Positions 1-64,000 of a stretch of 64,000 nt of DNA are shown piece by piece. Within the stretch, counting starts at the first letter, position 1; every line of letters starts with the position of its first letter. The notes below the pieces were generated by a model. It saw nothing but the letters and a program-made list of their open reading frames with translations. It did no database searches and was not told where the DNA came from. This stretch comes from Solirubrobacteraceae bacterium (GTDB lineage: Bacteria; Actinomycetota; Thermoleophilia; Solirubrobacterales; Solirubrobacteraceae), in NCBI GenBank assembly GCA_017882455.1, contig JADGPL010000006.1, forward strand, positions 62,001 through 126,000. The letters run 5' to 3'. The position numbers and the translations under genes were made by a program.

Positions 1-235
1 CACGTCCGAGCACACCGATGCCGGCGCCCACGATCACCGTGGCGAGCACGAGCCCGAGGCGCTGATCCACGCCGGCGGCGGCCGCCGCCAGCGCACCCGG
101 AAAGGCGACGTGGCTGAGCGCATCGCCGGCGAACACCTGGCCACGCAGGACCACGAACCACCCGCTGACGCCGCAGGCCAGCGCCACGAAGGTCCCCGCC
201 AGCAGGGCGTTGCGCATGAATTCCTGGGAGAGCAT
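1..235 (-). CDS. metal ABC transporter permease, 5' part only
   Basis: N-terminal 78 codons of an ABC-3 (ZnuB/MntB-type) integral membrane permease; the rest lies beyond the left edge. The reading starts MLSQEFMRNALLAG and continues with the family pattern GWFVVLRGQVFAGDALSH and AFPGALAA, which closely parallels the next gene upstream, so two permease subunits lie in tandem. The start ATG (235-233) overlaps the stop TGA of the upstream permease by one base (TGATG), indicating translational coupling. Together with the upstream ATPase it should form a Zn2+/Mn2+ importer; a substrate-binding protein gene is expected further left. The exact metal cannot be told. Confidence 0.85.
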   Translation of the reverse strand, partial: MLSQEFMRNALLAGTFVALACGVSGWFVVLRGQVFAGDALSHVAFPGALAAAAAGVDQRLGLVLATVIVGAGIGVLGR

Positions 236-1149
236 CAGGCGATCACGCCATCCACAGGCATCGGATCCGCCGGCCGCGCCCGGCGCACGCCGAGCAGCGC
301 CGCCCCGGCGCGCACCAGCACGTAGCCGGCGAAGGAGATCGTCGCGATGAAGAACCCCGCCGGGTAGACCGAGAAGTAGGAGATCCCCAGGCCGAGCCAG
401 GTGACGCCGACGCCGAACAGGAGCGTCAGCGCGAGGCTTGGGATCGGTCGCGCGGTGATCGTCTGGGCGCTCGCCGCCGGCATGAGGAGCAACGCGAAGA
501 CGAGCAGCGGACCCGTGATCTGGCTGGTCGCGGCCACCGCCAGCCCGAGGACCGCGAGGAACACCACCGACAGAGCACGCACGGGCACCCCCCGTGCTCC
601 CGCCACATCCGGGTCCACCGACGCGAACAGCAGTGGGCGGGCCAGCACCACGAGGACGGCGAGGCTCGCCGCGGCGACTGACGCGAGCACCAGCACCTGC
701 CCGTCGGAGATCCCGAGGACGTCGCCGAACAGCAGGCTGTCGAGGTCGCCGAGAACGCCGCCGTAGAGGCTCACGAACAGAAACCCGGCGGCCAACGCGA
801 CCGCCTGGAAGGTGCCGATGCTCGCCGACTCCTCGCTCCAGGTGCGCCGCTCGGAGCCCCCGACGCGGCCGATGATCAGAGCCCCGGCGCCGCAGAACGC
901 GAAGTAGCCCCAGGCCACGGGTAGGCCCGCGAGCGTCGCCGCGCTCGCGCCCGGGAAGGCCATCATCGAGAGCGTGTGCCCGGCGAAGGTCTGGCGGCGC
1001 AGGACCATCACCCAGCCGACCGCCGCGGACATCACGGCCACGATCGCGCCCGCCAGCAGGGCATTGACCATGAAGTGGTATTCGACGAGCTCGCCCACAT
1101 CGCGCAGGACGTTCCAGCCGAGGCGGGGATTGGCCGGGTCAGCCGACAT
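235..1149 (-). CDS. metal ABC transporter permease (ABC-3 family)
   Basis: About 304 residues, the usual length of ZnuB/MntB permeases, with seven or eight hydrophobic helices and the N-terminal signature VMVLRRQTFAGHTLSMMAFPGA typical of the family (split here only for description). I choose the ATG at 1149 (MSADPANPRL), which overlaps the end of the ATPase gene by 11 bases; a longer reading from a GTG at 1206 would overlap by 68 bases and adds only a low-complexity TTT-rich leader. The gene sits between the ATPase and a second permease in one tight operon. Role: membrane channel of a divalent metal (probably Zn or Mn) importer. Having two different permease genes suggests a heterodimer. Confidence 0.85.
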   Translation of the reverse strand: MSADPANPRLGWNVLRDVGELVEYHFMVNALLAGAIVAVMSAAVGWVMVLRRQTFAGHTLSMMAFPGASAATLAGLPVAWGYFAFCGAGALIIGRVGGSERRTWSEESASIGTFQAVALAAGFLFVSLYGGVLGDLDSLLFGDVLGISDGQVLVLASVAAASLAVLVVLARPLLFASVDPDVAGARGVPVRALSVVFLAVLGLAVAATSQITGPLLVFALLLMPAASAQTITARPIPSLALTLLFGVGVTWLGLGISYFSVYPAGFFIATISFAGYVLVRAGAALLGVRRARPADPMPVDGVIA

Positions 1150-2011
1150 GGGCGTGGCTGTGGTCGTGTCGATCGTGGTGATGAGCCGGAGGCTCGGGCT
1201 GGCCAACCACCACCAGGCGCCCGTCCGAGGCCTTGAGCACCTCCACCGGAAGTCCGTAGAGCGCGGTCAGGGTCTCGCTCGTTATCACCTGCTCGACCGG
1301 ACCCTCGACGGCCCGGCCGCGGGCGAGGTAGACGACGCGGTCGAGGTAGGGCAGCAGCGGGTTGACGTCGTGGGCGACGAGCAGGACCGCGACGCCGGTG
1401 CTGCGGCACAGCTCGGCCACGAGCGCCGCAACCGCGGCCTGGTTGGGCAGATCGAGGCTGTCGAGCGGCTCGTCGAGGAGGAACAGCTCGGGCCTGCCGA
1501 CGAGCGCCTGGGCGATCAGCAGCCGCTGCTGCTCGCCGCCCGAGCACTCGCCGATCGAGCGCTCGGCGTATCCGTCTGCGCCGACCATCGCGATCGCTGC
1601 CTCGACGCGCAGCGCGGCCGCGCGCCCACGCGCTGCGCCGCGACCCCAGGGCGCTCTCACGGGCAGCCCCCACCGATCGCCGTCGAGACCCAGCCTGACG
1701 ATGTCGCGCCCGCGCAGGCGCGTGCCGGCGTCGAAGGCCCGCCGCTGTGGCAGGTAGCCGATCGAGCGACTCGCCTCGCCGGGCGCGCGGCCGAGGACGC
1801 TGGCTCTGCCGGCGCTCAGCGCGAGCGTCCCCAGCGCCACCTTCAGGAGCGTCGACTTGCCCGAGCCGTTGGCGCCCAGGAGCGCCACGAACTCTCCGGG
1901 GCCGACGCGCATCGAGACATCGCTCCACACGGTCCTCCCCCCCAGGCGCACGGCTGCGCCATCCAGCTCGAGCGCGGGGCCGCTACGGCGCTCGTGCTCG
2001 GTGGCGGCCAT
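1139..2011 (-). CDS. metal ABC transporter ATP-binding protein
   Basis: 290 residues. Walker A GANGSGKST at about residues 46-54, signature CSGGEQQRL near 160 and Walker B LFLLDEPLDSLD near 180 give a complete ABC ATPase of the ZnuC/MntB type. The C-terminus is histidine-rich (HHHDRHDHSHAHVG), common in zinc transporters and consistent with metal sensing or binding. It is the first gene of the transporter operon, starting 33 bp downstream of the DUF167 gene. The gap holds the only AT-rich stretch nearby and a perfect palindrome (see 2029-2039), so a metal-regulated promoter here is plausible. An insert of about 15 residues (RGAARGRAAALR) lies between the Walker A and signature motifs. Confidence 0.9.
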   Translation of the reverse strand: MAATEHERRSGPALELDGAAVRLGGRTVWSDVSMRVGPGEFVALLGANGSGKSTLLKVALGTLALSAGRASVLGRAPGEASRSIGYLPQRRAFDAGTRLRGRDIVRLGLDGDRWGLPVRAPWGRGAARGRAAALRVEAAIAMVGADGYAERSIGECSGGEQQRLLIAQALVGRPELFLLDEPLDSLDLPNQAAVAALVAELCRSTGVAVLLVAHDVNPLLPYLDRVVYLARGRAVEGPVEQVITSETLTALYGLPVEVLKASDGRLVVVGQPEPPAHHHDRHDHSHAHVG

Positions 2012-2028
2012 CCACCGAAAATATCATA

Positions 2029-2039
2029 AGACTGAGTCT
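2029..2039. promoter_or_regulatory. palindrome before the metal transporter
   Basis: AGACTGAGTCT is an 11-base perfect palindrome (5-1-5) in the 33-bp gap between the DUF167 gene and the ATPase start. It lies inside an AT-richer stretch (2015-2045) of a very GC-rich region. Flanking bases (GAGAACGAG, TTATGATATTTTC) are loosely Fur/Zur-like. The position suits an operator for a metal-responsive repressor; the assignment is inference. Confidence 0.4.
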
Positions 2040-2044
2040 CGTTC

Positions 2045-2323
2045 TCACCCGGAACCAGAGAGACCGAGCGCGCGACGCAGCCCTTCGAGATCGATTCCCT
2101 CGAAGCGGACCACCTTCTCGCGCGCACCCGCCCCGCGCACGATCGACACGCTGCGCACGCCCACCCGCGCACGCTTGGCGAGCAGGCGGCAGAGCGCATC
2201 GTTGGCGCGCCCCTCCACCGGCGGCGCGGTGACGCGCACCACGAGGACGCCATCGCGCTCCTGCACGATCTCGTTGGCTCGCGCACGCGGTTGCAGACGC
2301 ACCGCTATCTCACATCCGGCCAT
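2045..2323 (-). CDS. DUF167 (YggU) family protein
   Basis: 92 residues, matching the family length of about 90-100. The conserved family patterns are visible: RLQPRARANEI near the start, VVRVTAPPVEGRAN in the middle (the most diagnostic stretch) and IVRGAGAREKVV. The YggU/DUF167 fold is small alpha/beta and its role is not established. It precedes the metal transporter ATPase by 33 bp on the same strand but is probably an independent gene. It diverges from gadB, with 121 bp between the two starts. Confidence 0.85.
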   Translation of the reverse strand: MAGCEIAVRLQPRARANEIVQERDGVLVVRVTAPPVEGRANDALCRLLAKRARVGVRSVSIVRGAGAREKVVRFEGIDLEGLRRALGLSGSG

Positions 2324-2444
2324 GGGCTCGTGGCGAGGCTAGCCGAGGACCGGCCGGCCTGCCCGTGCCCCCAGACGCCATCATCCACCGCGCACGCCGG
2401 GGCGCCATCGTCTCCCTTCGACCCATAACCCAAGGAGAGCATCC

Positions 2445-3812
2445 ATGCACAAGCTGAAGGTCGACTCGGAGGAGCAGCTCTCACCGACCTACGCCGGCCG
2501 GTCCTTCTCCCACGACATTCCCAAGTACCGCCTGCCCGCCGAGGGGATCCCCGCCGACGCGGCCTACCAGCTCGTGCACGACGAGCTGGATCTAGACGGC
2601 AATCCCTCGCTCAACCTGGCCTCGTTCGTGACCAGCTGGATGGAGCCCCAGGCGCGGCTGCTCGCGGCGGAGACGCTGGCCAAGAACATGATCGACCAGG
2701 ACGAGTACCCGCAGACCGAGGTCGTCCACCAGCGCGTGGTCTCGATGATCGGGCGCCTGTTCCACGCGCCCGCCCACCAGCAGCCGACCGGCACGGCCAC
2801 GATCGGCTCATCCGAGGCGATCATGCTGGCGATGCTCGCCCACAAGCGCACCTGGCAGCGCCGGCGCGAGCAGGCCGGGCTGCCCACCGACCGCCCCAAC
2901 ATGGTGATGGGCGCAGACGTGCACACCTGCTGGGAGAAGTTCGCTCGCTATTTCGAGGTCGAGGCTCGGGTGGTGCCGATGGAGGAGGGCCGCTATACGA
3001 TCGCTGCCGAGCAGGTGGAGCCCCTGCTGGACGAGCGCACGATCGCGGTGGCGGGCCTGCTCGGAACGACCTTCACCGGGCAGATGGACGACCTGGGATC
3101 GATCGACGCGCTGCTCACCCGCATCGCCTCCGATCCCGGCTGGCGCATCCCCCTGCACATAGACGCGGCCTCGGGCGGCTTCATCGTCCCATTCGCGCGG
3201 CCCGAGCAGGAGTGGGACTTTCGCCTGCCCTCGGTGCGCTCGATCAACGTGTCCAACCACAAGTTCGGCCTCGTCTACCCCGGCATGGGCACGGTCATCT
3301 TCCGCGACGCCTCCGACCTGCCCGAGGAGCTCGTCTTCCGCATCAACTACCTCGGCGGCGACATGCCCAACTACTCGCTCAACTTCTCACGGCCGTCCTC
3401 CTCGGTGATCCTGCAGTACTTCGCCTTCCTGCGCCTCGGCCGCGCCGGCTACGAGCAGATCGTGAACACGGTGCTCGAGAACGCCCGGGCGCTCGCGGGC
3501 AAGCTCGGCGCGATCGACGGGCTCGAGCTGCTCACCGACGGCTCGGCCCTCCCGATCGTGGCGCTGCGGGCGAGCGATCCCGAGGCGAGCGACCTGACCC
3601 ACCTCTCCCACCTGCTGCGCGAGCGCGGATGGATCGTGCCGGCATACACCCTGCCGCCCAACGCCGAGCACATCACGGTGCTGCGGATGGTGATCAAGGA
3701 GAACTTCTCACGCGACATGGTGGACATGCTCGCCCACGACATCGGCGCGGCGATGAAGACCCTGGCGCACGGTGCGCCGCAGCTGCATGCGCGCCGACGC
3801 CCTCACTGCTGA
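2445..3812 (+). CDS. gadB: glutamate decarboxylase
   Basis: 455 residues, close to E. coli GadB (466). It is a PLP group II decarboxylase converting glutamate to GABA and CO2 with proton consumption. The cofactor lysine is K273 in SNHKFG (E. coli K276), with the D240-AASGG motif before it and GSSEAIML near 121. The N-terminus keeps the family pattern through NPSLNLASFVTSWMEP. An AGGAGA ribosome site lies 8 bases before the ATG. No gadC-type antiporter lies nearby, so the enzyme may serve GABA metabolism or act with an antiporter encoded elsewhere. It is convergent with the next gene, 7 bp apart. The C-terminal tail (LHARRRPHC) is not the E. coli pH-gating tail. Confidence 0.93.
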   Translation: MHKLKVDSEEQLSPTYAGRSFSHDIPKYRLPAEGIPADAAYQLVHDELDLDGNPSLNLASFVTSWMEPQARLLAAETLAKNMIDQDEYPQTEVVHQRVVSMIGRLFHAPAHQQPTGTATIGSSEAIMLAMLAHKRTWQRRREQAGLPTDRPNMVMGADVHTCWEKFARYFEVEARVVPMEEGRYTIAAEQVEPLLDERTIAVAGLLGTTFTGQMDDLGSIDALLTRIASDPGWRIPLHIDAASGGFIVPFARPEQEWDFRLPSVRSINVSNHKFGLVYPGMGTVIFRDASDLPEELVFRINYLGGDMPNYSLNFSRPSSSVILQYFAFLRLGRAGYEQIVNTVLENARALAGKLGAIDGLELLTDGSALPIVALRASDPEASDLTHLSHLLRERGWIVPAYTLPPNAEHITVLRMVIKENFSRDMVDMLAHDIGAAMKTLAHGAPQLHARRRPHC

Positions 3813-3819
3813 AGGAGGG

Positions 3820-4281
3820 CTATTCGCGGCTGCGTTTGCGTTTGCGGTCCACGAACAGCACGAGCCCGACGACGACCACGACGACGACGAGGATTCCGCC
3901 GGCGATGTAGCGGAGTTTGTGTTTGACCGGCGTTTTCTTCACTTCTTTGACTGCTTCGGCGGGCTTCAGGATCGTGATCGCCACGCCCTTGGCCTGCAGC
4001 GCGCTTGCGATCTTCTTCTCTTCGTGGGGCTTGTATTTGGCCAGGACGTTGGAGCCATCCTTGAGCGTCAGGCGCAGCGAGCGGACCCGCTTGTTGATCG
4101 TCACCGCCTTGATCTTGCCGGCGGCGAGCTGCTGCTGGTACTGCGCAAAGCTCTCGGGCTGGTACTTGACCGTGCCTTCGGCGCCCATGGCCAGGGCTGC
4201 AGGCAGCAGCGAGACGCAGGCCGTGACGAGGAGGAGTACGGCGGTCCTGCAGGTGAGAGACGCTCTTGTCGTTCTTGTCAT
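3820..4281 (-). CDS. free-standing FtsH-ectodomain-like membrane protein
   Basis: 153 residues from the ATG at 4281; an upstream TTG at 4329 would add 16 residues. Order of parts: signal anchor (AVLLLVTACVSLLPAALA, about 13-30), a soluble domain of about 70 residues (35-105), then a second helix of valines and leucines (IAGGILVVVVVVVGLVLF) and a basic tail RKRKRSRE. The soluble part reads like the FtsH extracellular domain (PF06480): FAQYQQQLAAGKIKAVTI, then LTLKDGS, then ALQAKGVAITIL. The AAA and protease domains are absent. The topology copies the N-terminal module of FtsH, so it may join or regulate FtsH hexamers or be an independent small protein. Function is inference; the resemblance is by eye. 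Confidence 0.7.
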   Translation of the reverse strand: MTRTTRASLTCRTAVLLLVTACVSLLPAALAMGAEGTVKYQPESFAQYQQQLAAGKIKAVTINKRVRSLRLTLKDGSNVLAKYKPHEEKKIASALQAKGVAITILKPAEAVKEVKKTPVKHKLRYIAGGILVVVVVVVGLVLFVDRKRKRSRE

Positions 4282-4352
4282 CGGCGGTACCCTACCGTCG
4301 CGGGCGATCGGAGGCGCCGTCGTCGCCAACCCCCTGACCTGGCGAGGTCTGG

Positions 4353-6200
4353 CTATTTACGCGCGGCCCTCACGGCCTTCAGGCGATCGACCTTCGGCAG
4401 CACGACCTTGCGCATGCGCACGTTCTCGGGGGTGACCTCGACGGCCTCGTCCTCGCGTACGAACTCGAGCGCCTCATCGAGCGTGAGCCTGCGATGGGCG
4501 TCCAGGCGCACGAGCACGTCGGAGGTCGAGGAGCGCATGTTTGTCAGGTGCTTCTCCTTGACCGGATTCACGTCGAGATCCTCCGAGCGCGCGTTCTCGC
4601 CGATGATCATCCCTTCGTAGACCTCCTCGCCGGGACCCACGAACAGGGAGCCGCGTTCCTGGAGCGTGAACAGCGAGAAGGTCACCGTCTCGCCACGGCG
4701 GTCGGCGACGAGCACGCCGCTCGTGCGCGTCAGGATCTCGCCGGCCCACGGCTCCCAGCGGTCGAAGACGTGGTGCATGATCCCGGTGCCGCGCGTCTCG
4801 GTGAGGAACTCCGTGCGAAAGCCGATCAGCCCACGGGCCGGGACCAGATAGTCCATGCGCACCCAGCCGGTGCCGTGGTTGATCATGTGCTCCATCCGCC
4901 CTTTGCGGGCGGCGAGCAGCTGGGTCACGGTGCCGACGTGCTCCTCGGGCACGTCGACCGACAGGCGCTCCACCGGCTCGTGACGCTTGCCGTCGATCTC
5001 GCGCTCGACCACGTGCGGCTGGCCCACCGTGAGCTCGAAGCCCTCGCGGCGCATCATCTCCACCAGCACCGCCAGCTGCAGCTCGCCGCGGCCCTGGACC
5101 TCGTAGGTGTCCGGCCGCGCGGTGTCCTTGACGCGCAGCGAGACGTTTCCGACGAGCTCCTGGTCGAGGCGCGCCTTGATCTGGCGGGCGGTGATCTTGT
5201 CGCCGTCTTTGCCGGCCAGCGGCGAGGTGTTGACGCCGATCGTGATCGACATGGCCGGCTCGTCGACCGTGATCACGGGCAGCGGGCGCGGATCTGCGGG
5301 GTCGGCCAGCGTCTCGCCGATCGTCACCTCGGCGATCCCCGCGACCGCGATGATCTCCCCGGGCCCCGCCTCTGGCGCGTCGACGCGGTCGAGCGCGTCG
5401 GTGACGTAGAGCTCGGCCACCTGCGCGCGCTGGACCTGACCGTCGGCGCGACACCACGCGACCTGCTGACCCTTGCGGATGCTGCCGTTCCAGACCCTGC
5501 AGATCGCGAGGCGCCCGACATAGGGCGAGGCGTCGAGGTTGGTGACCAGAGCCTGCAGCGGCAGCTCCGGGTCGTACATCGGCGCGGGAATCCGCTCGAG
5601 CAGCAGGTCGAGCAGCGGAGCGAGATTGCCCTCGCTGGGGATCCCACCCTCCAGCTCGGCGTCGTAGTGCAGCGAGGCCACCCCGGCCTTGGCGTTGCAG
5701 TACACGATCGGGAACTCGATCTGGTGCTCGTCCGCGTCGAGATCAAGGAACAGCTCATAGACCTCGTCGACGATCTCGGCCACGCGGGCGTCGGGCCTGT
5801 CGACCTTGTTGACCACGAGGATGACCGGCAGCTTCGCCTCGAGCGCCTTGCGCAGCACGAAGCGCGTCTGGGGCAGCGGACCCTCGGATGCGTCAACGAG
5901 CAGCAGCACGCCGTCGACCATCGTCAGGCCGCGCTCGACCTCGCCCCCGAAGTCGGCGTGGCCGGGGGTGTCGATGATGTTGAGCTTGACGTCGCGGTAT
6001 CGCAGCGAGGTGTTCTTGGCGAGGATCGTGATCCCCTTCTCGCGCTCCAGGTCCATCGAGTCCATCACGCGCGTGGCCACGTCCTGGCCGACGCGGAAGG
6101 CGCCTGATTGCCACAGCATGGCGTCGACCAGGGTGGTCTTGCCGTGGTCGACGTGCGCCACGATGGCGACGTTGCGGATGTCATCTCTGGGTATGAGCAC
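4353..6200 (-). CDS. typA: ribosome-associated GTPase TypA/BipA
   Basis: 615 residues, the family length, starting at the GTG at 6200 ([11 protein letters not shown]); longer readings upstream run into the neighbouring gene. G1 AHVDHGKTT at 13-21, G2/G3 with GITI and [12 protein letters not shown]4 NKVDR, then elongation-factor domains II, III and V and the TypA-specific C-terminus ([21 protein letters not shown]). It is a translational GTPase binding the ribosome in assembly and stress. It lies 11 bp after the aminotransferase on the same strand, so probably co-transcribed. Confidence 0.95.
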
Positions 6201-6211
6201 GCGCGGACAGG

Positions 6212-7609
6212 CTAGCGGCGCGCGGCCGCGGCCCTGAGGCCGGTGCGCAAACCAAAGCGCGCCATCGCCCTCGGATAGCGCTCGGCGGCGGCGATCGTCT
6301 CCTCCAGCGCAGAGGCGAAGCGACGCACCTCCTGCTCCTCGATCATGAGGGCTGGCAGCGCCTTGATCACGTTCATGTGGTGCCCGGCGACCTGGCAGAG
6401 GATTCGGTGCTCGTGGAACAGGGGCACGGTGATCAGCTGGGAGAAGAGCCCCGGTTGGCGGCGCTCGACCGTCTCCCACAGCCGGCGCGCGCCGGCTCCG
6501 GCGGGAGGCCCGAATTCGATCGCCCACATCAGCCCGAGCCCGCGCACGTCCCGCACGACCTCGTAGCGCTCGCACAGCGGCTCGGTCAGCTCCAGCAGCA
6601 GCGCGCCCATGCGGGCAGCCCGCTCGACGAGCCCCTCTCGGTCGAGCACCCGCAACGTCGCCAGCGCGGCCGCCGCGGCGAGGTCGTTGCCGCCGAAGGT
6701 CGAGCCGTGGCGCACGGCGCGCTCCATTCCGTCGAAGACAGCCTCGAAGGATGCGCGTGAGGCCAGGACGGCGCCGATCGGAACGAGGCCGCCCGACAGC
6801 GCCTTGGCGACGCAGATCAGGTCGGGCTCGAGCTCCCAGTGCTCGAGCGCGAGAAAGCGCCCGGTGCGCCCGATCCCGGTCTGGACCTCGTCGCAGACGA
6901 ACAGCGTGCCCGCCTGGCGGCACAGCCGCTGAGCGCCCGGCAGGTACTCGACCGGCGGCAGGTTGACGCCCTTGCCCTGGATCGGCTCGACGACGAAGGC
7001 GGCCACGTCGCCGCGGGACAGCTCGCGCTCCAGTGCGTCGAGGTCCCCGAAGGCGACCGGCTCGCATCCGGGCAGCAGCGGACCGAATCCGTCACGGAAC
7101 TCGGCGCTGCCGTTGATGGACAGCGAGCCGAGCGTGAGCCCGTGGAAGGCGTGCTCGGCGTAGAGAATCCGCGGGCGTCCGGTGGCGGCGCGCGCGATCT
7201 TGATGGCGGCCTCGACAGCCTCGGTGCCGGTGTTGGCCGGGATCATCGCCGCGACGCTCCCGGGCGCCCGCGCCAGCAGCTGCTCGGCGAGCACTCCGCT
7301 GAGCAGCGTGACCCCCAGCTGGGGCATGTTGCCCGTGCGCGCCGCCATCACCTCCTCGACCGCCGCGATCGCCTCGGGGTGGTTGCGTCCGATCGCGAAC
7401 ACGCCGTATCCGCCGAAGAGGTCGAGGTAGCGCTCGCCGTCGGCGTCGATCAGGTGGGCGCCCTCCCCGCCCTTCCACACCTTGTCGAAGCCGAGCGTGC
7501 GCAGGATCCTGCCCATCTGCGGATTCAGGTGGCGATCGTTGAGCTCCATCTCCTCGCCGAGCCTGTGCTCGAGTATCTCGGCGACCGACGGCAGGGACTC
7601 TGCAGGCAT
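6212..7609 (-). CDS. class III PLP aminotransferase (ornithine/acetylornithine type)
   Basis: 465 residues from the ATG at 7609; upstream in-frame sequence is unlike coding. Fold-type I class III pattern: [15 protein letters not shown] (phosphate-binding loop), [10 protein letters not shown], the EPIQGKG motif, the [12 protein letters not shown] aspartate motif, and the cofactor lysine in [11 protein letters not shown]. The substrate cannot be fixed from sequence; candidates are ornithine, acetylornithine, putrescine or another omega-amine. It is upstream of typA with 11 bp between them. The first 50 residues ([21 protein letters not shown]) form an N-terminal cap longer than in ArgD. Divergent from the GGDEF gene across 191 bp. 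Confidence 0.85.
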
Positions 7610-7715
7610 GCCCGTGAGCCTAGCTCGCAGGCCTGGAAGGAGTCCGGCTATCGCCAGCCGGTGCCATCTGTGCGAACTGCACAGTCTATGAGATGCAGCC
7701 TTGTGTCTGCAGCGC

Positions 7716-7733
7716 CTCAGACGCCTGTCTGAG
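7716..7733. promoter_or_regulatory. inverted repeat in a divergent promoter region
   Basis: CTCAGAC-GCCT-GTCTGAG is a perfect 7-4-7 inverted repeat between the divergent aminotransferase and GGDEF genes. A further GTCTGA lies at about 7744. It could be an operator or a short hairpin. No known c-di-GMP riboswitch core was recognised here. Confidence 0.35.
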
Positions 7734-7800
7734 TAACGCATCCGTCTGAAGCAGGCCTACAGGCCTCAAGCACGGCCCCCGGCCGGCCGAAGCCGTGCCT

Positions 7801-8910
7801 ATGAAGGGGGAATCCTGGCTCTGCCCAACCGAGCTGGACCGCAGCCGCGTGGTGGACGCGAACGCCCGCGTGCGCATGATCCGCATGGTCGGCTCGGGCG
7901 CCGTGGGCGTGGCGCTGCTGATCTCAGCGCCATGGCTCGGCTGGTGGACGTTGATCCTGTTCGCGCTCGCCGTCCTGAACTTCCTCAACGTCGATTACCG
8001 CATGGACAAGAGCGCCCACCCGGAGCGAGTGAGCGTTTGCGCGATCCTCATCACCCTCGTCCTGATCGCAGCCGGAGCCGTCTTGAGCGGCGGCCCGCGG
8101 AGCCCCGCGCTGCCGTGGCTCGTGCTGCCGGCGGCGATGGTCGCGGCCCGCTTTCGCCCCCAGGTGGTGATCGCGGGCCTCGTGCTGACGATCGTCGTGA
8201 TCCTGGTGGCGACGCTCGGGGTCGACCCCACGGCCACGATCGCGCATCCCGTGCCCGTGTTCGCGACCCTCGCCCTGCTGGCGGGGGTGGTCTCGATCGT
8301 GTGGGCGCTGCAGGCAGCGGAGCTGCACCACCGCAGCGAGGCGATCCTCGACCCGCTGACAGGCCTGCTCAACCGCCATGCGCTGGCCCCGCGCTTCATC
8401 GAGATCTCCCTCCAGGCGCGCCTGACCCACCAGCCGGTGTGCATGCTGCTCTGCGACGTGGACAACTTCAAGACGATCAACGACCGCCACGGCCATGACT
8501 GCGGTGATGCTGTCCTGCGGGACGTGGCCTACGCGCTGCGCAAGCACCTGCGCTCGTTCGAGCTCGTGTACAGGCTGGGCGGCGAGGAGTTCCTGGTGGT
8601 GCTGCCCGGCATCGACGCCGCGGCCGGGAGCGAGGTCGCCGAGCGACTGCGCGCGGCCGTCGAGCGGGTGCAGCCGATGGGCTGTGCCGTGACGATCTCG
8701 CTCGGCCTGAGCGCCGGCTGCGGCGAGCAGGTCGACTACGACGTGATGTTCAAGGCGGCCGATCGCGCCCTCTACGAAGCCAAGGCCGCCGGGCGCAACC
8801 GCGTCTTCAGCGCGCCCGAGCCGGCTGGCGGTGTCGGCGATGATCTTCAGGGGCAGGCGGGCGAGCTCCTCCCCCCGACGCTGGCCGCGCCGACAGTGCT
8901 CGCCGGTTGA
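7801..8910 (+). CDS. membrane diguanylate cyclase (GGDEF)
   Basis: About 369 residues; the start may be the ATG at 7801 or the GTG two codons earlier. The N-terminal half has five or six hydrophobic helices (about 30-175) forming a membrane sensor, then a complete GGDEF domain: DPLTGLLNRHAL, CDVDNFKTINDRHGHDCGD and the active-site GGEEF. All catalytic features of a c-di-GMP synthase are present. No RxxD product-inhibition site stands out four or five residues before GGEEF. A poorly conserved 30-residue tail follows. Its 3' end is 99 bp before the sigma factor gene on the same strand. Confidence 0.88.
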   Translation: MKGESWLCPTELDRSRVVDANARVRMIRMVGSGAVGVALLISAPWLGWWTLILFALAVLNFLNVDYRMDKSAHPERVSVCAILITLVLIAAGAVLSGGPRSPALPWLVLPAAMVAARFRPQVVIAGLVLTIVVILVATLGVDPTATIAHPVPVFATLALLAGVVSIVWALQAAELHHRSEAILDPLTGLLNRHALAPRFIEISLQARLTHQPVCMLLCDVDNFKTINDRHGHDCGDAVLRDVAYALRKHLRSFELVYRLGGEEFLVVLPGIDAAAGSEVAERLRAAVERVQPMGCAVTISLGLSAGCGEQVDYDVMFKAADRALYEAKAAGRNRVFSAPEPAGGVGDDLQGQAGELLPPTLAAPTVLAG

Positions 8911-8920
8911 GGCTTGGAGG

Positions 8921-8990
8921 CCGTCCGCTTGGGGTGGACGGAGGGGAACCGCTGACACCGAGGCGGTAGAATCCCACCGGGGCCACCCAA
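8921..8990 (+). ncRNA. structured leader before the SigB/SigF-type gene (candidate)
   Basis: The 99-bp gap before the sigma gene can fold in two ways. CCGTCC (8921-8926) pairs with GGACGG (8936-8941). Alternatively TTGGGGTGG (8929-8937) pairs with CCACCCAA (8983-8990), enclosing an ACCGC/GCGGT hairpin (8948-8952 with 8963-8967). The two folds share 8936-8937 and exclude each other, as in an attenuator; the first hairpin could instead be the terminator of the GGDEF gene. A strong GGAGGGAG ribosome site follows at 8996-9003. No known riboswitch class matches by eye. Confidence 0.35.
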
Positions 8991-9009
8991 CCAGAGGGAG
9001 GGAGTCGAG

Positions 9010-9810
9010 ATGCCAGGGACAGCCGTCGCAGCTTCGACACCACGCACGACTCCGGCGAGCACCGAGGATCCCCGCGAGCTCTTCCTCCGCTGGCAGCGCC
9101 ACGGCGATCACGCCGCGCGCGAGGCGCTCGTCACACGTTTCATGCCGCTCGCCCGCAGCCTGGCCCGTCGCTACGGGCGCTCGTCTGAGCCGTTCGAGGA
9201 TCTGCTCCAGGTGGCCTCCCTCGGCCTGCTGAAGGCGATGGACCGCTATGACGTCGAACGCGGTCATCCCTTCCAGTCCTTCGCCGTGCCGACCATCCTC
9301 GGCGAGATGCGCCGCTACTTCCGCGACTCCGGCTGGGCGGTGCACGTTCCGCGCGGAGCGCAGGAGCGCGCGCTGAAGGTTCGCGATGCGCAGGAGCGGA
9401 TCGCCAACGAGAGGGGCCATGCGCCCACGGCCAATCAGCTCGCCGAGTACCTCGAGCTCGACACCGAGGAGGTCATCGACGCCCTCCAGGCGATCCAGGC
9501 CTACGACACCGTCTCCCTGGACGCTCCCCGGCCGGGCGCCGAGGGTGACGCCGGCGCGGCCTACGTGGATCTGATCGGCGGCGAGGACGAGCGCTACGAG
9601 CTGGTGGAGCTCGATGCAACGGTCTCCTCCGTCCTCGGACACCTGCCGCCCCGCGAGCGCCTGATCCTCAAGATGCGCTTCGTCGAGGATCTCACGCAGA
9701 CGGCGATAGCCGAGCGGATCGGCATCTCCCAGATGCAGGTCTCGCGCCTGCTACGACGGTCGCTCGATCGGCTCCGAGCGCTCACGCATGCGCCTGGAGA
9801 GGCGCTGTAA
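9010..9810 (+). CDS. SigB/SigF/SigG-type RNA polymerase sigma factor
   Basis: 266 residues, typical for the SigF group of group-3 sigma factors. Region 2 is clear (FEDLLQVASLGLLKAMDRYD and FQSFAVPTILGEMRRYFRD), followed by region 3 (ERIANERGHAPTANQLAEYL) and a region 4 helix-turn-helix ending LTQTAIAERIGISQMQVSRLLRRSL. These factors are held by RsbW-type anti-sigma kinases and drive general stress genes. The next three genes encode two HATPase proteins and a STAS protein, so the locus is a partner-switching module. The upstream GGAGGGAG ribosome site supports the ATG at 9010. No consensus self-regulated promoter was recognised. Confidence 0.93.
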   Translation: MPGTAVAASTPRTTPASTEDPRELFLRWQRHGDHAAREALVTRFMPLARSLARRYGRSSEPFEDLLQVASLGLLKAMDRYDVERGHPFQSFAVPTILGEMRRYFRDSGWAVHVPRGAQERALKVRDAQERIANERGHAPTANQLAEYLELDTEEVIDALQAIQAYDTVSLDAPRPGAEGDAGAAYVDLIGGEDERYELVELDATVSSVLGHLPPRERLILKMRFVEDLTQTAIAERIGISQMQVSRLLRRSLDRLRALTHAPGEAL

Positions 9811-9841
9811 CAGCGACCCGTGGGGTCCCGTGGCCGCTTTG

Positions 9842-9865
9842 CAGAGCCCGCCCCGGGCGGCTCTG
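9842..9865 (+). terminator. hairpin between the sigma factor and its anti-sigma gene
   Basis: CAGAGCCCGCC pairs with GGCGGCTCTG with one bulged C and a loop of three bases. It sits in the 65-bp gap after the sigma gene. No T-run follows, so it may be an intercistronic stabiliser or attenuator rather than a true terminator. Confidence 0.4.
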
Positions 9866-9875
9866 ATGCGGTTCC

Positions 9876-10745
9876 GTGAGATCCGGTGCTGGCACGTCAG
9901 TGGCCGAGACCCCCAACGTACGCCTGCGCCTGTCCAATAGGGCCGAGAACGTCCTGCTCGTGCGCCAGACGCTGAGCGGCCTGGCCGAGACGATCGGGCT
10001 CAGCCCTGTTGAGCTCAACGACGTGAGCACGGCCGTCAGTGAGGCCTGCAACAACGTCGTGTTGCACGCCTACGGCGGTGGCGAAGGTCCGCTCGAAGTC
10101 GAGATCCGCGCCTCGAGCCCCGTTCTGGAGGTGGTCGTCCGCGACCGCGGATGTGGCATCCAACCGCGCGATGTGGAGCATGAGGAGGTGGCGGGGGGCA
10201 TCGGGCTGCCGGTGATCAGGGCGCTGACCCAAGAGGTCGAGTTCAACGACCTCGGCGGGGCCGGCACGGAGGTGCGGATGCGCTTCGCGACCGCCCACCC
10301 CCGCACCCTCGAGCTCGCCGGGAAGGAGCTCTCTCCCGGCGCCGCCACGCGACGCGACCCCCCCACGGCTCACGGCACGCTCGCCTTCACGGTCGGACCG
10401 CCGGCGCTGGCGCGAGCCGTCCTGCCGCGCGTGCTGAGCGCGCTCGCCGCCCGGGCCCACTTCTCGACGGATCGCATCTCCGACACACAGCTGCTCGCCG
10501 ATGCGCTCCTCGCCCACGCCGAGGGCTCGTTGGACGCGAGCTGCCTCAGCGTCGATGTCGAGCTCGAGCCACGCAGCCTCGAGCTGCGCATCGGGCCGCT
10601 GCGCGCAGGCCGCGCCGAGGCGGTGCTCGAGGAGGCCACGCTCGACGGTCTCGGCTCGGTGCTCGAGCGCCTGAGCGACGGTCACGAGATATCCCGCGAG
10701 GGCGCCTCGGAGACGCTCGGCCTGCGTCTCGCCGAACACCGCTAG
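9876..10745 (+). CDS. RsbW-like anti-sigma ATPase with a second, degenerate copy
   Basis: 289 residues from GTG 9876; a GTG at 9900 is also possible. The first half is a standard RsbW/SpoIIAB HATPase: N-box EACNNVVLHAYGG (about 58-70), G1 box DRGCGI, G2 box AGGIGLPVI. The second half (about 165-289) repeats the layout in weaker form (LARAVLPRVLSALAARAHF, QLLADALLAHAE, SLELRIGPL) without N, G1 or G2 boxes, so it looks like a non-catalytic duplicate. It should bind and inhibit the sigma factor encoded 65 bp upstream. The degenerate half may provide dimerisation or bind another regulator. Usual RsbW proteins are only about 140-160 residues. Confidence 0.8.
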   Translation: MRSGAGTSVAETPNVRLRLSNRAENVLLVRQTLSGLAETIGLSPVELNDVSTAVSEACNNVVLHAYGGGEGPLEVEIRASSPVLEVVVRDRGCGIQPRDVEHEEVAGGIGLPVIRALTQEVEFNDLGGAGTEVRMRFATAHPRTLELAGKELSPGAATRRDPPTAHGTLAFTVGPPALARAVLPRVLSALAARAHFSTDRISDTQLLADALLAHAEGSLDASCLSVDVELEPRSLELRIGPLRAGRAEAVLEEATLDGLGSVLERLSDGHEISREGASETLGLRLAEHR

Positions 10746-10956
10746 GCACCCCCGCGGCGAAGCGTGTCGGCAGGCCAGCGTCTGGGCAGAGGTGCCGACA
10801 GGCCGTCGTGTCAGCCACCCCATTGGGCGACGGCCACGGGGGCTCGTGACCGCCGCCCGCAGGGCGACTGACTGGCAGGAGTCAATTGCCCGATCCCGCC
10901 GTCGCTAAACACCGGTGAGGGTTTCCGAACAGCGGGGACGGGGAAAGGATGTCGAT

Positions 10957-12096
10957 GTGACCGCTGGCACAAACGACGGCGTGCCGACCGGGACGATCGA
11001 GACCGACATTTCCGCACGTCTGGACAGCGGAGGCCTGGCGCCGTCGCGCCGTGGGGTCGTCAAACGGAAAGAGGGTACGGGCGCTGGTGACGCTGGTAAC
11101 GTGATCGCGGCCGCGACTCAGCGGCCCGATTCCACACGGCTCCCGAGGTGGGATGTGTACGCAGACGCCTTTCGTCATGAGTTGCTCGAGTACGCCGACG
11201 GTCCCGCGGGCTTCGTGCGGCGCACGCTTCCCTACATCTCACGCTCGATCGCTGCCCATGAGCCGATCCTGGTGGCGGTGGGCGCCGAGAAGGTCTCGCT
11301 GCTGAAGGAAGCGCTCGGCAGGGACGCCGCGAGGGTGGGGTTCGCGGATATGAGCACGCTCGGGCGCAACCCCGGCCGAATCATCTCGGCTTGGCGCGAG
11401 TTCTTGCGCCAGCATGCGAGCGGCGCCGCGAGCGCACTGGGAATCGGCGAACCGATCTGGCCCGGCCGCAGCGCCGCCGAGCTGGCAGAGTGTCACCGTC
11501 ACGAGGCCTTGCTCAACCTGGCCTTCGACGGTGGAGCACCGTGGCACCTGCTATGTCCCTATGACGTGGACGGCCTGGACGATCAGGTAATCGCAGCAGC
11601 ACAGCATTCTCACCCGTTCGTGGCCAAGGACGGCGGGAGAGACGGCGAGGCGACTCGCCCCGACCCGGCGATGCCTCCGGGACCGCTCGAGGGCGTGCTG
11701 GAGCCGCCACGCTCATCGGTACGGGAACTGACTTTCACGGCTGACGATCTCGGCGTCTTGAGGCGCTTCCTGTCGGAGTGGTCAGCGCGTGAGCAACTCC
11801 ACGCGGAGGCGAACCAGGAGCTCGTGCTGGCGGTCAACGAGCTGGCGACGAACAGCGTCCGTTACGGGGGCGGCCATGGCACCCTGCTGCTGTGGCGCGA
11901 GCAGGATCAGCTCGTCTGCGAGGTGCGGGACGCCGGCCACATCCAGGACCCGCTCATCGGACGCAGCCGCCCGGCGCCTCAGCAGCACACCGGCCGCGGA
12001 CTATGGCTGGTTCACGAGCTGTGTGATCTTGTGCAGATCCGATCATCGGCGAGCGGCACCGTGATCAGGGTGCACAAGCGCTGCTCGAGCGGCTAG
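10957..12096 (+). CDS. MEDS-domain HATPase regulator
   Basis: About 379 residues from the GTG at 10957, chosen because GGGAAAGGA precedes it at good spacing. The first 60 residues are low complexity. Residues about 65-215 match the MEDS sensory domain (HELLEYADGPAGFVRRTLPY, EPILVAVG, AAELAECHRHEALLNLAF, CPYD). The C-terminus (about 255-375) is an RsbW-type HATPase with N-box LAVNELATNSVRYGGG, G1 DAGHI and G2 TGRGLWLVHEL. No histidine-kinase dimerisation domain is present. MEDS-HATPase proteins are common in actinobacteria and are thought to be phosphatase/kinase-type partner-switch regulators. Its place between two partner-switch genes supports control of the local sigma factor. Confidence 0.82.
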   Translation: MTAGTNDGVPTGTIETDISARLDSGGLAPSRRGVVKRKEGTGAGDAGNVIAAATQRPDSTRLPRWDVYADAFRHELLEYADGPAGFVRRTLPYISRSIAAHEPILVAVGAEKVSLLKEALGRDAARVGFADMSTLGRNPGRIISAWREFLRQHASGAASALGIGEPIWPGRSAAELAECHRHEALLNLAFDGGAPWHLLCPYDVDGLDDQVIAAAQHSHPFVAKDGGRDGEATRPDPAMPPGPLEGVLEPPRSSVRELTFTADDLGVLRRFLSEWSAREQLHAEANQELVLAVNELATNSVRYGGGHGTLLLWREQDQLVCEVRDAGHIQDPLIGRSRPAPQQHTGRGLWLVHELCDLVQIRSSASGTVIRVHKRCSSG

Positions 12097-12102
12097 CCGA
12101 GC

Positions 12103-12140
12103 TGCGTATGAACTACGCACAACCGGCTAGAATCGAGCCG
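12103..12140. promoter_or_regulatory. two inverted repeats around a TAGAAT box
   Basis: TGCGTA-TGAAC-TACGCA (12103-12119, perfect 6-5-6) is followed by CGGCT-AGAATCG-AGCCG (12124-12140, perfect 5-7-5), whose left arm and loop contain a TAGAAT -10-like hexamer (12128-12133). The ATG of the STAS gene follows three bases later, so transcripts from here would be almost leaderless. No good -35 partner is visible. Confidence 0.4.
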
Positions 12141-12142
12141 TA

Positions 12143-12487
12143 ATGGGGGCTCGGGATCACCTTCAGATCGAGGTCTCACAGGAGGAGGACCGGGTCGTGC
12201 TGGCCCTTGACGGCGAACTCGACATGGCCAGCGCTCACCTGCTGGAGCGAGCGGTCGATGATCCGGAGATCGCGACCAAGCCAACGGTCGTGCTCGACCT
12301 CCAGCACCTCGAGTTCATCGACTCGACCGGCCTGCGGATCATCCTCTCGGCGCGCAAGCGCTGCAGCGAGCGCGGGCAGGAGCTGGCGGTCACGCGCGGC
12401 TCCCAGCAGGTCGAGCGCCTGTTGAGCGTGACGGGCATGGCCGCTCACCTGCGCACCGTCACCGCGCCCGGCGAGCTGACCGCCTAG
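12143..12487 (+). CDS. STAS anti-anti-sigma factor (RsbV-like)
   Basis: 114 residues, usual length. The STAS core is intact: VVLALDGELDMASAHLLE, VVLDLQHLEFIDSTGLRIIL and LLSVTGMAAHLRT. The serine of IDSTGLR is the site phosphorylated by RsbW-type kinases in this family. When unphosphorylated it should bind the upstream HATPase proteins and free the sigma factor. It is the last gene of the partner-switching block and is convergent with the ECF sigma gene. Confidence 0.92.
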   Translation: MGARDHLQIEVSQEEDRVVLALDGELDMASAHLLERAVDDPEIATKPTVVLDLQHLEFIDSTGLRIILSARKRCSERGQELAVTRGSQQVERLLSVTGMAAHLRTVTAPGELTA

Positions 12488-12516
12488 CGCCCGCGGCGCG
12501 CTCGCGCCGCAGTCCT

Positions 12517-13677
12517 CTACAGGGCCGCCAGGCGACGCTGCAGGAAGCGCCGCTCGGGCTCGGAGCGAACGAGCTCCAGGGCGCGCGCGTATGCGATGCG
12601 CGCCTCATCCGAGCGCCCGAGGCGACGCAGGAAATCCGCACGCGTGGCGTGCAGGTAGTGATAGTCCTCCAGCTCCAGACGCTCGATCGCCGCCAGCCCC
12701 GCCTCGGGCCCCTCTGCTTCGGCACGTGCCACTGCTCCGTTGAGCGCCACCACCGGCGAGCCGGTCATCCGCAGGAGCTCGGCATAGAGGCTCGCGATCT
12801 GCGGCCAGTCGCTGCTGTCCTGGGCATGCAGCGAGGCGATCGCGGCCTGGAGCACGTACGGCCCCTCGCCGCGCAGCGCGAGCGCGCGCTCGAGCGCCTC
12901 GTTGCCCGCTCGGATCTGGGCGCGATCCCACAGCGAACGGTCCTGATCGGCCAGCAGCACGAGCTCGCCGTCGCGCAGGCGCGCCGCGCGACGCGAGTCG
13001 TGCAGCAGCATCAGCGCCAGCAGCCCGAACACCTCGGGCTCGTCCGGCATCAGCTCGGCGAGCGAGACGCCGAGACGAATGGCCTGCGCGCCGAGGAGCT
13101 CCCTCCGGCCGTCACAGCCCTCGTTGAAGATCAGGTAGACAACCGCCAGGACCGCCGTGAGGCGGTCGGGGAGCAGGTGGGCCGGTGGGATCCTGAAGGG
13201 GATCCCAGCGCGCCTTATCTTGCGCTTGGCCCGGACGAGCCGTTGTGCCATCGTCGGCTCGGGAACGAGGAAGGCGCGAGCGATCTCGCTCGTCTGAAGA
13301 CCCCCGAGCGCACGCAGCGTGAGCGCCACCTGGGCATCGAGCGAGAGCGCTGGGTGGCAGCACGTGAAGATCAGCTCGAGCCGTTCGTCGCGGAAGGTGT
13401 CCTGGGGGATCTCGTCCTCCACGGCCTCTGCCACCTCCAGGAGCTTGGTCTTGACCGCGAGCGTGCGTCTGCGGCGAATGTGATCGACCGCGCGGTTGCG
13501 CGCAGTCGCCACCAGCCACGCGCCTGGATTGGCCGGCGCCCCTTCGCGCGGCCAGCGCTCAGCGGCGATCGCGAAGGCCTCCTGGGCGGCCTCCTCGGCG
13601 AGATCGAAGTCGCCGAGGAAGCCGACCAGCGCAGCGAGCACGCGGCCCCACTGCTCGCGGAAGACCTGCTCGATCAG
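12517..13677 (-). CDS. ECF42-type sigma factor with C-terminal TPR-like extension
   Basis: About 386 residues. Sigma region 2 (FDLAEEAAQEAFAIAAERW, ARNRAVDHIRRRR) and region 4 (ARAFLVPEPTMAQRLVRAKRK) are followed by the long helical C-terminal domain of about 200 residues characteristic of ECF42 (VVYLIFNEG, DSRRAARL, LYAELLRMTGSPVVALNGAVA). No ATG, GTG or TTG lies in frame at the right place; the only fit is CTG 13677, preceded by GGTGGA and overlapping the stop of the DGPF gene as CTGA. ECF42 factors are co-encoded with DGPF (YCII-like) proteins, exactly as here, and lack an anti-sigma factor. Expected role: activating its own operon and a few targets. Confidence 0.88.
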   Translation of the reverse strand: MIEQVFREQWGRVLAALVGFLGDFDLAEEAAQEAFAIAAERWPREGAPANPGAWLVATARNRAVDHIRRRRTLAVKTKLLEVAEAVEDEIPQDTFRDERLELIFTCCHPALSLDAQVALTLRALGGLQTSEIARAFLVPEPTMAQRLVRAKRKIRRAGIPFRIPPAHLLPDRLTAVLAVVYLIFNEGCDGRRELLGAQAIRLGVSLAELMPDEPEVFGLLALMLLHDSRRAARLRDGELVLLADQDRSLWDRAQIRAGNEALERALALRGEGPYVLQAAIASLHAQDSSDWPQIASLYAELLRMTGSPVVALNGAVARAEAEGPEAGLAAIERLELEDYHYLHATRADFLRRLGRSDEARIAYARALELVRSEPERRFLQRRLAAL

Positions 13678-14018
13678 CGTTCCACCAGCGGTCGTACCTC
13701 GATCGCCCCGCCCATCCTCGCCGCGGGTATCCGGGCGGCAAGCTCGATCGCCGTGTCGAGATCGTCGGCTTCGAGCAGGTAGTAGCCGCCCAACGCCTCC
13801 TTGGTCTCGGGAAAGGGCCCATCGGTGGTGAGGGTGCGCCCATCCTGCACCCGCACCGTCGTCGCCGTCGTGGCGTCCTGCAGCTGCGCGCCGCCGGTCA
13901 CGCCCGGGGTCTGGAAGATGGCGCCGTACTCCGCCATCACCGCGTTCTGTTCCTCCTCGGAGAGGCTCTCCCACGAGGAGACGCCATCGCCCGAGTAGAT
14001 CTGAAGCATGTAGTTCAT
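13674..14018 (-). CDS. DGPF/YCII-related protein, partner of the ECF42 factor
   Basis: 114 residues; the ATG at 14018 follows a strong AAAAGGAG ribosome site. It carries the family motif DGPFPETKEALGGYYLLEA and the end pattern AARMGGAIEVRPL. DGPF proteins are small YCII-fold dimers co-encoded with ECF42 sigma factors; their biochemical role is not settled. The stop overlaps the CTG start of the sigma gene. The gene starts 104 bp from a divergent ArsR-type repressor, and the shared gap contains operator-like repeats. Confidence 0.9.
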   Translation of the reverse strand: MNYMLQIYSGDGVSSWESLSEEEQNAVMAEYGAIFQTPGVTGGAQLQDATTATTVRVQDGRTLTTDGPFPETKEALGGYYLLEADDLDTAIELAARIPAARMGGAIEVRPLVER

Positions 14019-14054
14019 TGGACCGCTCCTTTTGCAGAGTATGTTCGCCTCTGA

Positions 14055-14081
14055 GACGAACGAGCGCCGGCAACCACGACA
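14055..14081 (-). promoter_or_regulatory. candidate ECF42-type promoter
   Basis: Reading the minus strand, TGTCGT (14081-14076) is followed after 17 bases by CGTC (14058-14055), resembling the TGTCGA / CG(A/T)C elements described for ECF42 autoregulated promoters. It lies 37 bp before the DGPF start. One mismatch in the -35 element and the lack of comparison loci keep this tentative. Confidence 0.4.
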
Positions 14082-14094
14082 TATAACTTGCCAC

Positions 14095-14118
14095 ACATAT
14101 ATTGATCTGATTATATGT
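14095..14118. promoter_or_regulatory. palindromic operator before the ArsR-type gene
   Basis: ACATATA (14095-14101) and TATATGT (14112-14118) form a perfect 7-base inverted repeat with a 10-base spacer, ending four bases before the repressor ATG. A third half-site, ACATATAA, lies at 14079-14086 and touches the candidate ECF promoter of the divergent operon. The stretch is strikingly AT-rich. Likely an autoregulatory ArsR-family site that could also block the sigma operon. Confidence 0.55.
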
Positions 14119-14122
14119 TGGC

Positions 14123-14437
14123 ATGACGACTGCGTTCGAGGTCGTGGCAGAGCCGGCCCGCCGCCAGATCCTCGACCTGCTCATCCGCGGGCCGCGAGCG
14201 GTCGGCGAGCTCGTGGCCGAGACGGGGATGAGCCAGCCGAACACCTCCAGGCACCTGCGAGTCCTGCGGGAGGCCGGGCTCGTGGAATCCCAGGCCGCGG
14301 GCAGGCGGCGCCTGTACGCGCTGCGCGGCGCGGGCTTCGCCGAGCTGGCGCGCTGGCTGACGCCCTATGTGCTGCTGTGGCAGGGCGGCCTCGACGCGCT
14401 CGAACGCCACCTCGAGCGAAGCCCCGAGGCCTACTAG
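14123..14437 (+). CDS. ArsR-family winged-helix repressor
   Basis: 104 residues with the ArsR fold: VVAEPARRQILDLLIRGPRAVGEL, the recognition helix MSQPNTSRHLRVLREAGLV, and a wing AAGRRRLYAL. The C-terminal YVLLWQGGLDALERHLE matches the ArsR subgroup often paired with SRPBCC or YCII-type proteins. No metal-binding cysteine pair is visible, so it is probably not a metal sensor. It diverges from the DGPF/ECF42 operon and overlaps the zinc-finger gene by four bases at the 3' ends. Confidence 0.88.
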   Translation: MTTAFEVVAEPARRQILDLLIRGPRAVGELVAETGMSQPNTSRHLRVLREAGLVESQAAGRRRLYALRGAGFAELARWLTPYVLLWQGGLDALERHLERSPEAY

Positions 14438-14721
14438 TAGCTCAAGACGAAGGCGACCTCGTCGACAGCGCACCAGGACCAGCCCTCGCCGGGCTCGATC
14501 GAGCTCATGATCGGATGGGAGGCCTCGGCGGCGTGGCGCGAGGCGTGCTTGTTGGGAGAGGAGTCACAGCAGCCGACCTTGCCGCAGGTGCGACAGACGC
14601 GCAGGTGCACCCAACGCCCGCCCATCTTCAAGCACTCCTCGCAGCCCGGCACGTCCGCACGGGCGGGCACCTCGGGCACCTCCACCTGGTCGAGATGGGA
14701 GCACGTCTGAGCGGTGCTCAT
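14434..14721 (-). CDS. UBP-type zinc finger protein
   Basis: 95 residues, the usual size for bacterial stand-alone ZnF-UBP proteins. Zinc ligands are visible: C and H in TCSHLDQ, CEECLKMGG, CRTCGKVGCCDSSPNKHASRHA and H in ASHPIM. The C-terminal EGWSWCAVDEVAF is characteristic. Role in bacteria is unknown; the fold binds free C-termini or ubiquitin-like tails in eukaryotes. The ATG at 14721 has AGGATCC just upstream. Its stop overlaps the ArsR-type gene tail to tail. Confidence 0.87.
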   Translation of the reverse strand: MSTAQTCSHLDQVEVPEVPARADVPGCEECLKMGGRWVHLRVCRTCGKVGCCDSSPNKHASRHAAEASHPIMSSIEPGEGWSWCAVDEVAFVLSY

Positions 14722-14973
14722 GGGGAGGATCCTAGAGCGTTCTCGATCGGCAGCCACACATGAAAGACCGTGCTCCCGGGCTCGCTGTCCACGTCGCTCG
14801 ACGTGCTGGCGGTGGAAGCGCTCACGACGTGACGCCCACTGCGCGGGCCGGCTGCTGCAGAGGTAAAGCTGCATCGACCATCCGTCGAAGTAAGCGCACA
14901 ACCTGCCCAGCAATTGCAATTCCTGCCCGATCAGGCCTGCATAAGAGGTGTAGGGCCGGAGGGACCGTCCAGC

Positions 14974-17325
14974 ATGCCAGCCAGCGACACCCCACAAATC
15001 GATCACGCGAGCGACCCCGCCCAACCTCGACGCAGGTTCGCTTGGGCGCCGCTTGCGGCGCTGTGCGTGACGGCGGGAATCGTCGGCTCGCTCGTGGCAG
15101 CGAACGCGATCGCAGGCCACGACGCCACCAAGGCGCGGCTCCTCTCACGGCAGAGCTCGACGGCGATCGCCTCGGCCCTGACGCTGGCGATCCAGCGCGA
15201 GGAAGAGCTGGCGGTCAGCGCGAGCACGTTCTTCGCCCGCGACCCCAAGGCATCGCCCGAAGAATTCGCCGCCTGGGTGAAATGGGCGCGCACCGTGCAT
15301 CGCTTCCCCGAGCTCGACAACCTCGGCCTGATCGCAGTAGTACGCAAGCCGGAACTCAACGCGCTTCACGTCGGGGGCCTCAGCATCGTCCCCCACAGCA
15401 GCCACAGCTACTACTGCCTCGCCACCGCCGAACTCGTGAGGAGCCCGGCCGCAGCGCCGGCCGCGGCCTTCGATTACTGCGCACGCAGCTCCTCGCTGCT
15501 GCTGACTCGCAACTCGGGGCAGAGCACCTTCGCGTCGGTGTCCGTGGACGGTACCCAGACGCTGGCTGGCGAGACCCCGGTGTACAAAGGCAACGTCACA
15601 CCGATAACGCTCGCCGGCCGGACGGCCGCCTCGGTTGGGTGGCTGCGGGTCGTGGTCGTTCCCGCCATCCTGTTGAAGCAGGTCCTGAGCGGATATCCAG
15701 GGAGCGCGGTGCACCTGCGCTACCACGCCGGGTCCTCGACGACCCTCACCTTCGCGAGCGGCCCATCGCATCAGGGAGCGCAGAGCACCACCAGCAATCT
15801 TCACAACGGGTGGTCGATCAGGAGCTTCGGAGCGCCGGTCGACGGGAGCGTGCTCGCAAATGGCGATGCGCTCGTGACACTCATCGCCGGCGTGCTCTCG
15901 AGCCTCCTGCTCGGCATCCTGATCTTCCTGCTCGGACGCCCCCGCCCCGACTCGCCCACACCGCTCCCCGACGTGCCCCCGCGCGAGGATCTCTATGACC
16001 CCCTCACCGGCCTTCCCAACCGCGCGCTCACGATGGACCGGGCAGAGCGCATGGTCGCGCGCGCGGGGCGCCAATCGGGGATGCTCGCGGGCGCGCTGCT
16101 CGTCGACATCGACTGGTTCGAGGACATCAACGACAAGCTCGGGCGGGCGGCCGGCGACCAGCTGCTCAAGATCGTGGCCGAGCGCCTCAACGGCGTCATC
16201 AGGGCCGGCGATACCGTCGGTCGCTTCGACGAGGACGAGTTCGTCGTGCTCGTCGAGTCGGCGGCCCGCGGCGTGCGACTGGACTCGCTGGCGCGACGAA
16301 TGATCGAGTCCCTGCACAAGCCCATCGAGATCGATGGCTTCGGACCGAGCTTCGTGGCAACCGCAAGCATCGGCGTCGCCTTCGGCCGCTACGACACCCC
16401 CGAGGATCTCCTGCGTGATGCGCGGCTGGCCCTGCTCTCGGCCAAGGCTGCGGGCAAGGACCGCTACACCCTCTTCAACGCCAACATGCGCTCGGTGATC
16501 GAGAGCCGCGGAGTGCTGGAAGCCGAACTGAACACGGCCCTGCAGCAGAAGCAGTTCTTCCTGCTGTACGAGCCGATCTTCGACCTCAGGAGCCGGCGGG
16601 CGGTCGGGCTCGAGGCGGTCTTGCGCTGGCAGCATCCCAAGCGCGGAGTGCTGGCGCCCGAGGACTTCATCCCGCTCGCGGAGGACACCGAGCTGATCGT
16701 GCCGATCGGCCGCTGGGCGCTGGAGGAGGCCTGCAGTCGCGCGGCGGCCTGGAACGTGGCGGGTCACGCTGTGGCGGTGTCGATGAAGGTCTCTCCCAAC
16801 CAGCTGGGTCGCGAGGGGTTCGCCACGGACGTGCGGCGGGCGCTGCAGCAGTCGGGCATCGACCCCTCGCTGCTGATGCTCGAAATCGCCGAGACGACGG
16901 CGATGCACGACCTCGCCGAGACCAGCGAGCGCCTCGAACAGGTCAAGCGGCTCGGCGTGCGCGTGGCGATCGACGACTTCGGCGGCAGCGGATATGCGCG
17001 CCACTCCGACCTGCAGCGACTTCCCCTCGACGCCCTCAAGGTGGACCGTGCCTCGCTCGCCAGATCCGAGGACGAGGACTACCGAAGCTGGCTGCTCGAG
17101 GCGATCCTCATCGTCGGGCGTGAGCTCTCGCTGACCGTGATCACCACTGGGATCGAGACGCGTGAGCAGCTACTCGCCCTGCACGAGATGGGCTGCACGA
17201 CCGTCCAGGGCCCGCTTCTCGGCAAGGCGGCCGACGCCAACGAAGTCGAGCGCCTGCTCACGCCCGAGCTGCTGGCGGAAAACCCCGGCAGCGACACGGA
17301 CAGCAGGGACACCGCCCTCGCCTGA
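14974..17325 (+). CDS. membrane GGDEF-EAL protein with degenerate active sites
   Basis: 783 residues from ATG 14974 (GGAGGG ten bases before it). Helix about 22-46, an extracytoplasmic CHASE-like sensor region (about 47-300), a second helix (about 300-325), GGDEF (about 345-510) and EAL (about 520-770). The GGDEF loop reads DEDEF, so cyclase activity is unlikely. In the EAL domain the first motif reads EAVLRW, the metal asparagine position reads SMKVSP instead of VNLS, ELTE reads EIAET, while DDFGGSG, ALKVD and the QG motif remain. Loss of the asparagine suggests weak or no phosphodiesterase activity, so it may be a c-di-GMP receptor. It ends immediately before the convergent nhaA-type gene. 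Confidence 0.82.
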   Translation: MPASDTPQIDHASDPAQPRRRFAWAPLAALCVTAGIVGSLVAANAIAGHDATKARLLSRQSSTAIASALTLAIQREEELAVSASTFFARDPKASPEEFAAWVKWARTVHRFPELDNLGLIAVVRKPELNALHVGGLSIVPHSSHSYYCLATAELVRSPAAAPAAAFDYCARSSSLLLTRNSGQSTFASVSVDGTQTLAGETPVYKGNVTPITLAGRTAASVGWLRVVVVPAILLKQVLSGYPGSAVHLRYHAGSSTTLTFASGPSHQGAQSTTSNLHNGWSIRSFGAPVDGSVLANGDALVTLIAGVLSSLLLGILIFLLGRPRPDSPTPLPDVPPREDLYDPLTGLPNRALTMDRAERMVARAGRQSGMLAGALLVDIDWFEDINDKLGRAAGDQLLKIVAERLNGVIRAGDTVGRFDEDEFVVLVESAARGVRLDSLARRMIESLHKPIEIDGFGPSFVATASIGVAFGRYDTPEDLLRDARLALLSAKAAGKDRYTLFNANMRSVIESRGVLEAELNTALQQKQFFLLYEPIFDLRSRRAVGLEAVLRWQHPKRGVLAPEDFIPLAEDTELIVPIGRWALEEACSRAAAWNVAGHAVAVSMKVSPNQLGREGFATDVRRALQQSGIDPSLLMLEIAETTAMHDLAETSERLEQVKRLGVRVAIDDFGGSGYARHSDLQRLPLDALKVDRASLARSEDEDYRSWLLEAILIVGRELSLTVITTGIETREQLLALHEMGCTTVQGPLLGKAADANEVERLLTPELLAENPGSDTDSRDTALA

Positions 17326-19242
17326 TCAAGTCGCGGCCGGCTCCGGCTTGCGTGCCTTGACCGCCAGCCGGGCGCGTCCGCGGGCGGCCGTCACGGCCGC
17401 GGTGAGCGTGTCGACGTCGTAGGCGCCGTAGTGGCGGCGGCCGTTGATGAAGAACGTCGGAGTGCCCGAGACGCCGCTTTCATCGGCGCTCGCGACGTCC
17501 TCGCTGACACGCGGGGCGTACTCACGGCGGCGAAGCTCCTCGACCATGCGATCCGCGTCCAGGCCGAGCTCTGTCGCGTAGTTGGCAAGGTGACTGGGAC
17601 GCAGATCGCCCTGGTGTCCGAGCAGGGTGTCGTGCATCTCCCAGAAGCGGCCCTGGGCCGCGGCGGCCTCCGAGGCCTCGGCAGCCAGCTGCGCGTTGGG
17701 GTGAACGTCGTTTAGCGGAAGGTGACGCCAGACGTAGCGCAGATCGTCGCCGAAGGACTCCAGCAGTCCGCGGATGACCTGCTCGGCCTGACCGCAGTAG
17801 GGACACTCGAAGTCGCCGTACTCCACGAGCGTCACCAGGGCGTCCGCTGGCCCGCGCACATGGTCGCGTTCGGGATCGACCTCGACGGAGAGGTCGAGGA
17901 TGTCCTCGGCGGTGCCCGCGATCTGGCGCGCGCGAACGGTGGCGGGCAGGCGTCTCGCCACACGCAGGACGCCCCACCCCAACAGCGGCGCGAGCACCAC
18001 CGAGCCGAGCGCCCCCAGCTTGGCCTCGTCGAGATGCTCCCCGGTGAAGGCCAGGCTCGCGATCAGCAGCGAGACGGTGAACCCGATCCCCGCGAATGCC
18101 CCACCGGCAGCCAGCAGGGGCGGGCTCAGTGGCGAGCGCGGACCGTGCAGGGCCGGGCGCGAGGCGATCCAGGAGGCGCCTGCGATCCCCACGGGCTTGC
18201 CGACCACGTAGCCCACGAGGATGCCCAGGGTTATCGGTGAGCGGATCGCGTCTTCCAACAGGCGCCCGGTCACGTGGACGCCTGCGTTGGCGAGCGCGAA
18301 CAGCGGCACGATCACATAGCTGGTCCACGGATGCAGGCTGTACTGCAGACGCTCGTTGGCAGAGATGGCGGACATCACCCCCTGCTGCGCCGAGCGTGCC
18401 AGTTCCGGCGTGGGCTGCTCGCGAAACGAGCGCGTAAGGACGGTCGCACGCTCGAGGTCCTCCCGCGACGGCGGGTATGCGCTCGTGGCAAGTCCGACCG
18501 CGAGCCCCGAGATCACCGGGTCGATGCCCGACTTGAACATCGCGACCCAGATGCCCACCCCGAGCGCGATCGAGACCGGGCGACGCCATTCGGGCGCGTA
18601 GCGGAGCAGCAGCAGAGCGCCGAACAGCACGAGCGCGACCGCCAGGGCCAGGAGCGAGACGTGACGGGTGTAGACGCTCGCGATCACCAGCAGCGCCGAG
18701 AGGTCGTCGACGACGGCGAACGTGAGCAGGAAGACGCGCAGCCGGGTGGCCGCACGCGGAGTCAGCAGCGCCAGGGCGCCGAGCGCGAAGGCGGTGTCGG
18801 TCGACATGGCCGTGCCCCAGCCGTGAGCGCCGGGACCGCCGGCGTTGAACGCGAGGTAGATCGCGATCGGACAGGTCATGCCCCCGAGCGCAGCGACCAT
18901 CGGGATCGTCAGCCGGCTGCGCTCGCGCAGCTCACCGAGGTCGAGCTCGCGCTTGGCCTCAAGCCCGACGACGAGGAAGAAGAGCGTCATCAGCCCCTCG
19001 TTCACCCAATGGCGCAGATCCGCCGAGATCCCGTCGCCGCCGATCGTGATCGCGAGCTTGGTGCTCCACAGCGAGCCATACGAGTGAGACCAGGGCGAGT
19101 TGGCCCACACCAGCGCGAGGACCGTCCCCGCCAGCAGCACGCTCGCGCCCCCGGTCTCGGTGCCGAGGAAGTCGCGAACGGGCGCAGCGAGGTTGCGCGC
19201 CCATGCGGTCTTGGCGGCGTAGACCGGGGTCTGCTCGTCCAT
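17326..19242 (-). CDS. nhaA: NhaA Na+/H+ antiporter fused to a DsbA-like thioredoxin domain
   Basis: 638 residues. Residues about 15-415 are NhaA: STDTAFALG (E. coli D133 region) and AVVDDLSALL (the D163-D164 pair) hold the ion-binding aspartates. A linker leads into a DsbA/thioredoxin-like domain (about 440-625) with the redox motif CPYCGQ and the cis-proline region GTPTFFINGR. NhaA exchanges 2 H+ for 1 Na+; the fused domain is known in other actinobacteria but its job is unclear. Whether the thiol domain is cytoplasmic or outside depends on helix count; the even NhaA helix number suggests cytoplasmic. Start ATG 19242. Confidence 0.93.
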   Translation of the reverse strand: MDEQTPVYAAKTAWARNLAAPVRDFLGTETGGASVLLAGTVLALVWANSPWSHSYGSLWSTKLAITIGGDGISADLRHWVNEGLMTLFFLVVGLEAKRELDLGELRERSRLTIPMVAALGGMTCPIAIYLAFNAGGPGAHGWGTAMSTDTAFALGALALLTPRAATRLRVFLLTFAVVDDLSALLVIASVYTRHVSLLALAVALVLFGALLLLRYAPEWRRPVSIALGVGIWVAMFKSGIDPVISGLAVGLATSAYPPSREDLERATVLTRSFREQPTPELARSAQQGVMSAISANERLQYSLHPWTSYVIVPLFALANAGVHVTGRLLEDAIRSPITLGILVGYVVGKPVGIAGASWIASRPALHGPRSPLSPPLLAAGGAFAGIGFTVSLLIASLAFTGEHLDEAKLGALGSVVLAPLLGWGVLRVARRLPATVRARQIAGTAEDILDLSVEVDPERDHVRGPADALVTLVEYGDFECPYCGQAEQVIRGLLESFGDDLRYVWRHLPLNDVHPNAQLAAEASEAAAAQGRFWEMHDTLLGHQGDLRPSHLANYATELGLDADRMVEELRRREYAPRVSEDVASADESGVSGTPTFFINGRRHYGAYDVDTLTAAVTAARGRARLAVKARKPEPAAT

Positions 19243-19376
19243 CGTCGCTCGATTATGGCCGCGACGCCCGCCATCCTCCCGGCCGGCCGAGCGACGGTCG
19301 CCCTCAGCGTCGCCGTCATGCCGATCGCGTGGCAGCGAGCAGCTCCTCGCGGGAGCTCGCGAGCTCGACCGCGAGC

Positions 19377-19865
19377 CTATCGCCTGGCGCGCTGGGCGGC
19401 CGCCGGCGATCTAGGCGTTTGCGACGCGAGTTGCAGCGAGGATCTGGCGGCCCGTCGATCCCGCCAGGCCTCTGCTGATCTCGCCTGCGGCCTGGTGTGC
19501 TGTGCTGTCTCGTCGTCGTGAAACTCGGCCGCCACAGCCAGTCTCTGAAGCGTCTCGGCGCGCGCGTCGAGGAGCTCACGGGTTCGCTCGGCGACCTCCT
19601 CTTCCAGCCACTGCGCCGTGTCGGCGAACTGGCTCTCGACTTCATGCTGTGCCCTGAGGTCGTCCGCCGCAGTGCTGCGGCTCCGGTCGACGAACACGCC
19701 GACCAGCACGCCCAGGATCGCGAACGCCACGCCACGGCTCAGGTAGCCGACCGGGGTCACCGTCGCAGGTTCATCTCGCTCCGACGCTCCTCGACGCCCG
19801 ATTTGAGGATAATGGCCAGCATGCTCACGGCGGTGGTCGAGACTCGGATGCTCACCGGGGCGCAC
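19377..19865 (-). pseudogene. remnant of a membrane-anchored HD-GYP-type sensor
   Basis: The readable frame has one membrane helix (VAFAILGVLVGVFVD), a coiled coil (WLEEEVAERTRELLDARAETL) and RLAVAAEFHDDETAQHT, which is how HD-GYP response regulators begin. It then stops resembling anything. In a shifted frame sequence continues as AGEISRGLAGSTGRQIL, and in a third as VELASSREELLAATRSA ending at 19316, suggesting frameshifts and a large deletion of the HD-GYP catalytic part. N-terminal helices also seem missing. The 134 bases from 19243 to 19376 hold only the tail of this decay. Not expected to make a working enzyme. Confidence 0.6.
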
Positions 19866-19876
19866 GGCGGACCGCG

Positions 19877-20170
19877 ATGATCTTCGAGCACGCCACCATC
19901 TCGATCGCGTCTGGACGCGAGACAGAGTTCGAGTCCGCGTTCACGGCGGAGGCGCCGCCACTGTTCGACCGCGCGGAGGGCTGTCACGGGGTCGAGCTGC
20001 GACGCTGCATAGAGGATCCCGGCCGCTACACCCTGATCGTGCGCTGGGACAGCGTGGAGGCGCACATGGTCGGCTTCCGCGAGTCGCCGCTGTTTGGGCA
20101 GTGGCGGGCGCTCGTGAGCGACTACTTCGCCGCGGCGCCCGTCGTAGAGCACTACAGCGTCGTCGGCTGA
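19877..20170 (+). CDS. antibiotic biosynthesis monooxygenase (ABM) family protein
   Basis: 97 residues, the ABM family length. Features are the N-terminal strand MIFEHATISIASGRE, an AEAPPLFDRAEGCHGVEL helix-strand unit, and YTLIVRWDSVEAHMVGFRESP, the core pattern of this ferredoxin-like dimeric alpha/beta-barrel fold. Members include small monooxygenases without cofactors and haem-degrading enzymes, but many are of unknown role. It overlaps no neighbour and begins only 11 bp beyond the divergent pseudogene. Confidence 0.8.
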   Translation: MIFEHATISIASGRETEFESAFTAEAPPLFDRAEGCHGVELRRCIEDPGRYTLIVRWDSVEAHMVGFRESPLFGQWRALVSDYFAAAPVVEHYSVVG

Positions 20171-20230
20171 CCCGCCAGCGCTCGTGCCGCTGATGTCGAA
20201 CGCGATCCACACCGAGCGCTTCGGAGCGAC

Positions 20231-21877
20231 ATGAGCACGCCGGAAGAGGCCGACGCGATCGGTGGCCCCGTGCTGAGCGCCTCTGAGATCGCGGAGATGG
20301 CCGAGTTCGCAACCGAGCGACGGGCGCCGGCCGGAGAGCTGCTCTTTCAGGCCGGCGAGGCCTCCTACGACCTGTATGTGGTGCTGGAGGGCGAGGTCGC
20401 GGTTGTGCGCTCAGACAGCGAGGAAGAGGTGCCGATCTCCACCTTCGGCGCAGGGAACTTCGTCGGCGAGCTCACGCTGCTGACCGGCCAGCACCGCTTT
20501 CTGAGCTGTCGCGTCACACGGACGGCGCGTTTGCTGGTGATCGCCCAGCCCGAGTTCCGCCGGCTCATGAGCCTTCGCCCGGCCCTCGCCGAAACCATCT
20601 TCAGCACGCTCCTCGCTCGGCGTGAGCTCCTGCGCAGCGGGCAGGGCGCGCAGGCGATCCGCATCGTCGGCTCGAGGTACTCGCCCGAGGCGATGAGCCT
20701 GCGGGCCTTCGCCGAGCATTCGCGCCTGGCCCATACCTGGATCGACCTGGAGGAAGCCGCCGACGAGGAGTCCCTGCTCTCGAGCCTGGGGCTGGATGCG
20801 CACGACGTCCCGGCAGTCATCACCCCGACGGAGATCCTGCGCCGCGCCTCCACCGCGACGTTTGCCGAGCACCTCGGCCTGACCTTCCGCCCCACCCCCG
20901 GCTACATCTTCGATCTGGTGGTCGTCGGCAGTGGTCCGGCCGGCCTGGCAGCCGCGGTCTACGGCGCATCGGAGGGCCTGCGCACCGTGTCGCTTGACGC
21001 CGTCACGATCGGGGGCCAGGCCGGGGCGAGCTCGCGGATCGAGAACTACACCGGATTCCCCAACGGCATCTCCGGCGGAGATCTCACGGCGCGCGCGGCC
21101 GTGCAGGCGATGCGCCTCGGCGCTCGGCTGAACTCGCCATGCGAGGTCGCGGGACTGCGAGCCGAGGCGGGCTTCCACGCCGTGGTGCTCCGCGACGGCA
21201 GCGAGATCCCCACGCGAGCGGTCATCATCGCCACAGGGGCGCGGTACCGGCGGCTGCCGGTGGAGGATCTGGAGCGCTTCGAGGGCGCAGGCGTCTACTA
21301 CGCGGCGACCGATCTCGAGGCGCGGGTGTGCGACGGACGATCGGTGGTGGTGATCGGCGGCGGCAACTCGGCCGGGCAGGCCGCCATCCACCTCGCCCAG
21401 CACAACTGCAGCGTCACAATCGCCATCCGCCGCAGCGATCTCACCCAGAGCATGTCGCAGTACCTGATCGAGCGGACCGAGGCCGACCCCAGGATCGAGC
21501 TTCTCAGCGGTGTCGAAGTCGCTGGACTCGGCGGCGGCGAGCATCTCGAGGAGGTCACCCTCAGACAGGCCGCCACGGGCGAGCGCAAGACGATCCCCTG
21601 CTCCGGGCTGTTCTGCTTCATCGGCGCACGTCCCGCGACCGCCTGGCTCGGAGACTGCGTTGCGCTCGACGAGGACGGCTTCGTCCTCACCGACCGCCAG
21701 CTTCAGGGGCCGAGCGCCGCCGCCGGCACGACGGCCCTTCCGTTCGAGACATCGATGCCGGGCGTATTCGCCGCCGGCGACGTCCGTCACGGTTCGATGA
21801 AGCGCGTTGCCGCCGCCGTGGGCGAGGGATCGAGCGCCGTGCGCTCGGTCCATGAGCGCCTCGCCACGCAGGCCTAG
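20231..21877 (+). CDS. cNMP-binding domain fused to a thioredoxin-reductase-like flavoprotein
   Basis: 548 residues. A cyclic-nucleotide-binding domain (about 15-135; GELLFQAG, GNFVGELTLLTG), a thioredoxin-fold linker (about 140-220), then a two-dinucleotide-domain flavoprotein: FAD motif GSGPAGLAAAVYGA near 230, GGQAGASSRIENYTGFP, NADP motif VIGGGNSAGQAA near 375, and PGVFAAGDVR near the end. The CATC redox pair of thioredoxin reductase is replaced by YAAT in GVYYAATD, so it cannot reduce thioredoxin by the classical route; it may resemble TrxR-type ferredoxin-NADP reductases. The CNB domain lacks obvious confirmation of a ligand. Such fusions occur in actinobacteria. Confidence 0.85.
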   Translation: MSTPEEADAIGGPVLSASEIAEMAEFATERRAPAGELLFQAGEASYDLYVVLEGEVAVVRSDSEEEVPISTFGAGNFVGELTLLTGQHRFLSCRVTRTARLLVIAQPEFRRLMSLRPALAETIFSTLLARRELLRSGQGAQAIRIVGSRYSPEAMSLRAFAEHSRLAHTWIDLEEAADEESLLSSLGLDAHDVPAVITPTEILRRASTATFAEHLGLTFRPTPGYIFDLVVVGSGPAGLAAAVYGASEGLRTVSLDAVTIGGQAGASSRIENYTGFPNGISGGDLTARAAVQAMRLGARLNSPCEVAGLRAEAGFHAVVLRDGSEIPTRAVIIATGARYRRLPVEDLERFEGAGVYYAATDLEARVCDGRSVVVIGGGNSAGQAAIHLAQHNCSVTIAIRRSDLTQSMSQYLIERTEADPRIELLSGVEVAGLGGGEHLEEVTLRQAATGERKTIPCSGLFCFIGARPATAWLGDCVALDEDGFVLTDRQLQGPSAAAGTTALPFETSMPGVFAAGDVRHGSMKRVAAAVGEGSSAVRSVHERLATQA

Positions 21878-21937
21878 ATATCAGCTGCTGCTGCTGAGCG
21901 GACTCCGCCCAGCGATCCTCACTGCAGCTCCGGCGCT

Positions 21938-22873
21938 TCAGCGCACCCGGCCGCGCCCTCCGGTCGCACTCCGGCGCCGCAGCCCGCGCCTGCCCACCTC
22001 CCCATCCTCGGTGAGCCGCCGTGCAAGGTCCTCGGCCTGCTGTCTGATCTCGGGAATCGCAGTGCTCTCGGGCGACTCGCCGCGCCGCGGGGAGCCCAGC
22101 TTGAAGCAGCGATCCGACAAAGTGCCCTCGAGATCGATCAGCGCGCCCTCGGGACCGGTGGCAAGGCCGAGGCCGAGCTCGTCGAGTCGCACACGGCCGC
22201 TGGCGAGCAGGCGCTGCGTCAGGGGATTGCATCCCACGCCGATCTTCCGCGACGGTCCGGTCGCATTGACGAGGACGTCGGCGTCGGCGTCGATCGCGCT
22301 TCCATCGCCGAGCTCGACCCGCACCCTCTCCCTCGAGGCCTTCGCCGGGCGCGGGTCGCCCAGCGCGAGCACGGCCGCGTCGGCAGTCACGACGCTGCTG
22401 TCGGCGAGCGTCACACGCACTCCATGGTGAAACAGCGGCTCGACGACGTTCACCGCCTGAGCCCGGCGCTGCTGGAGTCGCCAGCCATCGTCGAAGCGGA
22501 CCAGCAGCTGGCGCAGATAGACGCCGTAGAGGCGCCTGGGCAGGTGATCCTCGGGCTCTACACGCATGCCCAGACCGCGGCACCAGTCGAGGAAGTCGCC
22601 CGGCTCATCGACCAGGCCGCTCATGGCAGCTGCGGGCACGTTGAGCAGGTGGCTCTCATCCCGTGTCGAGTAGGCGACGCCCGGACCGTGCGGTTTGGGA
22701 TCGATCAGGGTCACGCGCGCGCGGCCACGGCGCAGCAGGTTGACCGCGGTCAGCGTTCCGCTGGCTCCTGCGCCGATGACCGCTATCGAACGCTCCCGCG
22801 GGCGCGCCGGCGCCGGCGGGAGCGGACTGCGCCGGCGCTCCCTCGAATGATCCCCTCGGGAGCGCGTGCTCAT
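21938..22873 (-). CDS. FAD/NAD(P)-binding protein, internally shortened
   Basis: 311 residues from the ATG at 22873. The N-terminus has the FAD motif AVIGAGASGTLTAVNL and the family stretch GVAYSTRDESHLLNVPAAAMSG, then DFLDWCRG. The C-terminus has DVLVNATGPSRK, CNPLTQRLLASG, LGLGLATGPEGALID and AIPEIRQQAEDLARRL, as in the FAD_NAD_binding_9 group. Usual members have about 450-600 residues; here LALGDPRPAK runs straight into RVELGDGS, so about 150 residues carrying the second nucleotide-binding motif are missing in frame. It may be inactive. Divergent from the TauE-type gene across 216 bp that includes an AT-rich patch near 22955-22995. Confidence 0.7.
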   Translation of the reverse strand: MSTRSRGDHSRERRRSPLPPAPARPRERSIAVIGAGASGTLTAVNLLRRGRARVTLIDPKPHGPGVAYSTRDESHLLNVPAAAMSGLVDEPGDFLDWCRGLGMRVEPEDHLPRRLYGVYLRQLLVRFDDGWRLQQRRAQAVNVVEPLFHHGVRVTLADSSVVTADAAVLALGDPRPAKASRERVRVELGDGSAIDADADVLVNATGPSRKIGVGCNPLTQRLLASGRVRLDELGLGLATGPEGALIDLEGTLSDRCFKLGSPRRGESPESTAIPEIRQQAEDLARRLTEDGEVGRRGLRRRSATGGRGRVR

Positions 22874-23089
22874 ACCGCACCCGCCATCCGCATGACTGTG
22901 CTCGCGAGCTCTATGCGTGGTCCCCTGCGCAAGGACATCTAAAACCGGCCTCCCTGGGTATTTCTCATAATATTGATGCGAAAAGTAAACCACGGTGCCG
23001 GCCGAGTCAAGGGCTGGCACGCCGGGGCCACCGGGCTGCCGCGTCGGGGAGAAGAGCGCATGGCTTGACAGGGCCGCTAGATTCGTGGC

Positions 23090-23908
23090 GTGAACTGGCA
23101 GTGGCCCGCCGGGGCCGTATGCGGCTTCCTGATCGCGCTCATCACCACCCCGGCCGGCGTGTCGGGCGCCGTGCTGCTGCTGCCCGTCCAGCTGAGCGTC
23201 CTGAAAGTGCCCAGCCCGGCGGTGACACCCACCAACCTGCTGTTCAACGTCGTCTCGGTACCAGGAGGCCTGCTGCGCTTCTGGCGCGAACGCCGACTCA
23301 CCGGCCCCCTCAGCGCACTGCTGGTCGCCGGCACGCTGCCCGGCGTGATCGCCGGCGCGACCATCCGCGTGGAGCTGCTCGCGGGCGGGCGAGCCTTCAT
23401 GTTCATCGCAGCGGGGGTGCTGGCGCCGCTGGGGCTGTGGCTCCTGCTCGGGGCGCAGCGGCTTCCCCGTGAGCGACCCGAGCCGACGCGTCGCGCGCGT
23501 GGAGCGATCTCCGTGCTGGCCCTGGTGGTCGGAACGGTCGGTGGGATCTATGGAATCGGCGGCGGCTCGCTGCTCGCGCCGGTCCTCCTCGCCGCCGGTT
23601 TCTCCGCCTACGAGGTTGCCCCCGCCACCCTGCTGGCGACCTTTCTGACCTCGATCGTCGGCATTGCGACCTATCAGGTCCTCCAGCTCACCCACGGCGG
23701 GAGCGTGGCGCCCGAGTGGATCCTCGGCGCCTGGATCGGAGCGGGCGGCTTCCTCGGAAGCTACCTCGGCGCGCGGCTTCAGCGCCACATTCCCGAGGCC
23801 TCGTTGCGGCGCCTGCTCGGTCTGATCGCCTGCCTGATCGCGGCCCGCTACACGCAGAGCGCAATCACCAGCTCGCGCCAGGTCCCCGTGCGGGTAACCA
23901 GCCACTAG
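23090..23908 (+). CDS. TauE/SafE family membrane transporter
   Basis: 272 residues starting at a GTG, with eight or so hydrophobic helices. The family repeat is visible twice: GVSGAVLLLPVQLSVLKVP with PTNLLFNVVSVPGG in the first half, and GTVGGIYGIGGGSLLAPVLL with ATLLATFLTSIVGI in the second. TauE/SafE (DUF81) proteins export sulfite, sulfoacetate or other organic anions; the substrate here is unknown. It overlaps no neighbour; the gap to the convergent SDR gene is 30 bp. Confidence 0.88.
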   Translation: MNWQWPAGAVCGFLIALITTPAGVSGAVLLLPVQLSVLKVPSPAVTPTNLLFNVVSVPGGLLRFWRERRLTGPLSALLVAGTLPGVIAGATIRVELLAGGRAFMFIAAGVLAPLGLWLLLGAQRLPRERPEPTRRARGAISVLALVVGTVGGIYGIGGGSLLAPVLLAAGFSAYEVAPATLLATFLTSIVGIATYQVLQLTHGGSVAPEWILGAWIGAGGFLGSYLGARLQRHIPEASLRRLLGLIACLIAARYTQSAITSSRQVPVRVTSH

Positions 23909-23938
23909 GGCGCCCGGAGCGCCACACCTGAGACCGGG

Positions 23939-24676
23939 CTAGTGGGCGCTCACGCCACTGGAGACGTTGACGATCGACCCGGTGATGCCGCTGCCGCGAT
24001 CGGAGGCGAGAAAGGCGGCGGTGTCGGCCAGCTGCTGCAGGGTCGGACCCCGGTTGAGCATCGACAGGCCGGCCATCAGCTCGGCGTGAAAGACCCCGGC
24101 CGTCCACAGGCCGGCGACGCGGACCCCCCGGGGCCCCACCTCGGCGGCAAGGTAGTGCAGGAAGCATTCGATGGCTGCGTCAGCCGGTCCCGTCCCTCCC
24201 ATGCTGAACTGCGGCGAGGGCTTGAGCACCGCGCCCGAGCCACTCGTGACCATCAGGATGACGCCCTCGCCCTGCCCGACCATGTGCCGGGCGGCAGCGC
24301 GAGCGGTGATGAAGTTCGAGCGCGCGCCCGCGCGGATCGGCTGCAGAAAGTCCTCGACCTCCATCTCCAGCAGAGGCGTTCCCTGGACATCTCCTCGCGA
24401 GATCAGGTTGATGGAGATGTCGATGCTTCCGGCCTGATCGACCACCGCCTGCACATGCGTGTTGACGGCCTGCTCATCGAGCGCGTCGAGCACGGCGCAG
24501 TGCGCGCTGCCGCCCTGCGCGGTGATCTCGGAGGCGACAGCGTCGAGGGTCTCGCGGGTCCTGCCTGCAAGAAAGACGGTGGATCCTTCGCGGGCGAAGA
24601 CACGGGCCACGCCCGCACCCAGCCCACCGCCGCCGCCGTAGATGATCGCGTTCTTGTGATCCAGGAGTTTGTTCAT
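23939..24676 (-). CDS. SDR-fold protein without the catalytic Tyr-Lys pair
   Basis: 245 residues. The Rossmann start is clear (AIIYGGGGGLGAGVARVFA, then AGR at the end of strand 2) and the order of SDR elements is kept, with the serine motif LMVTSGSG near 142. Where YxxxK should stand the sequence reads TGPAD (in GGTGPADAAIE), so both catalytic residues are replaced. The C-terminus GSGITGSIVNVSSGV is normal. It may bind a cofactor without classical SDR chemistry or use other residues. Divergent from the lactonase-type gene with 95 bp between starts. Confidence 0.8.
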   Translation of the reverse strand: MNKLLDHKNAIIYGGGGGLGAGVARVFAREGSTVFLAGRTRETLDAVASEITAQGGSAHCAVLDALDEQAVNTHVQAVVDQAGSIDISINLISRGDVQGTPLLEMEVEDFLQPIRAGARSNFITARAAARHMVGQGEGVILMVTSGSGAVLKPSPQFSMGGTGPADAAIECFLHYLAAEVGPRGVRVAGLWTAGVFHAELMAGLSMLNRGPTLQQLADTAAFLASDRGSGITGSIVNVSSGVSAH

Positions 24677-24771
24677 GCCCCATCAGACCGCTGCGGCACT
24701 CGAAACTCATCGCGCCATTCGCGCGCTACGTTGCGGTCCATGACACGTCACCTTTCAGGATCGGAGAGCAC

Positions 24772-25563
24772 ATGAAGATCCACACCCTCACGACAGGAGC
24801 CGTGCGCGTCAAGCGTGCCTTCCTGTTTCCCAGCGCGGGTCCGCGCCGCCAGCTCGACCTGTTCCTTCCAGGCCCCTGGTCGGATCCGCTGCCGATCCAC
24901 TGCTGGGCGATCGAGCACGAAGGCCGCCTGCTGCTGATCGACAGCGGCGAGACCGCTGCCGCGAGGAACATCCCGTTCGCGCGCTTCGAGGTGACGCGCG
25001 AGCAGGAGCTCCCGGCGGCCCTGGCGGCGGCCGACCTGGCTCTCGAGGACGTCTCCGAGGTCGTGCTCACCCACCACCACGGCGACCACGTGGACGGGCT
25101 CATCCACGTACGCGCGCCGGTCCTGATCAACGAGGTCGAGCAGCGGTTTCTCGACAGCCCCTTCCCGCGGGTCATGCGTCGCATCCTGCGCCAGCCGCTT
25201 CCCTCGGGGTTCGCCCCACAGACGTTCGCGCTCGATGGCGGACCCTTCGGCGCCTTTCAGCACAGCCGGCCACTGAGCGAGGACGGGCGCATCGTCGCCG
25301 TCGCCACGCCCGGACACACGCCCGGTCACATCTCCGTCTGCATCGATGACTCCGACCGACACGTCATGCTCGCCGGGGACGCAACGGACACGCTCGAGCA
25401 GCTGCGTGCGCTGCGCGCCGATGCGGTTGCGCCAGATCCCAAGGAGCACGTCGTGACGCTGGAAACGATCATGGCTCATTGCGCGCAGCACCCGACCATC
25501 TATCTGCCCTCGCACGATCCCCAGTCGCTCACGCGACTCGCGGACGGGGTCACTGTGGGCTGA
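24772..25563 (+). CDS. metallo-beta-lactamase-fold hydrolase, N-acyl-homoserine lactonase type
   Basis: 263 residues. Metal ligands: the HxHxDH motif THHHGDHVDG near residue 102, H in ATPGHTPGH, D in LAGDATD and H in PSHDPQS. The layout, including GSYLLIDSG-like LLLIDSGET and an N-terminal extension before the fold, follows the AiiA/AttM lactonase group, which opens lactone rings such as acyl-homoserine lactones. The true substrate is unproven. A GGAGAG ribosome site precedes the ATG. The 3' end overlaps the convergent GGDEF gene by 14 bases. Confidence 0.85.
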   Translation: MKIHTLTTGAVRVKRAFLFPSAGPRRQLDLFLPGPWSDPLPIHCWAIEHEGRLLLIDSGETAAARNIPFARFEVTREQELPAALAAADLALEDVSEVVLTHHHGDHVDGLIHVRAPVLINEVEQRFLDSPFPRVMRRILRQPLPSGFAPQTFALDGGPFGAFQHSRPLSEDGRIVAVATPGHTPGHISVCIDDSDRHVMLAGDATDTLEQLRALRADAVAPDPKEHVVTLETIMAHCAQHPTIYLPSHDPQSLTRLADGVTVG

Positions 25564-27058
25564 GGAGCTGCTGGCGACCCCGTGCCGCCTTGGCCTCGTA
25601 CAGTCGGGCGTCGGCCTCTGCCATGAGCGCGTACACGTCTTGATCGCCGTCCCATTCTGCGATCCCGACCGAGAAGCTCTGACCCTCCGGAGTAACCTTG
25701 ACGAGGCGACCGATCAGCCTCGTGGCATCGTCGAGGCGGCACCCGGCGAGCACCGCGGCGAACTCATCGCCCCCGTAGCGAGTCAGTAGGTCGAACGGCC
25801 GCAGGGCGGAGCTCCACGCTGCCGCGCTCTGGTGCAGGAGCTGGTCGCCTGCGTGGTGACCCGCGGTGTCGTTGAGTGTCTTGAGGCCGTCGAGGTCGAG
25901 CATGGCCACGCACAGCGGCCGACGCTCCCGCTTGGCCCGCGCCATCTCGCGCGGGAGCTCCTCTCGCCATGCACGACGATTGGGCAGGCCGGTCAGCTCG
26001 TCTGTGTGGGCCATCCGTTCCAGACGACCGAGCAGCTCGACCCGCTCGATCGCGATGGCCGCTTGCGCGGCCAACAGCACGATGGTCGCCCACACGTTCT
26101 GCTCGGGCTCTGCGACGGGCGAGCGCCAGTACAGAGCGAGGACGCCAACGGTGAGCTGGTCGCGGGTCACCGGCTGCCACAGGGCGCAGCGCACCGGTCC
26201 ATGCTTGCCGGGTTCGAGCTCAGAGTCGCCGCCGCCGAGAGCGCAGCTGAAGCTGGGCTCGCCCGTGACGTAGGCGCGCGCCGCGCCCGTGAGCGGATCG
26301 CCCAGTGAGAGCCGCTCGGCGTTGGTCTGTGCGCCCGCCATCGCCGTGGACACCAGAACAGCCTCGCTCCCGTTTGGCTCCCAGAGGCGGACGCCATCCG
26401 CGCGAGCGACCCGCGCGGCGGTGCGGCAGAGGTCGAGGCGCGTGGCCTCGGCGGTGGGTTGCTGGAAGATCCGATGCATCGCATCCACGACGGTGGCCAG
26501 GTTCTCGGCGTCGTCTGCCGCCTGCTGACGCTGGCGACGCACGCGACGCACGAGCGCGTCGATGAAGACGCCGGCGATCAACAGCGATGCGATCGTGGTC
26601 ACCCATCGCGCCTGCGCGACCGGCTCGTGCGTGACGGCAAGGACGACCGCATAGGCGACGCCCACGACCGCCACGTGAACGGTCGCCTGGCGTCGGGTGA
26701 AGAACGAGAACCCGAACAGCGCGGCCCATAGGTACCAGATGCCGTAGTAGCTGACGCCCTGTCCGCTGTAGTAGACGGCTCGGGTGATCAGCGCTGTGCC
26801 TGCCAGCAGCGCGATGTGGAACGTCCAGGCCGGAAGCCGACGGAAGACGAGCAGCACGATCAGGCCACCGAGATAGGCCAAGCCGATGTTGACTGCGAGC
26901 GCACCGACGTTGGTGTGTGGCGCGCGAGGCAACAACAGCGAGATCAGCCCGATCGTGGCGCCCGCCAGGTAGAGCCCTCCCAGGCTCCGCGCCATGACGC
27001 CCGGCTCTGCAACCGAGAGGCCGGCTCGATCACTGGTCGCATGCTCGCCGAGAGGCAT
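25550..27058 (-). CDS. membrane GAF-GGDEF diguanylate cyclase
   Basis: 502 residues (a start at M22 is also possible). Five or six N-terminal helices (about 25-170), a GAF-like sensor region (about 185-335; GVRLWEPNGSEAVLVS, VRCALWQPVTRDQLTVGVLAL), then GGDEF (about 345-500): DELTGLPNRRAW, MLDLDGLKTLNDTAGHHAGD and the intact YGGDEF loop. DATRLIGRLVKVTPEG and SVGIAEW follow as normal. It should synthesise c-di-GMP. Third GGDEF protein in the window and, with the one at 7801, one of two likely active. It overlaps the lactonase-type gene tail to tail. Confidence 0.9.
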   Translation of the reverse strand: MPLGEHATSDRAGLSVAEPGVMARSLGGLYLAGATIGLISLLLPRAPHTNVGALAVNIGLAYLGGLIVLLVFRRLPAWTFHIALLAGTALITRAVYYSGQGVSYYGIWYLWAALFGFSFFTRRQATVHVAVVGVAYAVVLAVTHEPVAQARWVTTIASLLIAGVFIDALVRRVRRQRQQAADDAENLATVVDAMHRIFQQPTAEATRLDLCRTAARVARADGVRLWEPNGSEAVLVSTAMAGAQTNAERLSLGDPLTGAARAYVTGEPSFSCALGGGDSELEPGKHGPVRCALWQPVTRDQLTVGVLALYWRSPVAEPEQNVWATIVLLAAQAAIAIERVELLGRLERMAHTDELTGLPNRRAWREELPREMARAKRERRPLCVAMLDLDGLKTLNDTAGHHAGDQLLHQSAAAWSSALRPFDLLTRYGGDEFAAVLAGCRLDDATRLIGRLVKVTPEGQSFSVGIAEWDGDQDVYALMAEADARLYEAKAARGRQQLLSPQ

Positions 27059-27146
27059 CTTCTGGGTAGGATCGGCACGGTTTGAGCGCGCCTTGAGCGC
27101 TGCGCCGCCGCTGGACCTCGGCAGGCGAAGGCCGTCGACCTCCGCG

Positions 27147-27998
27147 CTAGGAGATCAGGGCCGCGGCAAGCCCGGCCCACTCGTCTCGCGGCACGCCCGC
27201 AGGGCCGACCGGCTGCAGGCACACGTGATCTGCTCCAGCGTCGAGATGGGCACGGGCGATCGCTGCGATGTCCTGCGCCGTGCCCTGCGGGACGACCGCG
27301 TCGATCAGACGATCGGAGCCGCCGTCGGCGATGTCCTGCTCGGTGAATCCAGACCTGAGCAGGTTGTTGGTGTAGTTGCGCAGGCCGAGGTAGAGCGCGG
27401 CGTAGTCGCGCGCCTTTGCGCGAGCTCGCTCGGCGTCCGTGTCGACCACGCAGGCCAGCTCGGGGGCGAGCAGCGGGCCCGCGCCGAGGCGCTCGCGGGC
27501 AGAGCGCGTGTGCTCGACAGGCGTGAAGTAGGGGATCGCGCCGAGTGAGCGCTCGGCGCTGAGATCGAGCATCTTGGGACCCAGCGCCGCCAGGCAGCGT
27601 TCGTCGCGGAGGATCGGCGGATCGGCCGCGTCGAGGCCGTCCAGGAACTCGCGCATCGTGGTCAAAGGCTTGGAGTACACGCTGGTGGCCTCGGGGTGGC
27701 CGATCCCCAGCCCGACCAGCAGCCGGCCGGGGAACTCGCTCACGAGCTCCGCGTGTTCGGCGGCGAGCTGCGCCGGCTCGTTCTGCCAGACGTTGACGAT
27801 GCCCGTGGCGATGGTCAGACGCTCGGTCGCCTCGAGCAAAGGGCGCACCGTGGAGAGGCGGGGCGAGCCGCCGAGCCAGAAGACCGCGTAGCCGAGCTGC
27901 TCGACGAGGGCCGCCGCCTCACCGCCCTGCTCGCCCAGCGTGCGCGGCGAGGCCCACACTCCGATGCGGCCTATGCGCATGATGGGCGTGACCGTCAT
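27147..27998 (-). CDS. LLM-class F420-dependent oxidoreductase
   Basis: About 283 residues, or 277 if the start is M7 (MRIGRIGVW). The luciferase-like monooxygenase pattern includes AALVEQLGYAVFWLGG, ATGIVNVWQNEPAQLA, LLVGLGIGHPE and the end GADHVCLQPVG. This short version (family TIGR03620-like) is typical of F420-using actinobacteria. The substrate is unknown. It stands alone, 88 bp after the GGDEF gene start on the same strand and 339 bp from the divergent ABC exporter. Confidence 0.85.
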   Translation of the reverse strand: MTVTPIMRIGRIGVWASPRTLGEQGGEAAALVEQLGYAVFWLGGSPRLSTVRPLLEATERLTIATGIVNVWQNEPAQLAAEHAELVSEFPGRLLVGLGIGHPEATSVYSKPLTTMREFLDGLDAADPPILRDERCLAALGPKMLDLSAERSLGAIPYFTPVEHTRSARERLGAGPLLAPELACVVDTDAERARAKARDYAALYLGLRNYTNNLLRSGFTEQDIADGGSDRLIDAVVPQGTAQDIAAIARAHLDAGADHVCLQPVGPAGVPRDEWAGLAAALIS

Positions 27999-28337
27999 CC
28001 GAGCATCGTAGTCCGACCGACGATCTGCCCCGGCAAAGCCGAAGAGCTCCCCGACCCCTCCGCGCGAGGTCGGGGAGCTCCGGTAGCTCGATGGCTCAGT
28101 CGCCGGCTACTTTTCTATTTCGCCGGCGTTGCACTCGTACGGCTTCGAGAACGCGCTTGCGGGCACGCACCGCCACATGCTCTGGTTGGTCTCGCTCGGC
28201 GCCCCCGAGAACGTCGGGGCGGGCGAGGGCGGGCGAGGGCGGGCGGGCCGTGCCGAGCCGCACACGCGGGCGGATTACCCGGGGAGCCTGCGGCAAACCC
28301 CTGGTGCCCCACGTGCGCGCGAGAGTACGGTGGCAGG
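27999..28337. other. intergenic stretch before the ABC-2 exporter
   Basis: No convincing gene. It holds a strong hairpin, GAGCTCCCCGACC (28044-28056) pairing perfectly with GGTCGGGGAGCTC (28068-28080) across an 11-base loop, and a GGGCGGGCGA-type 10-bp tandem repeat of about three units at 28216-28245. The hairpin lacks a T-run, so whether it ends transcription is unsure. The remaining sequence is without recognised coding content. Confidence 0.5.
28044..28080. terminator. 13-bp perfect hairpin, possible terminator
   Basis: A 13-base-pair GC-rich stem with an 11-base loop. It lies between two divergent genes, so it would not end either of them; blocking read-through or forming part of a leader for the exporter operon are alternatives. 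Confidence 0.35.
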
Positions 28338-29276
28338 GTGTCCCGAGCCCCCGACGCACAACCTGCGATCGCCGTCAGCGAGTTGCGCAAGTCCTATGGC
28401 GAGCACGAGGTGGTTCGCGGGATCGACCTCGAGATCCACCCGGGAGAGGTGTTTGCGTTTCTCGGGCCCAACGGTGCGGGCAAGACGACGACGGTCGAGA
28501 TCCTCGAGGGCTACCGACCCCGCGACTCGGGAGAGGTGAGGGTGCTCGATCGCGACCCTGCGTCAGCGGATGGCCAGTGGCGCTCACGGATCGGGTTGGT
28601 GCTGCAGTCGTGCACGATGCCCGCCGAGCTGACGGTTCGCGAGCTGGTCGAACTGTACGCCGGCTACTACCCCCACCCGCGCTCAGCGGCCGAGACAATC
28701 GATCTCGTCGGCTTGACGGACAAGCGAGACGCCCGCACCAGCCAGCTCTCTGGCGGGCAGCTGCGGCGCCTCGACGTCGCGCTCGCGCTGATCGGAGATC
28801 CAGAGCTCGTGTTCCTCGACGAGCCGACCACGGGCTTCGATCCCTCCGCCCGCCATCACGCCTGGGAGGTGATCGCGAATCTTCGCGAGCTGGGCAAGAC
28901 GATCTTCCTGACGACCCACTACATGGACGAGGCGCAAACGCTCGCCGACCATGTGGCCGTGATCGTCGCCGGACAGATAGTCGCGCAGGGCACCCCCCAG
29001 ACGCTCGGGGGCCGCGACCGCGAGCTGAGCAACATCTCGTTCACCCTGCCGCCCGGCAGCGCCCTCTCGGAGCTGCCCGGCGCTCTGGCGTCGAGCGCGC
29101 GCGTGGGCGAGGATGGCCGCGTTCACGTGAGCGTGAACGATCCCGCACGCTCGCTTCACGCGTTGGCCGGGTGGGCGCTCGACCGCGGCGACGAGCTCGG
29201 CGACCTGACGGTCGGACGCCCGACGCTCGAGGATGTCTACCTGAGGCTCACCGACGGGCAGGTGCACCAGGAGTGA
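28338..29276 (+). CDS. ABC-2 exporter ATP-binding protein
   Basis: 312 residues from the GTG at 28338 (VSRAPDAQPAIAV). Walker A GPNGAGKTTT, signature LSGGQLRRLD, Walker B ELVFLDEPTTGFDPS, H-loop LTTHYMDEA. The C-terminal 80 residues are the DrrA/NatA-type extension ending RPTLEDVYLRLTDG. Such ATPases pair with one ABC-2 permease to export drugs, lipids or other hydrophobic compounds. Its stop overlaps the permease start as GTGA. A frame open further upstream is not coding. Confidence 0.92.
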   Translation: MSRAPDAQPAIAVSELRKSYGEHEVVRGIDLEIHPGEVFAFLGPNGAGKTTTVEILEGYRPRDSGEVRVLDRDPASADGQWRSRIGLVLQSCTMPAELTVRELVELYAGYYPHPRSAAETIDLVGLTDKRDARTSQLSGGQLRRLDVALALIGDPELVFLDEPTTGFDPSARHHAWEVIANLRELGKTIFLTTHYMDEAQTLADHVAVIVAGQIVAQGTPQTLGGRDRELSNISFTLPPGSALSELPGALASSARVGEDGRVHVSVNDPARSLHALAGWALDRGDELGDLTVGRPTLEDVYLRLTDGQVHQE

Positions 29277-30043
29277 GTCGCGGGGCCGTGTTCGCACATC
29301 AGTTCCGCTCGGACCTCGCCCGCTTCTGGCGCAACCCGCAGTCGCGTTACTTCACGTTGCTGATGCCGATCGTCTTCCTCGTGATCTTCGCGACCATCTT
29401 CAAAGGTCACACCGTCGCCGACGGCCGGCGGATCACGATCACGACCTTCTACGTGCCCGGGATCATGGCGCTGGGGATCATCTCTGCCACGTTCGTGAAC
29501 CTCACACAGACAATCGTCACCCAGCGCGAGAACGGCGAGTTCAAGCGGCTGCGCGGCACACCGTTGCCTGCGAGCATCGTGATCGGCAGCCGCGCGGTCG
29601 TCGGCGTGGTCGTCGCCGTCGCGATGTCGGCATTGCTGCTCGTGATCGGCAAGCTCGTCTACGACGTGCGCATCCCCCAATCGACGATGCTCGGGCTCGT
29701 CGTGTCCGTGGTGCTCGGCGCCGGCGCCTTCTCCTGCGTGGCGTTCGCGATCTCCACGCGCATCTCATCGGCTGAAGCCGCGGCGCCCGCGATCAACATC
29801 ACCGTGCTGCCGCTGTACTTCATCTCCGGCGTGTTCGTGCCCGAAAGCCAGATCCCGAAGCTCCTGCGCAACATCGCCACCGTCTTCCCCATCCGTCACC
29901 TCGCCCAGGCGCTGCGGGCAACGATCATCCAGACGCACGGGAGCGGCATCAGGGTCACCGACCTGCTCGTAGTCCTCGCCTGGGGTGTCGCCGGCCTGCT
30001 GGTCGCGGCGCGCACGTTCCAGTGGTCGCCGCGCGGGGACTGA
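29273..30043 (+). CDS. ABC-2 type exporter permease
   Basis: 256 residues from a GTG overlapping the ATPase stop. Six hydrophobic helices with the ABC-2 pattern: RFWRNPQSRYFTLLMPIVF, then TQRENGEFKRLRGTPLPASI (typical cytoplasmic loop), then PLYFISGVFVPESQIP and FPIRHLAQALR. With the upstream ATPase it makes a two-gene DrrAB-like exporter. The substrate is unknown and no regulator gene is adjacent. Confidence 0.9.
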   Translation: MSRGAVFAHQFRSDLARFWRNPQSRYFTLLMPIVFLVIFATIFKGHTVADGRRITITTFYVPGIMALGIISATFVNLTQTIVTQRENGEFKRLRGTPLPASIVIGSRAVVGVVVAVAMSALLLVIGKLVYDVRIPQSTMLGLVVSVVLGAGAFSCVAFAISTRISSAEAAAPAINITVLPLYFISGVFVPESQIPKLLRNIATVFPIRHLAQALRATIIQTHGSGIRVTDLLVVLAWGVAGLLVAARTFQWSPRGD

Positions 30044-30139
30044 GCTGACGTCAGAGCGTATGCGGCTGCAGCGCACTGTGACTCAGATGACGAGACGCAC
30101 TCGCTCGCGGGGTGCGGTGAGCGCGCCCCGCGGCGCCAG

Positions 30140-30370
30140 CGCGTCGACCGCGAGCAACATGCCGTCGAACCCGAGCGATTCCTCGCGCTGAGCGCGCGGC
30201 TCGACCTCCGCGGCCGTCCGTTCGACGCCTCCGGCCCCCGACCTTGCCGCTACGTCGACTCGCTTTGGGGCTTCCTGCTCAACGAGCTGCCCGGCGAGCG
30301 AACCCGCCTCGTGGTCGGAGGCTACGCCGTCTCGCATCCGCGCGCACAGAGCACGAGGATGTCCGGGCCT
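30140..30370 (+). pseudogene. 3' remnant of an SRPBCC-type gene
   Basis: In the frame of CTG 30188 the plus strand reads RVDREQHAVEPERFLALS, then RLDLRGRPFDASGPR, then YVDSLWGFLLNELPGERTRLVV. The last part is the end pattern of SRPBCC/polyketide-cyclase-like proteins (W-F-L-L-x-P-x-x-G-x-TRL). No start or N-terminal half is present, and the frame runs into the antisense of the APC permease. Interpreted as a truncated, non-functional leftover. The 325 bp between the exporter and the permease hold nothing else. Confidence 0.45.
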
Positions 30371-31923
30371 CATGACTTCGAGAAAGTCCCCTCGCTGGAG
30401 CCGGTGGACGGGTGGCGGTGGACGGTCAGCCAGGCGATCACGGTGGCCGCGGCCACGATCGCAAGCGCCATGAACGGGAAGTAGCTGTACGGCGCGGGTT
30501 GTCCCGGCCTGCACAGCTCGATGAACGGGACGACCAGTGACAGGGCTCCGAGGACCGGCACGAGGACGTGGCGCAGAGCCGAGAAGGACTCCCGGTGGCG
30601 GCGCCAGATGAAGCACGGAAGGGCAAGCGCGGTCAGGAAGTAGACGAACAGGATCACGATCGTGCCCATCGTCGAGCACTCGGCGTACAGGCCAACCGGG
30701 TTGGTCGATCCGCTGTCCACGCCGACCAGATGGCTCGCCCACCAGAGGCCGATGATTCCGAGTCCGACACCGGCCATGCCCAGCAGTGCATTCACGGGCG
30801 TCTCGCCCGGCGGACGGACGCGACCGAGCCATGCCGGCAGGAGCCCCGAGCGGCCGCCGTCGAAGAGCATCCGCGCTTGGGAGTTCGCGCCGGCGACGAG
30901 GGTGGCGAGCACCGAGACGATCCCGGCGATCCAGGCCAGGACGGCAGGTCCACCGAGATAGTGGTCGGCGACCGTCAGGAACGGGACCGATGAGCGACCG
31001 ATCGAGGAGACGTTGTAATCGAAGCCGGTGACGGTGGCATAGGCGAAGAAGACGAAGAGGGCAGCGGCGATCGCGACCGATATGTAGAGGGCGCGCGGGA
31101 CGGTGCGCCTCGGATCGCGGGACTCCTCGGCGAGCGCTGGGCCATTCTCCCAGCCGATGAACATGTAGAGAGCAAGTGGGAAACCCGCGGACAGGCCGGC
31201 CAGCCCGCCGCTGAGGTGAGCCCAGGCGAACGGCGCGCTCGAGAGGTGGGCACGCCGGTCGACCATGATGACGACGCAGACCACAACCATGATCCCCACC
31301 TGGGCGAGGACGGCGAGGCCCACCGCTGTGGTCGAAAGCCTGACGCCGCGCACCGTCAGCCAGATTGCGCCGATGCTCAGCACGAGGGTGAGCGGCTCCC
31401 AGGGCAGGCGCCATGACGTGTAATGGGCGAGTGTCATCGCCATCATGCCGCCCGACATGGTGAAGACACCTGCCATCGCCACCGTGTATCCCACCGCGAC
31501 CAGCAGGGATACGACGACGCCGGCCTTCGCTCCGAGCGAGGTCTCGACGTAGGTGATGAAGCTTCCGGCCGAGGGCTCGGCCCTGGTGAACTCGGCCACG
31601 ACGAACGCGAGCAGGACGACGGCCACAGCTGCGGCGAGGATCGTCAAGGGGGCGGCGACGCCGGCTGTGACTGCGATCACACCGAAGGCGAAATAGAAGT
31701 CGATCCCTGGCCCGATGTTGGCGACCGTCGAGGCCGTCACATCCAAGGTGTCCAGCTGGCCGCTGCTCACGTGGCCCGCTGCGATGGTGGCACCTCGAGG
31801 GACATGCGCGAACAGTATGCCTCCGCTCGCACCCCCGCGAGGCCGGTGACGTAAGAGAAGATGAAAGGACTCTACTCGAATCGATAGCCGCGCCTTAGGC
31901 ACATGCTCGACAGTGGTGGCCAT
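30370..31923 (-). CDS. APC-family amino acid/polyamine permease
   Basis: About 517 residues from ATG 31923; the first 50 residues look non-membrane and a start at the GTG of VSSGQLDTLDV is possible. Twelve or so helices with the APC pattern: VTASTVANIGPGIDFYFAF (helix 1), EPSAGSFITYVETSLGAKAG, YMFIGWENGPALAEESRDPRRTVPRA (the conserved F-x-G-W-E/D motif with the loop after helix 6), and ANSQARMLFDGGRSGLLPAW. Substrate unknown. The 5' end is close to the divergent small exported protein gene, whose start is 29 bp away. Confidence 0.87.
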   Translation of the reverse strand: MATTVEHVPKARLSIRVESFHLLLRHRPRGGASGGILFAHVPRGATIAAGHVSSGQLDTLDVTASTVANIGPGIDFYFAFGVIAVTAGVAAPLTILAAAVAVVLLAFVVAEFTRAEPSAGSFITYVETSLGAKAGVVVSLLVAVGYTVAMAGVFTMSGGMMAMTLAHYTSWRLPWEPLTLVLSIGAIWLTVRGVRLSTTAVGLAVLAQVGIMVVVCVVIMVDRRAHLSSAPFAWAHLSGGLAGLSAGFPLALYMFIGWENGPALAEESRDPRRTVPRALYISVAIAAALFVFFAYATVTGFDYNVSSIGRSSVPFLTVADHYLGGPAVLAWIAGIVSVLATLVAGANSQARMLFDGGRSGLLPAWLGRVRPPGETPVNALLGMAGVGLGIIGLWWASHLVGVDSGSTNPVGLYAECSTMGTIVILFVYFLTALALPCFIWRRHRESFSALRHVLVPVLGALSLVVPFIELCRPGQPAPYSYFPFMALAIVAAATVIAWLTVHRHPSTGSSEGTFSKS

Positions 31924-31952
31924 ACAACCTGTCACCAACGAGGGAGATCAGC

Positions 31953-32177
31953 ATGATTTCGAGAAAGAGCCTTACAGCAGCGGCGCTCGCAACGGCCATC
32001 AGCGTTGGCAGCATCGCAGCACCCACGATGGCCGCAACCTCGACGCATTGGACGTCCACCCAGTGCAAGACATGGGAGAAGTCGTTTGTGAAACGCAACC
32101 CAAATGCCACAAGTAAGCGCAAGGGTGAAGCCAACAAGGTGTTGAAAAGTCACGCTTGCTCGGTGCGGGTCAAATAG
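31953..32177 (+). CDS. small exported protein of unknown function
   Basis: 74 residues with a good signal peptide (basic MISRKS, hydrophobic AALATAISVGSIAA, cleavage near TMAA-TS), leaving a mature part of about 47 basic residues with two cysteines (TQCKTWEK and SHACSVRV) that could form a disulfide. A GAGGGAG ribosome site precedes the ATG. Base composition is clearly less GC-rich than neighbours and lysine is frequent, suggesting transfer or special constraint. No family was recognised. It is divergent from the APC permease. Confidence 0.65.
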   Translation: MISRKSLTAAALATAISVGSIAAPTMAATSTHWTSTQCKTWEKSFVKRNPNATSKRKGEANKVLKSHACSVRVK

Positions 32178-32226
32178 GACGCAGCAATCAGTGAGTATCA
32201 GCAGCCTGCACTACAGGCTGTGAGTT

Positions 32227-32254
32227 GCCGGCGGTGAGAGCGCTCACCGCCGGC
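32227..32254 (+). terminator. 12-bp perfect hairpin after the small exported gene
   Basis: GCCGGCGGTGAG pairs perfectly with CTCACCGCCGGC across a four-base loop, 50 bp after the stop at 32177. No T-run follows. Position fits transcript ending for the exported protein gene. Confidence 0.5.
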
Positions 32255-32275
32255 CGGCTGGGGGAGCTCGACACG

Positions 32276-32395
32276 ATGAGGACTCCTCCCGCCATCAAGC
32301 CCCCGGCTCCCCAGGCGCCCTCGAGGAGCTGGAGCAGCTCACGCTTCTCCGCGGCAGTCGAAGCGGCCTACCTGCTGGAGGTGGCCAGCCGATGA
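32276..32395 (+). CDS. possible 39-residue ORF
   Basis: ATG at 32276 preceded by GGGGAG, reading MRTPPAIKPPAPQAPSR and ending AYLLEVASR with TGA at 32393. Proline-rich start, short amphipathic end, no family. It may be chance or a remnant. The rest of 32178-32486 holds the hairpin above and nothing else recognised. Confidence 0.2.
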   Translation: MRTPPAIKPPAPQAPSRSWSSSRFSAAVEAAYLLEVASR

Positions 32396-32486
32396 GCGCC
32401 GTGGCGCTATCCCCACGGCCTGGCTGTGTGCGTTCGCCACCCCAAGCGGCCTGAGCGCTGCTTGGCGGCAGTTCGTGCCTGCCCCT

Positions 32487-35400
32487 TTAAGAGGGGAGTG
32501 CGGTCTCCCAGGCCGCGACCGCCGCGAGCTCGGCCGTCGGTCGCTCGTCCTCTACCTGAACAGCTCCTGCGAACACCCGGCCGCTCGCACCGTCGATGCT
32601 GATCTCATCGCCTTCGGCGAGCTCGCGCCCGCCGAAGCTGACCAGCCGTCGCTCGAGGTCGATGTCCACGTCGTCTGCACCCACGACGCAGGGCCTACCG
32701 AGCTCGCGCGCGACCACGGCGGCATGCGAAGTGCGCCCGCCGGTGCCCGTGAGCAGTCCCGCCGCCACGATCATCCCGGCCAGGTCCTCGGTGCTGGTAT
32801 CGCGACGTATCAGGACGGACTTGCGGCCTTCCTGGGCGAGGCGCTCGGCGGCCTCCACGTCGAGCGCGATCGGACCGCATGCGACTCCAGAGCTGACGGG
32901 CTGCGCGCGGCAGAGCTCGTCGGCTCCGCCGTTCTCGCGCACGTAGGTGCGCCGTATGCCCTGAAGGTCCAGGCCGGCAAGTCGCGCACGAGCCTCGCTG
33001 ATGGAGACGACGGATTCACGGACCTGGTCGACGGCGATATGCAGAGCCGCCCAGGGCGTGCACATGGCGGCTCGTGCCTGCAGCAGGAAGAGCTTCCCCT
33101 CCTGGATGGTGAACTCGAACTCCTGCGCGTCGTGGAACTCGCGCTCGAGCACACGACAGATCTCCTCCAGACGCCGCTGAACCTCGGGTGCGAGCAGCGC
33201 CAGCTGTCCGCCGTCTTCGGGTGTGCGGCGCCCGCTGACGATCTCCTCGCCCTGCGCGTCACGCAGGAACTCGACATAGGGACGCCGCTCGCCGGTGGCG
33301 GGATCGCGAGTGAACCCCACACCGGAGCCCGACAGGCCGCCGGCGTTGCCGAACACCATGCGTTGCAGAATCACAGCGGTGCCGAGGGTCTCGGGCAGGT
33401 CGTGCAGGCGGCGATAGTCGCGCGCCTTCGGGGCGTCCCATGACTCCAGCACGGCCCGCACCGCCCCCTGGACCTGATCGATCGGACTCTGAGGGAGCGG
33501 CCTGCCGGACAGTGCGCGAAAGCGCTCCAGGTGCTCAGCGGTCAGCTCTGCGAGCGTGCCTGCGTCCAGGTCGCGCGGACGCTGTACGCCAGCTGCCTGC
33601 ATGCGCTGTGCGGTGGCCTGCTCGAAGGGCTCTGTCGGGCAGCGCGCCACCACCCGGGCATAGGACTCCACCAGCCGTCGATAGGAGTCCCATGCCATAC
33701 GGGGGTTGCCGGTCAGCGCGATCAGGCCCTCGATGCTGTCGTCGCACAACCCCACGTTCAGCACGGTCTCGAGCATTCCCGGCATCGACGCGGGAGCGCC
33801 CGAGCGCACCGAGAGGATCAGCGGGCGCCGCGCGCTTCCAAGTCGCAGACCGCTGCGCTCCTGCAGTGCGCCGAGCGCTGCCGAGACGAGTGTTCGCAGC
33901 CGCGCCTCGTCGCGCGCCGCCGCGAAGTCTCGATATACCGCGGTGGTGAGGATCGCAGCGTCGGGGACCGGCAGCTTGGCGCGCGCCATCCGCGCGAGGC
34001 CGTGGCCCTTGGAGCCGATCGAGGCGACGTCGGGCACCTCGACGTCCCCGCGGCCGATCACGTAGAGCTCCTCGATCTCTCCGCTCTCGTCGCGCGCGGG
34101 CACCGCCCGCGCAGCAGAGGGCTCTGGCGTCGTCAGGGGCTCGGAGCGCACCACGTTGCCGAGCACCTGGCGACGGAGCTGGTGAGCGGCGCGCATCAAC
34201 GCGTCCGCCCCCTCCTCGCAGGCCTGTGTCGCCTGGGCAAGGACGAACAGCTCGCCGGCCGCATCGACCTCTTTGACGAACGCCGCCTGAACCTCACGCA
34301 GCCGCTCGTCGGCGTCGTGCTCCAGCTCAACGATCCGGTGCGTGGTCTCGAGGAACGCGCCCATGTCCTCGCTGGGGCCGCCGCGGTGAATCTCGCGGGC
34401 GAGATGCATGGCCCGCAGATAGCATCGAGACGCGTCCAGCACCAGCGACATCATCTGTCGCGACTGTGTCAACACGGCTCCCGAGAGGCGCCCTTGAGGG
34501 AGCAGCGACCACGAGAACGCGGCCTCCTCGAAGGCGTCGGCCACGTCGTCGGCCTGCTGGACGAGCTCGACGAAGAATGCGGGCTCCTCTGCACGCGCAC
34601 ACGCTGCCCGAACCTCGTTGACCAGCTTGTCGGCACGCTGCTCCCACTCGCGCGCGAGTCGAGCGATCCCGACGCGATCCTGACTCGGGTGCTCGAGCGC
34701 CGCCTGCTCCAGCGCGTCGCGCGCCGCCTCGCCGAGCGACACGACCAGCTCGGCATGGACGCCGATCAGCTCGAACAGCTCCTGGCGAGCGGTGCGCACG
34801 TAGCCGATCAGCTCCGCGCGCGCCTCGTCTGCCACCAGCGAGGTCGATCGTCCCGCGAGCAGACCCTCTGCGCAGATACGCAGCACCGCACGCAGATAGG
34901 AGATCGCCGCAGAGGCGCCGAGCACGTCGATCAGCGACTCGCCGGCACGTGTGCCCCGACCGCTTGCGAAGGTCAGGGCGTCATACACGAGCTGCTCGCC
35001 GCCGGCGAGCAGAAAGGCCATATGCCCGAGCTCGCGCTCGGCGGCCCACGCCAGCAGATCCACGGCGGCGCGGTTGCCCACCAGGCCTCGAAGCCGCTTG
35101 CGCGCACGGTTCCAGTCGATCAGGAAGACCATGCGCGAGCCGAGCAGCTCCAGGAAGGCTTCGAGCTCGGCCTCGGAGGCCGCCGTGAAGCGGCCCACGG
35201 CGAGGTGATAGAGCCCCTCCCCGGAGGCGCCATCGCCGCGCGAGCGGGTGTCCTCCCACTGCATCTGCTGCCCGGAGAGCAGGCGCTGGAAGAACAGGAG
35301 CCGCGGGAGGTGGACATCCGTATAGATCACGGTCACCTCCAGCGCGATGATCTTCACGACCACCACGTGCGCGTCGGTCTCTCCGATGTCGTTTTGGACC

Positions 35401-36074
35401 ACGAGCGCATCGCCGCTGCGCGTGGCCACAGTGGCGAGACCAGGATGCTCGAAGCGCAGACGCTGGGTACGCTCGACACCACGGGCGAACGCGCCCACCA
35501 ACGGACGATCGCTCGCCTCGATGCCGTAGGCCAGCGCCCCCGCGATCGATTCGCTCGCCAGGCGCCCCACGAGCCCGTTGAGCTCACGGTGGGCATCCAT
35601 GACCACGAGGTGCAGGCTGTCGTGGTCATGGCTGCGACCGCTCGTCAGCGCAGAGAGGCTCTCCCCGGTGATCGTGTCTGCACTGGGCTGCACCTCGCCC
35701 TCGAGCTTCCCCAGGCGTTCGCCGAGCGCCTGGGCAGCGCTCACCGCAGCTGTTTCGAGCGGCACCAGCATCGTCTCCACCTCGCCGAAGGCCGTCTGGA
35801 CCAGCTCGGCAGCCCCGGGGATGGAGTAGGAGCCGTCCTCGCCCAGCGCGCTGGTATGGACGACGCGATCCAGCCCAACGTCCGAGACGCCGCTCGCGAG
35901 GCGCTCCTCTCGCAGATCTGACGCATCCCGATCGCCATCGGCGCCAGCGCGGGCGCTCTGCAGGAGCGTGAGCAGATACTTGACACGATCGTTTGCCGCG
36001 AGGGCCCGGCTGATCAGCTCGGGTAGTAGGAGCTCGCTCTCGCCGAGCGCCGCGATGATGCGGTCCTTTGACAT
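32487..36074 (-). CDS. DUF47/PhoU-like - PPDK ATP-grasp - phosphohistidine fusion
   Basis: 1195 residues; the ATG at 36074 has a perfect AGGAGG five bases before it. Residues 1-400: unrecognised (SELLLPELISRALAANDRVKYLL; a middle part with VVVKIIALEVTVIYTDVHLP). About 405-640: long helices in the style of PhoU/DUF47 (HRIVELEHDADERLREV). About 680-1080: pyruvate-phosphate-dikinase ATP-grasp domain, SKGHGLARM, SVRSGAPASMPGMLETVLNVGL and FTIQEGKLFLLQARAAM. About 1090-1195: phosphohistidine swivel domain with GGRTSHAAVVARELG. The PEP/pyruvate TIM barrel is absent, so the phosphoryl acceptor must be something else. It could be a new phosphotransferase or a regulator of phosphate-linked signalling. 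Single-gene unit. Confidence 0.85.
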   Translation of the reverse strand: MSKDRIIAALGESELLLPELISRALAANDRVKYLLTLLQSARAGADGDRDASDLREERLASGVSDVGLDRVVHTSALGEDGSYSIPGAAELVQTAFGEVETMLVPLETAAVSAAQALGERLGKLEGEVQPSADTITGESLSALTSGRSHDHDSLHLVVMDAHRELNGLVGRLASESIAGALAYGIEASDRPLVGAFARGVERTQRLRFEHPGLATVATRSGDALVVQNDIGETDAHVVVVKIIALEVTVIYTDVHLPRLLFFQRLLSGQQMQWEDTRSRGDGASGEGLYHLAVGRFTAASEAELEAFLELLGSRMVFLIDWNRARKRLRGLVGNRAAVDLLAWAAERELGHMAFLLAGGEQLVYDALTFASGRGTRAGESLIDVLGASAAISYLRAVLRICAEGLLAGRSTSLVADEARAELIGYVRTARQELFELIGVHAELVVSLGEAARDALEQAALEHPSQDRVGIARLAREWEQRADKLVNEVRAACARAEEPAFFVELVQQADDVADAFEEAAFSWSLLPQGRLSGAVLTQSRQMMSLVLDASRCYLRAMHLAREIHRGGPSEDMGAFLETTHRIVELEHDADERLREVQAAFVKEVDAAGELFVLAQATQACEEGADALMRAAHQLRRQVLGNVVRSEPLTTPEPSAARAVPARDESGEIEELYVIGRGDVEVPDVASIGSKGHGLARMARAKLPVPDAAILTTAVYRDFAAARDEARLRTLVSAALGALQERSGLRLGSARRPLILSVRSGAPASMPGMLETVLNVGLCDDSIEGLIALTGNPRMAWDSYRRLVESYARVVARCPTEPFEQATAQRMQAAGVQRPRDLDAGTLAELTAEHLERFRALSGRPLPQSPIDQVQGAVRAVLESWDAPKARDYRRLHDLPETLGTAVILQRMVFGNAGGLSGSGVGFTRDPATGERRPYVEFLRDAQGEEIVSGRRTPEDGGQLALLAPEVQRRLEEICRVLEREFHDAQEFEFTIQEGKLFLLQARAAMCTPWAALHIAVDQVRESVVSISEARARLAGLDLQGIRRTYVRENGGADELCRAQPVSSGVACGPIALDVEAAERLAQEGRKSVLIRRDTSTEDLAGMIVAAGLLTGTGGRTSHAAVVARELGRPCVVGADDVDIDLERRLVSFGGRELAEGDEISIDGASGRVFAGAVQVEDERPTAELAAVAAWETALPS

Positions 36075-36376
36075 TGGCCTCCTGTTCGGGGGGTTCCTGC
36101 TCAAGCGCATTCGCCGGATGGCTCTCACGCTAAGCGGGCCCCCCGGCACGCGCATCGGATGAATCCCGCGGCGGCATTTCGGCAAATGCCGGACCCACAG
36201 GCACTTCTCCCCGAGGCGAAGCGGCCGCGAAGGCCTCCGATGGGCGCCGGGACAGGCCCGCGCACCAGGGGTGTCGCGGGCCGGGACCCCCACGACCGGA
36301 CCACTTTGGCAGTGAGATTGTTACGAATGTGTAGAGAGGTTGGCCCGGCCGATTCGATCTGACAGAATCCTTGGCC
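36075..36376. other. divergent intergenic region
   Basis: The 302 bp hold no convincing gene. The right end is less GC-rich and carries a promoter-like pair (36306-36335) pointing to the phosphoesterase. The left end holds the ribosome site of the large fusion gene. Confidence 0.5.
36306..36335 (+). promoter_or_regulatory. candidate promoter for the metallophosphoesterase
   Basis: TTGGCA (36306-36311) and TGTAGA (36330-36335) separated by 18 bases resemble a housekeeping -35/-10 pair. The gene starts about 42 bp downstream. Confidence 0.45.
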
Positions 36377-37519
36377 ATGCCCAGGGTCCCACGCTTTCAC
36401 CTGCCCAGCGGGTCAGCCCAGCAGCAACTACGTGGCGGCACGCGTGCGGCACACAGCCAGCAGCCCTTCCCGCTGCCGGCACCCCGCGGCTCTGCTCCGT
36501 ACAGACTCGACCTGGCCGATGTCTTGGGCGCCAAAGCGGTGACGGCAATCGAAGACGCGGGCAAGCTGGTATTCCACGCCGTCGGCGACACCGGCGGGAT
36601 CAAGCAGCCTGAATTCCAGGAGAACGTCGCTGCTGCCATGGAGCGCGACTTCGACGCGCTGAGGCCGGTGCCGTCGTTTTTCTACCACCTCGGAGACGTT
36701 GTCTACTTCTATGGACAGCGCGCCCTCTACTACGAACAGTTCTACGACCCTTACATGCGATATCCAGCACCGATCTTCGCGATTCCAGGCAACCACGATG
36801 GCGATGTGACGCCCGGAGAAGACACCGAAGACCCGCCCGAGTCGACCTCCCTCGATGGCTTCGTCACGAACTTCTGTGCACCACCCGGGACCCACACGCC
36901 CGAGGCCGGCGAGTCGCCCAGGCAGGCCATGACCCAGCCGAACGTCTATTGGACCCTCACCACGCCGCTGGCGACGATCATCGGCCTCTACACGAACGTC
37001 CCCGAGCATGGCGTGGTGGACTCCGAACAGGCTGAGTGGGTCGCCTCGGAGGTGGCTGCGGCACCGAGCGACAGGGCGCTGATCATCGCCGCCCATCACC
37101 CCGTCTTCTCGGCCGACCAGTTTCACGGCTCCTCGCCGAACATCGGCGCGATTCTCGACGAAGCGTTCTCGAAGGCAAAACGAACGGCCGACCTCGTCCT
37201 CAACGGGCATGTGCACAACTACCAGCGCTTCACACGTCAGCTGGACGGCAAGCCGATCACCTACATCGTCGCGGGGGCCGGCGGCTACCACAACCTGCAC
37301 CACATGGGCAAGGTCAACGGTCAGCCACCGCCGCCCGAATGGCAGGACGAAGAACTGGGAGTCGTGCTCAACGCCTACAACCAGACCGACTTCGGCTACC
37401 TGACGCTGACGGTCACCAAGACGGCGATCGAAGGCATTTACAACGCCGTACCGAAGCCCGGATCCCCCGGCGCCACCGTTCAGGCGCCGATCAGCGACAG
37501 CTTCACGATCGCGCTGTAG
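36377..37519 (+). CDS. calcineurin-like metallophosphoesterase
   Basis: 380 residues from ATG 36377 (a TTG two codons earlier is in frame). Metal-binding motifs in order: AVGDTGG near 75, HLGDVVYF near 105, PGNHDGD near 142, AAHHPVFS near 237, and GHVHNYQR near 280. The set is complete for a dinuclear phosphoesterase of the purple-acid-phosphatase-like group. The N-terminus (PRVPRFHLPSGSAQQQ) lacks a clear signal peptide, so probably cytoplasmic. The substrate is unknown. It diverges from the PPDK-like fusion. Confidence 0.88.
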   Translation: MPRVPRFHLPSGSAQQQLRGGTRAAHSQQPFPLPAPRGSAPYRLDLADVLGAKAVTAIEDAGKLVFHAVGDTGGIKQPEFQENVAAAMERDFDALRPVPSFFYHLGDVVYFYGQRALYYEQFYDPYMRYPAPIFAIPGNHDGDVTPGEDTEDPPESTSLDGFVTNFCAPPGTHTPEAGESPRQAMTQPNVYWTLTTPLATIIGLYTNVPEHGVVDSEQAEWVASEVAAAPSDRALIIAAHHPVFSADQFHGSSPNIGAILDEAFSKAKRTADLVLNGHVHNYQRFTRQLDGKPITYIVAGAGGYHNLHHMGKVNGQPPPPEWQDEELGVVLNAYNQTDFGYLTLTVTKTAIEGIYNAVPKPGSPGATVQAPISDSFTIAL

Positions 37520-37652
37520 GCCGAGCGCTACCGTTTCGTCCTGCGTCAGTCACCTGGATGGCCTCCTCGCCAGCGCCCTGAACCGGTTCCTCTTCGTCGA
37601 GGAAACGACCCGCACGCTCACGGCGGATATCGCGCTTCGACCCGTTTGGGCA

Positions 37653-39719
37653 CTAGCCTCCTGCGGCCGGAGCATGCTGGGGCACGTTCTGAGCGGGTGG
37701 CAGCTCATCAGCCGCTTTGGCTGAACGCCCGCGCCATGATTCGAAGATCGGGAGGGCGGCCCAGCGTACGATCACCTGGGCACCGAAGCCGGAGGCGACG
37801 GCGGTCAGGTAGTCGGTGAGCGATCCCCACGTGGCCGTGTAGATCTGGAGGGCGTACACGAGCATCGCACCCAACGCGGCGACGATCGAGAGCATGATGT
37901 CCTGGCGCCTGGCGGCAGCCATCAATCGCGCAGGCCTGGAACGCACGAGCACACGAACGACGCGGGTCCAGAGTCTCGGCAGGAGCTCGGAGGTCCATCG
38001 GGACAACGCGCTGGGGAGATGCGCCTTCTGCACGAACGTGGTGGATGCCTGCGACTGATCGAGCGCAGTCGTGATCGCGCTGTCGCCATGGTCCCCCGTC
38101 TTGCCGGCGAGATCTTCCTGCAACGAGATCAGTTTCAAGCGCAGGCCCGCCGGGTCCACCACACCAGGGCCGCCGGCGAGGGGTGCATGAGCCGACGCCA
38201 CCGCTCTGAGGCGGTCGAAGAGATCGGATCTCGCGTGCTCCTCCAGAGCAGCCCAAGCCTCGGCCAGACGCTGCCACGTGCCGGCCACGTCATGGTGCCA
38301 CTTGGTCTGTTCCACGAGCATTCGGGCCTTCTGCTCTGCTTCCTCGGGCGGGACCTCGTTCCTGGCGACTTCGGCCCAGAGCCTCCTGCTGTCTTCACTG
38401 GTGGTGGTGCTCGACCACGAGGTCCCGTCGATCGAGTCGAGCTCGATGCGCGATATCGCCTCGAGTTGGCGGACCTTGGGCTGCAGCCTGACCCAGGCCG
38501 CAATCCGTGCCATGAGCTGCTTGATCGACAGTTCGAGCTCGTCCAGGTCGGCTTCGCTCTGTGCCCAGTGCAGCTCGGAGAAGAAGCCTGCGGCTCCGTG
38601 CAGCGACGGTTCGGCGAGCCACTCCGTCGAGGTCCATGGCGCACGGTCGGGACCGATCGCAATGCTCAGACCGGCCCAGTCCATGAGGGAGTCCCCGCGC
38701 TCTATGGGTAGGTATTCGATCAGGGCGCCCTGCAGTCTCGCGCGCAGAACGTTGCGCCTGCGGGCGCGCTTGCCCAGCAATGGCAGCAGCCCGCCGAGGA
38801 ACGTGCCGATGGCGACGGCCAAGAGCGTCCAGACGATCGCGTCGCGGGCGGTCAACGAGACCGACAGCGAGGGAGCCTGCGAGCTGCCGCTGATCGGCAC
38901 CGTCCCCGAGTAGGTGCCCGCCGCGGCATCTCCGACCAGACGGAGCACGGGCCGTAGTTCGCCGGCTTCACGCTTGACCCCAACCCGTGCGAGGACGCTA
39001 CGCCCGTCGCCCGAGTGCAGCAGCGCCCGCCCGTTCAGAGCCCCGGAGTCGACCAGCGCCTGGACGCCAAGGCCGTGCAGCTCGAAGTTCGCTTCGGTCC
39101 CACTCGCCGAGTGTCCCCCCGGGAGCCATGCGGTTGTGTGCAGCACCACGGCGCTGGGAACGGCCTGCACCGTCGATAGGTCGAGTTCGCTCGCGACGAC
39201 AGGGAGCAGCGCCGGCTTGCCTTGGGGAACCAGCGAGGAGTTGACGGCGCGGATGACGAGCATCCCGTCCACGCTGGCGGGATCATGCGTTGCTGGCAGT
39301 CCCACCACGAGCGCGACGCGACCGACGCCGCGCGGCGCAATCGTCGGCACCTTCCCGACGCTGCGCAGCCAGACCGGGCCGCTGGCGCGGCCGAACAGAT
39401 GCAGGTACAGCACGGGCGCGCCCTCCGCTGAAGGTTGGTCCTCAGCTGGATCGAGCGTCAAGCGGGGACGCAGCGCGACCGAGCCGGTGTTGCGGAGCAG
39501 CAGCGTGAACGTGCCTTCTCTCATGCCGGCAACCGACGGCCCGAATTCGATCTGTATCTTGCCGGCGGGTCGTTCGAGACGCAGGCCGCCAGCGTTCACG
39601 GCGGCCTGCGCTGAGGAGATCCCGGGTACGAGCACGAGCCACGATGCAAGCAGTAGTGCTTGCAGAGCCGTGGCGATATGGGAATGCGCGCGTCGAGACT
39701 TCTCTGACGGGCCCAGCAT
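37653..39719 (-). CDS. large membrane protein with extracytoplasmic beta-rich domain
   Basis: 688 residues. A signal peptide (ALLLASWLVLVPGISSAQA) leads into about 250 residues of beta-rich sequence with Ig-like or Alpha-galactosidase-NEW3-like strands (GTFTLLLRNTGSVALRPRL; AGTYSGTVPISGSSQAPSLSV). A helix follows near 280-305 (AIVWTLLAVAIGTFLGGLLPLL), then a long cytoplasmic helical region and two more C-terminal helices (about 605-655). No family name is recognised. The NEW3-like part resembles adhesion or sugar-binding modules. A signal sequence plus three later helices gives a C-terminal tail on the outside or inside depending on anchoring. Confidence 0.7.
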   Translation of the reverse strand: MLGPSEKSRRAHSHIATALQALLLASWLVLVPGISSAQAAVNAGGLRLERPAGKIQIEFGPSVAGMREGTFTLLLRNTGSVALRPRLTLDPAEDQPSAEGAPVLYLHLFGRASGPVWLRSVGKVPTIAPRGVGRVALVVGLPATHDPASVDGMLVIRAVNSSLVPQGKPALLPVVASELDLSTVQAVPSAVVLHTTAWLPGGHSASGTEANFELHGLGVQALVDSGALNGRALLHSGDGRSVLARVGVKREAGELRPVLRLVGDAAAGTYSGTVPISGSSQAPSLSVSLTARDAIVWTLLAVAIGTFLGGLLPLLGKRARRRNVLRARLQGALIEYLPIERGDSLMDWAGLSIAIGPDRAPWTSTEWLAEPSLHGAAGFFSELHWAQSEADLDELELSIKQLMARIAAWVRLQPKVRQLEAISRIELDSIDGTSWSSTTTSEDSRRLWAEVARNEVPPEEAEQKARMLVEQTKWHHDVAGTWQRLAEAWAALEEHARSDLFDRLRAVASAHAPLAGGPGVVDPAGLRLKLISLQEDLAGKTGDHGDSAITTALDQSQASTTFVQKAHLPSALSRWTSELLPRLWTRVVRVLVRSRPARLMAAARRQDIMLSIVAALGAMLVYALQIYTATWGSLTDYLTAVASGFGAQVIVRWAALPIFESWRGRSAKAADELPPAQNVPQHAPAAGG

Positions 39720-39796
39720 GTCGTGTCGCCCCCCCTGGCTGAACGCGTGCCGCTGATCGGAACTGCGGTGCCTAGCCTACTGTGTCGGCTCTGCGT

Positions 39797-40067
39797 ATGA
39801 AGGATGCGCACGAGCAGCCCCACGACGACGCTTACGATCGGGCGACGCTCGAACAGGACGCGCTTTGGACAGTCACCCGACTTGCTCGTCAGTACAACGA
39901 CAAGCTGGTCCGGGAGCGCCACTTTGCCGGCCGCTCGAGCAGCCGCGAGGCGTTCGCCCTGGACCGTGCAAGATCACCTCAAGGCGATCTTCGACAAGCC
40001 CGACATGCGCTCGCGTCGCGCATTCGTCGCGCGGTGGGCCTTCGACATGGCCTACGCGAGTAGCTGA
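39797..40067 (+). pseudogene. frameshifted LuxR-family regulator remnant
   Basis: The first frame reads MKDAHEQPHDDAYDRATLEQ and DALWTVTRLARQYND up to about 39960. In another frame the sequence then reads TVQDHLKAIFDKPDMRSRRAF and VARWAFDMAYAS with a stop at 40067. The latter is the C-terminal helix-turn-helix end of LuxR-type regulators. The two parts are joined without the middle of the protein, so this is a decayed gene. Confidence 0.5.
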
Positions 40068-40076
40068 CAGGCGCGT

Positions 40077-40190
40077 TCATCCGCTCTGGCGGTCTGAACT
40101 GATGGTCTGGCCCACCTCGATCAGGTGGCCATCCAGATCGCCGATGTAGCAGCGGATCTCAGCACCACGAGACCCCTGCTTGTGGTTGGT
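40077..40190 (-). pseudogene. VOC/glyoxalase-family remnant
   Basis: The minus strand reads EIRCYIGDLDGHLIEVGQTI before a stop at 40077. EIRCYI-DxDGHLIEVGQ is the C-terminal strand pattern of VOC proteins with the metal glutamate. Upstream the frame is broken; only about 35 codons are recognisable. Confidence 0.5.
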
Positions 40191-40500
40191 CGCGGATGGC
40201 GACCAACTTCCGGCGCATCCCGCCAGGACCGCGCCATTCGAAGCGCGCGCGGACCGATGCAAACGACCGTTCGTTGGCAGAAAGCCCTGTCGAGGCGTAC
40301 TTGATGATCGCGTTCGAGGCTAGCTGTGCCAGCTTCGCCCAGCTGAATACCGGCCCAATCCCCGGCTTTGGGTGCAGTCGCTCCCCCATCCCCGTCAGTA
40401 TCCCCCCCCAACCGAATCATCATAGAAAGACGTAAACGTAACCGGCGAACCCGACGTCCCATTCACAACCGACGACCCCAAAACATTCAGCTGCGGATAG

Positions 40501-40700
40501 CGCTTCGGGTCGATCGAGCTCTACCACAAGAAGCTCGAGATCCCGGATACCGGCAGGCAGATCCTCGGACTCTACGCGGAACCGGGCAGCAAGAGCGAAC
40601 AGGCCGTGGCCATCCTCGCCGCGACGATCGGGGAACCGAACGCGGCGCAGCTACACGACCATCCGGATCGGCGTGCACAAGCTCCCGCCGAGCCGGCCTG
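40501..40700 (+). pseudogene. remnant of an MmyB-like XRE regulator
   Basis: The plus strand reads GSIELYHKKLEIPDTGRQIL and GLYAEPGSKSEQAVAILAAT, the C-terminal ligand-binding-domain end of MmyB-type XRE regulators (L-x-x-AEPGS-x-SE). No helix-turn-helix or start remains upstream. From 39720 to 40805 nothing intact is present; this is the third broken gene there. Confidence 0.45.
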
Positions 40701-40805
40701 ATCGAGGACGCACACGACGGCTGCCGAGGGAGGTTCAGACTCTCGGATTGAAACGATCTCGCGTTGTGTGCAAGACCGCCGGCTCGACTGCGACGAGAGT
40801 CGGCT

Positions 40806-41459
40806 TCAGGATGAGGTGGCGAGCTGTGCGTTGAGTTGTTCGAGTCCGGGCCAGATCAGGTCTAGGAGCCAGTCGGCCAGTTCCTCAGGAGGGACTTCGG
40901 GGTGCTCGTGCCACCACAGCGACAGCGACTCGTAGGCGCCGGCGATGGCGAGGGTCATGGCCTCGAGCCTCGGGCGGCCCTCGTGGTCTGGTGTCGTCCC
41001 GGAGGTCTCGGCCATGAGGTGGATCATGAGGTCTGATTGGCGGCGCCTGATACGCGAGGCCTCGGTGGCGAATCGGGTGTCGCGCGCGTCCTCGCCGTCG
41101 AACAGCACGATCCATGCCCGGAGCTGGTCCTGCAGGAACCGGAAGTACGCGATCGAGCCCGCTCGCAGGCGCTCCCGCGGGTCTGACTCCTCACGCACCG
41201 CTTTCGCCACGCGGTCGGCGAGAGCCTCTCCGGTGCGGCGAACGCACGTCGCGAAGAGCTGCTCCTTCGATCCAAAGTGATCGTAGATCACGGGCTTTGA
41301 CACGCCGGCGCGACGGGCGAGCTCGTCCATGGAGGCAGCATGGAAGCCGCGCTCGGCAAAGAGCTGATCCGCCAGCTCGAGCAGCTGCGCCGAACGAACG
41401 GCGCGAGGCACCCGGCCGGTTCGGTAGTTCGCCACGAGCATGTCTGCGGAGGAACCCAC
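40806..41459 (-). CDS. TetR-family repressor of the adjacent acyl-CoA operon
   Basis: 217 residues from GTG 41459 (ATG 41441 is an alternative). The N-terminal helix-turn-helix is typical: LLELADQLFAERGFHAASMDELARRAGVSKPVIYDHFGSKEQLF. The C-terminal ligand domain resembles the TetR_C group of fatty-acid or acyl-CoA responsive repressors. It diverges from the decarboxylase/dehydrogenase operon across 103 bp that contains a 12-bp perfect inverted repeat, so it very likely regulates itself and that operon. The ligand is probably an acyl-CoA or organic acid; this is inference. Confidence 0.9.
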   Translation of the reverse strand: MGSSADMLVANYRTGRVPRAVRSAQLLELADQLFAERGFHAASMDELARRAGVSKPVIYDHFGSKEQLFATCVRRTGEALADRVAKAVREESDPRERLRAGSIAYFRFLQDQLRAWIVLFDGEDARDTRFATEASRIRRRQSDLMIHLMAETSGTTPDHEGRPRLEAMTLAIAGAYESLSLWWHEHPEVPPEELADWLLDLIWPGLEQLNAQLATSS

Positions 41460-41469
41460 AGATCTATTC

Positions 41470-41508
41470 TACCATCAGTAAGATACTCATGGTAGGTTAC
41501 TGATGGTA
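41470..41508. promoter_or_regulatory. TetR operator: 12-bp perfect inverted repeat
   Basis: TACCATCAGTAA (41470-41481) and TTACTGATGGTA (41497-41508) form a perfect 12-base inverted repeat with a 15-base spacer; the spacer itself carries an ATGGTA half-site (41489-41494). Located between the TetR gene and the divergent operon, in an AT-rich patch. Confidence 0.8.
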
Positions 41509-41562
41509 AGCAATCCAGGCAACACGAGACCACTGGTCTCGTCTACGCAAAGAGAGGTCGTC

Positions 41563-42381
41563 ATGAGAGGCTCCCCGTTCTTTGACGGTGTCACCCAGTC
41601 AGAGGTGGCGATCGCAGGTGAGGCGGCGAAGGTGCCGATCTTCTACTACGACGGCACCGCAACCCAGGCCGTGTTCGCAGCCCGCCTGGGAGCGCTTCGC
41701 CGGCTGATGCCCGACCCGCGCTTCTGTCCCGCCCGGATCGCACCGGGGCTCGGTGCTATCGCGGTCACTTGCTTTGAGTACCGTGACACCGACCTCGGGC
41801 CCTATAACGAGCTGGCGATATCGGTGGTCCTGAACGAGCCGTGGTTCCTGCCGAACCTGCCCGGTCTGGCTCTGATGTCGAGCGTGCGCAGACGTCAGCT
41901 GCACGCTTGGGTGCAGCACCTGCCGGTCACGACCGAGATCGCGCGGGCGGGCGGCGTGGACTTCTACAACTACCCGAAGTTCATCGCCGGCATCGACTTC
42001 GAGGAGGACGACGAGCGGCGTGTCTGCCGCCTGAGCGAGGGCGCCGAGCACATCCTCACGCTCTCCGGCAACCGGATCGCCACGCCGCGCTCAGAGCAGC
42101 TGCAGCTGTTCAGCCATCTCTGGATGGACGGCCAGCCGCAGGGCTCGGAGTTCAAGATCAACGCGATCGAGATGGGCAAGAGCGTGCAGCCGGGAGTCGC
42201 CTCGCTTGCGCTTGGCGATCGTCACCCGATCGCCCGCGAGCTGGCAGAGCTGATCGCCTGGAGGCGTCCGCTTCAGTACCAGTACATGGCCCGCTTCGAG
42301 GGCATCCTCTACGGGCCCGAGCACCTCTCGCTGCCGCTCCTGGCCAAGGCCGCCGCCGCCACTGCGGCGCAGCCGGCATAG
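41563..42381 (+). CDS. acetoacetate decarboxylase-fold protein
   Basis: 272 residues from ATG 41563, with AGAGAGG five bases before it. Features of the ADC fold: VPIFYYDGTATQAVFAA, RLMPDPRFCPARIAPGLGA, NELAISVVLN, and the stretch DFYNYPKFIAGIDFEED, in which the lysine of NYPKF aligns with the Schiff-base region of ADC-like proteins. Whether it decarboxylates acetoacetate or another keto acid is not known; the family also has hydratases and aldolases. It is the first gene of a TetR-controlled operon with two acyl-CoA dehydrogenases. Confidence 0.8.
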   Translation: MRGSPFFDGVTQSEVAIAGEAAKVPIFYYDGTATQAVFAARLGALRRLMPDPRFCPARIAPGLGAIAVTCFEYRDTDLGPYNELAISVVLNEPWFLPNLPGLALMSSVRRRQLHAWVQHLPVTTEIARAGGVDFYNYPKFIAGIDFEEDDERRVCRLSEGAEHILTLSGNRIATPRSEQLQLFSHLWMDGQPQGSEFKINAIEMGKSVQPGVASLALGDRHPIARELAELIAWRRPLQYQYMARFEGILYGPEHLSLPLLAKAAAATAAQPA

Positions 42382-42393
42382 GCGGGCCGAACG

Positions 42394-43863
42394 ATGACAT
42401 CGATCACACCGGAGCGTTCCCTTCGCGAGCGGTTCCCTCGTCTCCTCCCCCACGGCGAGCGCCTGGACGTGGGCGAGCTCGAGCGGCTTCGCTCACGCAC
42501 CCGCTGCTTCGCCGAGGATCACGTTCGCCCACGAGCGCTTGAGATCGACCGGCGCACCGGCGAGGATCCCAGCTGGTTCGATTGGGATCTGGTGCGTGCG
42601 GGCGGGGAGCAGGGGATGCTCGGCCTCCTGATCCCCGAGCCGGCGGGAGGCGCCGGCGGTCTGGCCACGCAGGCCGCAATCGTCATGGAGGAGCTGTGCG
42701 CCGCCTGCCCCGGGATCGCTCTGATCTTCGGCGCCCACGCGCTCGGGGTCGCGCCGCTGCTGCTGGGCGGCCCCTCGCAGTGGGACGGCGTACTGGCGGA
42801 GCTTGTGCAGTCCGAACGCACCGCGAAGCCGCTGCTGATGGCGTGCGCGATCACCGAGCCCGAAGCCGGCACGGACGTAGAGGACCCGGACCTCTTGCGC
42901 CGGGCGCGCATCACAAGCCATGCTCGCCGTGTGCCGGGCGGCTTTCGCTTGAGCGGCACCAAGCGGTTCATCTCCAACGGCAGCGTTGCGCGCTGGATCA
43001 CGCTCCTGATGCCGACCGATCCCAGGCACCCGGCGGAGACATGGACCTGCTTCCTGCTTGACACCCGCAGCGAGGGGTTCGCTGTCGCACGCGTCGAGCA
43101 CAAGATGGGTCAGCGCGCTTGTCCGGCCGCCGAACTGACGTTCGACGAGGTGTTCGTCCCCGACGAGCGGGTCGTGAGCAGGGAGGGAGACGGAGCGGCG
43201 GCCACGACGATCGTGCTCGCCTGCTCACGGCCGCCGGTCGGGGCGATCGCGACAGGGGTCGCACGGGGAGCCTACGAGCGCGTGCTGGGCTGGCTGGAGG
43301 AGGACCGCGCCGCAAAGGGCCTGCTCGAGCGCCAGCATGTGCAGCTCGCGCTGGCGAGCATGGAGGAGGAGATCCACCTCGCGCGCCAGCTCTACATGGA
43401 CGCCGCCACCGAGCTCGACCACACGGCGCTCGGAGGTGTCACCTCCAACCCCGCCGTGCGGGCCATCGCACACGTGCCGGCGGGCGTCCGCAGGCGGGCG
43501 CCGATGCACGGTTGGCTGGCCTCAGACCGCGCTCGCGACGCGACGATCGCGCTCCTTCACCGCACCACGAGCGAGCGAGCCGTCACACGCTCGCTCGCGC
43601 TCTCCTCGATGGCGAAGGCACATGGCGGCGACGTGGCGATGCTGGTCACCGGCGCTGCGCTCGAGCTCGTCGGCCTCCGCGCGGGCCCGGTCAGGGCGGA
43701 GCTCGAGAAGCTGTGGCGCGACGCCAAGCTGACCCAGATATACGAGGGCACCAACCAGCTCAACAGGCTCGAGGTCTACCGCGGGCTGTGCCGGTCAGAG
43801 ACGATCAGCTGCCTGCCGCCGCTGCACCCCATTCGCCGCAAGACAGAGGGAGGCCGATCATGA
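42394..43863 (+). CDS. acyl-CoA dehydrogenase
   Basis: 489 residues, longer than the usual 380-400. ACAD signatures: MACAITEPEAGTD, FRLSGTKRFISNGSVA, DTRSEGFAV, and the C-terminal KLTQIYEGTNQLNRLEVYRGL, where the glutamate of YEGT is the catalytic base position. It oxidises acyl-CoA to enoyl-CoA with FAD; the unknown chain type fits an operon for degrading a branched or aromatic acid. The extra length is at the middle and C-terminus. ATGA overlap with the next gene shows translational coupling. Confidence 0.88.
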   Translation: MTSITPERSLRERFPRLLPHGERLDVGELERLRSRTRCFAEDHVRPRALEIDRRTGEDPSWFDWDLVRAGGEQGMLGLLIPEPAGGAGGLATQAAIVMEELCAACPGIALIFGAHALGVAPLLLGGPSQWDGVLAELVQSERTAKPLLMACAITEPEAGTDVEDPDLLRRARITSHARRVPGGFRLSGTKRFISNGSVARWITLLMPTDPRHPAETWTCFLLDTRSEGFAVARVEHKMGQRACPAAELTFDEVFVPDERVVSREGDGAAATTIVLACSRPPVGAIATGVARGAYERVLGWLEEDRAAKGLLERQHVQLALASMEEEIHLARQLYMDAATELDHTALGGVTSNPAVRAIAHVPAGVRRRAPMHGWLASDRARDATIALLHRTTSERAVTRSLALSSMAKAHGGDVAMLVTGAALELVGLRAGPVRAELEKLWRDAKLTQIYEGTNQLNRLEVYRGLCRSETISCLPPLHPIRRKTEGGRS

Positions 43864-44981
43864 CTGGGACCACTATCGCCGAGCGCATCGAGATCCAGGC
43901 GATGGCGAGCGAACTGGCGCATCGCGAGCTGGCGCCCCGGGCCGCTGCGCTCGACGCCGGCGGCCAGGACGTCCTCACGGAGTGCTGGCGCCTGCTGGCC
44001 GAGCTCGGACTCGACCGCGTCCTGCTCGACGAGCGCCAGGGAGGCGCCGGGCTGGGCGTTGCCGACCTGCTGGCGACGATCGAGGAGCTGGCCGTAGGCG
44101 ACGGCGGCATCGCGATGTGCGTGCTGCTCTGCAACGCCGCGCTGGCGACGCTCGCCGACGAGCACCTCGCGGACGTCCCCGCGGGAGCGCGATGGGCGCT
44201 TGTGCCGGCCGCGTCCGGCACAGAGGTGACGCTCTCAAACGGACAGCTCGACGGTGGCGTCGCCTGTGCGCTGGGGGCGTACGGCGCCGACGGACTGGTG
44301 ATCCTGCTCGACGGGCCTGAGCCCGCGGCGTGGGCGGTCGGCGCCGGTGCAGCCGGCCTGACGCTCGAACGCGATCGCCCGCAGATGGGCCTGCGCGCGG
44401 CGCCCGCGGCATCGGTAGAGCTCGCGGGCGTCAGCTGCGCGCCCGCCCGAGATGGGTCAGGCGGCTCGGCCACAGCGGTGAACGTCGCGAGCGCACCAGC
44501 GCTGCTGCGAGCCGGCACGGCGGCGATCGCCCGCGGCATCAGCCGGCGCGCTTACGAGACGGCGCTCGAGTACGCCCACGCCCGTAAACAAGGAGGTGTG
44601 ACGATCATCGAGCACGACGCCGTCAGCGACATGCTGTCGGCGATGGCGGTGAGGCTCGCACTCCGGCCCGAGATCGCCAGCGACCCGGCCGGGCTCGCCA
44701 TCGATGAGGTGCAGGCGCTCGCCGCGAAGATAGCCACGACGGATGCGGCCGTGGCGAGCACGACCGACGCCGTGCAGGTGTTCGGCGGCACCGGCTACAT
44801 GGTCGAGACCGGGATCGAGAAGCTGATGCGCGACGCCAAGTACTGTCAGCTGTTCCCCGAGCCGAACTGGGTCGCGCACGACGAGCTGATGCGCCCAGAG
44901 CGCACCAGCCGAGTGGCGCCGTTGACCAGGACGATCGCCGGCAACGGCGAGGTGCGGGCTCCTCGCGGGAGGGTTCTCTGA
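43860..44981 (+). CDS. acyl-CoA dehydrogenase-like protein
   Basis: 373 residues, start ATG overlapping the previous stop. N-terminal ACAD helices (ELAPRAAALDAGGQ, LGLDRVLLDERQGGAGLGVADL), a middle beta domain and C-terminal helices (ARGISRRAYETALEYAHARKQ, VFGGTGYMVETGIEKLMRDAKYCQLF). The usual YEGT glutamate region reads LFPEPNWVAHDEL, so the catalytic base is uncertain. The first and second dehydrogenases may act as a heteromer, as known for some steroid and aromatic pathways in actinobacteria. Confidence 0.85.
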   Translation: MTGTTIAERIEIQAMASELAHRELAPRAAALDAGGQDVLTECWRLLAELGLDRVLLDERQGGAGLGVADLLATIEELAVGDGGIAMCVLLCNAALATLADEHLADVPAGARWALVPAASGTEVTLSNGQLDGGVACALGAYGADGLVILLDGPEPAAWAVGAGAAGLTLERDRPQMGLRAAPAASVELAGVSCAPARDGSGGSATAVNVASAPALLRAGTAAIARGISRRAYETALEYAHARKQGGVTIIEHDAVSDMLSAMAVRLALRPEIASDPAGLAIDEVQALAAKIATTDAAVASTTDAVQVFGGTGYMVETGIEKLMRDAKYCQLFPEPNWVAHDELMRPERTSRVAPLTRTIAGNGEVRAPRGRVL

Positions 44982-45153
44982 TCAACCGAATCGGACGAGC
45001 AGGAGCGTCGTGCTGGGCCAGCATCACAGACCACCTTCAGGCCAGGCTTCCGGCCTGCCAAGACCGAGCGTATGCCATACCAAACGCGCGTACGGTGACG
45101 CTGACAATCCGCGGGCGCCGGCTCGCCCCACACGCCGAAGAGCCCGACTCCGC

Positions 45154-46035
45154 CTACTCGCCCAGCGCTCTCCGTTCCGCCGCGTGCGCCAGTGTCACAT
45201 AGGCGCCCGCGAGGACCTCGACGAGGTTGCTCTCCCCGACCTCGACCGGGGCGGGGCCCAGCTGGCGCAGCAGCGCGTCGGGCGCGTCGCCGGCGAGCGC
45301 GCTGACGTGGAAGGCCTCCAACTCGGGCCCGCTGGACCAGAACGAGTCGAGCACGGTGGAAAGTGGCGCACTTGGTTCTGACGCGCCAGAGACCCTGGCC
45401 GAAGTCGTGCCCGCCTTGGCGCGACGCCCGGCGGGCGCGCGCCGCTTGCGCAGACTCTCCACAAGCTCATCCTGGTCGCTTCCCCTCCAGGTGAAGATCA
45501 GGAATGGGTCCTCGTCGAAGCGCTCGGCGAGGATGTAGTAGGCAGCCGCGATGTGCTTGCACGGGTTCACCCCGTCCGGACAGGTGCAGGTCGCAGCCAG
45601 CTCGCTCTTCGAGCGCGGGAACAGCGTGAGCTTGCACGAGTCGAACAGCTCCTCGATGTCGTGGGGCATCTCGCCCGCGAGCAGCTTTGCAAGCGGCAGC
45701 GCCTGCGCCGCCATCGCCTTCTCCGCTCGACGCCACTGATTCTCGGTGAGCGCCTTGAAGCGGATGCGCACGCGATAGGGCGAGTGGCGCGACCCCTGCA
45801 CCTTCGCCAGCACCACCCCGTGCTCGACATCGAGCTCGACGACCTGGCCGGAGCGAGCGTAGTTGCGCCCGCGCTTCAGCCGCGAGCCGACGCCGAAGGA
45901 CTCGAGCAGCTCGATGAACCGCCTCGACCACCATGTCTCGCCGATCGCCCCGCGCCGGCTGCGCGCCTCGATGCCGCCCTCCGCGGGCAGCGGCACCGAG
46001 CGCTCATAAAAGGGGTGATGATCGAACGAGGCCAT
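45154..46035 (-). CDS. SWIM zinc-finger protein
   Basis: 293 residues. The SWIM motif CTCPDGVNPCKHIAAAYY (CxCxnCxH) is at about 150-167. N-terminal half: WWSRRFIELLESFG, NYARSGQVVELDVEHG, FKALTENQWRRAEKAMAAQ. The protein is encoded 2 bp after the SNF2 helicase in the same operon, a pairing seen in many bacteria. Probably binds DNA or protein partners of the helicase. The C-terminal portion (DELVESLRKRRAPAGRRAKAG) is low complexity. Confidence 0.9.
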   Translation of the reverse strand: MASFDHHPFYERSVPLPAEGGIEARSRRGAIGETWWSRRFIELLESFGVGSRLKRGRNYARSGQVVELDVEHGVVLAKVQGSRHSPYRVRIRFKALTENQWRRAEKAMAAQALPLAKLLAGEMPHDIEELFDSCKLTLFPRSKSELAATCTCPDGVNPCKHIAAAYYILAERFDEDPFLIFTWRGSDQDELVESLRKRRAPAGRRAKAGTTSARVSGASEPSAPLSTVLDSFWSSGPELEAFHVSALAGDAPDALLRQLGPAPVEVGESNLVEVLAGAYVTLAHAAERRALGE

Positions 46036-46037
46036 CG

Positions 46038-49000
46038 TCAGTCCGCCACCGCGCCGGCTGAGAGCGTCACCAGCTCGCGCAGTTGGGCCGTATCGAGCTC
46101 GGTGATCCAGGCCTCGCCGGTGCCCACGATGCGATCCGCCAGATCCTTCTTCCTGTTGATCAGCGTGTCGATCCGCTCCTCGAGCGTGCCCACGCACGTC
46201 AGCTTGCGCACCTGCACGTTCTTCTTCTGCCCGATCCGGAACGCCCGATCGGTCGCCTGATCCTCGACCGCGGGGTTCCACCAGCGGTCGAAGTGGATCA
46301 CGTGGTTGGCGGCGGTCAGGTTGAGCCCGGTGCCACCTGCCTTCAATGACAGTACGAACACGGGCGGGCCATCACCGGACTGGAACCGTTGCACCATCTC
46401 GTCGCGAGCGCTCCTGGAAGTGCCGCCGTGCAGGAACAGGACCTCGCGGCCGAGACGCTCTTGCAGATGGCCGCGCAGCATGTGCCCGAACTCGGCGAAC
46501 TGGGTGAAGCACAGCGCGCGATCGCCCTCGGCGAGCGCTTCGGCGAAAATCTCCTCCAGGCGCGCGAGCTTGCCCGAGCGCCCGTCCAGATCGGAGCGGT
46601 CCTTGAGCAGGTGCGCGGGGTGATTGCAGACCTGCTTGAGCTTCACCAGCGCCCCCAGGATCACCCCGGAACGTTCGATCCCCTCGACCTGCGCCGCCTT
46701 CTGCAGCATCTCCTCGACGACCGCCTCGTAGAGACTCGCCTGCTCCTTGGTCAGATGGCAGTCGACGCGCATTTCGATCTTCTCCGGCAGGTCGCCGATG
46801 ATCTGCTTGTCGGTCTTCAGGCGGCGCAGAATGAACGGACCGGTCGCCCGGCGCAAACGCGCTGTAGCGTGCTCGTCGCGGAAGCGCTCGATCGGTCTCG
46901 CATAGCAGCGCTTGAACGTCGCCGCCGGGCCCAGCAGCCCCGGGTTGAGGAAGTCCATGATCGAGTGCAACTCGGTCAGTCGGTTCTCTACCGGCGTGCC
47001 CGTGAGCGCGACGCGATGACGGGCTTCCAGCGAGCGGATCGCACGCGTCTGCTTGGTGTCGATCGTCTTAATATTCTGCGCCTCGTCAAGCGCGATCCGC
47101 TCCCACTTCACCGCGCCGAGCATCTCGCGGTCGCGGGTCGCAAGCGCGTACGTCGTGATCACGAGATCACTCGCGCGCGCCGCGCGCGCGAAGTGCTCAT
47201 CGGCCAGCCGTTCGGGGCCGTGGTGCACGTGAACGCACAGGCTCGGCGCGAACCGCTCCGCCTCGCGCTCCCAGTTGCCCGCCACCGACATCGGACAGAT
47301 CAGCAGCGTGGGCGCCAAGCGCTTGCGGCGACGTTTGACGGCTCCCGTTCGGGCCTGGGTAGCAGTCGTTTGGGTTGACCCATCGGGCTGCGATCCATCC
47401 GCCCGACGCTCGGCATGCTCGCGCTCGGCGAGCAAGAGCGCCAGCAGCTGCACCGTCTTGCCGAGGCCCATGTCGTCCGCCAAGCACGCGCCGAGGCCGA
47501 GGCTCGACAGGAACGACAGCCACGCAAGCCCCCGCTGCTGGTAGGGCCGCAGCTCGCCCTCAAAGGCGGCGGGCGTGGGGATCTCCTGCAGCTTGCGATC
47601 ACCGTTCGTGCCGAGCAGCTCTTTCAGCCAACCACCGGCCTCGATCTCGACAGACGGTGAGTCAGTCTCGGCGCCGGTGCCGGCGTCAAGGCCGAGACTT
47701 TCACGCAGCAGATCCCCGGCCGGCGCCTGGCCCCGCTCGGCGCGGCGCTCGAAGAACGCGAGCGCCGCCTCGACGTCCTCTGGGCGCAGCACGATCCAGC
47801 GCCCGCGAGCCATCACCAACGGCAGCTTCAGCGCCGCCAGCTCGCGCAGCTCGGCCAGCGAGAGCGTGGCGTCGCCGACCGCGATCCTCCACTCATACGC
47901 GCACAGGCCATCCAGGCCGAACAGCCCACTCCCCTCCTCGATCTCATCGAACGGCTCCACTTTCAACTGGAGTCGCAGCCGCTTGTTCCACCACGGCGGC
48001 GCGAGCACCCCAAAGCCGGCCTGCTCCAGCGCCGGAGCGGCGTCGCGCACAAACCCGATCGCAGCCTCCGGGCTCAGCTCGAGGCCCGTCGGGGCGGCCT
48101 CCCGCAGCGCCGGCTCCAGGTCCGGCCACAGCCGCAGCGCATGACCGAGCCCGCCCAGCAAGCGCTCCTGCGGGTCCGCCAGCCGGTGGCCGAGCGCCTT
48201 CAGCCCGCTTCCATTGGAGCTCCACACCTGCTCTGCAGGGACGAGCACACTCGGATCGTCCTTCGCCTGCAGCAGGATCTCGACACGCCAGGAATTGGAG
48301 TCCACCCCGTCACCATCCACGTCCAGCCCATCGCCACCGTTGGACTCGGCCTGAAACTCGCCCTCCCGCCAATCGACCGGTTCGTCCGGCTCGCACAGCC
48401 GGAAGCAAGTCCGGAACATGCGGTGCTCCGCATACCGCTCGCCCGCCTGGCGCCACTCGTCGATCTCCTCGGCGAGCACCGCCAGCTCCCGCTCGTCTCC
48501 ATCGATGATCGGATCGGAATCCGTCAACGCGGCGACCCACGCGTCGACGACCGGGGGCCTGCGCTTTGACCGCCGGCGCGCCCGGCCCCCAGCGAGTCCG
48601 CCAGCGAGAAAGCTCCGTGCGCATGCATCGACGACGACCCCAAGCAGATCGCCCGTGACCGCTTCGGCCGCGTTTCTCTCCTCCGAGAGCGAAATCTCCG
48701 CCCGCACGAGCGGAGGCATCGCCGCCACAAGCATCCTCACGCGCTCCACATCATCTGGATCCCCGGGCATCGCCCGCCACCGCGCGACCCACCCCTCCTC
48801 ACCTCGTGCCAACCCGGGGAGCACACGGCCGCGCGCAACCAGCTCGAGCGCGAGCTTTCCCGCCTCGGCCAAGAATCGCAATGAATCGCCAAACGCCACC
48901 CCGGCAGGTTGAGTGGCATCGTCGTCGTATCCGGCCATCGGCAGCGCGAGCAGCAGCTCGAGCGCCGCGGCCGGCACGAGCGCGATCGCCGGAACGACCC

Positions 49001-49394
49001 AGGGGTCGAGCAGCTTCGCGTGTGCATCGCGGCGCTCCTCGTCTCCCCGCAGCAGCTGCGGCGAGTGCTGGGGCCCATCCTCGGAGGAGGGCAGCCTCAA
49101 ATGGAGCTCGCGCTCGAAGCGCGCATCCGACGCGCGCGACACACCCAAGGCGTCCAATGCGCCAGCCAGCTCCCACACCGAGCAGGCGAACGGATGCTTG
49201 CGCGGCCGCGGTTTCGCCGGCCTGCGCCCAGAACGCCTCGGAGCTCGCGCGGGCAGGTCGGAGCGCTCTCCCCACACACAAAGCTGCGAGTCACGGGACC
49301 AGACGGCGTGCAGGGCGACCACGAGAGAGCATCTTCGCGTGACGGACGGACGCTGCGGCCCCAGCTCGGGAAGCGCTAGCCAATGTGCGCCCAA
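46038..49394 (-). CDS. SNF2-family helicase with SNF2-associated N-terminal domain
   Basis: 1118 residues from a TTG at 49394. The N-terminal half includes the SNF2-associated region (VPAEQVWSSNGSGLKALGHRLADPQERLL, FDEIEEGSGLFGLDGLCAYEWRIAVGDATLSLAEL). The helicase core is complete: I LADDMGLGKTVQ, II LDEAQNIK, III LTGTPVENR, V FVLSLKAGGTGLNLTAAN and VI DQATDRAFRIGQ. ATP-dependent DNA translocase, probably in genome maintenance with the SWIM partner. The start is uncertain because the first 40 residues are low complexity. No nuclease or methylase gene is adjacent, so it is not obviously a DISARM-like system. Confidence 0.9.
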   Translation of the reverse strand: MGAHWLALPELGPQRPSVTRRCSLVVALHAVWSRDSQLCVWGERSDLPARAPRRSGRRPAKPRPRKHPFACSVWELAGALDALGVSRASDARFERELHLRLPSSEDGPQHSPQLLRGDEERRDAHAKLLDPWVVPAIALVPAAALELLLALPMAGYDDDATQPAGVAFGDSLRFLAEAGKLALELVARGRVLPGLARGEEGWVARWRAMPGDPDDVERVRMLVAAMPPLVRAEISLSEERNAAEAVTGDLLGVVVDACARSFLAGGLAGGRARRRSKRRPPVVDAWVAALTDSDPIIDGDERELAVLAEEIDEWRQAGERYAEHRMFRTCFRLCEPDEPVDWREGEFQAESNGGDGLDVDGDGVDSNSWRVEILLQAKDDPSVLVPAEQVWSSNGSGLKALGHRLADPQERLLGGLGHALRLWPDLEPALREAAPTGLELSPEAAIGFVRDAAPALEQAGFGVLAPPWWNKRLRLQLKVEPFDEIEEGSGLFGLDGLCAYEWRIAVGDATLSLAELRELAALKLPLVMARGRWIVLRPEDVEAALAFFERRAERGQAPAGDLLRESLGLDAGTGAETDSPSVEIEAGGWLKELLGTNGDRKLQEIPTPAAFEGELRPYQQRGLAWLSFLSSLGLGACLADDMGLGKTVQLLALLLAEREHAERRADGSQPDGSTQTTATQARTGAVKRRRKRLAPTLLICPMSVAGNWEREAERFAPSLCVHVHHGPERLADEHFARAARASDLVITTYALATRDREMLGAVKWERIALDEAQNIKTIDTKQTRAIRSLEARHRVALTGTPVENRLTELHSIMDFLNPGLLGPAATFKRCYARPIERFRDEHATARLRRATGPFILRRLKTDKQIIGDLPEKIEMRVDCHLTKEQASLYEAVVEEMLQKAAQVEGIERSGVILGALVKLKQVCNHPAHLLKDRSDLDGRSGKLARLEEIFAEALAEGDRALCFTQFAEFGHMLRGHLQERLGREVLFLHGGTSRSARDEMVQRFQSGDGPPVFVLSLKAGGTGLNLTAANHVIHFDRWWNPAVEDQATDRAFRIGQKKNVQVRKLTCVGTLEERIDTLINRKKDLADRIVGTGEAWITELDTAQLRELVTLSAGAVAD

Positions 49395-49484
49395 TTGCGG
49401 CCTGCGACGAGCACTCGTGGCTGCTCGCGTTCGCCCTCACCACGGTGTCCAACCTGGCGTGCAAGCGGGAAGAGAACGCCGCGC

Positions 49485-49512
49485 TTGTAGATAGATAAAG
49501 CGCCAATATAGT
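49485..49512 (+). promoter_or_regulatory. candidate promoter of the MazEF-type pair
   Basis: TTGTAG (49485-49490) and TATAGT (49507-49512), spacer 16 bases, in an AT-rich patch. The antitoxin ATG lies 11 bases after the -10, so the mRNA would be nearly leaderless. Confidence 0.55.
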
Positions 49513-49523
49513 AGACTGCGGGT

Positions 49524-49763
49524 ATGAGCACCACCATCAGAGTGAGCGAGCCGACCCGAGATCGCTTCGCCAGGTTGGCGCAGGCGACTGGCCGTTCCAT
49601 GAGTCAGCTGGTTGATGAGGCCGCCGATGCGCTGGAGCGGCGTGTGTTCTTCGATCAACTCTCCGCGCGCTATGAGGTCCTACGCGCAGACCCGGACGCA
49701 TGGAGCGAGATCGAGGCCGAGCGCACTGGTGAGAGCGTGGCGCTGCGCGACCGCTCCTCGTGA
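49524..49763 (+). CDS. RHH-type antitoxin of a MazF toxin
   Basis: 79 residues. TTIRVSEPTRDRFARLAQATGRSMSQLVDEAAD is a ribbon-helix-helix-like start and the acidic C-terminus (DPDAWSEIEAERTGES) is typical toxin-binding tail. It overlaps the toxin start as GTGA, the usual TA arrangement. Acts as repressor and toxin neutraliser. Confidence 0.88.
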   Translation: MSTTIRVSEPTRDRFARLAQATGRSMSQLVDEAADALERRVFFDQLSARYEVLRADPDAWSEIEAERTGESVALRDRSS

Positions 49764-50098
49764 GCCCCCGCCGGAGTGAGGTGTGGCTGGTCGACTTGGG
49801 CGACCCTGTTGGGCGGGAGCAGTCGGGCAGGCGACCCGCCGTCGTTGTCTCGGCTGATCCGCTGAACGAAAGTCGCGCCGGCGTTGTCGTCGTGGTCCCG
49901 ATCACGACGACCTATCGTGGCCTGCCGTCTCATGTAGAGATCGACCAAGGTGGTTCAGGGCTCGACGAGGTGAGCTACGCAAAGTGCGAGGACGTCAAGT
50001 CCGTCTCTGAGCAGCGTCTGATTAGCCGACTCGGCGTCGTAGGTGACGAAGTCATGTTCCAGGCCACTCGCGCGCTGCGTTTCCTGCTCGACCTCTGA
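49760..50098 (+). CDS. MazF-family endoribonuclease toxin
   Basis: 112 residues, family length. Starts SPRRSEVWLVDLGDPVGREQSGRRPAVVVSAD, then VVVVVPITTTYRGLPSHVEI and EVSYAKCEDVKSVSEQRL, all characteristic of PemK/MazF. It cleaves mRNA at short sequences. Start GTG 49760 overlaps the antitoxin. First of three TA modules within 3.5 kb. Confidence 0.92.
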   Translation: MSPRRSEVWLVDLGDPVGREQSGRRPAVVVSADPLNESRAGVVVVVPITTTYRGLPSHVEIDQGGSGLDEVSYAKCEDVKSVSEQRLISRLGVVGDEVMFQATRALRFLLDL

Positions 50099-50395
50099 GC
50101 GTCGCCGGATCGAGCTCCAGCAGCCGCTCGGCCTCCCGCACCTGCACACCGGTGGCATGAACCGCTATCGCATCTCGATCGCTCCGACCTTTGTCTCGAA
50201 TGGGCTTGTGCGCCTCGAAGTCCTTATTCAGGACCTCGTCGAAGATCGGGCCGTGCCCGACCATGCGGGACCAACACCGTCAGAGAACTCCTCGGCGAGA
50301 TCCCGCTGCAATATCCGTGACCAATAGCGGGAGCTGACGCGGGAGCACGTTTTGTGTGGCCAGGACCGCCTAGACTTGGTCTCGGAGGTCACGCG
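50099..50395. other. gap between two TA modules
   Basis: 297 bp without a convincing gene. A minus-strand frame from 50264 to 50052 (MVGHGPIFDEVLNKDFEAHK) is open but overlaps the MazF gene end and resembles nothing known; it may be a remnant. Confidence 0.5.
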
Positions 50396-50575
50396 ATGTC
50401 AGAGCCAGCCGCGAGCAATGATCACATCGAGCGGGCAAGCGCCCAGTTCTGGAACCCTCCCTCGCTGGAGGAGCTGATGGCCGATGTCGAGCCGCTCGCG
50501 CCTGACGAGCACTTCGACATCCCCGGCGTGACCGACGAGGAGTGGGATGTGTTCGTGGCGGCACTCGACGAGTGA
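50396..50575 (+). CDS. small antitoxin of a PIN toxin
   Basis: 59 residues, strongly acidic, reading FWNPPSLEELMADVEPLAP and GVTDEEWDVFVAALDE. It lacks a clear DNA-binding fold; the SLEEL and EEWDVF segments look like toxin-contact helices. It overlaps the PIN gene by GTGA. A start at GTG upstream in frame is possible. Confidence 0.75.
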   Translation: MSEPAASNDHIERASAQFWNPPSLEELMADVEPLAPDEHFDIPGVTDEEWDVFVAALDE

Positions 50576-51003
50576 TCGCAACCGTTCTCGTCGACACGAA
50601 CGTCTTCACCGCCCGTTTGCGGGAGCGCTCACCGCTCGCCACGAGCTATGCGAAGCACCTGTTCGGGCAGCGGATCGCGCTCGCCCCGCAGACGGTGGCC
50701 GAGGCCCGCTATGGCGTGCTCAGCGCCGGCTGGGGCGCGGCCCGGGTGGAGCGCCTCACCCGTCTGATCGAGCGCGCGCGCGCGCTGCCGGTTGACATCG
50801 ACACGATCGAGGCCGTCGCCCAGCTGCGGAACGAATGCCGGCAGACGGGGCACGGTCTGCACCAGCGAGGCCACAACGCCGACCTGTGGATCGCGGCCAC
50901 CGCGATCCGCTGGCGTATCCCGCTCGTCGCCCACGACGCCATCTTCGACGGCTGCCCCGGCCTCGAGCTCCGCACAGAGCTCGACACGCAGCCCACCGGC
51001 TGA
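50572..51003 (+). CDS. PIN-domain (VapC-type) ribonuclease toxin
   Basis: 143 residues from GTG 50572. PIN acidic residues: D in VLVDTNVF, E in TVAEARYG, D in NADLWIAATAIRW and the last D in AHDAIFDGCPGL. This is a Mg2+-dependent RNase of the VapC class, toxin partner of the upstream small protein. Confidence 0.9.
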   Translation: MIATVLVDTNVFTARLRERSPLATSYAKHLFGQRIALAPQTVAEARYGVLSAGWGAARVERLTRLIERARALPVDIDTIEAVAQLRNECRQTGHGLHQRGHNADLWIAATAIRWRIPLVAHDAIFDGCPGLELRTELDTQPTG

Positions 51004-51051
51004 GCCAACGCGAAGCGATCAGCCGGCCCGGGCGGACTCGGTCTTGGCGGC

Positions 51052-51639
51052 GTGGGGGACCGGCATCGGCAGCGGTGGGGGATTGGCGACGCTCTGGTCG
51101 AGGTACTGGCGGACTCGAGCGGTGGAAGCCGAGCCGGGGCGTTGATCCCGAGCCCAGCGGCGTTCGCGGGTTCGTACAGGCGCGCATCGCCGCACGTCCG
51201 CGAGATCGACATGCTCCCGTTGCTGCGCGAGATCCTGACCGAGCACAAGGCCGCCAACGCCACCGGCCCCAACGACCCGATCCTCACCACCCGCCACGGC
51301 AACGCCCGCAACCGCCACAACCTACGCCAGCGCGTCGTCGCCCCAGTCGCAGCCAAGGCAGAAGACCTGCTCGCCCAGCGCAGCGGCCAGCCGCTCCCTC
51401 ACGGGATCACCCCGCACAAGCTCAGGCACACGTTTGCCTCGGTGCTGTTCGCGATCGGCAAGGACCCCACCTACGTGATGCACCAGCTCGGGCACGCCGA
51501 CCCTGCGTTCACGCTGCGGGTGTACGCGCACATGATGCGCCGCAGCCCCGAGGAGCGCGAAGCGCTCAAGGCGCTCGTCGAAGGCCACGACTGGACGCTG
51601 GGCGAAGACACCGCGGAAGCGTCAGCCGAGCAGCGGTAG
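51052..51639 (+). pseudogene. 3' remnant of a tyrosine-type integrase
   Basis: The readable C-terminal core includes REIDMLPLLREILTEHK, HKLRHTFASVLFAIGKD (HxLR) and LGHADPAFTLRVYAHMM (H..Y). The first catalytic arginine region, the arm-binding domain and the SAM-like domain are missing; the 5' sequence is a low-complexity frame without these motifs. A recent degenerate integrase, consistent with an old mobile element that entered near the tRNA. Confidence 0.75.
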
Positions 51640-51710
51640 GCCCGCCACACCATCCGCGATCGCCCGCAACGCCTCCGCAGCACCGTGGCGAAGCTGGGCA
51701 CACAGCAGGC

Positions 51711-51992
51711 TCAGGGCTGGAGTTTCAGGCTGCCCCGGAGCCTTTGCTGGACATCTTGCCAAGCTGCGTCGAGAGCCTGCGGCGGAGTCTTGCCAGCCCC
51801 CTGGCCTAGTGTCGTTCCAAGAGAATCAGCAGCCGTGACGGAGAAATCCCCTCCGTCACGGTTGCGACACAGCGTGAATCTGACAGTGACCGTCTTCTTC
51901 TCGTTGGGCGTCAACGCGGCCGAGGTCGGGCTCGCTTTCATCGGACCTCGGCCGGTACCGAAGATCGCGGTGAACCTCTCCTCGGAAGACAC
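51711..51992 (-). CDS. hypothetical small protein
   Basis: 93 residues from a GTG at 51992; reads RFTAIFGTGRGPMKASPTSA, VTVRFTLCRNRDGGDFSV and DAAWQDVQQRLRGSLKLQP. No family recognised. Coding appearance is moderate. It lies opposite to the end of the integrase remnant. Confidence 0.4.
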   Translation of the reverse strand: MSSEERFTAIFGTGRGPMKASPTSAALTPNEKKTVTVRFTLCRNRDGGDFSVTAADSLGTTLGQGAGKTPPQALDAAWQDVQQRLRGSLKLQP

Positions 51993-52372
51993 GATGGAAG
52001 CCTTTCACATGGCTCACCCAAAGAGCGGACCGCCCGTCAGGACCCCGATCGGTACCGCTGACCTCACCGAGCTCGTCGGACAGCGCACTGGCCAGAAGAC
52101 CCTGCAAACACGGGGCTGCTGACCGGTCCAGACTCGCCACAACCCCCCGCTGCTGCCTAATCGCTGCCCAATCCCAGAGGCCACCGCTCACGTCAAACCA
52201 ACAAAAAACCCCGCATTCGCGGGGTCTTTCATATCGGGGCGAACGGCTAAGGTCGGCTATCTAGAGCCGATTTCGAGCCATCTGCGGTCCGTTTGCGGTC
52301 TTCGAGACAGTCCCGATCCGGCGACCGAGGTGGCGCCAGGCTAGGTGATAGGGGCTATGCTACCATGCCACT
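51993..52372. other. gap within the island
   Basis: 380 bp with a strong terminator-like hairpin at 52209-52228 and no gene. The segment 52232-52241 shares ten bases with the 3' end of the tRNA-Pro; probably chance. Confidence 0.5.
52209..52228. terminator. bidirectional rho-independent terminator
   Basis: CCCCGC-ATTC-GCGGGG with AAAAAA upstream and TCTTTC downstream. On the minus strand the stem is followed by TTTTTT, so it is best oriented for minus-strand transcripts such as those from the nuclease/TIR operon reading through; on the plus strand a weaker T-run follows. Confidence 0.7.
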
Positions 52373-52582
52373 ATGGCTAAGAACCTGACTGTTCGCCTGG
52401 ACGACGACCTCGCGTCCGACACGGAGGCGTTGGCACGCGCCGAAGGCAAAAGCCTCAACGAGACGGTCAAGCACGCCCTCGCCGAGGCGGTACAGCGCCG
52501 GCGGGAAGACCCCGAGTTCAAGGCGCGTGTACGTCGCATCATCGAAGAGGATCGCGAGCTGCTAGAGCGGCTCGCCAAGTGA
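52373..52582 (+). CDS. RHH antitoxin of a Doc toxin
   Basis: 69 residues. KNLTVRLDDDLASDTEALARAEGKSLNETVKHALAEAV is a ribbon-helix-helix start; the charged tail (DPEFKARVRRIIEEDREL) is the neutralising part. GTGA overlap with the toxin gene. Usual Doc partners are Phd-type; an RHH partner is an alternative arrangement. Confidence 0.85.
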   Translation: MAKNLTVRLDDDLASDTEALARAEGKSLNETVKHALAEAVQRRREDPEFKARVRRIIEEDRELLERLAK

Positions 52583-53013
52583 GCATTTGCTACGTCGAGC
52601 TCGCCGACTACCTCGCCATCGCCGCCGAGATAACCGCGCTCGACACCAACACACTCATAAGGGTCACGAAGGTCGATCTCGCCGAGTCAGCGCTGCACGC
52701 GCCGGCAGCCAGTTTCGGCGAGACCGAGTTCTACCCCGACTTCATCGACAAGGCCGCGGTTCTCGTCGTGCGCCTGGCCAAGAACCATCCACTGCCCGAC
52801 GGCAACAAGCGAGCGGCGTGGGTGGCGCTCCGCCTGTTCATCGAGATCAACGACTGGACATGGCAGACCACACCGATCGTCGATGACGCCGAGCAGGCAG
52901 TGCTCGCTATCGCTGCCGGCACATGGAGCCAAGACGACGCGAGCGCCTGGCTACGAAGTCACCTCGCGCCGGCGTCGACGGTCTTGCCGCCGGATGAGCC
53001 AGGGAGGCAGTGA
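52579..53013 (+). CDS. Doc/Fic-family toxin
   Basis: 144 residues from GTG 52579. The active-site Fic loop is HPLPDGNKRAAWVAL (HxxxDGNKR), with LDTNTLIRV and DIDKAAVLVVRLAKN-like helix before it. Doc phosphorylates EF-Tu; Fic enzymes AMPylate. The short length and the D/GN variant fit Doc. Convergent with the nuclease gene. Confidence 0.9.
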   Translation: MSICYVELADYLAIAAEITALDTNTLIRVTKVDLAESALHAPAASFGETEFYPDFIDKAAVLVVRLAKNHPLPDGNKRAAWVALRLFIEINDWTWQTTPIVDDAEQAVLAIAAGTWSQDDASAWLRSHLAPASTVLPPDEPGRQ

Positions 53014-53018
53014 ATTGG

Positions 53019-53999
53019 CTAGGTGAAAAGCTGGTCGGCGTTGTCGGTGAAACCGTCGCCATCGCGCCAGATGACAGCGATGCGTTGACCGTGCAGAAGG
53101 TCGATGAGGTCTTGTGAGGGGCGCGCTTCAAGCAAGGTCGCGCGTCGTGGAGTCGGGTCAATCAGTCGCGCGTAGTCGGCAAGCTGTCCGATTGCCATAC
53201 GCACGTCGCCGCGCGAGTTTCCAGCCTTCGCCTCGATGAGCTGGCGGCGCGTTTCGTTATACAGGTCGCTATACAGCGGGCCGCCGGCTTCAGGGACGGT
53301 GATCTTGTGTCGGCAGACCGAGTCACCTTGGCGTGTTAGGTGGGCGGCGAAGTCAGCCACGAGCTTATTCTCTTCGCGCCGCGCCCTGACGACCTCGTTC
53401 TTTGTCTTCGTGTCGTAGGCTTCGACCTTCCCCTGTTCGATCGGTATTGGATCGATGACAGGGCGCGGCAGGGGTTTAGTTGGACTGCGGGGTCTCTTGA
53501 CCGGGGCTTGCAGCCCTTCTAGCAAGGACTGGGCGCGCTCGCCCTGCTCGACTGTGAGATGGCGGTAGCCCTTCTGATTGAGCGAGCTGCGCATTACGCC
53601 GATCTCTTCCACCATCGGCGCGATCTCGGGATCAACGGCGTTTAGACAGCGGATGGCTGTCACGACACCCCACCTATCGCCCTCGCGCGGACGGGCGCCT
53701 TCTCGATCTACGAGGGGCGGATCCCAGCGAGGCTCCTCGGTGACTTCAAGGATCGCCGGACACTTGCGGACAAGCTCAGGGGGACAACCTCGCGCATTGG
53801 CGATGCAGACCACCAGCCTGTCTCCCGTCGCGTACCTGGGACCGTGGGGCGGCAGCACCTCATTGAGCGAGGGACGAGGCCTCTTGGTCCAAAGCGAGGA
53901 GCTATTGCCAGGCGCATCGGTTACCCACGGCGCCTCTTTCCAGTACGAGGCATCTTCCCGCGAGTCCGCCCAGTGTACGAGCTTGAGCCACCAGCCCAT
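53019..53999 (-). CDS. PUA/EVE-like plus PD-(D/E)XK nuclease, candidate restriction enzyme
   Basis: 326 residues. Residues 1-160 look like an EVE/PUA-superfamily reader by pattern (YATGDRLVVCIANARG, CPAILEVTEEPRWDP, WGVVTAIRCLN, IGVMRSSLNQKG, LTVEQGERA). A proline-rich linker (165-190) follows. Residues 210-326 carry a PD-(D/E)XK core: D245 in LYSDLYNETR, then E256-A-K258 in LIEAKAG, then RMAIGQLADYARL at 267-279. EVE-type domains read modified bases; such a fusion would be a modification-dependent endonuclease. It is encoded downstream of the TIR-like gene. The EVE assignment is tentative; the nuclease core is firmer. Confidence 0.75.
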   Translation of the reverse strand: MGWWLKLVHWADSREDASYWKEAPWVTDAPGNSSSLWTKRPRPSLNEVLPPHGPRYATGDRLVVCIANARGCPPELVRKCPAILEVTEEPRWDPPLVDREGARPREGDRWGVVTAIRCLNAVDPEIAPMVEEIGVMRSSLNQKGYRHLTVEQGERAQSLLEGLQAPVKRPRSPTKPLPRPVIDPIPIEQGKVEAYDTKTKNEVVRARREENKLVADFAAHLTRQGDSVCRHKITVPEAGGPLYSDLYNETRRQLIEAKAGNSRGDVRMAIGQLADYARLIDPTPRRATLLEARPSQDLIDLLHGQRIAVIWRDGDGFTDNADQLFT

Positions 54000-54051
54000 C
54001 CTTCAACCCTATTCGTTCGCCTGGCGGCGACCTCAGCCGATGACCCCGGAC

Positions 54052-54546
54052 CTACTCGAGCTCCCGAAGCAGTTTCGGTTTCCAGGCCCCGGCGCCGTCG
54101 ATCGGTATGTAGGCGATCCCGTCCGTGTCGGAGGGAAGCTCGACGCCATCCTCATACAACACAGCGACGTGGTCCCGTCCGAGGCGCCCATAGAAGAACC
54201 CCATCTCGAGGACGACGTTCTGGCGGGCGCGTGGATGGAGGACGTGCTCAGAAGTCCCACCTACATCGTCCGCGGTGAGCAAGATCACGGCCCAGCCCGC
54301 CTCGGACGCGTGCCGTTCGAACTTCTCAATCAGCGTCTGACCCCTATTCGCCTGTTCGTGGAGAATGACCGCCTTACGTCCGCCTTGCTCGTTGATCGTG
54401 CGCGCGACCTGTTCGCGGACGAGTTCGTTGTGGCCATGGACCACAAAGACGCCTGTAGGCACTGGCTTCTCCTCTGGCTCGGGATCGGTCGCCAAACGGG
54501 ACGGCATCTCTGCGAACTCGAGCCGTTCGACTAGCGACTGCAGCAC
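54052..54546 (-). CDS. TIR-like PF10137-type nucleotide-binding/NADase protein
   Basis: 164 residues starting at GTG 54546, the only start between an upstream in-frame stop and the domain. TGVFVVHGHNE (strand 1), ILHEQANRGQTLIEKFERHA, VILLTADDVGG, QNVVLEMGFFYGRLGRDHVAVL and YIPID match the TIR-like PF10137 group (CAP12/Pycsar-type, predicted NADase). E114 in VVLEMGF is the catalytic-glutamate candidate. The N-terminus is only 30 residues, so a usual extra N-terminal domain is absent. Next gene on the strand, 52 bp downstream, is the nuclease. Probable role: NAD+ depletion on infection. Confidence 0.82.
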   Translation of the reverse strand: MLQSLVERLEFAEMPSRLATDPEPEEKPVPTGVFVVHGHNELVREQVARTINEQGGRKAVILHEQANRGQTLIEKFERHASEAGWAVILLTADDVGGTSEHVLHPRARQNVVLEMGFFYGRLGRDHVAVLYEDGVELPSDTDGIAYIPIDGAGAWKPKLLRELE

Positions 54547-54682
54547 ATTCAGGCAGGACGCGTGCCGGTCGAGGGCGGGAGATCGGAGTCATGTGCCGAA
54601 GCGATGCTCGGCGATCCGACGCTAGCCAAGGACCTTGCGGTCCACTTCACTCGTCGCTGCGGTCCCTCTGCGGCCCCAATCC

Positions 54683-54757
54683 CCACGAACACCCACGAAC
54701 ACAAGCGAACAGCGGCCCACGAGTCCCAGCGTCTTCGCGGCTGCTCGCTTGTGTTCG
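54683..54757. repeat. tandem and inverted repeats beside tRNA-Pro
   Basis: CCACGAACAC is repeated twice in tandem (54683-54702). An 18-base arm at 54696-54713 pairs with 54740-54757 (one mismatch) around a 26-base loop, and GTTCGCGGCTGTTCGCGG follows. Such clustered short repeats next to a tRNA look like integrase arm-binding sites of an attachment region. The rest of 54547-54782 holds no gene. Confidence 0.5.
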
Positions 54758-54782
54758 CGGCTGTTCGCGGACTTAAGGATTA

Positions 54783-54856
54783 TCGGGGCGCCGAGATTCG
54801 AACTCGGGACCTCACCGACCCGAACGGTGCGCGCTACCAGGCTGCGCCACGCCCCG
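54783..54856 (-). tRNA. tRNA-Pro(CGG)
   Basis: Complete cloverleaf on the minus strand: acceptor CGGGGCG pairing with CGCCCCG, D-arm GCGC...GCGC, anticodon stem CACCG/CGGTG with loop TTCGGGT (anticodon CGG, proline), T-stem CCGAG/CTCGG with loop TTCGAAT, discriminator A. 74 nt, CCA not encoded. The 3' end faces the TIR/nuclease island, the usual orientation of an integration site. Confidence 0.95.
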
Positions 54857-55004
54857 ATGTCCCCCCGCAGTATCACACAAGGCCGCTCCCGCCCGAGTGC
54901 TGCCGCTCGGGCCATCCCGCCTGAGCGTTCCTCCTCGACGCCGCCACGTGGGGCGTTCCCGTCTGCCCACCACCACCCCCGCCCCAGCGCTATGGTCGCA
55001 ACCG

Positions 55005-55850
55005 ATGCCCGCCCCCATCAACGACATCCTCGCCGAGCTGGACCGCCTGCTCGAGCCAGGCCGCTTCGAGGACTACTGCGTCAACGGCCTGCAGGTCCCA
55101 GGCGCCGAGCAGATCTCCACGCTGGCCACAGGCGTCTCGGCCCACGCCGAGCTGTTCGAGCTGGCGGCCGCCGAGGGCGCCGAGCTGCTGCTGGTCCACC
55201 ACGGCCTCTTCTGGGGCTCCGGGATCACGGCCATCGACCCGGTCCTCGCGCGCCGCCTGCGCCTCCTCTTCGACTCAAACATCGCCCTCGCCGCCTACCA
55301 CCTCCCCCTGGACGCCCACCCCCAGCTGGGCAACAACGCCCTCCTCGCCCGCGCCCTCGGCGCCGAGGGCGAGCTCGAGCCCTTCGCCCTGCACCGCGGC
55401 CAGCCCATCGGCTTCATCGCCCGCCTGCCCCGGGACCCCGACGAGCCCGGAAGCCCCACCGGCGAGCCCCGCTCCGCCGGCGAGCCCCCCGGCCCCGGCC
55501 CCGCCCCCGGCGAGGGCATCCCCGCGACTGAGCTCTTCGCGCGCGTGCGCACGGTCACCGCCCGTGAGCCCCTCGTCTACGACACCGGCCCCGAGCGAGT
55601 CCGCCGCCTGGCGATCGTGTCGGGGGCAGGGGCCGACTACCTCGAGGACGCCGCCGCCGCTGGGGCTGACGGGCTGCTCACCGGCGAAGTGCCCGAGCGG
55701 GCCATGGCCCAGGCGCGCGAGTCCGGACTGCACCTGATCGCCGCCGGGCACTACGCCACAGAGACCTTCGGCGTGAAGCATCTGGGCGAGCAGCTGGCCG
55801 AGGGCTTCGGCCTGCGCCACGTCTTCCTCGACGTGCCCAACCCCGTCTGA
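55005..55850 (+). CDS. Nif3-like dinuclear metal centre protein
   Basis: 281 residues from ATG 55005. Conserved pattern: FEDYCVNGLQVPG near 22-34, LLLVHHGLFWG (metal ligands), AAYHLPLDAHPQLGNNALLA, then a Pro/Gly-rich insert (PRDPDEPGSPTGEPRSAGEP), and GADGLLTGEVPERAMAQ with AAGHYATETFGVK at the end. YbgI/DUF34 family; forms hexamers with a dinuclear metal site, role proposed as GTP cyclohydrolase I type 2-like or unknown. The low-complexity insert of about 30 residues is unusual. Confidence 0.9.
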   Translation: MPAPINDILAELDRLLEPGRFEDYCVNGLQVPGAEQISTLATGVSAHAELFELAAAEGAELLLVHHGLFWGSGITAIDPVLARRLRLLFDSNIALAAYHLPLDAHPQLGNNALLARALGAEGELEPFALHRGQPIGFIARLPRDPDEPGSPTGEPRSAGEPPGPGPAPGEGIPATELFARVRTVTAREPLVYDTGPERVRRLAIVSGAGADYLEDAAAAGADGLLTGEVPERAMAQARESGLHLIAAGHYATETFGVKHLGEQLAEGFGLRHVFLDVPNPV

Positions 55851-55854
55851 CCCG

Positions 55855-55945
55855 CCCCGCGGCCGGCCGGCCCACCACCCCGCGCCCGGCCGGCCCACCA
55901 CCCCGCGGCCGGCCGGCCCACCACGCCGCGCCCGCCCGGCCCACG
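55855..55945. repeat. 23-bp GC-rich tandem repeat
   Basis: Four imperfect 23-base units of the form GGCCCACCACCCCGCG(G/C)CCGG follow the Nif3-like stop. Repeat contents are pure GC with CCACC; no spacers, so not CRISPR. The rest of 55946-56131 is GC-rich low complexity before the ligase gene. Confidence 0.75.
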
Positions 55946-56131
55946 GCCCCTCCCCCCGGCGGCCCACCGCCCGCGGGCGCCCGGCGCCACCGCGCCCGCA
56001 GGCACGGGCGGGCCGTCCCTGCGCCCCGGCCCACCGCCGCACGACCAGATCAATGCTCCACCCCGTACCAATCGGCGCAAGCAGCGACTAAGATCAGACG
56101 TCCATTCGCTGTTCACGAGGAGGGAGCTCTG

Positions 56132-57964
56132 ATGGAGGCCACGGCCACTACGACGGGGTCGAAGACGATCGCCGACCTGATCCCGAGCGCGGCCGGTGAG
56201 CATGCCGAGAAGGCAGCCGTGCGCTACAAGCGAGACGGGGCCTGGCAGGATGTCTCCTACACCCAGCTGGCAGACATCGTCGGAGAGATCGGCCTCGGCC
56301 TGATCGACCTCGGCGTGCAGGCCGGCGAGCGGGTGTGCATCCTCGCGAACACCCGCCCCGAGTGGTCCTATGTGGACATGGCCGCCACCTCGGCCGGCGC
56401 TGTGGTGGTGCCGATCTACCAGACCAACTCCCCCGAGGAGTGCCTGTGGGTGATCTCCGACTCGGGCGCCTGCGCGATCGTGTGCGAGGACGACGAGCAG
56501 CTCGCCAAGGTCGCGGCCGTTCGCGACCAGGTCCCCAACCTGCGCACGGTCATCGTGATGGACACCCCAGGCGGCCAGCCCGCTGGCAACGGCGCCTCCA
56601 CGATCGAGCGCCAGCTCGACGCGATCACGCTCGAGGAGGTCCGCGAGCGCGGGCGCACGCACGCGGTCGAGGAGCTCGAGGCCCGCCGGGCGGCCGTCAA
56701 GCCCGAGGACCCCTTCACCTTCATCTACACCTCGGGCACCACCGGCCCGCCCAAGGGCTGCGTGCTCACCCACGGCAACTACCGCGCCATCATCGACATG
56801 ATCCGGGAGGCCGGGGAGATCGAACAGGACGAGATCATCTACCTGTATCTCCCCCTCGCCCACTCCTACGCCCTGCTGATCCAGCTGGCCGTGTTCGACC
56901 TGGGCGGGACCCTGGCCTACTTCGGCGGGGACACCAAGCAGATCGTGCCAGAGCTGCTCGAGGTCAAACCGACCTACCTGCCGTCCGTGCCACGCGTGTT
57001 CGAGAAGATCTACACGCTCGCCCAGGGGGCCATCCAGTCCAAATCGCCAGAGGAGCAGGAGCAGGCGCGCCAGGCGATCGCCCTCGGCATGAAGGTGCGC
57101 GACATGATCAACCGGGGCGAAGAGGTCCCCGAGGAGCTCAGGGCGCCCTTCGAGCAGGCCGACGAGCAGCTGTTCAAGAACGTCCGCGCCATCTTCGGCG
57201 GGGACGTTCGCCGGGCCACCAGCGGCGCGGCCCCCATCGCCCGCGAGATCCTCGAGTTCTTCTGGGCCTGCGGCGTGCCCGTGCTGGAGGGCTACGGCAT
57301 GACCGAGACCGCCACCGCGGCCACCGTCTCCACGATCGAGAACCACCGCTTCGGCACCGTCGGGCGCGCGCTCCCGGGTGTCGAGCTGAAGATCGCCGAG
57401 GACGGCGAGATCCTGATCAAAGGGCCGAACATCTTCCACGGCTACCACAACATGGCCTCCACGAGCTTCGGCTCGGTGGAGCAGGGATGGCTGCACACGG
57501 GTGACCTCGGCGCGATCGACGAGGACGGCTACCTCTCGATCACGGGGCGCAAGAAGGACATCATCATCACCGCCGGCGGCAAGAACCTCACGCCGGCCAA
57601 CCTGGAGAACGACCTCAAGCAGTGCCGCTGGATCTCCCAGGCGGTGATGCACGGCGACCAGCGTCCCTACCCGGTCGTGCTGATCACCCTCGACGAGGAG
57701 GAGATCCCGATCTACGCCCGCGAGCACGGGCTGCCCGAGGACATCGCCTCGCTCGCCAAGGATCCGGCCATCCGCGAGCTGATCCAGCAGGAGATCGACC
57801 GTGTCAACGCCAAATACGCGCAGGTGGAGCAGGTCAAGAAGTTCGCCATCCTCGACCACGACCTCTCCCAGCCCACCGGCGAGCTGACCCCCACGCTCAA
57901 GGTGAAGCGCAACGTTGTCAACGAGAAATACTCTGGTGTATTCGACTCACTCTATGCGGGCTGA
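56132..57964 (+). CDS. AMP-forming long-chain acyl-CoA ligase (FadD15-type)
   Basis: 610 residues. ATP/AMP motif YTSGTTGPPKG near 205, A5 GYGMTETATAATV near 390, A7 LHTGDLG near 455, A8 GRKKDIIITAGGKNLTP near 475 and the A10 lysine at the end (TPTLKVKRNVV). Length and motif spacing match the FadD15-like long-chain group that adenylates fatty acids and forms the CoA thioester. A strong GAGGAGGGAG ribosome site lies before the ATG. Single gene. Confidence 0.93.
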   Translation: MEATATTTGSKTIADLIPSAAGEHAEKAAVRYKRDGAWQDVSYTQLADIVGEIGLGLIDLGVQAGERVCILANTRPEWSYVDMAATSAGAVVVPIYQTNSPEECLWVISDSGACAIVCEDDEQLAKVAAVRDQVPNLRTVIVMDTPGGQPAGNGASTIERQLDAITLEEVRERGRTHAVEELEARRAAVKPEDPFTFIYTSGTTGPPKGCVLTHGNYRAIIDMIREAGEIEQDEIIYLYLPLAHSYALLIQLAVFDLGGTLAYFGGDTKQIVPELLEVKPTYLPSVPRVFEKIYTLAQGAIQSKSPEEQEQARQAIALGMKVRDMINRGEEVPEELRAPFEQADEQLFKNVRAIFGGDVRRATSGAAPIAREILEFFWACGVPVLEGYGMTETATAATVSTIENHRFGTVGRALPGVELKIAEDGEILIKGPNIFHGYHNMASTSFGSVEQGWLHTGDLGAIDEDGYLSITGRKKDIIITAGGKNLTPANLENDLKQCRWISQAVMHGDQRPYPVVLITLDEEEIPIYAREHGLPEDIASLAKDPAIRELIQQEIDRVNAKYAQVEQVKKFAILDHDLSQPTGELTPTLKVKRNVVNEKYSGVFDSLYAG

Positions 57965-58002
57965 CCCCGCAGCCGGCCATCTAGCTGCGAACATAGAGGC
58001 CG

Positions 58003-58485
58003 ATGCGCAGCGATCCATCAGATAACGGGGGGCTGTTCGTAGGGCGCCGCCCGGGGACTGCTCCTGTGCGCTTTCGCAAGCTGCCAGAGCGGGCGAGCGA
58101 GCTGCGCCAGCGCGTCGACGGCTCCTTCGCCGGCCTGCTGCTCGCGGGCATCGTCCTCGTCAGCCTGCTCTGCTGGGGGCCGATCCCGCTGGCCTGCCTG
58201 TGGCTGGGCTCCGAGGCCGATTACCTCTCGGGCAGCGTCGGCCTGGGCATCCTCGTCTCGTTCATCGCCCTGTTCGTGCTGCTGTTCGGCGCGCTCTCGG
58301 TTCTGCGTCGCCTCGACAACATGTGGATCCTGGTGCGCCGCGCCGCCGGCCACGACCAGCGCTCGGGCGCCCTGGGACGGATCTTCGCCGTGACGGCAGC
58401 CGTCTGCGGGATCATCTTCGCGGTCTGGTTCATCGTCATCCACGGACCCGGCTCGAGCACCTTCTCGGGCAACGGCGGCGTGTGA
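58003..58485 (+). CDS. small membrane protein of unknown function
   Basis: 160 residues with about four hydrophobic helices: FAGLLLAGIVLVSLLCW, LACLWLGSEADYL, GLGILVSFIALFVLLFGAL and FAVTAAVCGIIFAVWFIVI. The N-terminus is basic and cytoplasmic-like. No family recognised. It sits between the acyl-CoA ligase and the aminotransferase, 38 bp after the former. Confidence 0.75.
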   Translation: MRSDPSDNGGLFVGRRPGTAPVRFRKLPERASELRQRVDGSFAGLLLAGIVLVSLLCWGPIPLACLWLGSEADYLSGSVGLGILVSFIALFVLLFGALSVLRRLDNMWILVRRAAGHDQRSGALGRIFAVTAAVCGIIFAVWFIVIHGPGSSTFSGNGGV

Positions 58486-58559
58486 GCGGGCAGGCCCGCT
58501 GCGCTGCGTCCCCGCGCGGACCCCGCTCCAAGCGCGCCGTCCAAATGAGGACTTGAACC

Positions 58560-59660
58560 GTGGGACTTCTCGACTACTACCGCCAGTTCGAGGGCATGTC
58601 CGAGGAGGAGGTCAACGCGGGCCTGCGCGCGCAGGCGGCCGAGCGCAAACGCAAAGCCCTCACCCGCGTGGACACGCTCGACCTCTCCCACACCACCTGG
58701 CCCGAGCTGCCCCATCCGCGGATCGTCAACGCGATCACCTACGTGGCCCGCCGCGGCCTCTACAGCTACCCCCACCTCTCAGGCTCCGATCTGCGCGCCC
58801 AGCTCGCCGAGCACCACGGCGTGGAGCCGGCGAGGCTGATCCTCGGCAACGGCGCCGCCGAGCTGCTCAGCGCGGCCACACGCGCCCTGATCGAGCCGGG
58901 TCAGAGGCTGCTCACGCCGTGGCCCTCCTACCCCCTCTACCCGCTGATGGCCCGCCGCGCCCACGGGATCGCCGCGCGTGTGCCCGGCGGCGTGGACGCC
59001 CTGCTGGAGGCCGCCCGCGAGCCGGACGTGCGCGTAATCGCCCTGGCCAGCCCCAATGACCCCACCGGGGAGCTGCTCCCCACCGCCGAGCTCGAGCGCC
59101 TGCTCGACGGCCTGCCCGAGGGCGTGGGCGTGCTGCTGGACGAGGCCCTGGTCGAGTTCGCAGACGCCCAGCCCAGCGGCTCCTCGCTCGCCCTGCTCGA
59201 GAGCCACCCGCGCCTGCTCGTCTTCCGCAGCTTCTCGAAGGCCTGGGGACTGGCCGGCCTGCGCATCGGCTACGCCATCGGCGGTCCCGGATCCCAGGAG
59301 CTGCTGGCCGAGCTCGAGCCCGACCTCGGCGTCTCCGAGGTCTCCCAGGCCGGCGCCCTGGAGGCGCTGCGCACGTGCTCCGAGCTGATCGAGCGCCGGG
59401 TCAAGACCATCTGCGTCGAGCGCCCTCGCCTCACAGCCGCCCTGCGCGAGCGGGGCTTCGAGGTGAGCGACTCCCAGGCCAACTTCCTGTGGGCCGCCCA
59501 CCCCAGCATCGAGGGCGGAGAGCTCGCCGCCCGCCTGGCCCGAGCCGGCGTGCTCGTGGCCGCCGGCGATGCCCTCGGCCAGCCCCGCCACGTGCGCATC
59601 GGCCTCTACTCCCCCGGCGCCACCGATCGTCTGCTCGCCGCGATCGACAAATCCGTCTAG
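58560..59660 (+). CDS. class I/II PLP aminotransferase (HisC-like)
   Basis: 366 residues from GTG 58560. Patterns are LGNGAAELLSAATRAL near 95, a proline-rich PWPSYPLYPLMARRA, SPNDPTGELLPT, DEALVEFA (D for the pyridine nitrogen), and the lysine motif RSFSKAWGLAGLRIGYAIG. Fits the histidinol-phosphate/aromatic aminotransferase clade, but no other histidine gene is nearby, so the substrate is open. It overlaps the patatin-like gene by four bases tail to tail. Confidence 0.87.
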   Translation: MGLLDYYRQFEGMSEEEVNAGLRAQAAERKRKALTRVDTLDLSHTTWPELPHPRIVNAITYVARRGLYSYPHLSGSDLRAQLAEHHGVEPARLILGNGAAELLSAATRALIEPGQRLLTPWPSYPLYPLMARRAHGIAARVPGGVDALLEAAREPDVRVIALASPNDPTGELLPTAELERLLDGLPEGVGVLLDEALVEFADAQPSGSSLALLESHPRLLVFRSFSKAWGLAGLRIGYAIGGPGSQELLAELEPDLGVSEVSQAGALEALRTCSELIERRVKTICVERPRLTAALRERGFEVSDSQANFLWAAHPSIEGGELAARLARAGVLVAAGDALGQPRHVRIGLYSPGATDRLLAAIDKSV

Positions 59661-60964
59661 CCGGAGCCCGCCTGACGGAGCAGCGCGCCTGTGGTCCCCT
59701 CGAGGATTTTCCTCCAGGCGCTGACCTCCTCGTTCTTCTCGTCGAAGTGCTCGACCACCTCGCGCACCCGCTTGGCCGAGATGTCCAGGCCGTGGCGTTC
59801 TGCCACGTCCTGGTAGCGGTCGTATTCGCCGGCCAGCTGCTTGGTGACCGACTCGAAGCCGTGGCGGGCGATCTCCACGCGCGAGGTGAAGCTCATCATG
59901 GAGGTCTGGAACATCAGCTCGTCTGTAGGCTCGGGCTCGATCAGCACGATGTCCACTCCCGGGTAGCGCTCCTCCCAGCCCTTGGCCAGTTCGTGCAGGC
60001 GCTGGTGGGCCACGAGCTTGAAGACCTGGTAGCCGATCTGGGCGAAGCCCATGTCCGAGACGCGTCTTGGGCGGCGACCGCGCAGCGTGGTGATGCTCGT
60101 GGAGAAGTCGTTGATGAACGGCACGATCGGGTTGATCACCACCACCAGCTTGGCCCCCGCCTGGATCGCGATGTCGAGGTTGGTCGTGGAGACCATCCCG
60201 CCGTCGATCAGCTCGCGGTCGTGGACCTTCACCGGGGTGTAGACCATCGGCAGCGCCCCCGAGGCGCGCACTGCCGTGGAGATCGGCACGTCTTCCGAGC
60301 CATCCATCCCGAGCACCACCCGCTCGCACGTGTCGAGGTCCGTGGCCGTCAGGTAGAGCTCGCAGTCGAGCTCCCCGAAGTCATCCGTCCGTCCCGGTTC
60401 GCTCAACACTTTCTGCAGGTACTTCTCGATCCCATCGCCCGTGTAGATGCCCGAGGGCAGGCCGTCGGCGAGCCCCATGAACACGTCCATCAGCGACACC
60501 CCGCCGGGCTGGGAGAGCAGCTGGCGCGCGACCGACAGCGCCCGCAGCGGCATCAGCGCTCCCTTGCGGGCGAACTCCACGAGGTTCAGGCGCAGCAGGT
60601 CTCCGAGGTCCACGTCCTTGAACGGCAGGTTGCCCTGGCCCGTGACCACCCTCATCATCTCCTCGGGCGTCACGCCGTTGGCGCACAGGGACGCGATGAA
60701 GGCGCCCGCCGAGGTGCCCACGTAGACGTCGAAGTTGTTGACCGTGCTGTTGACCGCCAGCAGGTCCAGGGCGCGCAGGGCGCCGATCTCATACACGCCG
60801 CCCGTGAACCCGCCGCCGCCGAGGACGAGGGCGGTCTTGTCCCGCCTGGGCTGGCGCCGGCGCTCGACCGAGGCCGGCTCGCCAACGCCGCGAGCAGCCA
60901 GGCGATGGCTACGGGCTTTGGCCTTGGCCTTGACCGTCGGTTCCAGCTTGACAACCTTGCCCAT
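59657..60964 (-). CDS. patatin-like phospholipase
   Basis: 435 residues. The oxyanion glycines LGGGGFTGG near 48, the nucleophile GTSAGAFIAS near 83 and the catalytic DGG in LIDGGMVS near 250 form the Ser-Asp dyad. N-terminal 40 residues are basic (KVVKLEPTVKAKAKARSHR), perhaps for membrane association. Acts on lipid acyl esters. The ATG at 60964 overlaps the divergent carboxypeptidase ATG at 60963 on the other strand (CATG), so one of the starts may be further in. Confidence 0.88.
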   Translation of the reverse strand: MGKVVKLEPTVKAKAKARSHRLAARGVGEPASVERRRQPRRDKTALVLGGGGFTGGVYEIGALRALDLLAVNSTVNNFDVYVGTSAGAFIASLCANGVTPEEMMRVVTGQGNLPFKDVDLGDLLRLNLVEFARKGALMPLRALSVARQLLSQPGGVSLMDVFMGLADGLPSGIYTGDGIEKYLQKVLSEPGRTDDFGELDCELYLTATDLDTCERVVLGMDGSEDVPISTAVRASGALPMVYTPVKVHDRELIDGGMVSTTNLDIAIQAGAKLVVVINPIVPFINDFSTSITTLRGRRPRRVSDMGFAQIGYQVFKLVAHQRLHELAKGWEERYPGVDIVLIEPEPTDELMFQTSMMSFTSRVEIARHGFESVTKQLAGEYDRYQDVAERHGLDISAKRVREVVEHFDEKNEEVSAWRKILEGTTGALLRQAGSG

Positions 60965-62249
60965 GACAGGAACATTCTACGTGCGCGTGCAACGGTTCCA
61001 TCTCCCGAAGCTGTCGATTCTCGTCTGTGGACTTTGGGCCCTCGCGGCGCTCCTCCCCGCCGCCGCCCGCGCGGCCGGAGGCCTGGCTGAACTCCAGGGC
61101 GATCTCAGCCACCAGCTCGCGCTCGCGGGGGCCCACGACGGCGCCTACGTCTACGACCTCACCGCCAAGCAGGCCCTGTTCTCCGACCGCGCCACCACCC
61201 TGCGCCCGCCCGCCTCGGTCGAGAAGCTCTACACGGCCACCGCCGCCCTCGAGCAGCTGGGTCCGAGCGCCCGCCTGGAAACCACCGTCCTGGGGGTCGG
61301 GCATCTCGCGCCCGGGGGCGTCTGGGAAGGCGATCTCTACCTGCGCGGCGGCGGCGATCCCACGTTCGGCTCGAGCTCCTTCATCTCGAGCCACTACGGC
61401 GGCGTGGGCACGAGCGTCTCAAAGCTCGTCTCCCAGCTCGTCCAGGTCGACGGCATCCACCGCATCGTGGGCTCGATCGAGGGCGATGAGTCCTACCTGG
61501 ACCCGCTGCCGGGCGAGCCCTCGAGCGGATACGCCTTCGACCCGTTCCTCGAAGGCACCCTCAGCGCGCTCGCCTTCGACCGGGGCGCCAGCGGCAGCGA
61601 ACGCGGTCCCCACGCGCCCGCCACCTATGCCGCGCACAAGCTGCGCCAGGCGCTAACAGCCGACGGCGTGAGCGTGCACGGCCCGAGCGGCGCCGCCACC
61701 ACCCCTCCGGGCGCCCTGCTGCTCGCCGCAGCCCCCTCCCCCACCGTGGCCGAACTGCTCGGCCTGATGCTCCCGCCATCTGACAACTTCTTCGCCGAGA
61801 CCCTGCTCAAGGACCTCGGCGCCCGCTTCGGCGGCGCCGGCACGACCGCCGCCGGCGCCGCCGTCGTCTCCAGGACGATCGCCTCGGTGCTCGCCATCCA
61901 CCCGCACGTGGTCGACGGCTCGGGGCTCTCAGAAGCCGACCGCACCTCCCCCTACCAGGTCGCCGACCTGCTCGTGGAGCTCGCGGGGACGGCATCCGGG
62001 ACCGTCCTGCGCGAACACATGGCCGTCGCCGGGCACACCGGCACGCTCGCCCAGCGCATGCGCCACACGGGCGCCTCGGGGCGCTGCCAGGGCAAGACCG
62101 GGACCCTCACCGGCGTATCGAACCTCGTCGGCTACTGCCAGGCAGCCAACGGGCACACGCTCGCCTTCGCCATCTTCACCGACGGCATCGCCACCGAAGC
62201 CGCCCACGCCTTCCAGGATCACATGGCGATCACCGTCGCCGATTACTGA
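60963..62249 (+). CDS. dacB: D-Ala-D-Ala carboxypeptidase, PBP4 (DacB) type
   Basis: 428 residues from ATG 60963; GTG 60981 or 60987 would give a shorter signal peptide. A signal anchor (LSILVCGLWALAALLPAAARA) precedes the peptidase S13 domain: SxxK in PPASVEKLYTA, SxN in PPSDNFFAE, KTG in QGKTGTLTG. GDLYLRGGGDPTFG is the diagnostic S13 stretch. Acts in the periplasm-like space outside the membrane on peptidoglycan peptides. The start codons of this and the patatin gene overlap in opposite directions. Confidence 0.9.
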   Translation: MTGTFYVRVQRFHLPKLSILVCGLWALAALLPAAARAAGGLAELQGDLSHQLALAGAHDGAYVYDLTAKQALFSDRATTLRPPASVEKLYTATAALEQLGPSARLETTVLGVGHLAPGGVWEGDLYLRGGGDPTFGSSSFISSHYGGVGTSVSKLVSQLVQVDGIHRIVGSIEGDESYLDPLPGEPSSGYAFDPFLEGTLSALAFDRGASGSERGPHAPATYAAHKLRQALTADGVSVHGPSGAATTPPGALLLAAAPSPTVAELLGLMLPPSDNFFAETLLKDLGARFGGAGTTAAGAAVVSRTIASVLAIHPHVVDGSGLSEADRTSPYQVADLLVELAGTASGTVLREHMAVAGHTGTLAQRMRHTGASGRCQGKTGTLTGVSNLVGYCQAANGHTLAFAIFTDGIATEAAHAFQDHMAITVADY

Positions 62250-62258
62250 TTGCTGTCA

Positions 62259-62313
62259 AGCGCATGCGAAGCGCATGTGCAGTGCATGTCGAGCGCATGT
62301 GCAGTGAACATGC
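62259..62313. repeat. 11-bp iteron-like tandem array
   Basis: Five units at exact 11-base spacing: AGCGCATGCGA (62259), AGCGCATGTGC (62270), AGTGCATGTCG (62281), AGCGCATGTGC (62292) and a diverged AGTGAACATGC (62303). One helical turn per unit and a GCATG core point to cooperative protein binding. It lies 10 bp after the carboxypeptidase stop and 50 bp before the next gene. Confidence 0.8.
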
Positions 62314-62362
62314 TGTGACCACCGCCCGATCAGCGTGTCGCGCTGAGCACAATGGGGTACAG

Positions 62363-62767
62363 GTGATCAGGGTGACCAGCAAGGCGAAGATAGTCGGCGG
62401 TCCGTCCGCCCAGGTCGTCGAAGGCGACTCCTCGGTTGTGAGCTATCGCGTCAGGGTGGATGAGCTCGTGAGCGTCGTCCAGGTGGCCATCCCGACCGCG
62501 CTGATCGCCACATACGAGCAGGATCGTAGGGCCGTGGGCCCCACGATCGCCGCAGCGATCGTCTCGAGCGGGCGTTCCGTGCTCGAGGACGCGATCGCCC
62601 GCGGGCGGGTGCCCACGCGCATCCACGTCAAGGCCGGCCCCCATACCGCGGCCGTCCGTGAGCCGAGTGCAGAGATACGCCCGCGAGTGAGGCGACGCGG
62701 CGCCGATCCCCGCGAGCATCTCGGCTGGAGACCCGGTAGGCGCCGGCCGAGGCACTCGCAGGCCTGA
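62363..62767 (+). CDS. conserved-looking hypothetical protein
   Basis: 134 residues from GTG 62363. Core RVTSKAKIVGGPSAQVVEGD, then VVQVAIPTALIATYEQDR and VGPTIAAAIVSSGRSVLEDAI reads like a genuine small alpha/beta protein; the C-terminus (RPRVRRRGADPREHLGWRPG) is basic and disordered. No family recognised. It lies just after the 11-bp array, which may regulate it. Confidence 0.5.
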   Translation: MIRVTSKAKIVGGPSAQVVEGDSSVVSYRVRVDELVSVVQVAIPTALIATYEQDRRAVGPTIAAAIVSSGRSVLEDAIARGRVPTRIHVKAGPHTAAVREPSAEIRPRVRRRGADPREHLGWRPGRRRPRHSQA

Positions 62768-63129
62768 ACGCCCAGCCAGACCCGGCAGGGCCAAGGGCCA
62801 AGGGCCAAGCGCCTGGAGAGCGCCCGCGCGGGCGTCGAATCCGCAATTAGAGACCAATAGTCAGAAACGAGCACTTGCGGACAGCCGTCCGCCTGACGAT
62901 GGTCTCAGTGAGATGCCGACAGTCCAACGACACACTTCCAGGGGTCGACTCATCGCCGTGGCGCGCGGATCGAGCCAGAGGCGACGTGAGCCCCTGCGCG
63001 AGCACAAGCACCCGGCCGAGCAGCGACTCCACGCACGGCCCCGTCGACGCGGCTGCCGCTGCTGAGCGCCGGCGAGCGGGGGCCCGCCACGCGCGAGCGC
63101 TGGTCATCGCCTAGGTTTAACGTCCTGTG
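62768..63129. other. intergenic stretch
   Basis: 362 bp. A 7-bp tandem repeat GGGCCAA occurs three times near 62790-62810. Open frames on both strands here (for example 62875-63114) have low-complexity composition and no family, so no gene is called. Confidence 0.5.

Positions 63130-64000
<871 letters not shown>

Follow-up and report, generated by a model that had tools for sequence, protein, structure and literature searches.

Domain Architecture of the Locus

What is encoded between positions 32,487 and 36,074 of the window (the whole stretch of 64,000 nucleotides analyzed here)? A single open frame on the minus strand specifies a protein of 1195 amino acids, AB, and this gene arose by fusing what in Proteobacteria are two separate, neighboring genes: A, comprising an N-terminal domain (N-domain) and a PhoU domain, and B, a PPDK-type core. 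A mechanical ORF list extends the frame to a GTG at 36293. We place the start at the ATG at 36074 instead, because AGGAGG lies directly 5' of it and the orthologue alignment begins at that Met. The features are as follows:

32487 to 36074, minus strand: whole fused protein AB (single open frame, 1195 aa)
36078 to 36086, minus strand: ribosome-binding site AGGAGG before the AB ATG, approximate position (from sequence)
34830 to 36074, minus strand: N-domain of A, residues ~1 to 415, uncharacterized (conservation; AF2 model, pLDDT 86.6)
34140 to 34817, minus strand: PhoU domain of A, residues ~420 to 645, with three ExxxD motifs (AF2 model, structural match, conservation)
32970 to 34067, minus strand: PPDK-type ATP-grasp of B, residues ~670 to 1035 (profile matches, PDB alignment, conservation)
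32550 to 32942, minus strand: swivel (PEP-utilizers) domain of B, residues ~1045 to 1175, with His1117 in GGRTSHAAVVAR (profile, alignment, conservation)
36371 to 37519, plus strand: calcineurin-like phosphoesterase, divergent neighbor of AB, given as context with no claim of membership in the system

A preliminary description had read the protein as PPDK-type ATP-grasp and phosphohistidine domains joined to a PhoU/DUF47-like region without a TIM barrel, and both profiles and models bear this architecture out; that two genes, separate in Proteobacteria, are fused here was absent from that reading. Of the Pfam profiles that it had proposed to search, two matched strongly, PPDK_N (PF01326) over residues 746 to 953 (E = 7.9e-33) and PEP-utilizers (PF00391) over residues 1085 to 1165 (E = 2.4e-21). 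The NCBIfam PPDK model TIGR01828 was covered over positions 5 to 522 of 865 only, and PDB PPDKs aligned over PPDK residues 19 to 527 of 874 (E about 1e-113). In this alignment, K689, R757, E987, Q999, and R1001 of AB correspond to PPDK K22, R92, E323, Q335, and R337, residues with catalytic roles, and the predicted phospho-acceptor His1117 corresponds to PPDK His455; the swivel histidine that had been placed near residue 1113 is therefore present, at position 1117. Equivalents of all these AB residues are kept in 43/43 B sequences (near-copies occur among the 43 rows of the B and A alignments and tree), and the position of PPDK D321 is D in 38 and E in 5 of them. The autophosphorylation core, earlier credited with every part needed to phosphorylate a swivel His, is thus intact.

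The barrel is missing. AB ends at residue 1195, just past the swivel, where the PPDK barrel would begin, and a Pfam search of the protein gave no match to PEP-utilizers_C (PF02896), leaving no trace of the cryptic C-terminal barrel that the preliminary description had named as grounds for its own rejection. There is no orphan PF02896 barrel in AB's own genome either, where the domain occurs only inside two full-length enzymes (frames of 899 and 905 aa); this genome also encodes complete PPDK and PEP-synthase-like genes. AB therefore has in common with PPDK (TIGR01828; 1kbl, 9pzl) the ATP-grasp, the phosphohistidine swivel, and the catalytic residues, but it lacks the pyruvate/PEP barrel, carries ~665 extra N-terminal residues including PhoU, and belongs to a separate clade.

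According to its AF2 model, the middle part of AB is a complete PhoU fold at about residues 420 to 645, in keeping with the PhoU/DUF47-like region first described. Model residues 419 to 641 match PDB 3l39 (Z 24.3, rmsd 3.1, 205 aligned) and the PhoU structure 4q25 (Z 22.8, rmsd 2.1, 193 aligned). The PhoU_div/DUF47 profile (PF01865) reached 20.2 bits on residues 471 to 524, below its 24.4 cut-off, and matched 6/11 relatives at E up to 1, the best at 1e-10. Across 43 A sequences, the ExxxD motifs are invariant at E478/D482, E585/D589, and E620, with D624 kept in at least 95%. Both the whole fold and these motifs are common to AB and PhoU/DUF47 proteins (PhoU_div, 3l39, 4q25); unlike known PhoU, this one is attached to a domain of 415 residues and associated with a PPDK core.

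That 415-residue domain holds 52 of the 60 residues invariant across the 43 A sequences, whereas the PhoU domain holds 8. The invariant residues include H155, H162, H210, H236, H255, and H351, as well as D152, D160, N228, D229, R258, D320, W321, N322, R325, and K326. The N-domain was encountered only together with the PhoU domain and, as its earlier designation as unrecognized suggested, it is novel, without a convincing known fold: no Pfam or NCBIfam family covers the ~415 residues, Foldseek of the predicted structure, searched as one piece, gave a best E of 0.044 against the PDB (none at 0.001), BFVD gave none at 0.001, and no match was found in phage. The best VIA-align hit, the MotA C-terminal domain (Z 8.3, 104 aligned, rmsd 3.2), is within the level that this tool regards as common. 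We gave no weight to faint matches (Z about 5) to RecJ, Cdc45, and yeast exopolyphosphatase. With no catalytic relative identified for the N-domain, conservation is the one ground for calling it part of an enzyme, a point that counts against the phosphotransferase reading developed below.

Pairing, Distribution, and Phylogeny of A and B

How tightly are the two parts associated? A survey of gene neighbors, also suggested at the outset, placed A next to B in 45/45 loci (43 plus 2 from a further search), with adjacency taken from tblastn (a simple gene caller sometimes chose antisense frames over B). Stop and start overlap by 4 bp at 32 of the 39 split junctions tested, 4 loci are fused, and in 43/43 cases the ATP-grasp and swivel residues lie on one polypeptide, B. 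Judged by gene arrangement, A is an obligate partner of B, translationally coupled or fused. We found no publication on the pair in the open PMC literature. Its occurrence is patchy: 3/24 genomes of the genus (own included), 3/299 of the class, and, elsewhere, 9/289 genomes and 26/299 (24 full length). AB is therefore an accessory gene; the same patchiness weighs against the phosphotransferase reading.

All 43 B sequences group together in a single clade (support 100/99), apart from PPDK and from VadK-like barrel-less rows, in a tree of 72 rows (43 B, 25 PPDK thinned by number, and 4 solo) rooted at its midpoint for drawing only. The rows L120 and L121, called VadK-like on an equation of our own from their NF004531 matches, sit outside the B clade on long branches and are not Rv1127c itself. 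In a quick tree of 90 rows, the length filter dropped L120, so that the VadK group is one row. The B clade, the VadK-like rows, and two alphaproteobacterial rows occupy separate places on the tree, which suggests that PPDK has lost its pyruvate barrel several times.

There is a precedent for such a protein. The accessible part of its report describes VadK (Rv1127c, Mycobacterium tuberculosis) as a PPDK N-half without a barrel that autophosphorylates His with ATP and Mg, and as a regulatory kinase working through protein interaction (PMC13400623). The barrel-less N-half is common to VadK and B; that part of the report describes no PhoU or N-domain partner for VadK, whereas AB has both (PMC13400623). 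AB is thus of the barrel-less PPDK type.

Promoter Elements and Gene Neighborhoods

When might the pair be used? We scanned upstream regions with a PHO-box consensus in 28 non-redundant proteobacterial loci picked by eye with near-identical upstreams omitted (L094, L017, L011, L057, and L119 lay outside the scan). At up to 4 mismatches, 21/28 loci have a PHO box before A, as against 3.25 of 28 in dinucleotide shuffles (at most 8 in 60 shuffles); at up to 3 mismatches, the figures are 10/28 and 0.35. Other genes of the same loci have one in 12/107 cases (up to 4 mismatches) and 0/107 (up to 3); the loci are mutually related, which makes Fisher p values for this comparison too small. Most sites lie 30 to 65 nt before A, and opposite-strand sites lie 67 to 139 nt from A in L077, L111, L115, L117, L010, L038, and L039. 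Even with 4 mismatches allowed, L078, L079, L082, L091, L092, L093, and L118 lack a box. From this excess of promoter elements, the proteobacterial A-B operon looks PhoB-controlled. Within 300 bases 5' of the AB gene itself, the best PHO-box candidate has 6 mismatches, and none was found at the other three fused loci, which counts against the phosphotransferase reading. An actinobacterial PhoP-type box was tried before AB and discarded (best 5/14 mismatches).

Gene neighbors differ among lineages. A polyphosphate-type gene directly follows AB or B in 3/5 Thermoleophilia loci: Ppx/GppA in L094, CYTH-CHAD in L009 (CYTH 21.0 bits, under the 23.2 cut-off), and a CYTH fragment in L008/L096. Together with the proteobacterial PHO boxes, these genes uphold the link to phosphate proposed in the preliminary description. 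No such neighbor occurs in the window, in L095, or at any locus scanned among the Burkholderiaceae-type (23) and the Alphaproteobacteria (8), an absence that also weighs against the phosphotransferase reading. In the fetched stretches, ackA, pta, or fabI accompanies A-B in 9/23 Burkholderiaceae-type loci, PhaC in 3/23, and acetyl-CoA synthetase in 2/23, all raw counts with no background rate; the order is ackA-fabI-A-B-pta in L079-L081 and A-B-fabI-pta-ackA in L082. None of these acetate-related neighbors turned up in the scan of 8 loci from Alphaproteobacteria and of those from Thermoleophilia. References for AckA, PTA, FabI, PhaC, Ppx, CYTH-CHAD, Acs, and YceI were drawn from these loci themselves. 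PPK1 is present in 41/44 AB-bearing genome entries (G018 and G322 seem to represent a single genome) and in 20/20 without AB, which rules out AB as a PPK1 replacement. A known anti-phage defense protein was also considered and dropped (no PADLOC family matched at an E of 0.1 or less).

Candidate Function

What could such a protein do? Somewhat better than even odds (roughly 0.55) seem to us right for a phosphohistidine phosphotransferase that derives from PPDK and serves in the response to phosphate starvation, in which B charges the histidine and A binds the acceptor. The ATP-grasp of B would bind Mg-ATP and, by analogy with PPDK and VadK, phosphorylate His1117 of the swivel with release of AMP; if B is truly PPDK-like, PPi would form from the gamma phosphate and Pi. 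The swivel would then deliver the phosphoryl group to A rather than to a pyruvate barrel, and the N-domain would bind the acceptor, or itself be the phospho-acceptor, taking the group. The PhoU domain, its metal motifs kept, may tune the reaction to phosphate status or dock to phosphate machinery. We infer both the transfer to A and the in vivo direction; the likeliest acceptor is some simple phosphate compound or an inorganic one, and the window's own copy presumably responds to phosphate. AB would then give PhoU and phosphate starvation a direct connection to a histidine-phosphate carrier of central metabolism. The obligate partner A should reveal the final acceptor of barrel-less PPDK halves, the proteobacterial promoter element tells when AB is used, and this context offers a concrete test for the uncharacterized ~415-residue domain.

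PhoU is a regulator of phosphate signaling, and it is possible, though we think unlikely, that AB is a regulatory phosphorelay, in which a VadK-like kinase B phosphorylates or binds A and PhoU controls phosphate signaling or transport (PhoR/Pst/Pit) with no metabolite turnover. The apparent PhoB control, frequent among feedback regulators, would suit this role, as would the annotation of A as "phosphate transport regulator" in one record and the regulatory description of VadK in the accessible text (PMC13400623). However, the strongest constraint falls on the N-domain and not on PhoU, and we noticed no pst, pit, or phoR gene adjacent to AB at the loci inspected, albeit without a dedicated search. 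The acetate-related neighbors and their collinear arrangement in L079-L081 and L082 would instead suit a kinase for a carboxylate or small carbon compound (e.g., AMP-forming acetyl-phosphate formation) in acetate and PHB metabolism, with PhaC and acetyl-CoA synthetase pointing the same way. We regard this as quite improbable, given the restriction of these neighbors to one group of loci, the lack of a background rate, and the chance that the cluster has only PhoB control in common; ackA/pta are under PhoB control in Sinorhizobium. That AB is a crippled or split PPDK with a barrel supplied in trans is hardly credible: every tested PPDK catalytic residue is kept (one with a D/E exchange in 5/43), but the genome offers complete enzymes and no orphan barrel, and B, whose obligate partner is A, branches as a clade apart.

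A bolder version of the phosphotransferase reading, which we consider doubtful, makes AB an enzyme of a new class, one that cycles polyphosphate/pyrophosphate (ATP + Pi <-> AMP + PPi via phospho-His1117) and in which the N-domain of A exchanges that phosphoryl group with an inorganic (poly)phosphate chain. If so, AMP, PPi, and polyphosphate could be salvaged to ATP and Pi during starvation, with PhoU as a built-in sensor and AB acting alongside PPK1, not instead of it.

Other dikinases offer partial parallels. Rifampin phosphotransferase (RPH), which is ordered ATP-grasp, acceptor domain, swivel, also uses a swivel His core to phosphorylate an acceptor other than pyruvate. The RPH model NF041857 scored 44.1 bits on AB against a cut-off of 999, so RPH is by sequence a remote relative only and the AB core is PPDK-type; of the new phosphotransferase first envisaged, the intact core stands, while RPH-like small-molecule modification is conjectural. 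The accessible text on HpeHI, CreHI, and PpsAB describes two-component small-molecule dikinases, which have in common with AB the dikinase chemistry, a replaced acceptor domain, and the spread over two genes (PMC12167813). In these systems, as far as that text goes, the split separates the ATP-grasp from swivel plus acceptor, whereas the A-B split keeps ATP-grasp and swivel together in B; partner A bears PhoU and B is PPDK-type, whereas HpeHI is described there as RPH-like (PMC12167813).

Domain Architecture of the Fused Protein

The fused protein, AB, comprises an N-terminal domain and PhoU part (A) followed by a PPDK core of ATP-grasp and swivel domains (B). It is encoded in the window at

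36074..32487, minus strand: AB gene, 1195 residues

with AGGAGG upstream of its ATG. In a Pfam search, PPDK_N and PEP-utilizers each exceeded their cut-offs, and a PhoU_div match fell slightly under its own. The alignments of TIGR01828 and of the PDB PPDKs to AB begin close to the PPDK N terminus and run to about position 527 of 874, where AB stops. The preliminary description had AB lacking a pyruvate/PEP domain, and this holds: the protein ends after the swivel, and no C-terminal barrel was found elsewhere in it, nor an orphan barrel in the window's own genome, which also encodes complete PPDK and PEP-synthase-type genes. The predicted phospho-acceptor is His1117. A 796-aa open frame antisense to AB (33531-35921, plus strand) is taken as a GC-rich shadow frame rather than a gene.

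An AF2 model from ten sequences (pLDDT 82.4) matched PhoU structures over residues 419-641 with Z scores of 21-24, and the ExxxD motifs of this part are conserved across A; it thus agrees with PhoU in both fold and motifs. The N-terminal 423 residues, modeled separately with AF2 (pLDDT 86.6), gave no convincing structural match in the PDB or BFVD, bearing out the earlier statement that the N terminus is unrecognized. This domain holds 52 of the 60 residues invariant across 43 A sequences, six histidines included, a pattern that would suit an active or acceptor site more than a scaffold.

Pairing, Fusion, and Phylogeny

How constant is the association of A with B? Full-length AB relatives occur in a few Solirubrobacterales-type genomes (identities 78%, 82%, and 55%), and in Proteobacteria the sequence is divided into two adjoining genes. 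The first, A, has ~645 aa and bears the annotation "DUF47 family protein" or "phosphate transport regulator"; the second, B, has ~540 aa and is labeled "PEP/pyruvate-binding domain-containing protein". B directly follows A in all 45 loci with full-length A and readable downstream sequence, four of them fused, and an ATGA/GTGA-type 4-bp overlap is present at 32 of the 39 split junctions tested. A and B are unfused in locus L094, from the window's class; because its B is the earliest branch in the B clade, fusion looks derived, on a tree with a midpoint root only. Locus L009 comes from a record titled Chloroflexi bacterium, yet the AB it encodes shares 82% identity with that of the window, which is of Thermoleophilia type; this reflects either mislabeling or recent transfer.

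In a careful 72-row tree (43 B, 25 full-length PPDKs, and 4 barrel-less rows of other origin), all B sequences form a single clade (support 100/99), separate from the PPDKs and from all four other barrel-less rows, of which two are VadK-like and two, alphaproteobacterial, are nested in PPDK. Equivalents of the PPDK catalytic residues K22, R92, E323, Q335, R337, and H455 are kept in 43/43 B. By sequence, B is a family of its own.

The two alphaproteobacterial rows, L040:5839-7668 (Rhizobium leguminosarum pRlX5) and L150 (Azospirillum lipoferum p1), are PPDK halves with no barrel downstream. Because they fall within the PPDK clade, away from the VadK-like rows, the tree suggests that the barrel may have been lost repeatedly and independently; frame breaks are possible in both records.

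PHO Boxes and Neighboring Genes

PHO boxes (PhoB-type promoter elements, scored against a consensus) precede A in 21 of 28 nonredundant proteobacterial loci at ≤4 mismatches (dinucleotide shuffles, 3.25) and in 10/28 at ≤3 (shuffles, 0.35). Control genes of the same loci had one in their intergenic upstream sequence in 12/107 and 0/107 cases, respectively. The distance to the A start codon is mostly 30-65 nt, and some boxes sit on the opposite strand. The box is missing at 7/28 proteobacterial loci and at all four fused loci, the window's included.

A polyphosphate-metabolism-type gene lies immediately 3' in 3/5 Thermoleophilia loci. The next gene is Ppx/GppA in L094 and CYTH-CHAD in L009, and a CYTH fragment follows AB at the contig edge in L008/L096; no such gene directly follows AB in the window or in L095. 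The ~550 bp past AB in the window (31940-32486), where relatives have CYTH-CHAD or Ppx, hold no recognized gene. In L009 a NUDIX hydrolase gene (4685-5479) is immediately 5' on the same strand, giving the order NUDIX, AB, CYTH-CHAD. On the other side of AB the window contains

36371-37519, plus strand: calcineurin-like phosphoesterase, divergent from AB, ~300 bp between starts
37653-39719, minus strand: 688-aa protein, apparently bearing signal and membrane segments

The phosphoesterase has a weak purple-acid-phosphatase C-terminal match; the 688-aa protein has no Pfam match under E 0.08. Of 23 loci of Burkholderiaceae type, 9 have ackA, pta, or fabI close to A-B (in a single run with A and B in L079-L081 and L082), and PhaC adjoins AB in three; none of these neighbors occurs in eight alphaproteobacterial loci.

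Possible Function

The donor half, B, is understood through homology and would work like the first half of PPDK and like VadK (Rv1127c of Mycobacterium tuberculosis); VadK demonstrates that a half-enzyme of this type is still able to autophosphorylate (PMC13400623). The obligate A-B pairing says that A would be the destination of the phosphoryl group, or what determines its fate, and the PHO boxes, PhoU domain, and polyphosphate-type neighbors point to a role in the phosphate economy. On these grounds we favor, at a probability of roughly 0.55, a general scheme in which AB acts as a Pi-starvation phosphotransferase whose acceptor is inorganic or a simple phosphate compound; polyphosphate or pyrophosphate as the specific acceptor appears improbable.

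The main rival, a VadK-like regulatory relay, seems somewhat unlikely. As to known kinds, AB is, on the VadK-like rows tested in the tree, not a VadK. Nor is it a PPDK, because the barrel is absent and the clade separate, or a two-component dikinase of the HpeHI/PpsAB type, since the gene split there falls at another place than that between A and B. Its parts are of known kinds apart from one uncharacterized domain.

Distribution

PPK1 accompanies AB in 41 of 44 genome entries, and AB is therefore rejected as a PPK1 substitute; genomes without AB have PPK1 in 20/20 cases. The three AB genomes with no PPK1 match are G544, G743, and G023, the last only 58% complete. The A-B pair is patchy in distribution, being found in 3/299 genomes of the window's class and, among 198 genomes of its phylum, only in the window's own. 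Around G326, a compared genome, it occurs in 26/299 genomes of the family (24 full length) and 3/299 of the phylum, and in the class of another, G329, in 9/289.

Follow-up and report, generated by a model that had tools for sequence, protein, structure and literature searches.

A predicted EVE-PD-(D/E)XK modification-dependent nuclease next to a truncated TIR ORF in a Solirubrobacteraceae genome

From the analysis of a 64,000-nucleotide stretch of a Solirubrobacteraceae genome (in the following called the window), we conclude that a 326-aa protein encoded near a tRNA-Pro gene is probably a stand-alone type IV modification-dependent restriction enzyme, and that the TIR ORF beside it is most likely a remnant with no relation to it. 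The relevant features, in window coordinates, are as follows.

49524-50098: antitoxin and PemK/MazF
50354-51003: antitoxin and PIN
51052-51639: tyrosine integrase fragment
52373..53013, plus strand: toxin-antitoxin (TA) module with RHH-like antitoxin (52373-52582) and Doc/Fic toxin (52579-53013), convergent with the nuclease ORF; context, outside the enzyme
53019..53999, minus strand: nuclease ORF, EVE and PD-(D/E)XK domains, 326 aa, start codon ATG
53511..53999, minus strand: EVE-like (PUA superfamily) reader domain, residues 1-163, assigned by the profile of its relatives, their PF01878 matches and fusions to PLD nucleases
53034..53414, minus strand: PD-(D/E)XK nuclease domain, approximately residues 196-322, from the AF2 model and fold comparison
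53226..53267, minus strand: catalytic core D245 ... E256-A-K258, invariant across 40 homologues from several phyla
54052..54546, minus strand: TIR ORF (PF10137), 164 aa, start codon GTG, clipped at both ends, probable remnant of PDC-S35 type
54205..54207, minus strand: candidate catalytic Glu of the TIR, E114, invariant in alignment A7
54683-54770: 34-nt inverted repeat, 85% complementary, directly 3′ of tRNA-Pro
54782..54857, minus strand: tRNA-Pro (CGG), boundary of the variable region according to the tRNA-Pro/NIF3 linkage in nine same-genus genomes

The TIR ORF lies between the nuclease ORF and the tRNA-Pro gene. As a first, sequence-only reading of this DNA had stated, both ORFs are on the minus strand and separated by 52 bp. 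The nuclease ORF has a fair ribosome-binding site, AGGG, about 8 bases 5′ of its ATG, and before the GTG of the TIR ORF no Shine-Dalgarno sequence was recognisable. Their GC content is 62.6-62.7%, with a higher value for the chromosome on the NIF3 side.

Reader and nuclease domains of the 326-aa protein

The 326-aa protein yielded no meaningful match in Pfam, NCBIfam, PADLOC or PHROG. One Pfam hit, Pertussis_S2S3, was rejected as a chance match (E 0.2, below the cut-off, spanning the linker and the start of the nuclease). Searching 396 genomes of the phylum and 232 of the order with this protein returned two separate sets of relatives, one aligned over residues ~165-325 and the other over residues 2-165. 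No full-length relative was confirmed by single-sequence search of viral and genome collections.

The EVE fold of the N-terminal domain is assigned by profile transitivity, because the domain itself gave no Pfam EVE match when scanned and its single-sequence model was uninformative (pLDDT 35); the full-length model was unreliable before residue 121. A profile made from 13 relatives of the domain matched the solved EVE protein PH1033 (2HD9) with an E-value of 2.7e-5 and, weakly, MJECL36, another solved EVE protein. Pfam EVE (PF01878) was matched by 7 of these 13 relatives. A wider alignment of the domain was too diverse for scanning. Judged by profile, the front domain is homologous to EVE domains, which bears out the PUA/EVE-like reader tentatively suggested in the sequence-only reading.

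Residues 2-165 also correspond to the C-terminal domain of PLD-nuclease (PF13091) proteins in genomes of the same order (L017, L018 and L021), with 28-36% identity between the EVE-type domains. These proteins represent a second reader-nuclease architecture with a common reader. At another locus, L019, the PLD part cannot be read in the frame of the EVE-type domain and may be broken. Further relatives of residues 2-165 are small, apparently stand-alone proteins found throughout the class, and a search of plasmids and viral contigs for the N-terminal domain found nothing.

The C-terminal domain has the fold and the catalytic residues of a PD-(D/E)XK nuclease. AlphaFold (AF2) modelled this part with a pLDDT of 95-98 and with the order alpha-beta-beta-beta-alpha-beta, as in PD-(D/E)XK enzymes. 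Structure comparison (VIA Z 8-10.5) placed Can2/Card1 at the top and also yielded XisH-like proteins, NucS/EndoMS and McrC; PaqCI was another good fold match, and the Foldseek list includes MspJI and McrBC. In an alignment of 40 sequences D245, E256, K258, R263, R267, G271, Q272, D275 and Y276 are invariant, among them the D245...E256-A-K258 core that had been picked out from the sequence at the outset.

This nuclease domain is widespread. When 84,980 collected genomes were searched, a relative was confirmed in 216 out of 240 candidate stretches; the best 80 of these 216 belong mainly to Actinomycetota, but also to Chloroflexota, Deltaproteobacteria and alphaproteobacteria. Viral contigs add 12 loci with relatives of the domain. 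The window holds the only fusion of this EVE domain with this nuclease domain among the fetched loci. Elsewhere, in about 100 homologues, other fronts precede the nuclease, mostly one with the motif YGGRxQGGIxPS; some homologues carry SRA-like fronts (PF02182 in L131), and the fronts of others are unassigned. Because the EVE-type domain joins PLD, and the nuclease domain joins SRA-like and other fronts, readers and nucleases appear to be swapped as modules.

Two further groups of homologues were observed. In L003 (G278) and L126 (Rhodococcus), the nuclease domain lies behind a common unassigned front, SFFVLWNGS...RxLI, possibly another reader that lacks a Pfam model. Large linear Streptomyces plasmids encode homologues at L012 6001-6435, L013 6001-6261 and L014 6001-6327. 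These look catalytically dead, because E-x-K and Q are lost (e.g. DLYDLTRNELVVARATAARPVVREAIGEL); those of L013 and L014 are followed by a DUF4007 gene at a distance of no more than about 70 bp.

The truncated TIR ORF and its surroundings

The TIR ORF matches PF10137 (CAP12-PCTIR_TIR) with 120.3 bits against a curated cut-off of 24.7 (E 6e-35), and E114 is invariant in 10 TIR homologues, so that both the family and the candidate catalytic residue named in the sequence-only reading hold. Its proposal of a TIR effector stands for the domain and the Glu but not for the remainder, since the ligand-sensing domain is absent and both ends are clipped. The ORF covers positions 88-251 of the 264 in the PADLOC PDC-S35 model, lacking ~80-88 N-terminal and ~12 C-terminal residues of the family, and it falls short of the full length of PDC-S35 proteins (~230-280 aa). 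Before the VHG motif it has 32 residues, compared with a median of ~136 in 72 viral homologues, and after it 132, compared with a minimum of 137; practically all of them extend further at both ends. What is left is the TIR core only, uninterrupted by frameshifts and with its catalytic Glu.

A frameshifted N-terminus lying in a different frame was rejected, as tblastn with full-length homologues detected no remnant upstream in any frame. There is no room for the missing front, because the tRNA-Pro gene, 236 bp upstream of the TIR ORF, and the 34-nt inverted repeat fill the space. No cyclase is encoded among the neighbours, as had been noted before. A CBASS origin was rejected because a search of the whole draft genome for CD-NTases (PF18144) found none; for Pycsar-type cyclases, coverage is that of the neighbouring genes. 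Based on these comparisons, the ORF is probably a remnant of a PDC-S35-type gene, and the TIR appears to be non-functional. A different arrangement was seen on the Arthrobacter plasmid pYA7-1b (L043 2683-5596), where two further genes, one with another TIR domain and one with a HIT domain, come after a PF10137 TIR gene on the same strand.

As the core is intact without frameshifts and the Glu is kept, translation of the TIR could still begin at an internal start. The ORF might be a functional, stand-alone minimal TIR that is independent of the nuclease, starting at GTG 54546 or at the ATG at residue 14. An active minimal TIR is conceivable because potent NADase activity is known for sensor-less relatives in the CAP12/Pycsar family, amoeba TirC among them (PMC13142454). 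However, both ends are shorter than in practically all 72 homologues and the place of the missing front is taken by tRNA-Pro, and we consider this explanation unlikely.

The surroundings are variable. In nine same-genus genomes the tRNA-Pro gene is kept beside NIF3 and the DNA past the tRNA is unrelated. In the window, this variable stretch has a lower GC content than the NIF3 side and contains three TA modules in a row (PemK/MazF, PIN and Doc) together with the tyrosine integrase fragment, all within 49524-53013. The 34-nt inverted repeat has no counterpart at this position in the nine same-genus genomes inspected, and a search of the window for a duplicate of the tRNA-Pro end (att site) found none. 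The genes scanned between 46 and 55.9 kb encode an SNF2 helicase, toxins, the integrase fragment, the TIR and NIF3, with no methyltransferase among them. The locus is a TA-rich turnover hotspot beside tRNA-Pro in which unrelated genes pile up, and this setting explains the adjacency of the TIR and nuclease ORFs.

Proposed mode of action and alternatives

The 326-aa protein combines what characterises type IV enzymes: an EVE reader (by profile), a fused nuclease with intact catalytic residues, and no adjoining methyltransferase. We propose that incoming DNA is bound by the EVE domain at a modified base, probably a modified cytosine and possibly another base, and that the PD-(D/E)XK domain would then cut the bound DNA using D245, E256 and K258 with a divalent metal. 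Such an enzyme would act without a methyltransferase and without a second gene. The modified-DNA target, DNA cleavage and a role in defence are suggested by analogy, because EVE-HNH enzymes have been described (VcaM4I, PMC7897488) and readers are exchanged with SRA-like ones. The TIR gene of PDC-S35 type may have been clipped during island exchange beside tRNA-Pro, and its remaining ORF is probably no working effector of the EVE-nuclease.

An RNA target is conceivable because standalone EVE proteins act in other processes. The EVE-nuclease might act on modified RNA, e.g. tRNA, as a toxin or stress nuclease and not on phage DNA. Can2/Card1, which head the fold matches, belong to the CRISPR ancillary nucleases, and these cut nucleic acids rather loosely. 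EVE domains also occur in many non-restriction contexts (PMC7641849). On the other hand, homologues join the nuclease domain to SRA-like domains, which are readers of modified DNA, and NucS/EndoMS, McrC and PaqCI, also good fold matches, are DNA enzymes. We regard an RNA target as improbable.

The sequence-only reading had further joined the two ORFs into a functional pair, a claim it staked on homologues being found together. They were not: a PF10137-family TIR was present in 0 of the 117 loci with the nuclease domain that were fetched (together 1.6 Mb, with overlap between some of them), and the nuclease domain in 0 of 99 TIR-homologue loci (20 cellular and plasmid, 79 viral). Co-occurrence of TIR and nuclease is absent from the related loci examined, which counts against the pair. 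A literature search found no paper that connects a TIR with a type IV reader-nuclease, which is of little weight as evidence. The reading as a two-gene operon fails because the TIR is clipped, the two do not co-occur and the tRNA-Pro spot is variable and TA-rich. A unit consisting of the EVE-nuclease, for detecting and cutting modified phage DNA, and a sensor-less short TIR that depletes NAD+ once triggered would agree with the common strand, the short gap, the alike GC content below that of the NIF3 side and the intact TIR core with E114, but it is very improbable given these survey counts, the missing N- and C-terminal TIR parts and the GTG lacking a recognisable Shine-Dalgarno sequence. A locus-specific unit of this kind, with DNA cutting by a modification-sensing EVE nuclease coupled to NAD+ depletion by a minimal sensor-less TIR, is likewise very improbable.

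Comparison with known systems

The TIR ORF resembles the PADLOC PDC-S35 / PF10137 TIRs (relatives of Cap12 and PycTIR) in its core and catalytic Glu, but lacks the ~80-88 N-terminal and the last dozen residues, and has no cyclase nearby. The negative result for the TIR pair illustrates that genes lying side by side near a tRNA hotspot give weak grounds for assuming a system.

For the 326-aa protein, the closest descriptions concern EVE fusions. Bell et al. (2020, PMC7641849) reported EVE-PD(D/E)XK and EVE-PLDc fusion proteins and interpreted both as putative type IV enzymes. The protein in the window is like the former in combining EVE and PD-(D/E)XK domains in one protein, whereas none of the Pfam, NCBIfam, PADLOC and PHROG models matches its nuclease domain. 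Because no library model matched, this nuclease may represent a family outside those of PMC7641849. The EVE-PLDc fusions (PMC7641849; L017, L018, L021) have an EVE-type domain homologous to that of the window, but they carry a PLD nuclease and their two domains stand in the opposite order. VcaM4I consists of an EVE domain (1-147), a linker and a nuclease (179-309) (PMC7897488). With VcaM4I and TspA15I, EVE-HNH enzymes from the same study, the window protein shares the N-terminal EVE domain, the helical linker and the C-terminal nuclease encoded by a single gene; its nuclease is PD-(D/E)XK, whereas theirs is HNH.

The reader-nuclease architecture has already been described, and the protein in the window adds a divergent example whose nuclease family no library model covers. 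Since relatives of this nuclease domain occur at 216 places in 84,980 genomes, with interchangeable readers in those examined, the EVE-PD(D/E)XK protein is a useful starting point in the search for actinobacterial type IV enzymes with new base specificities.
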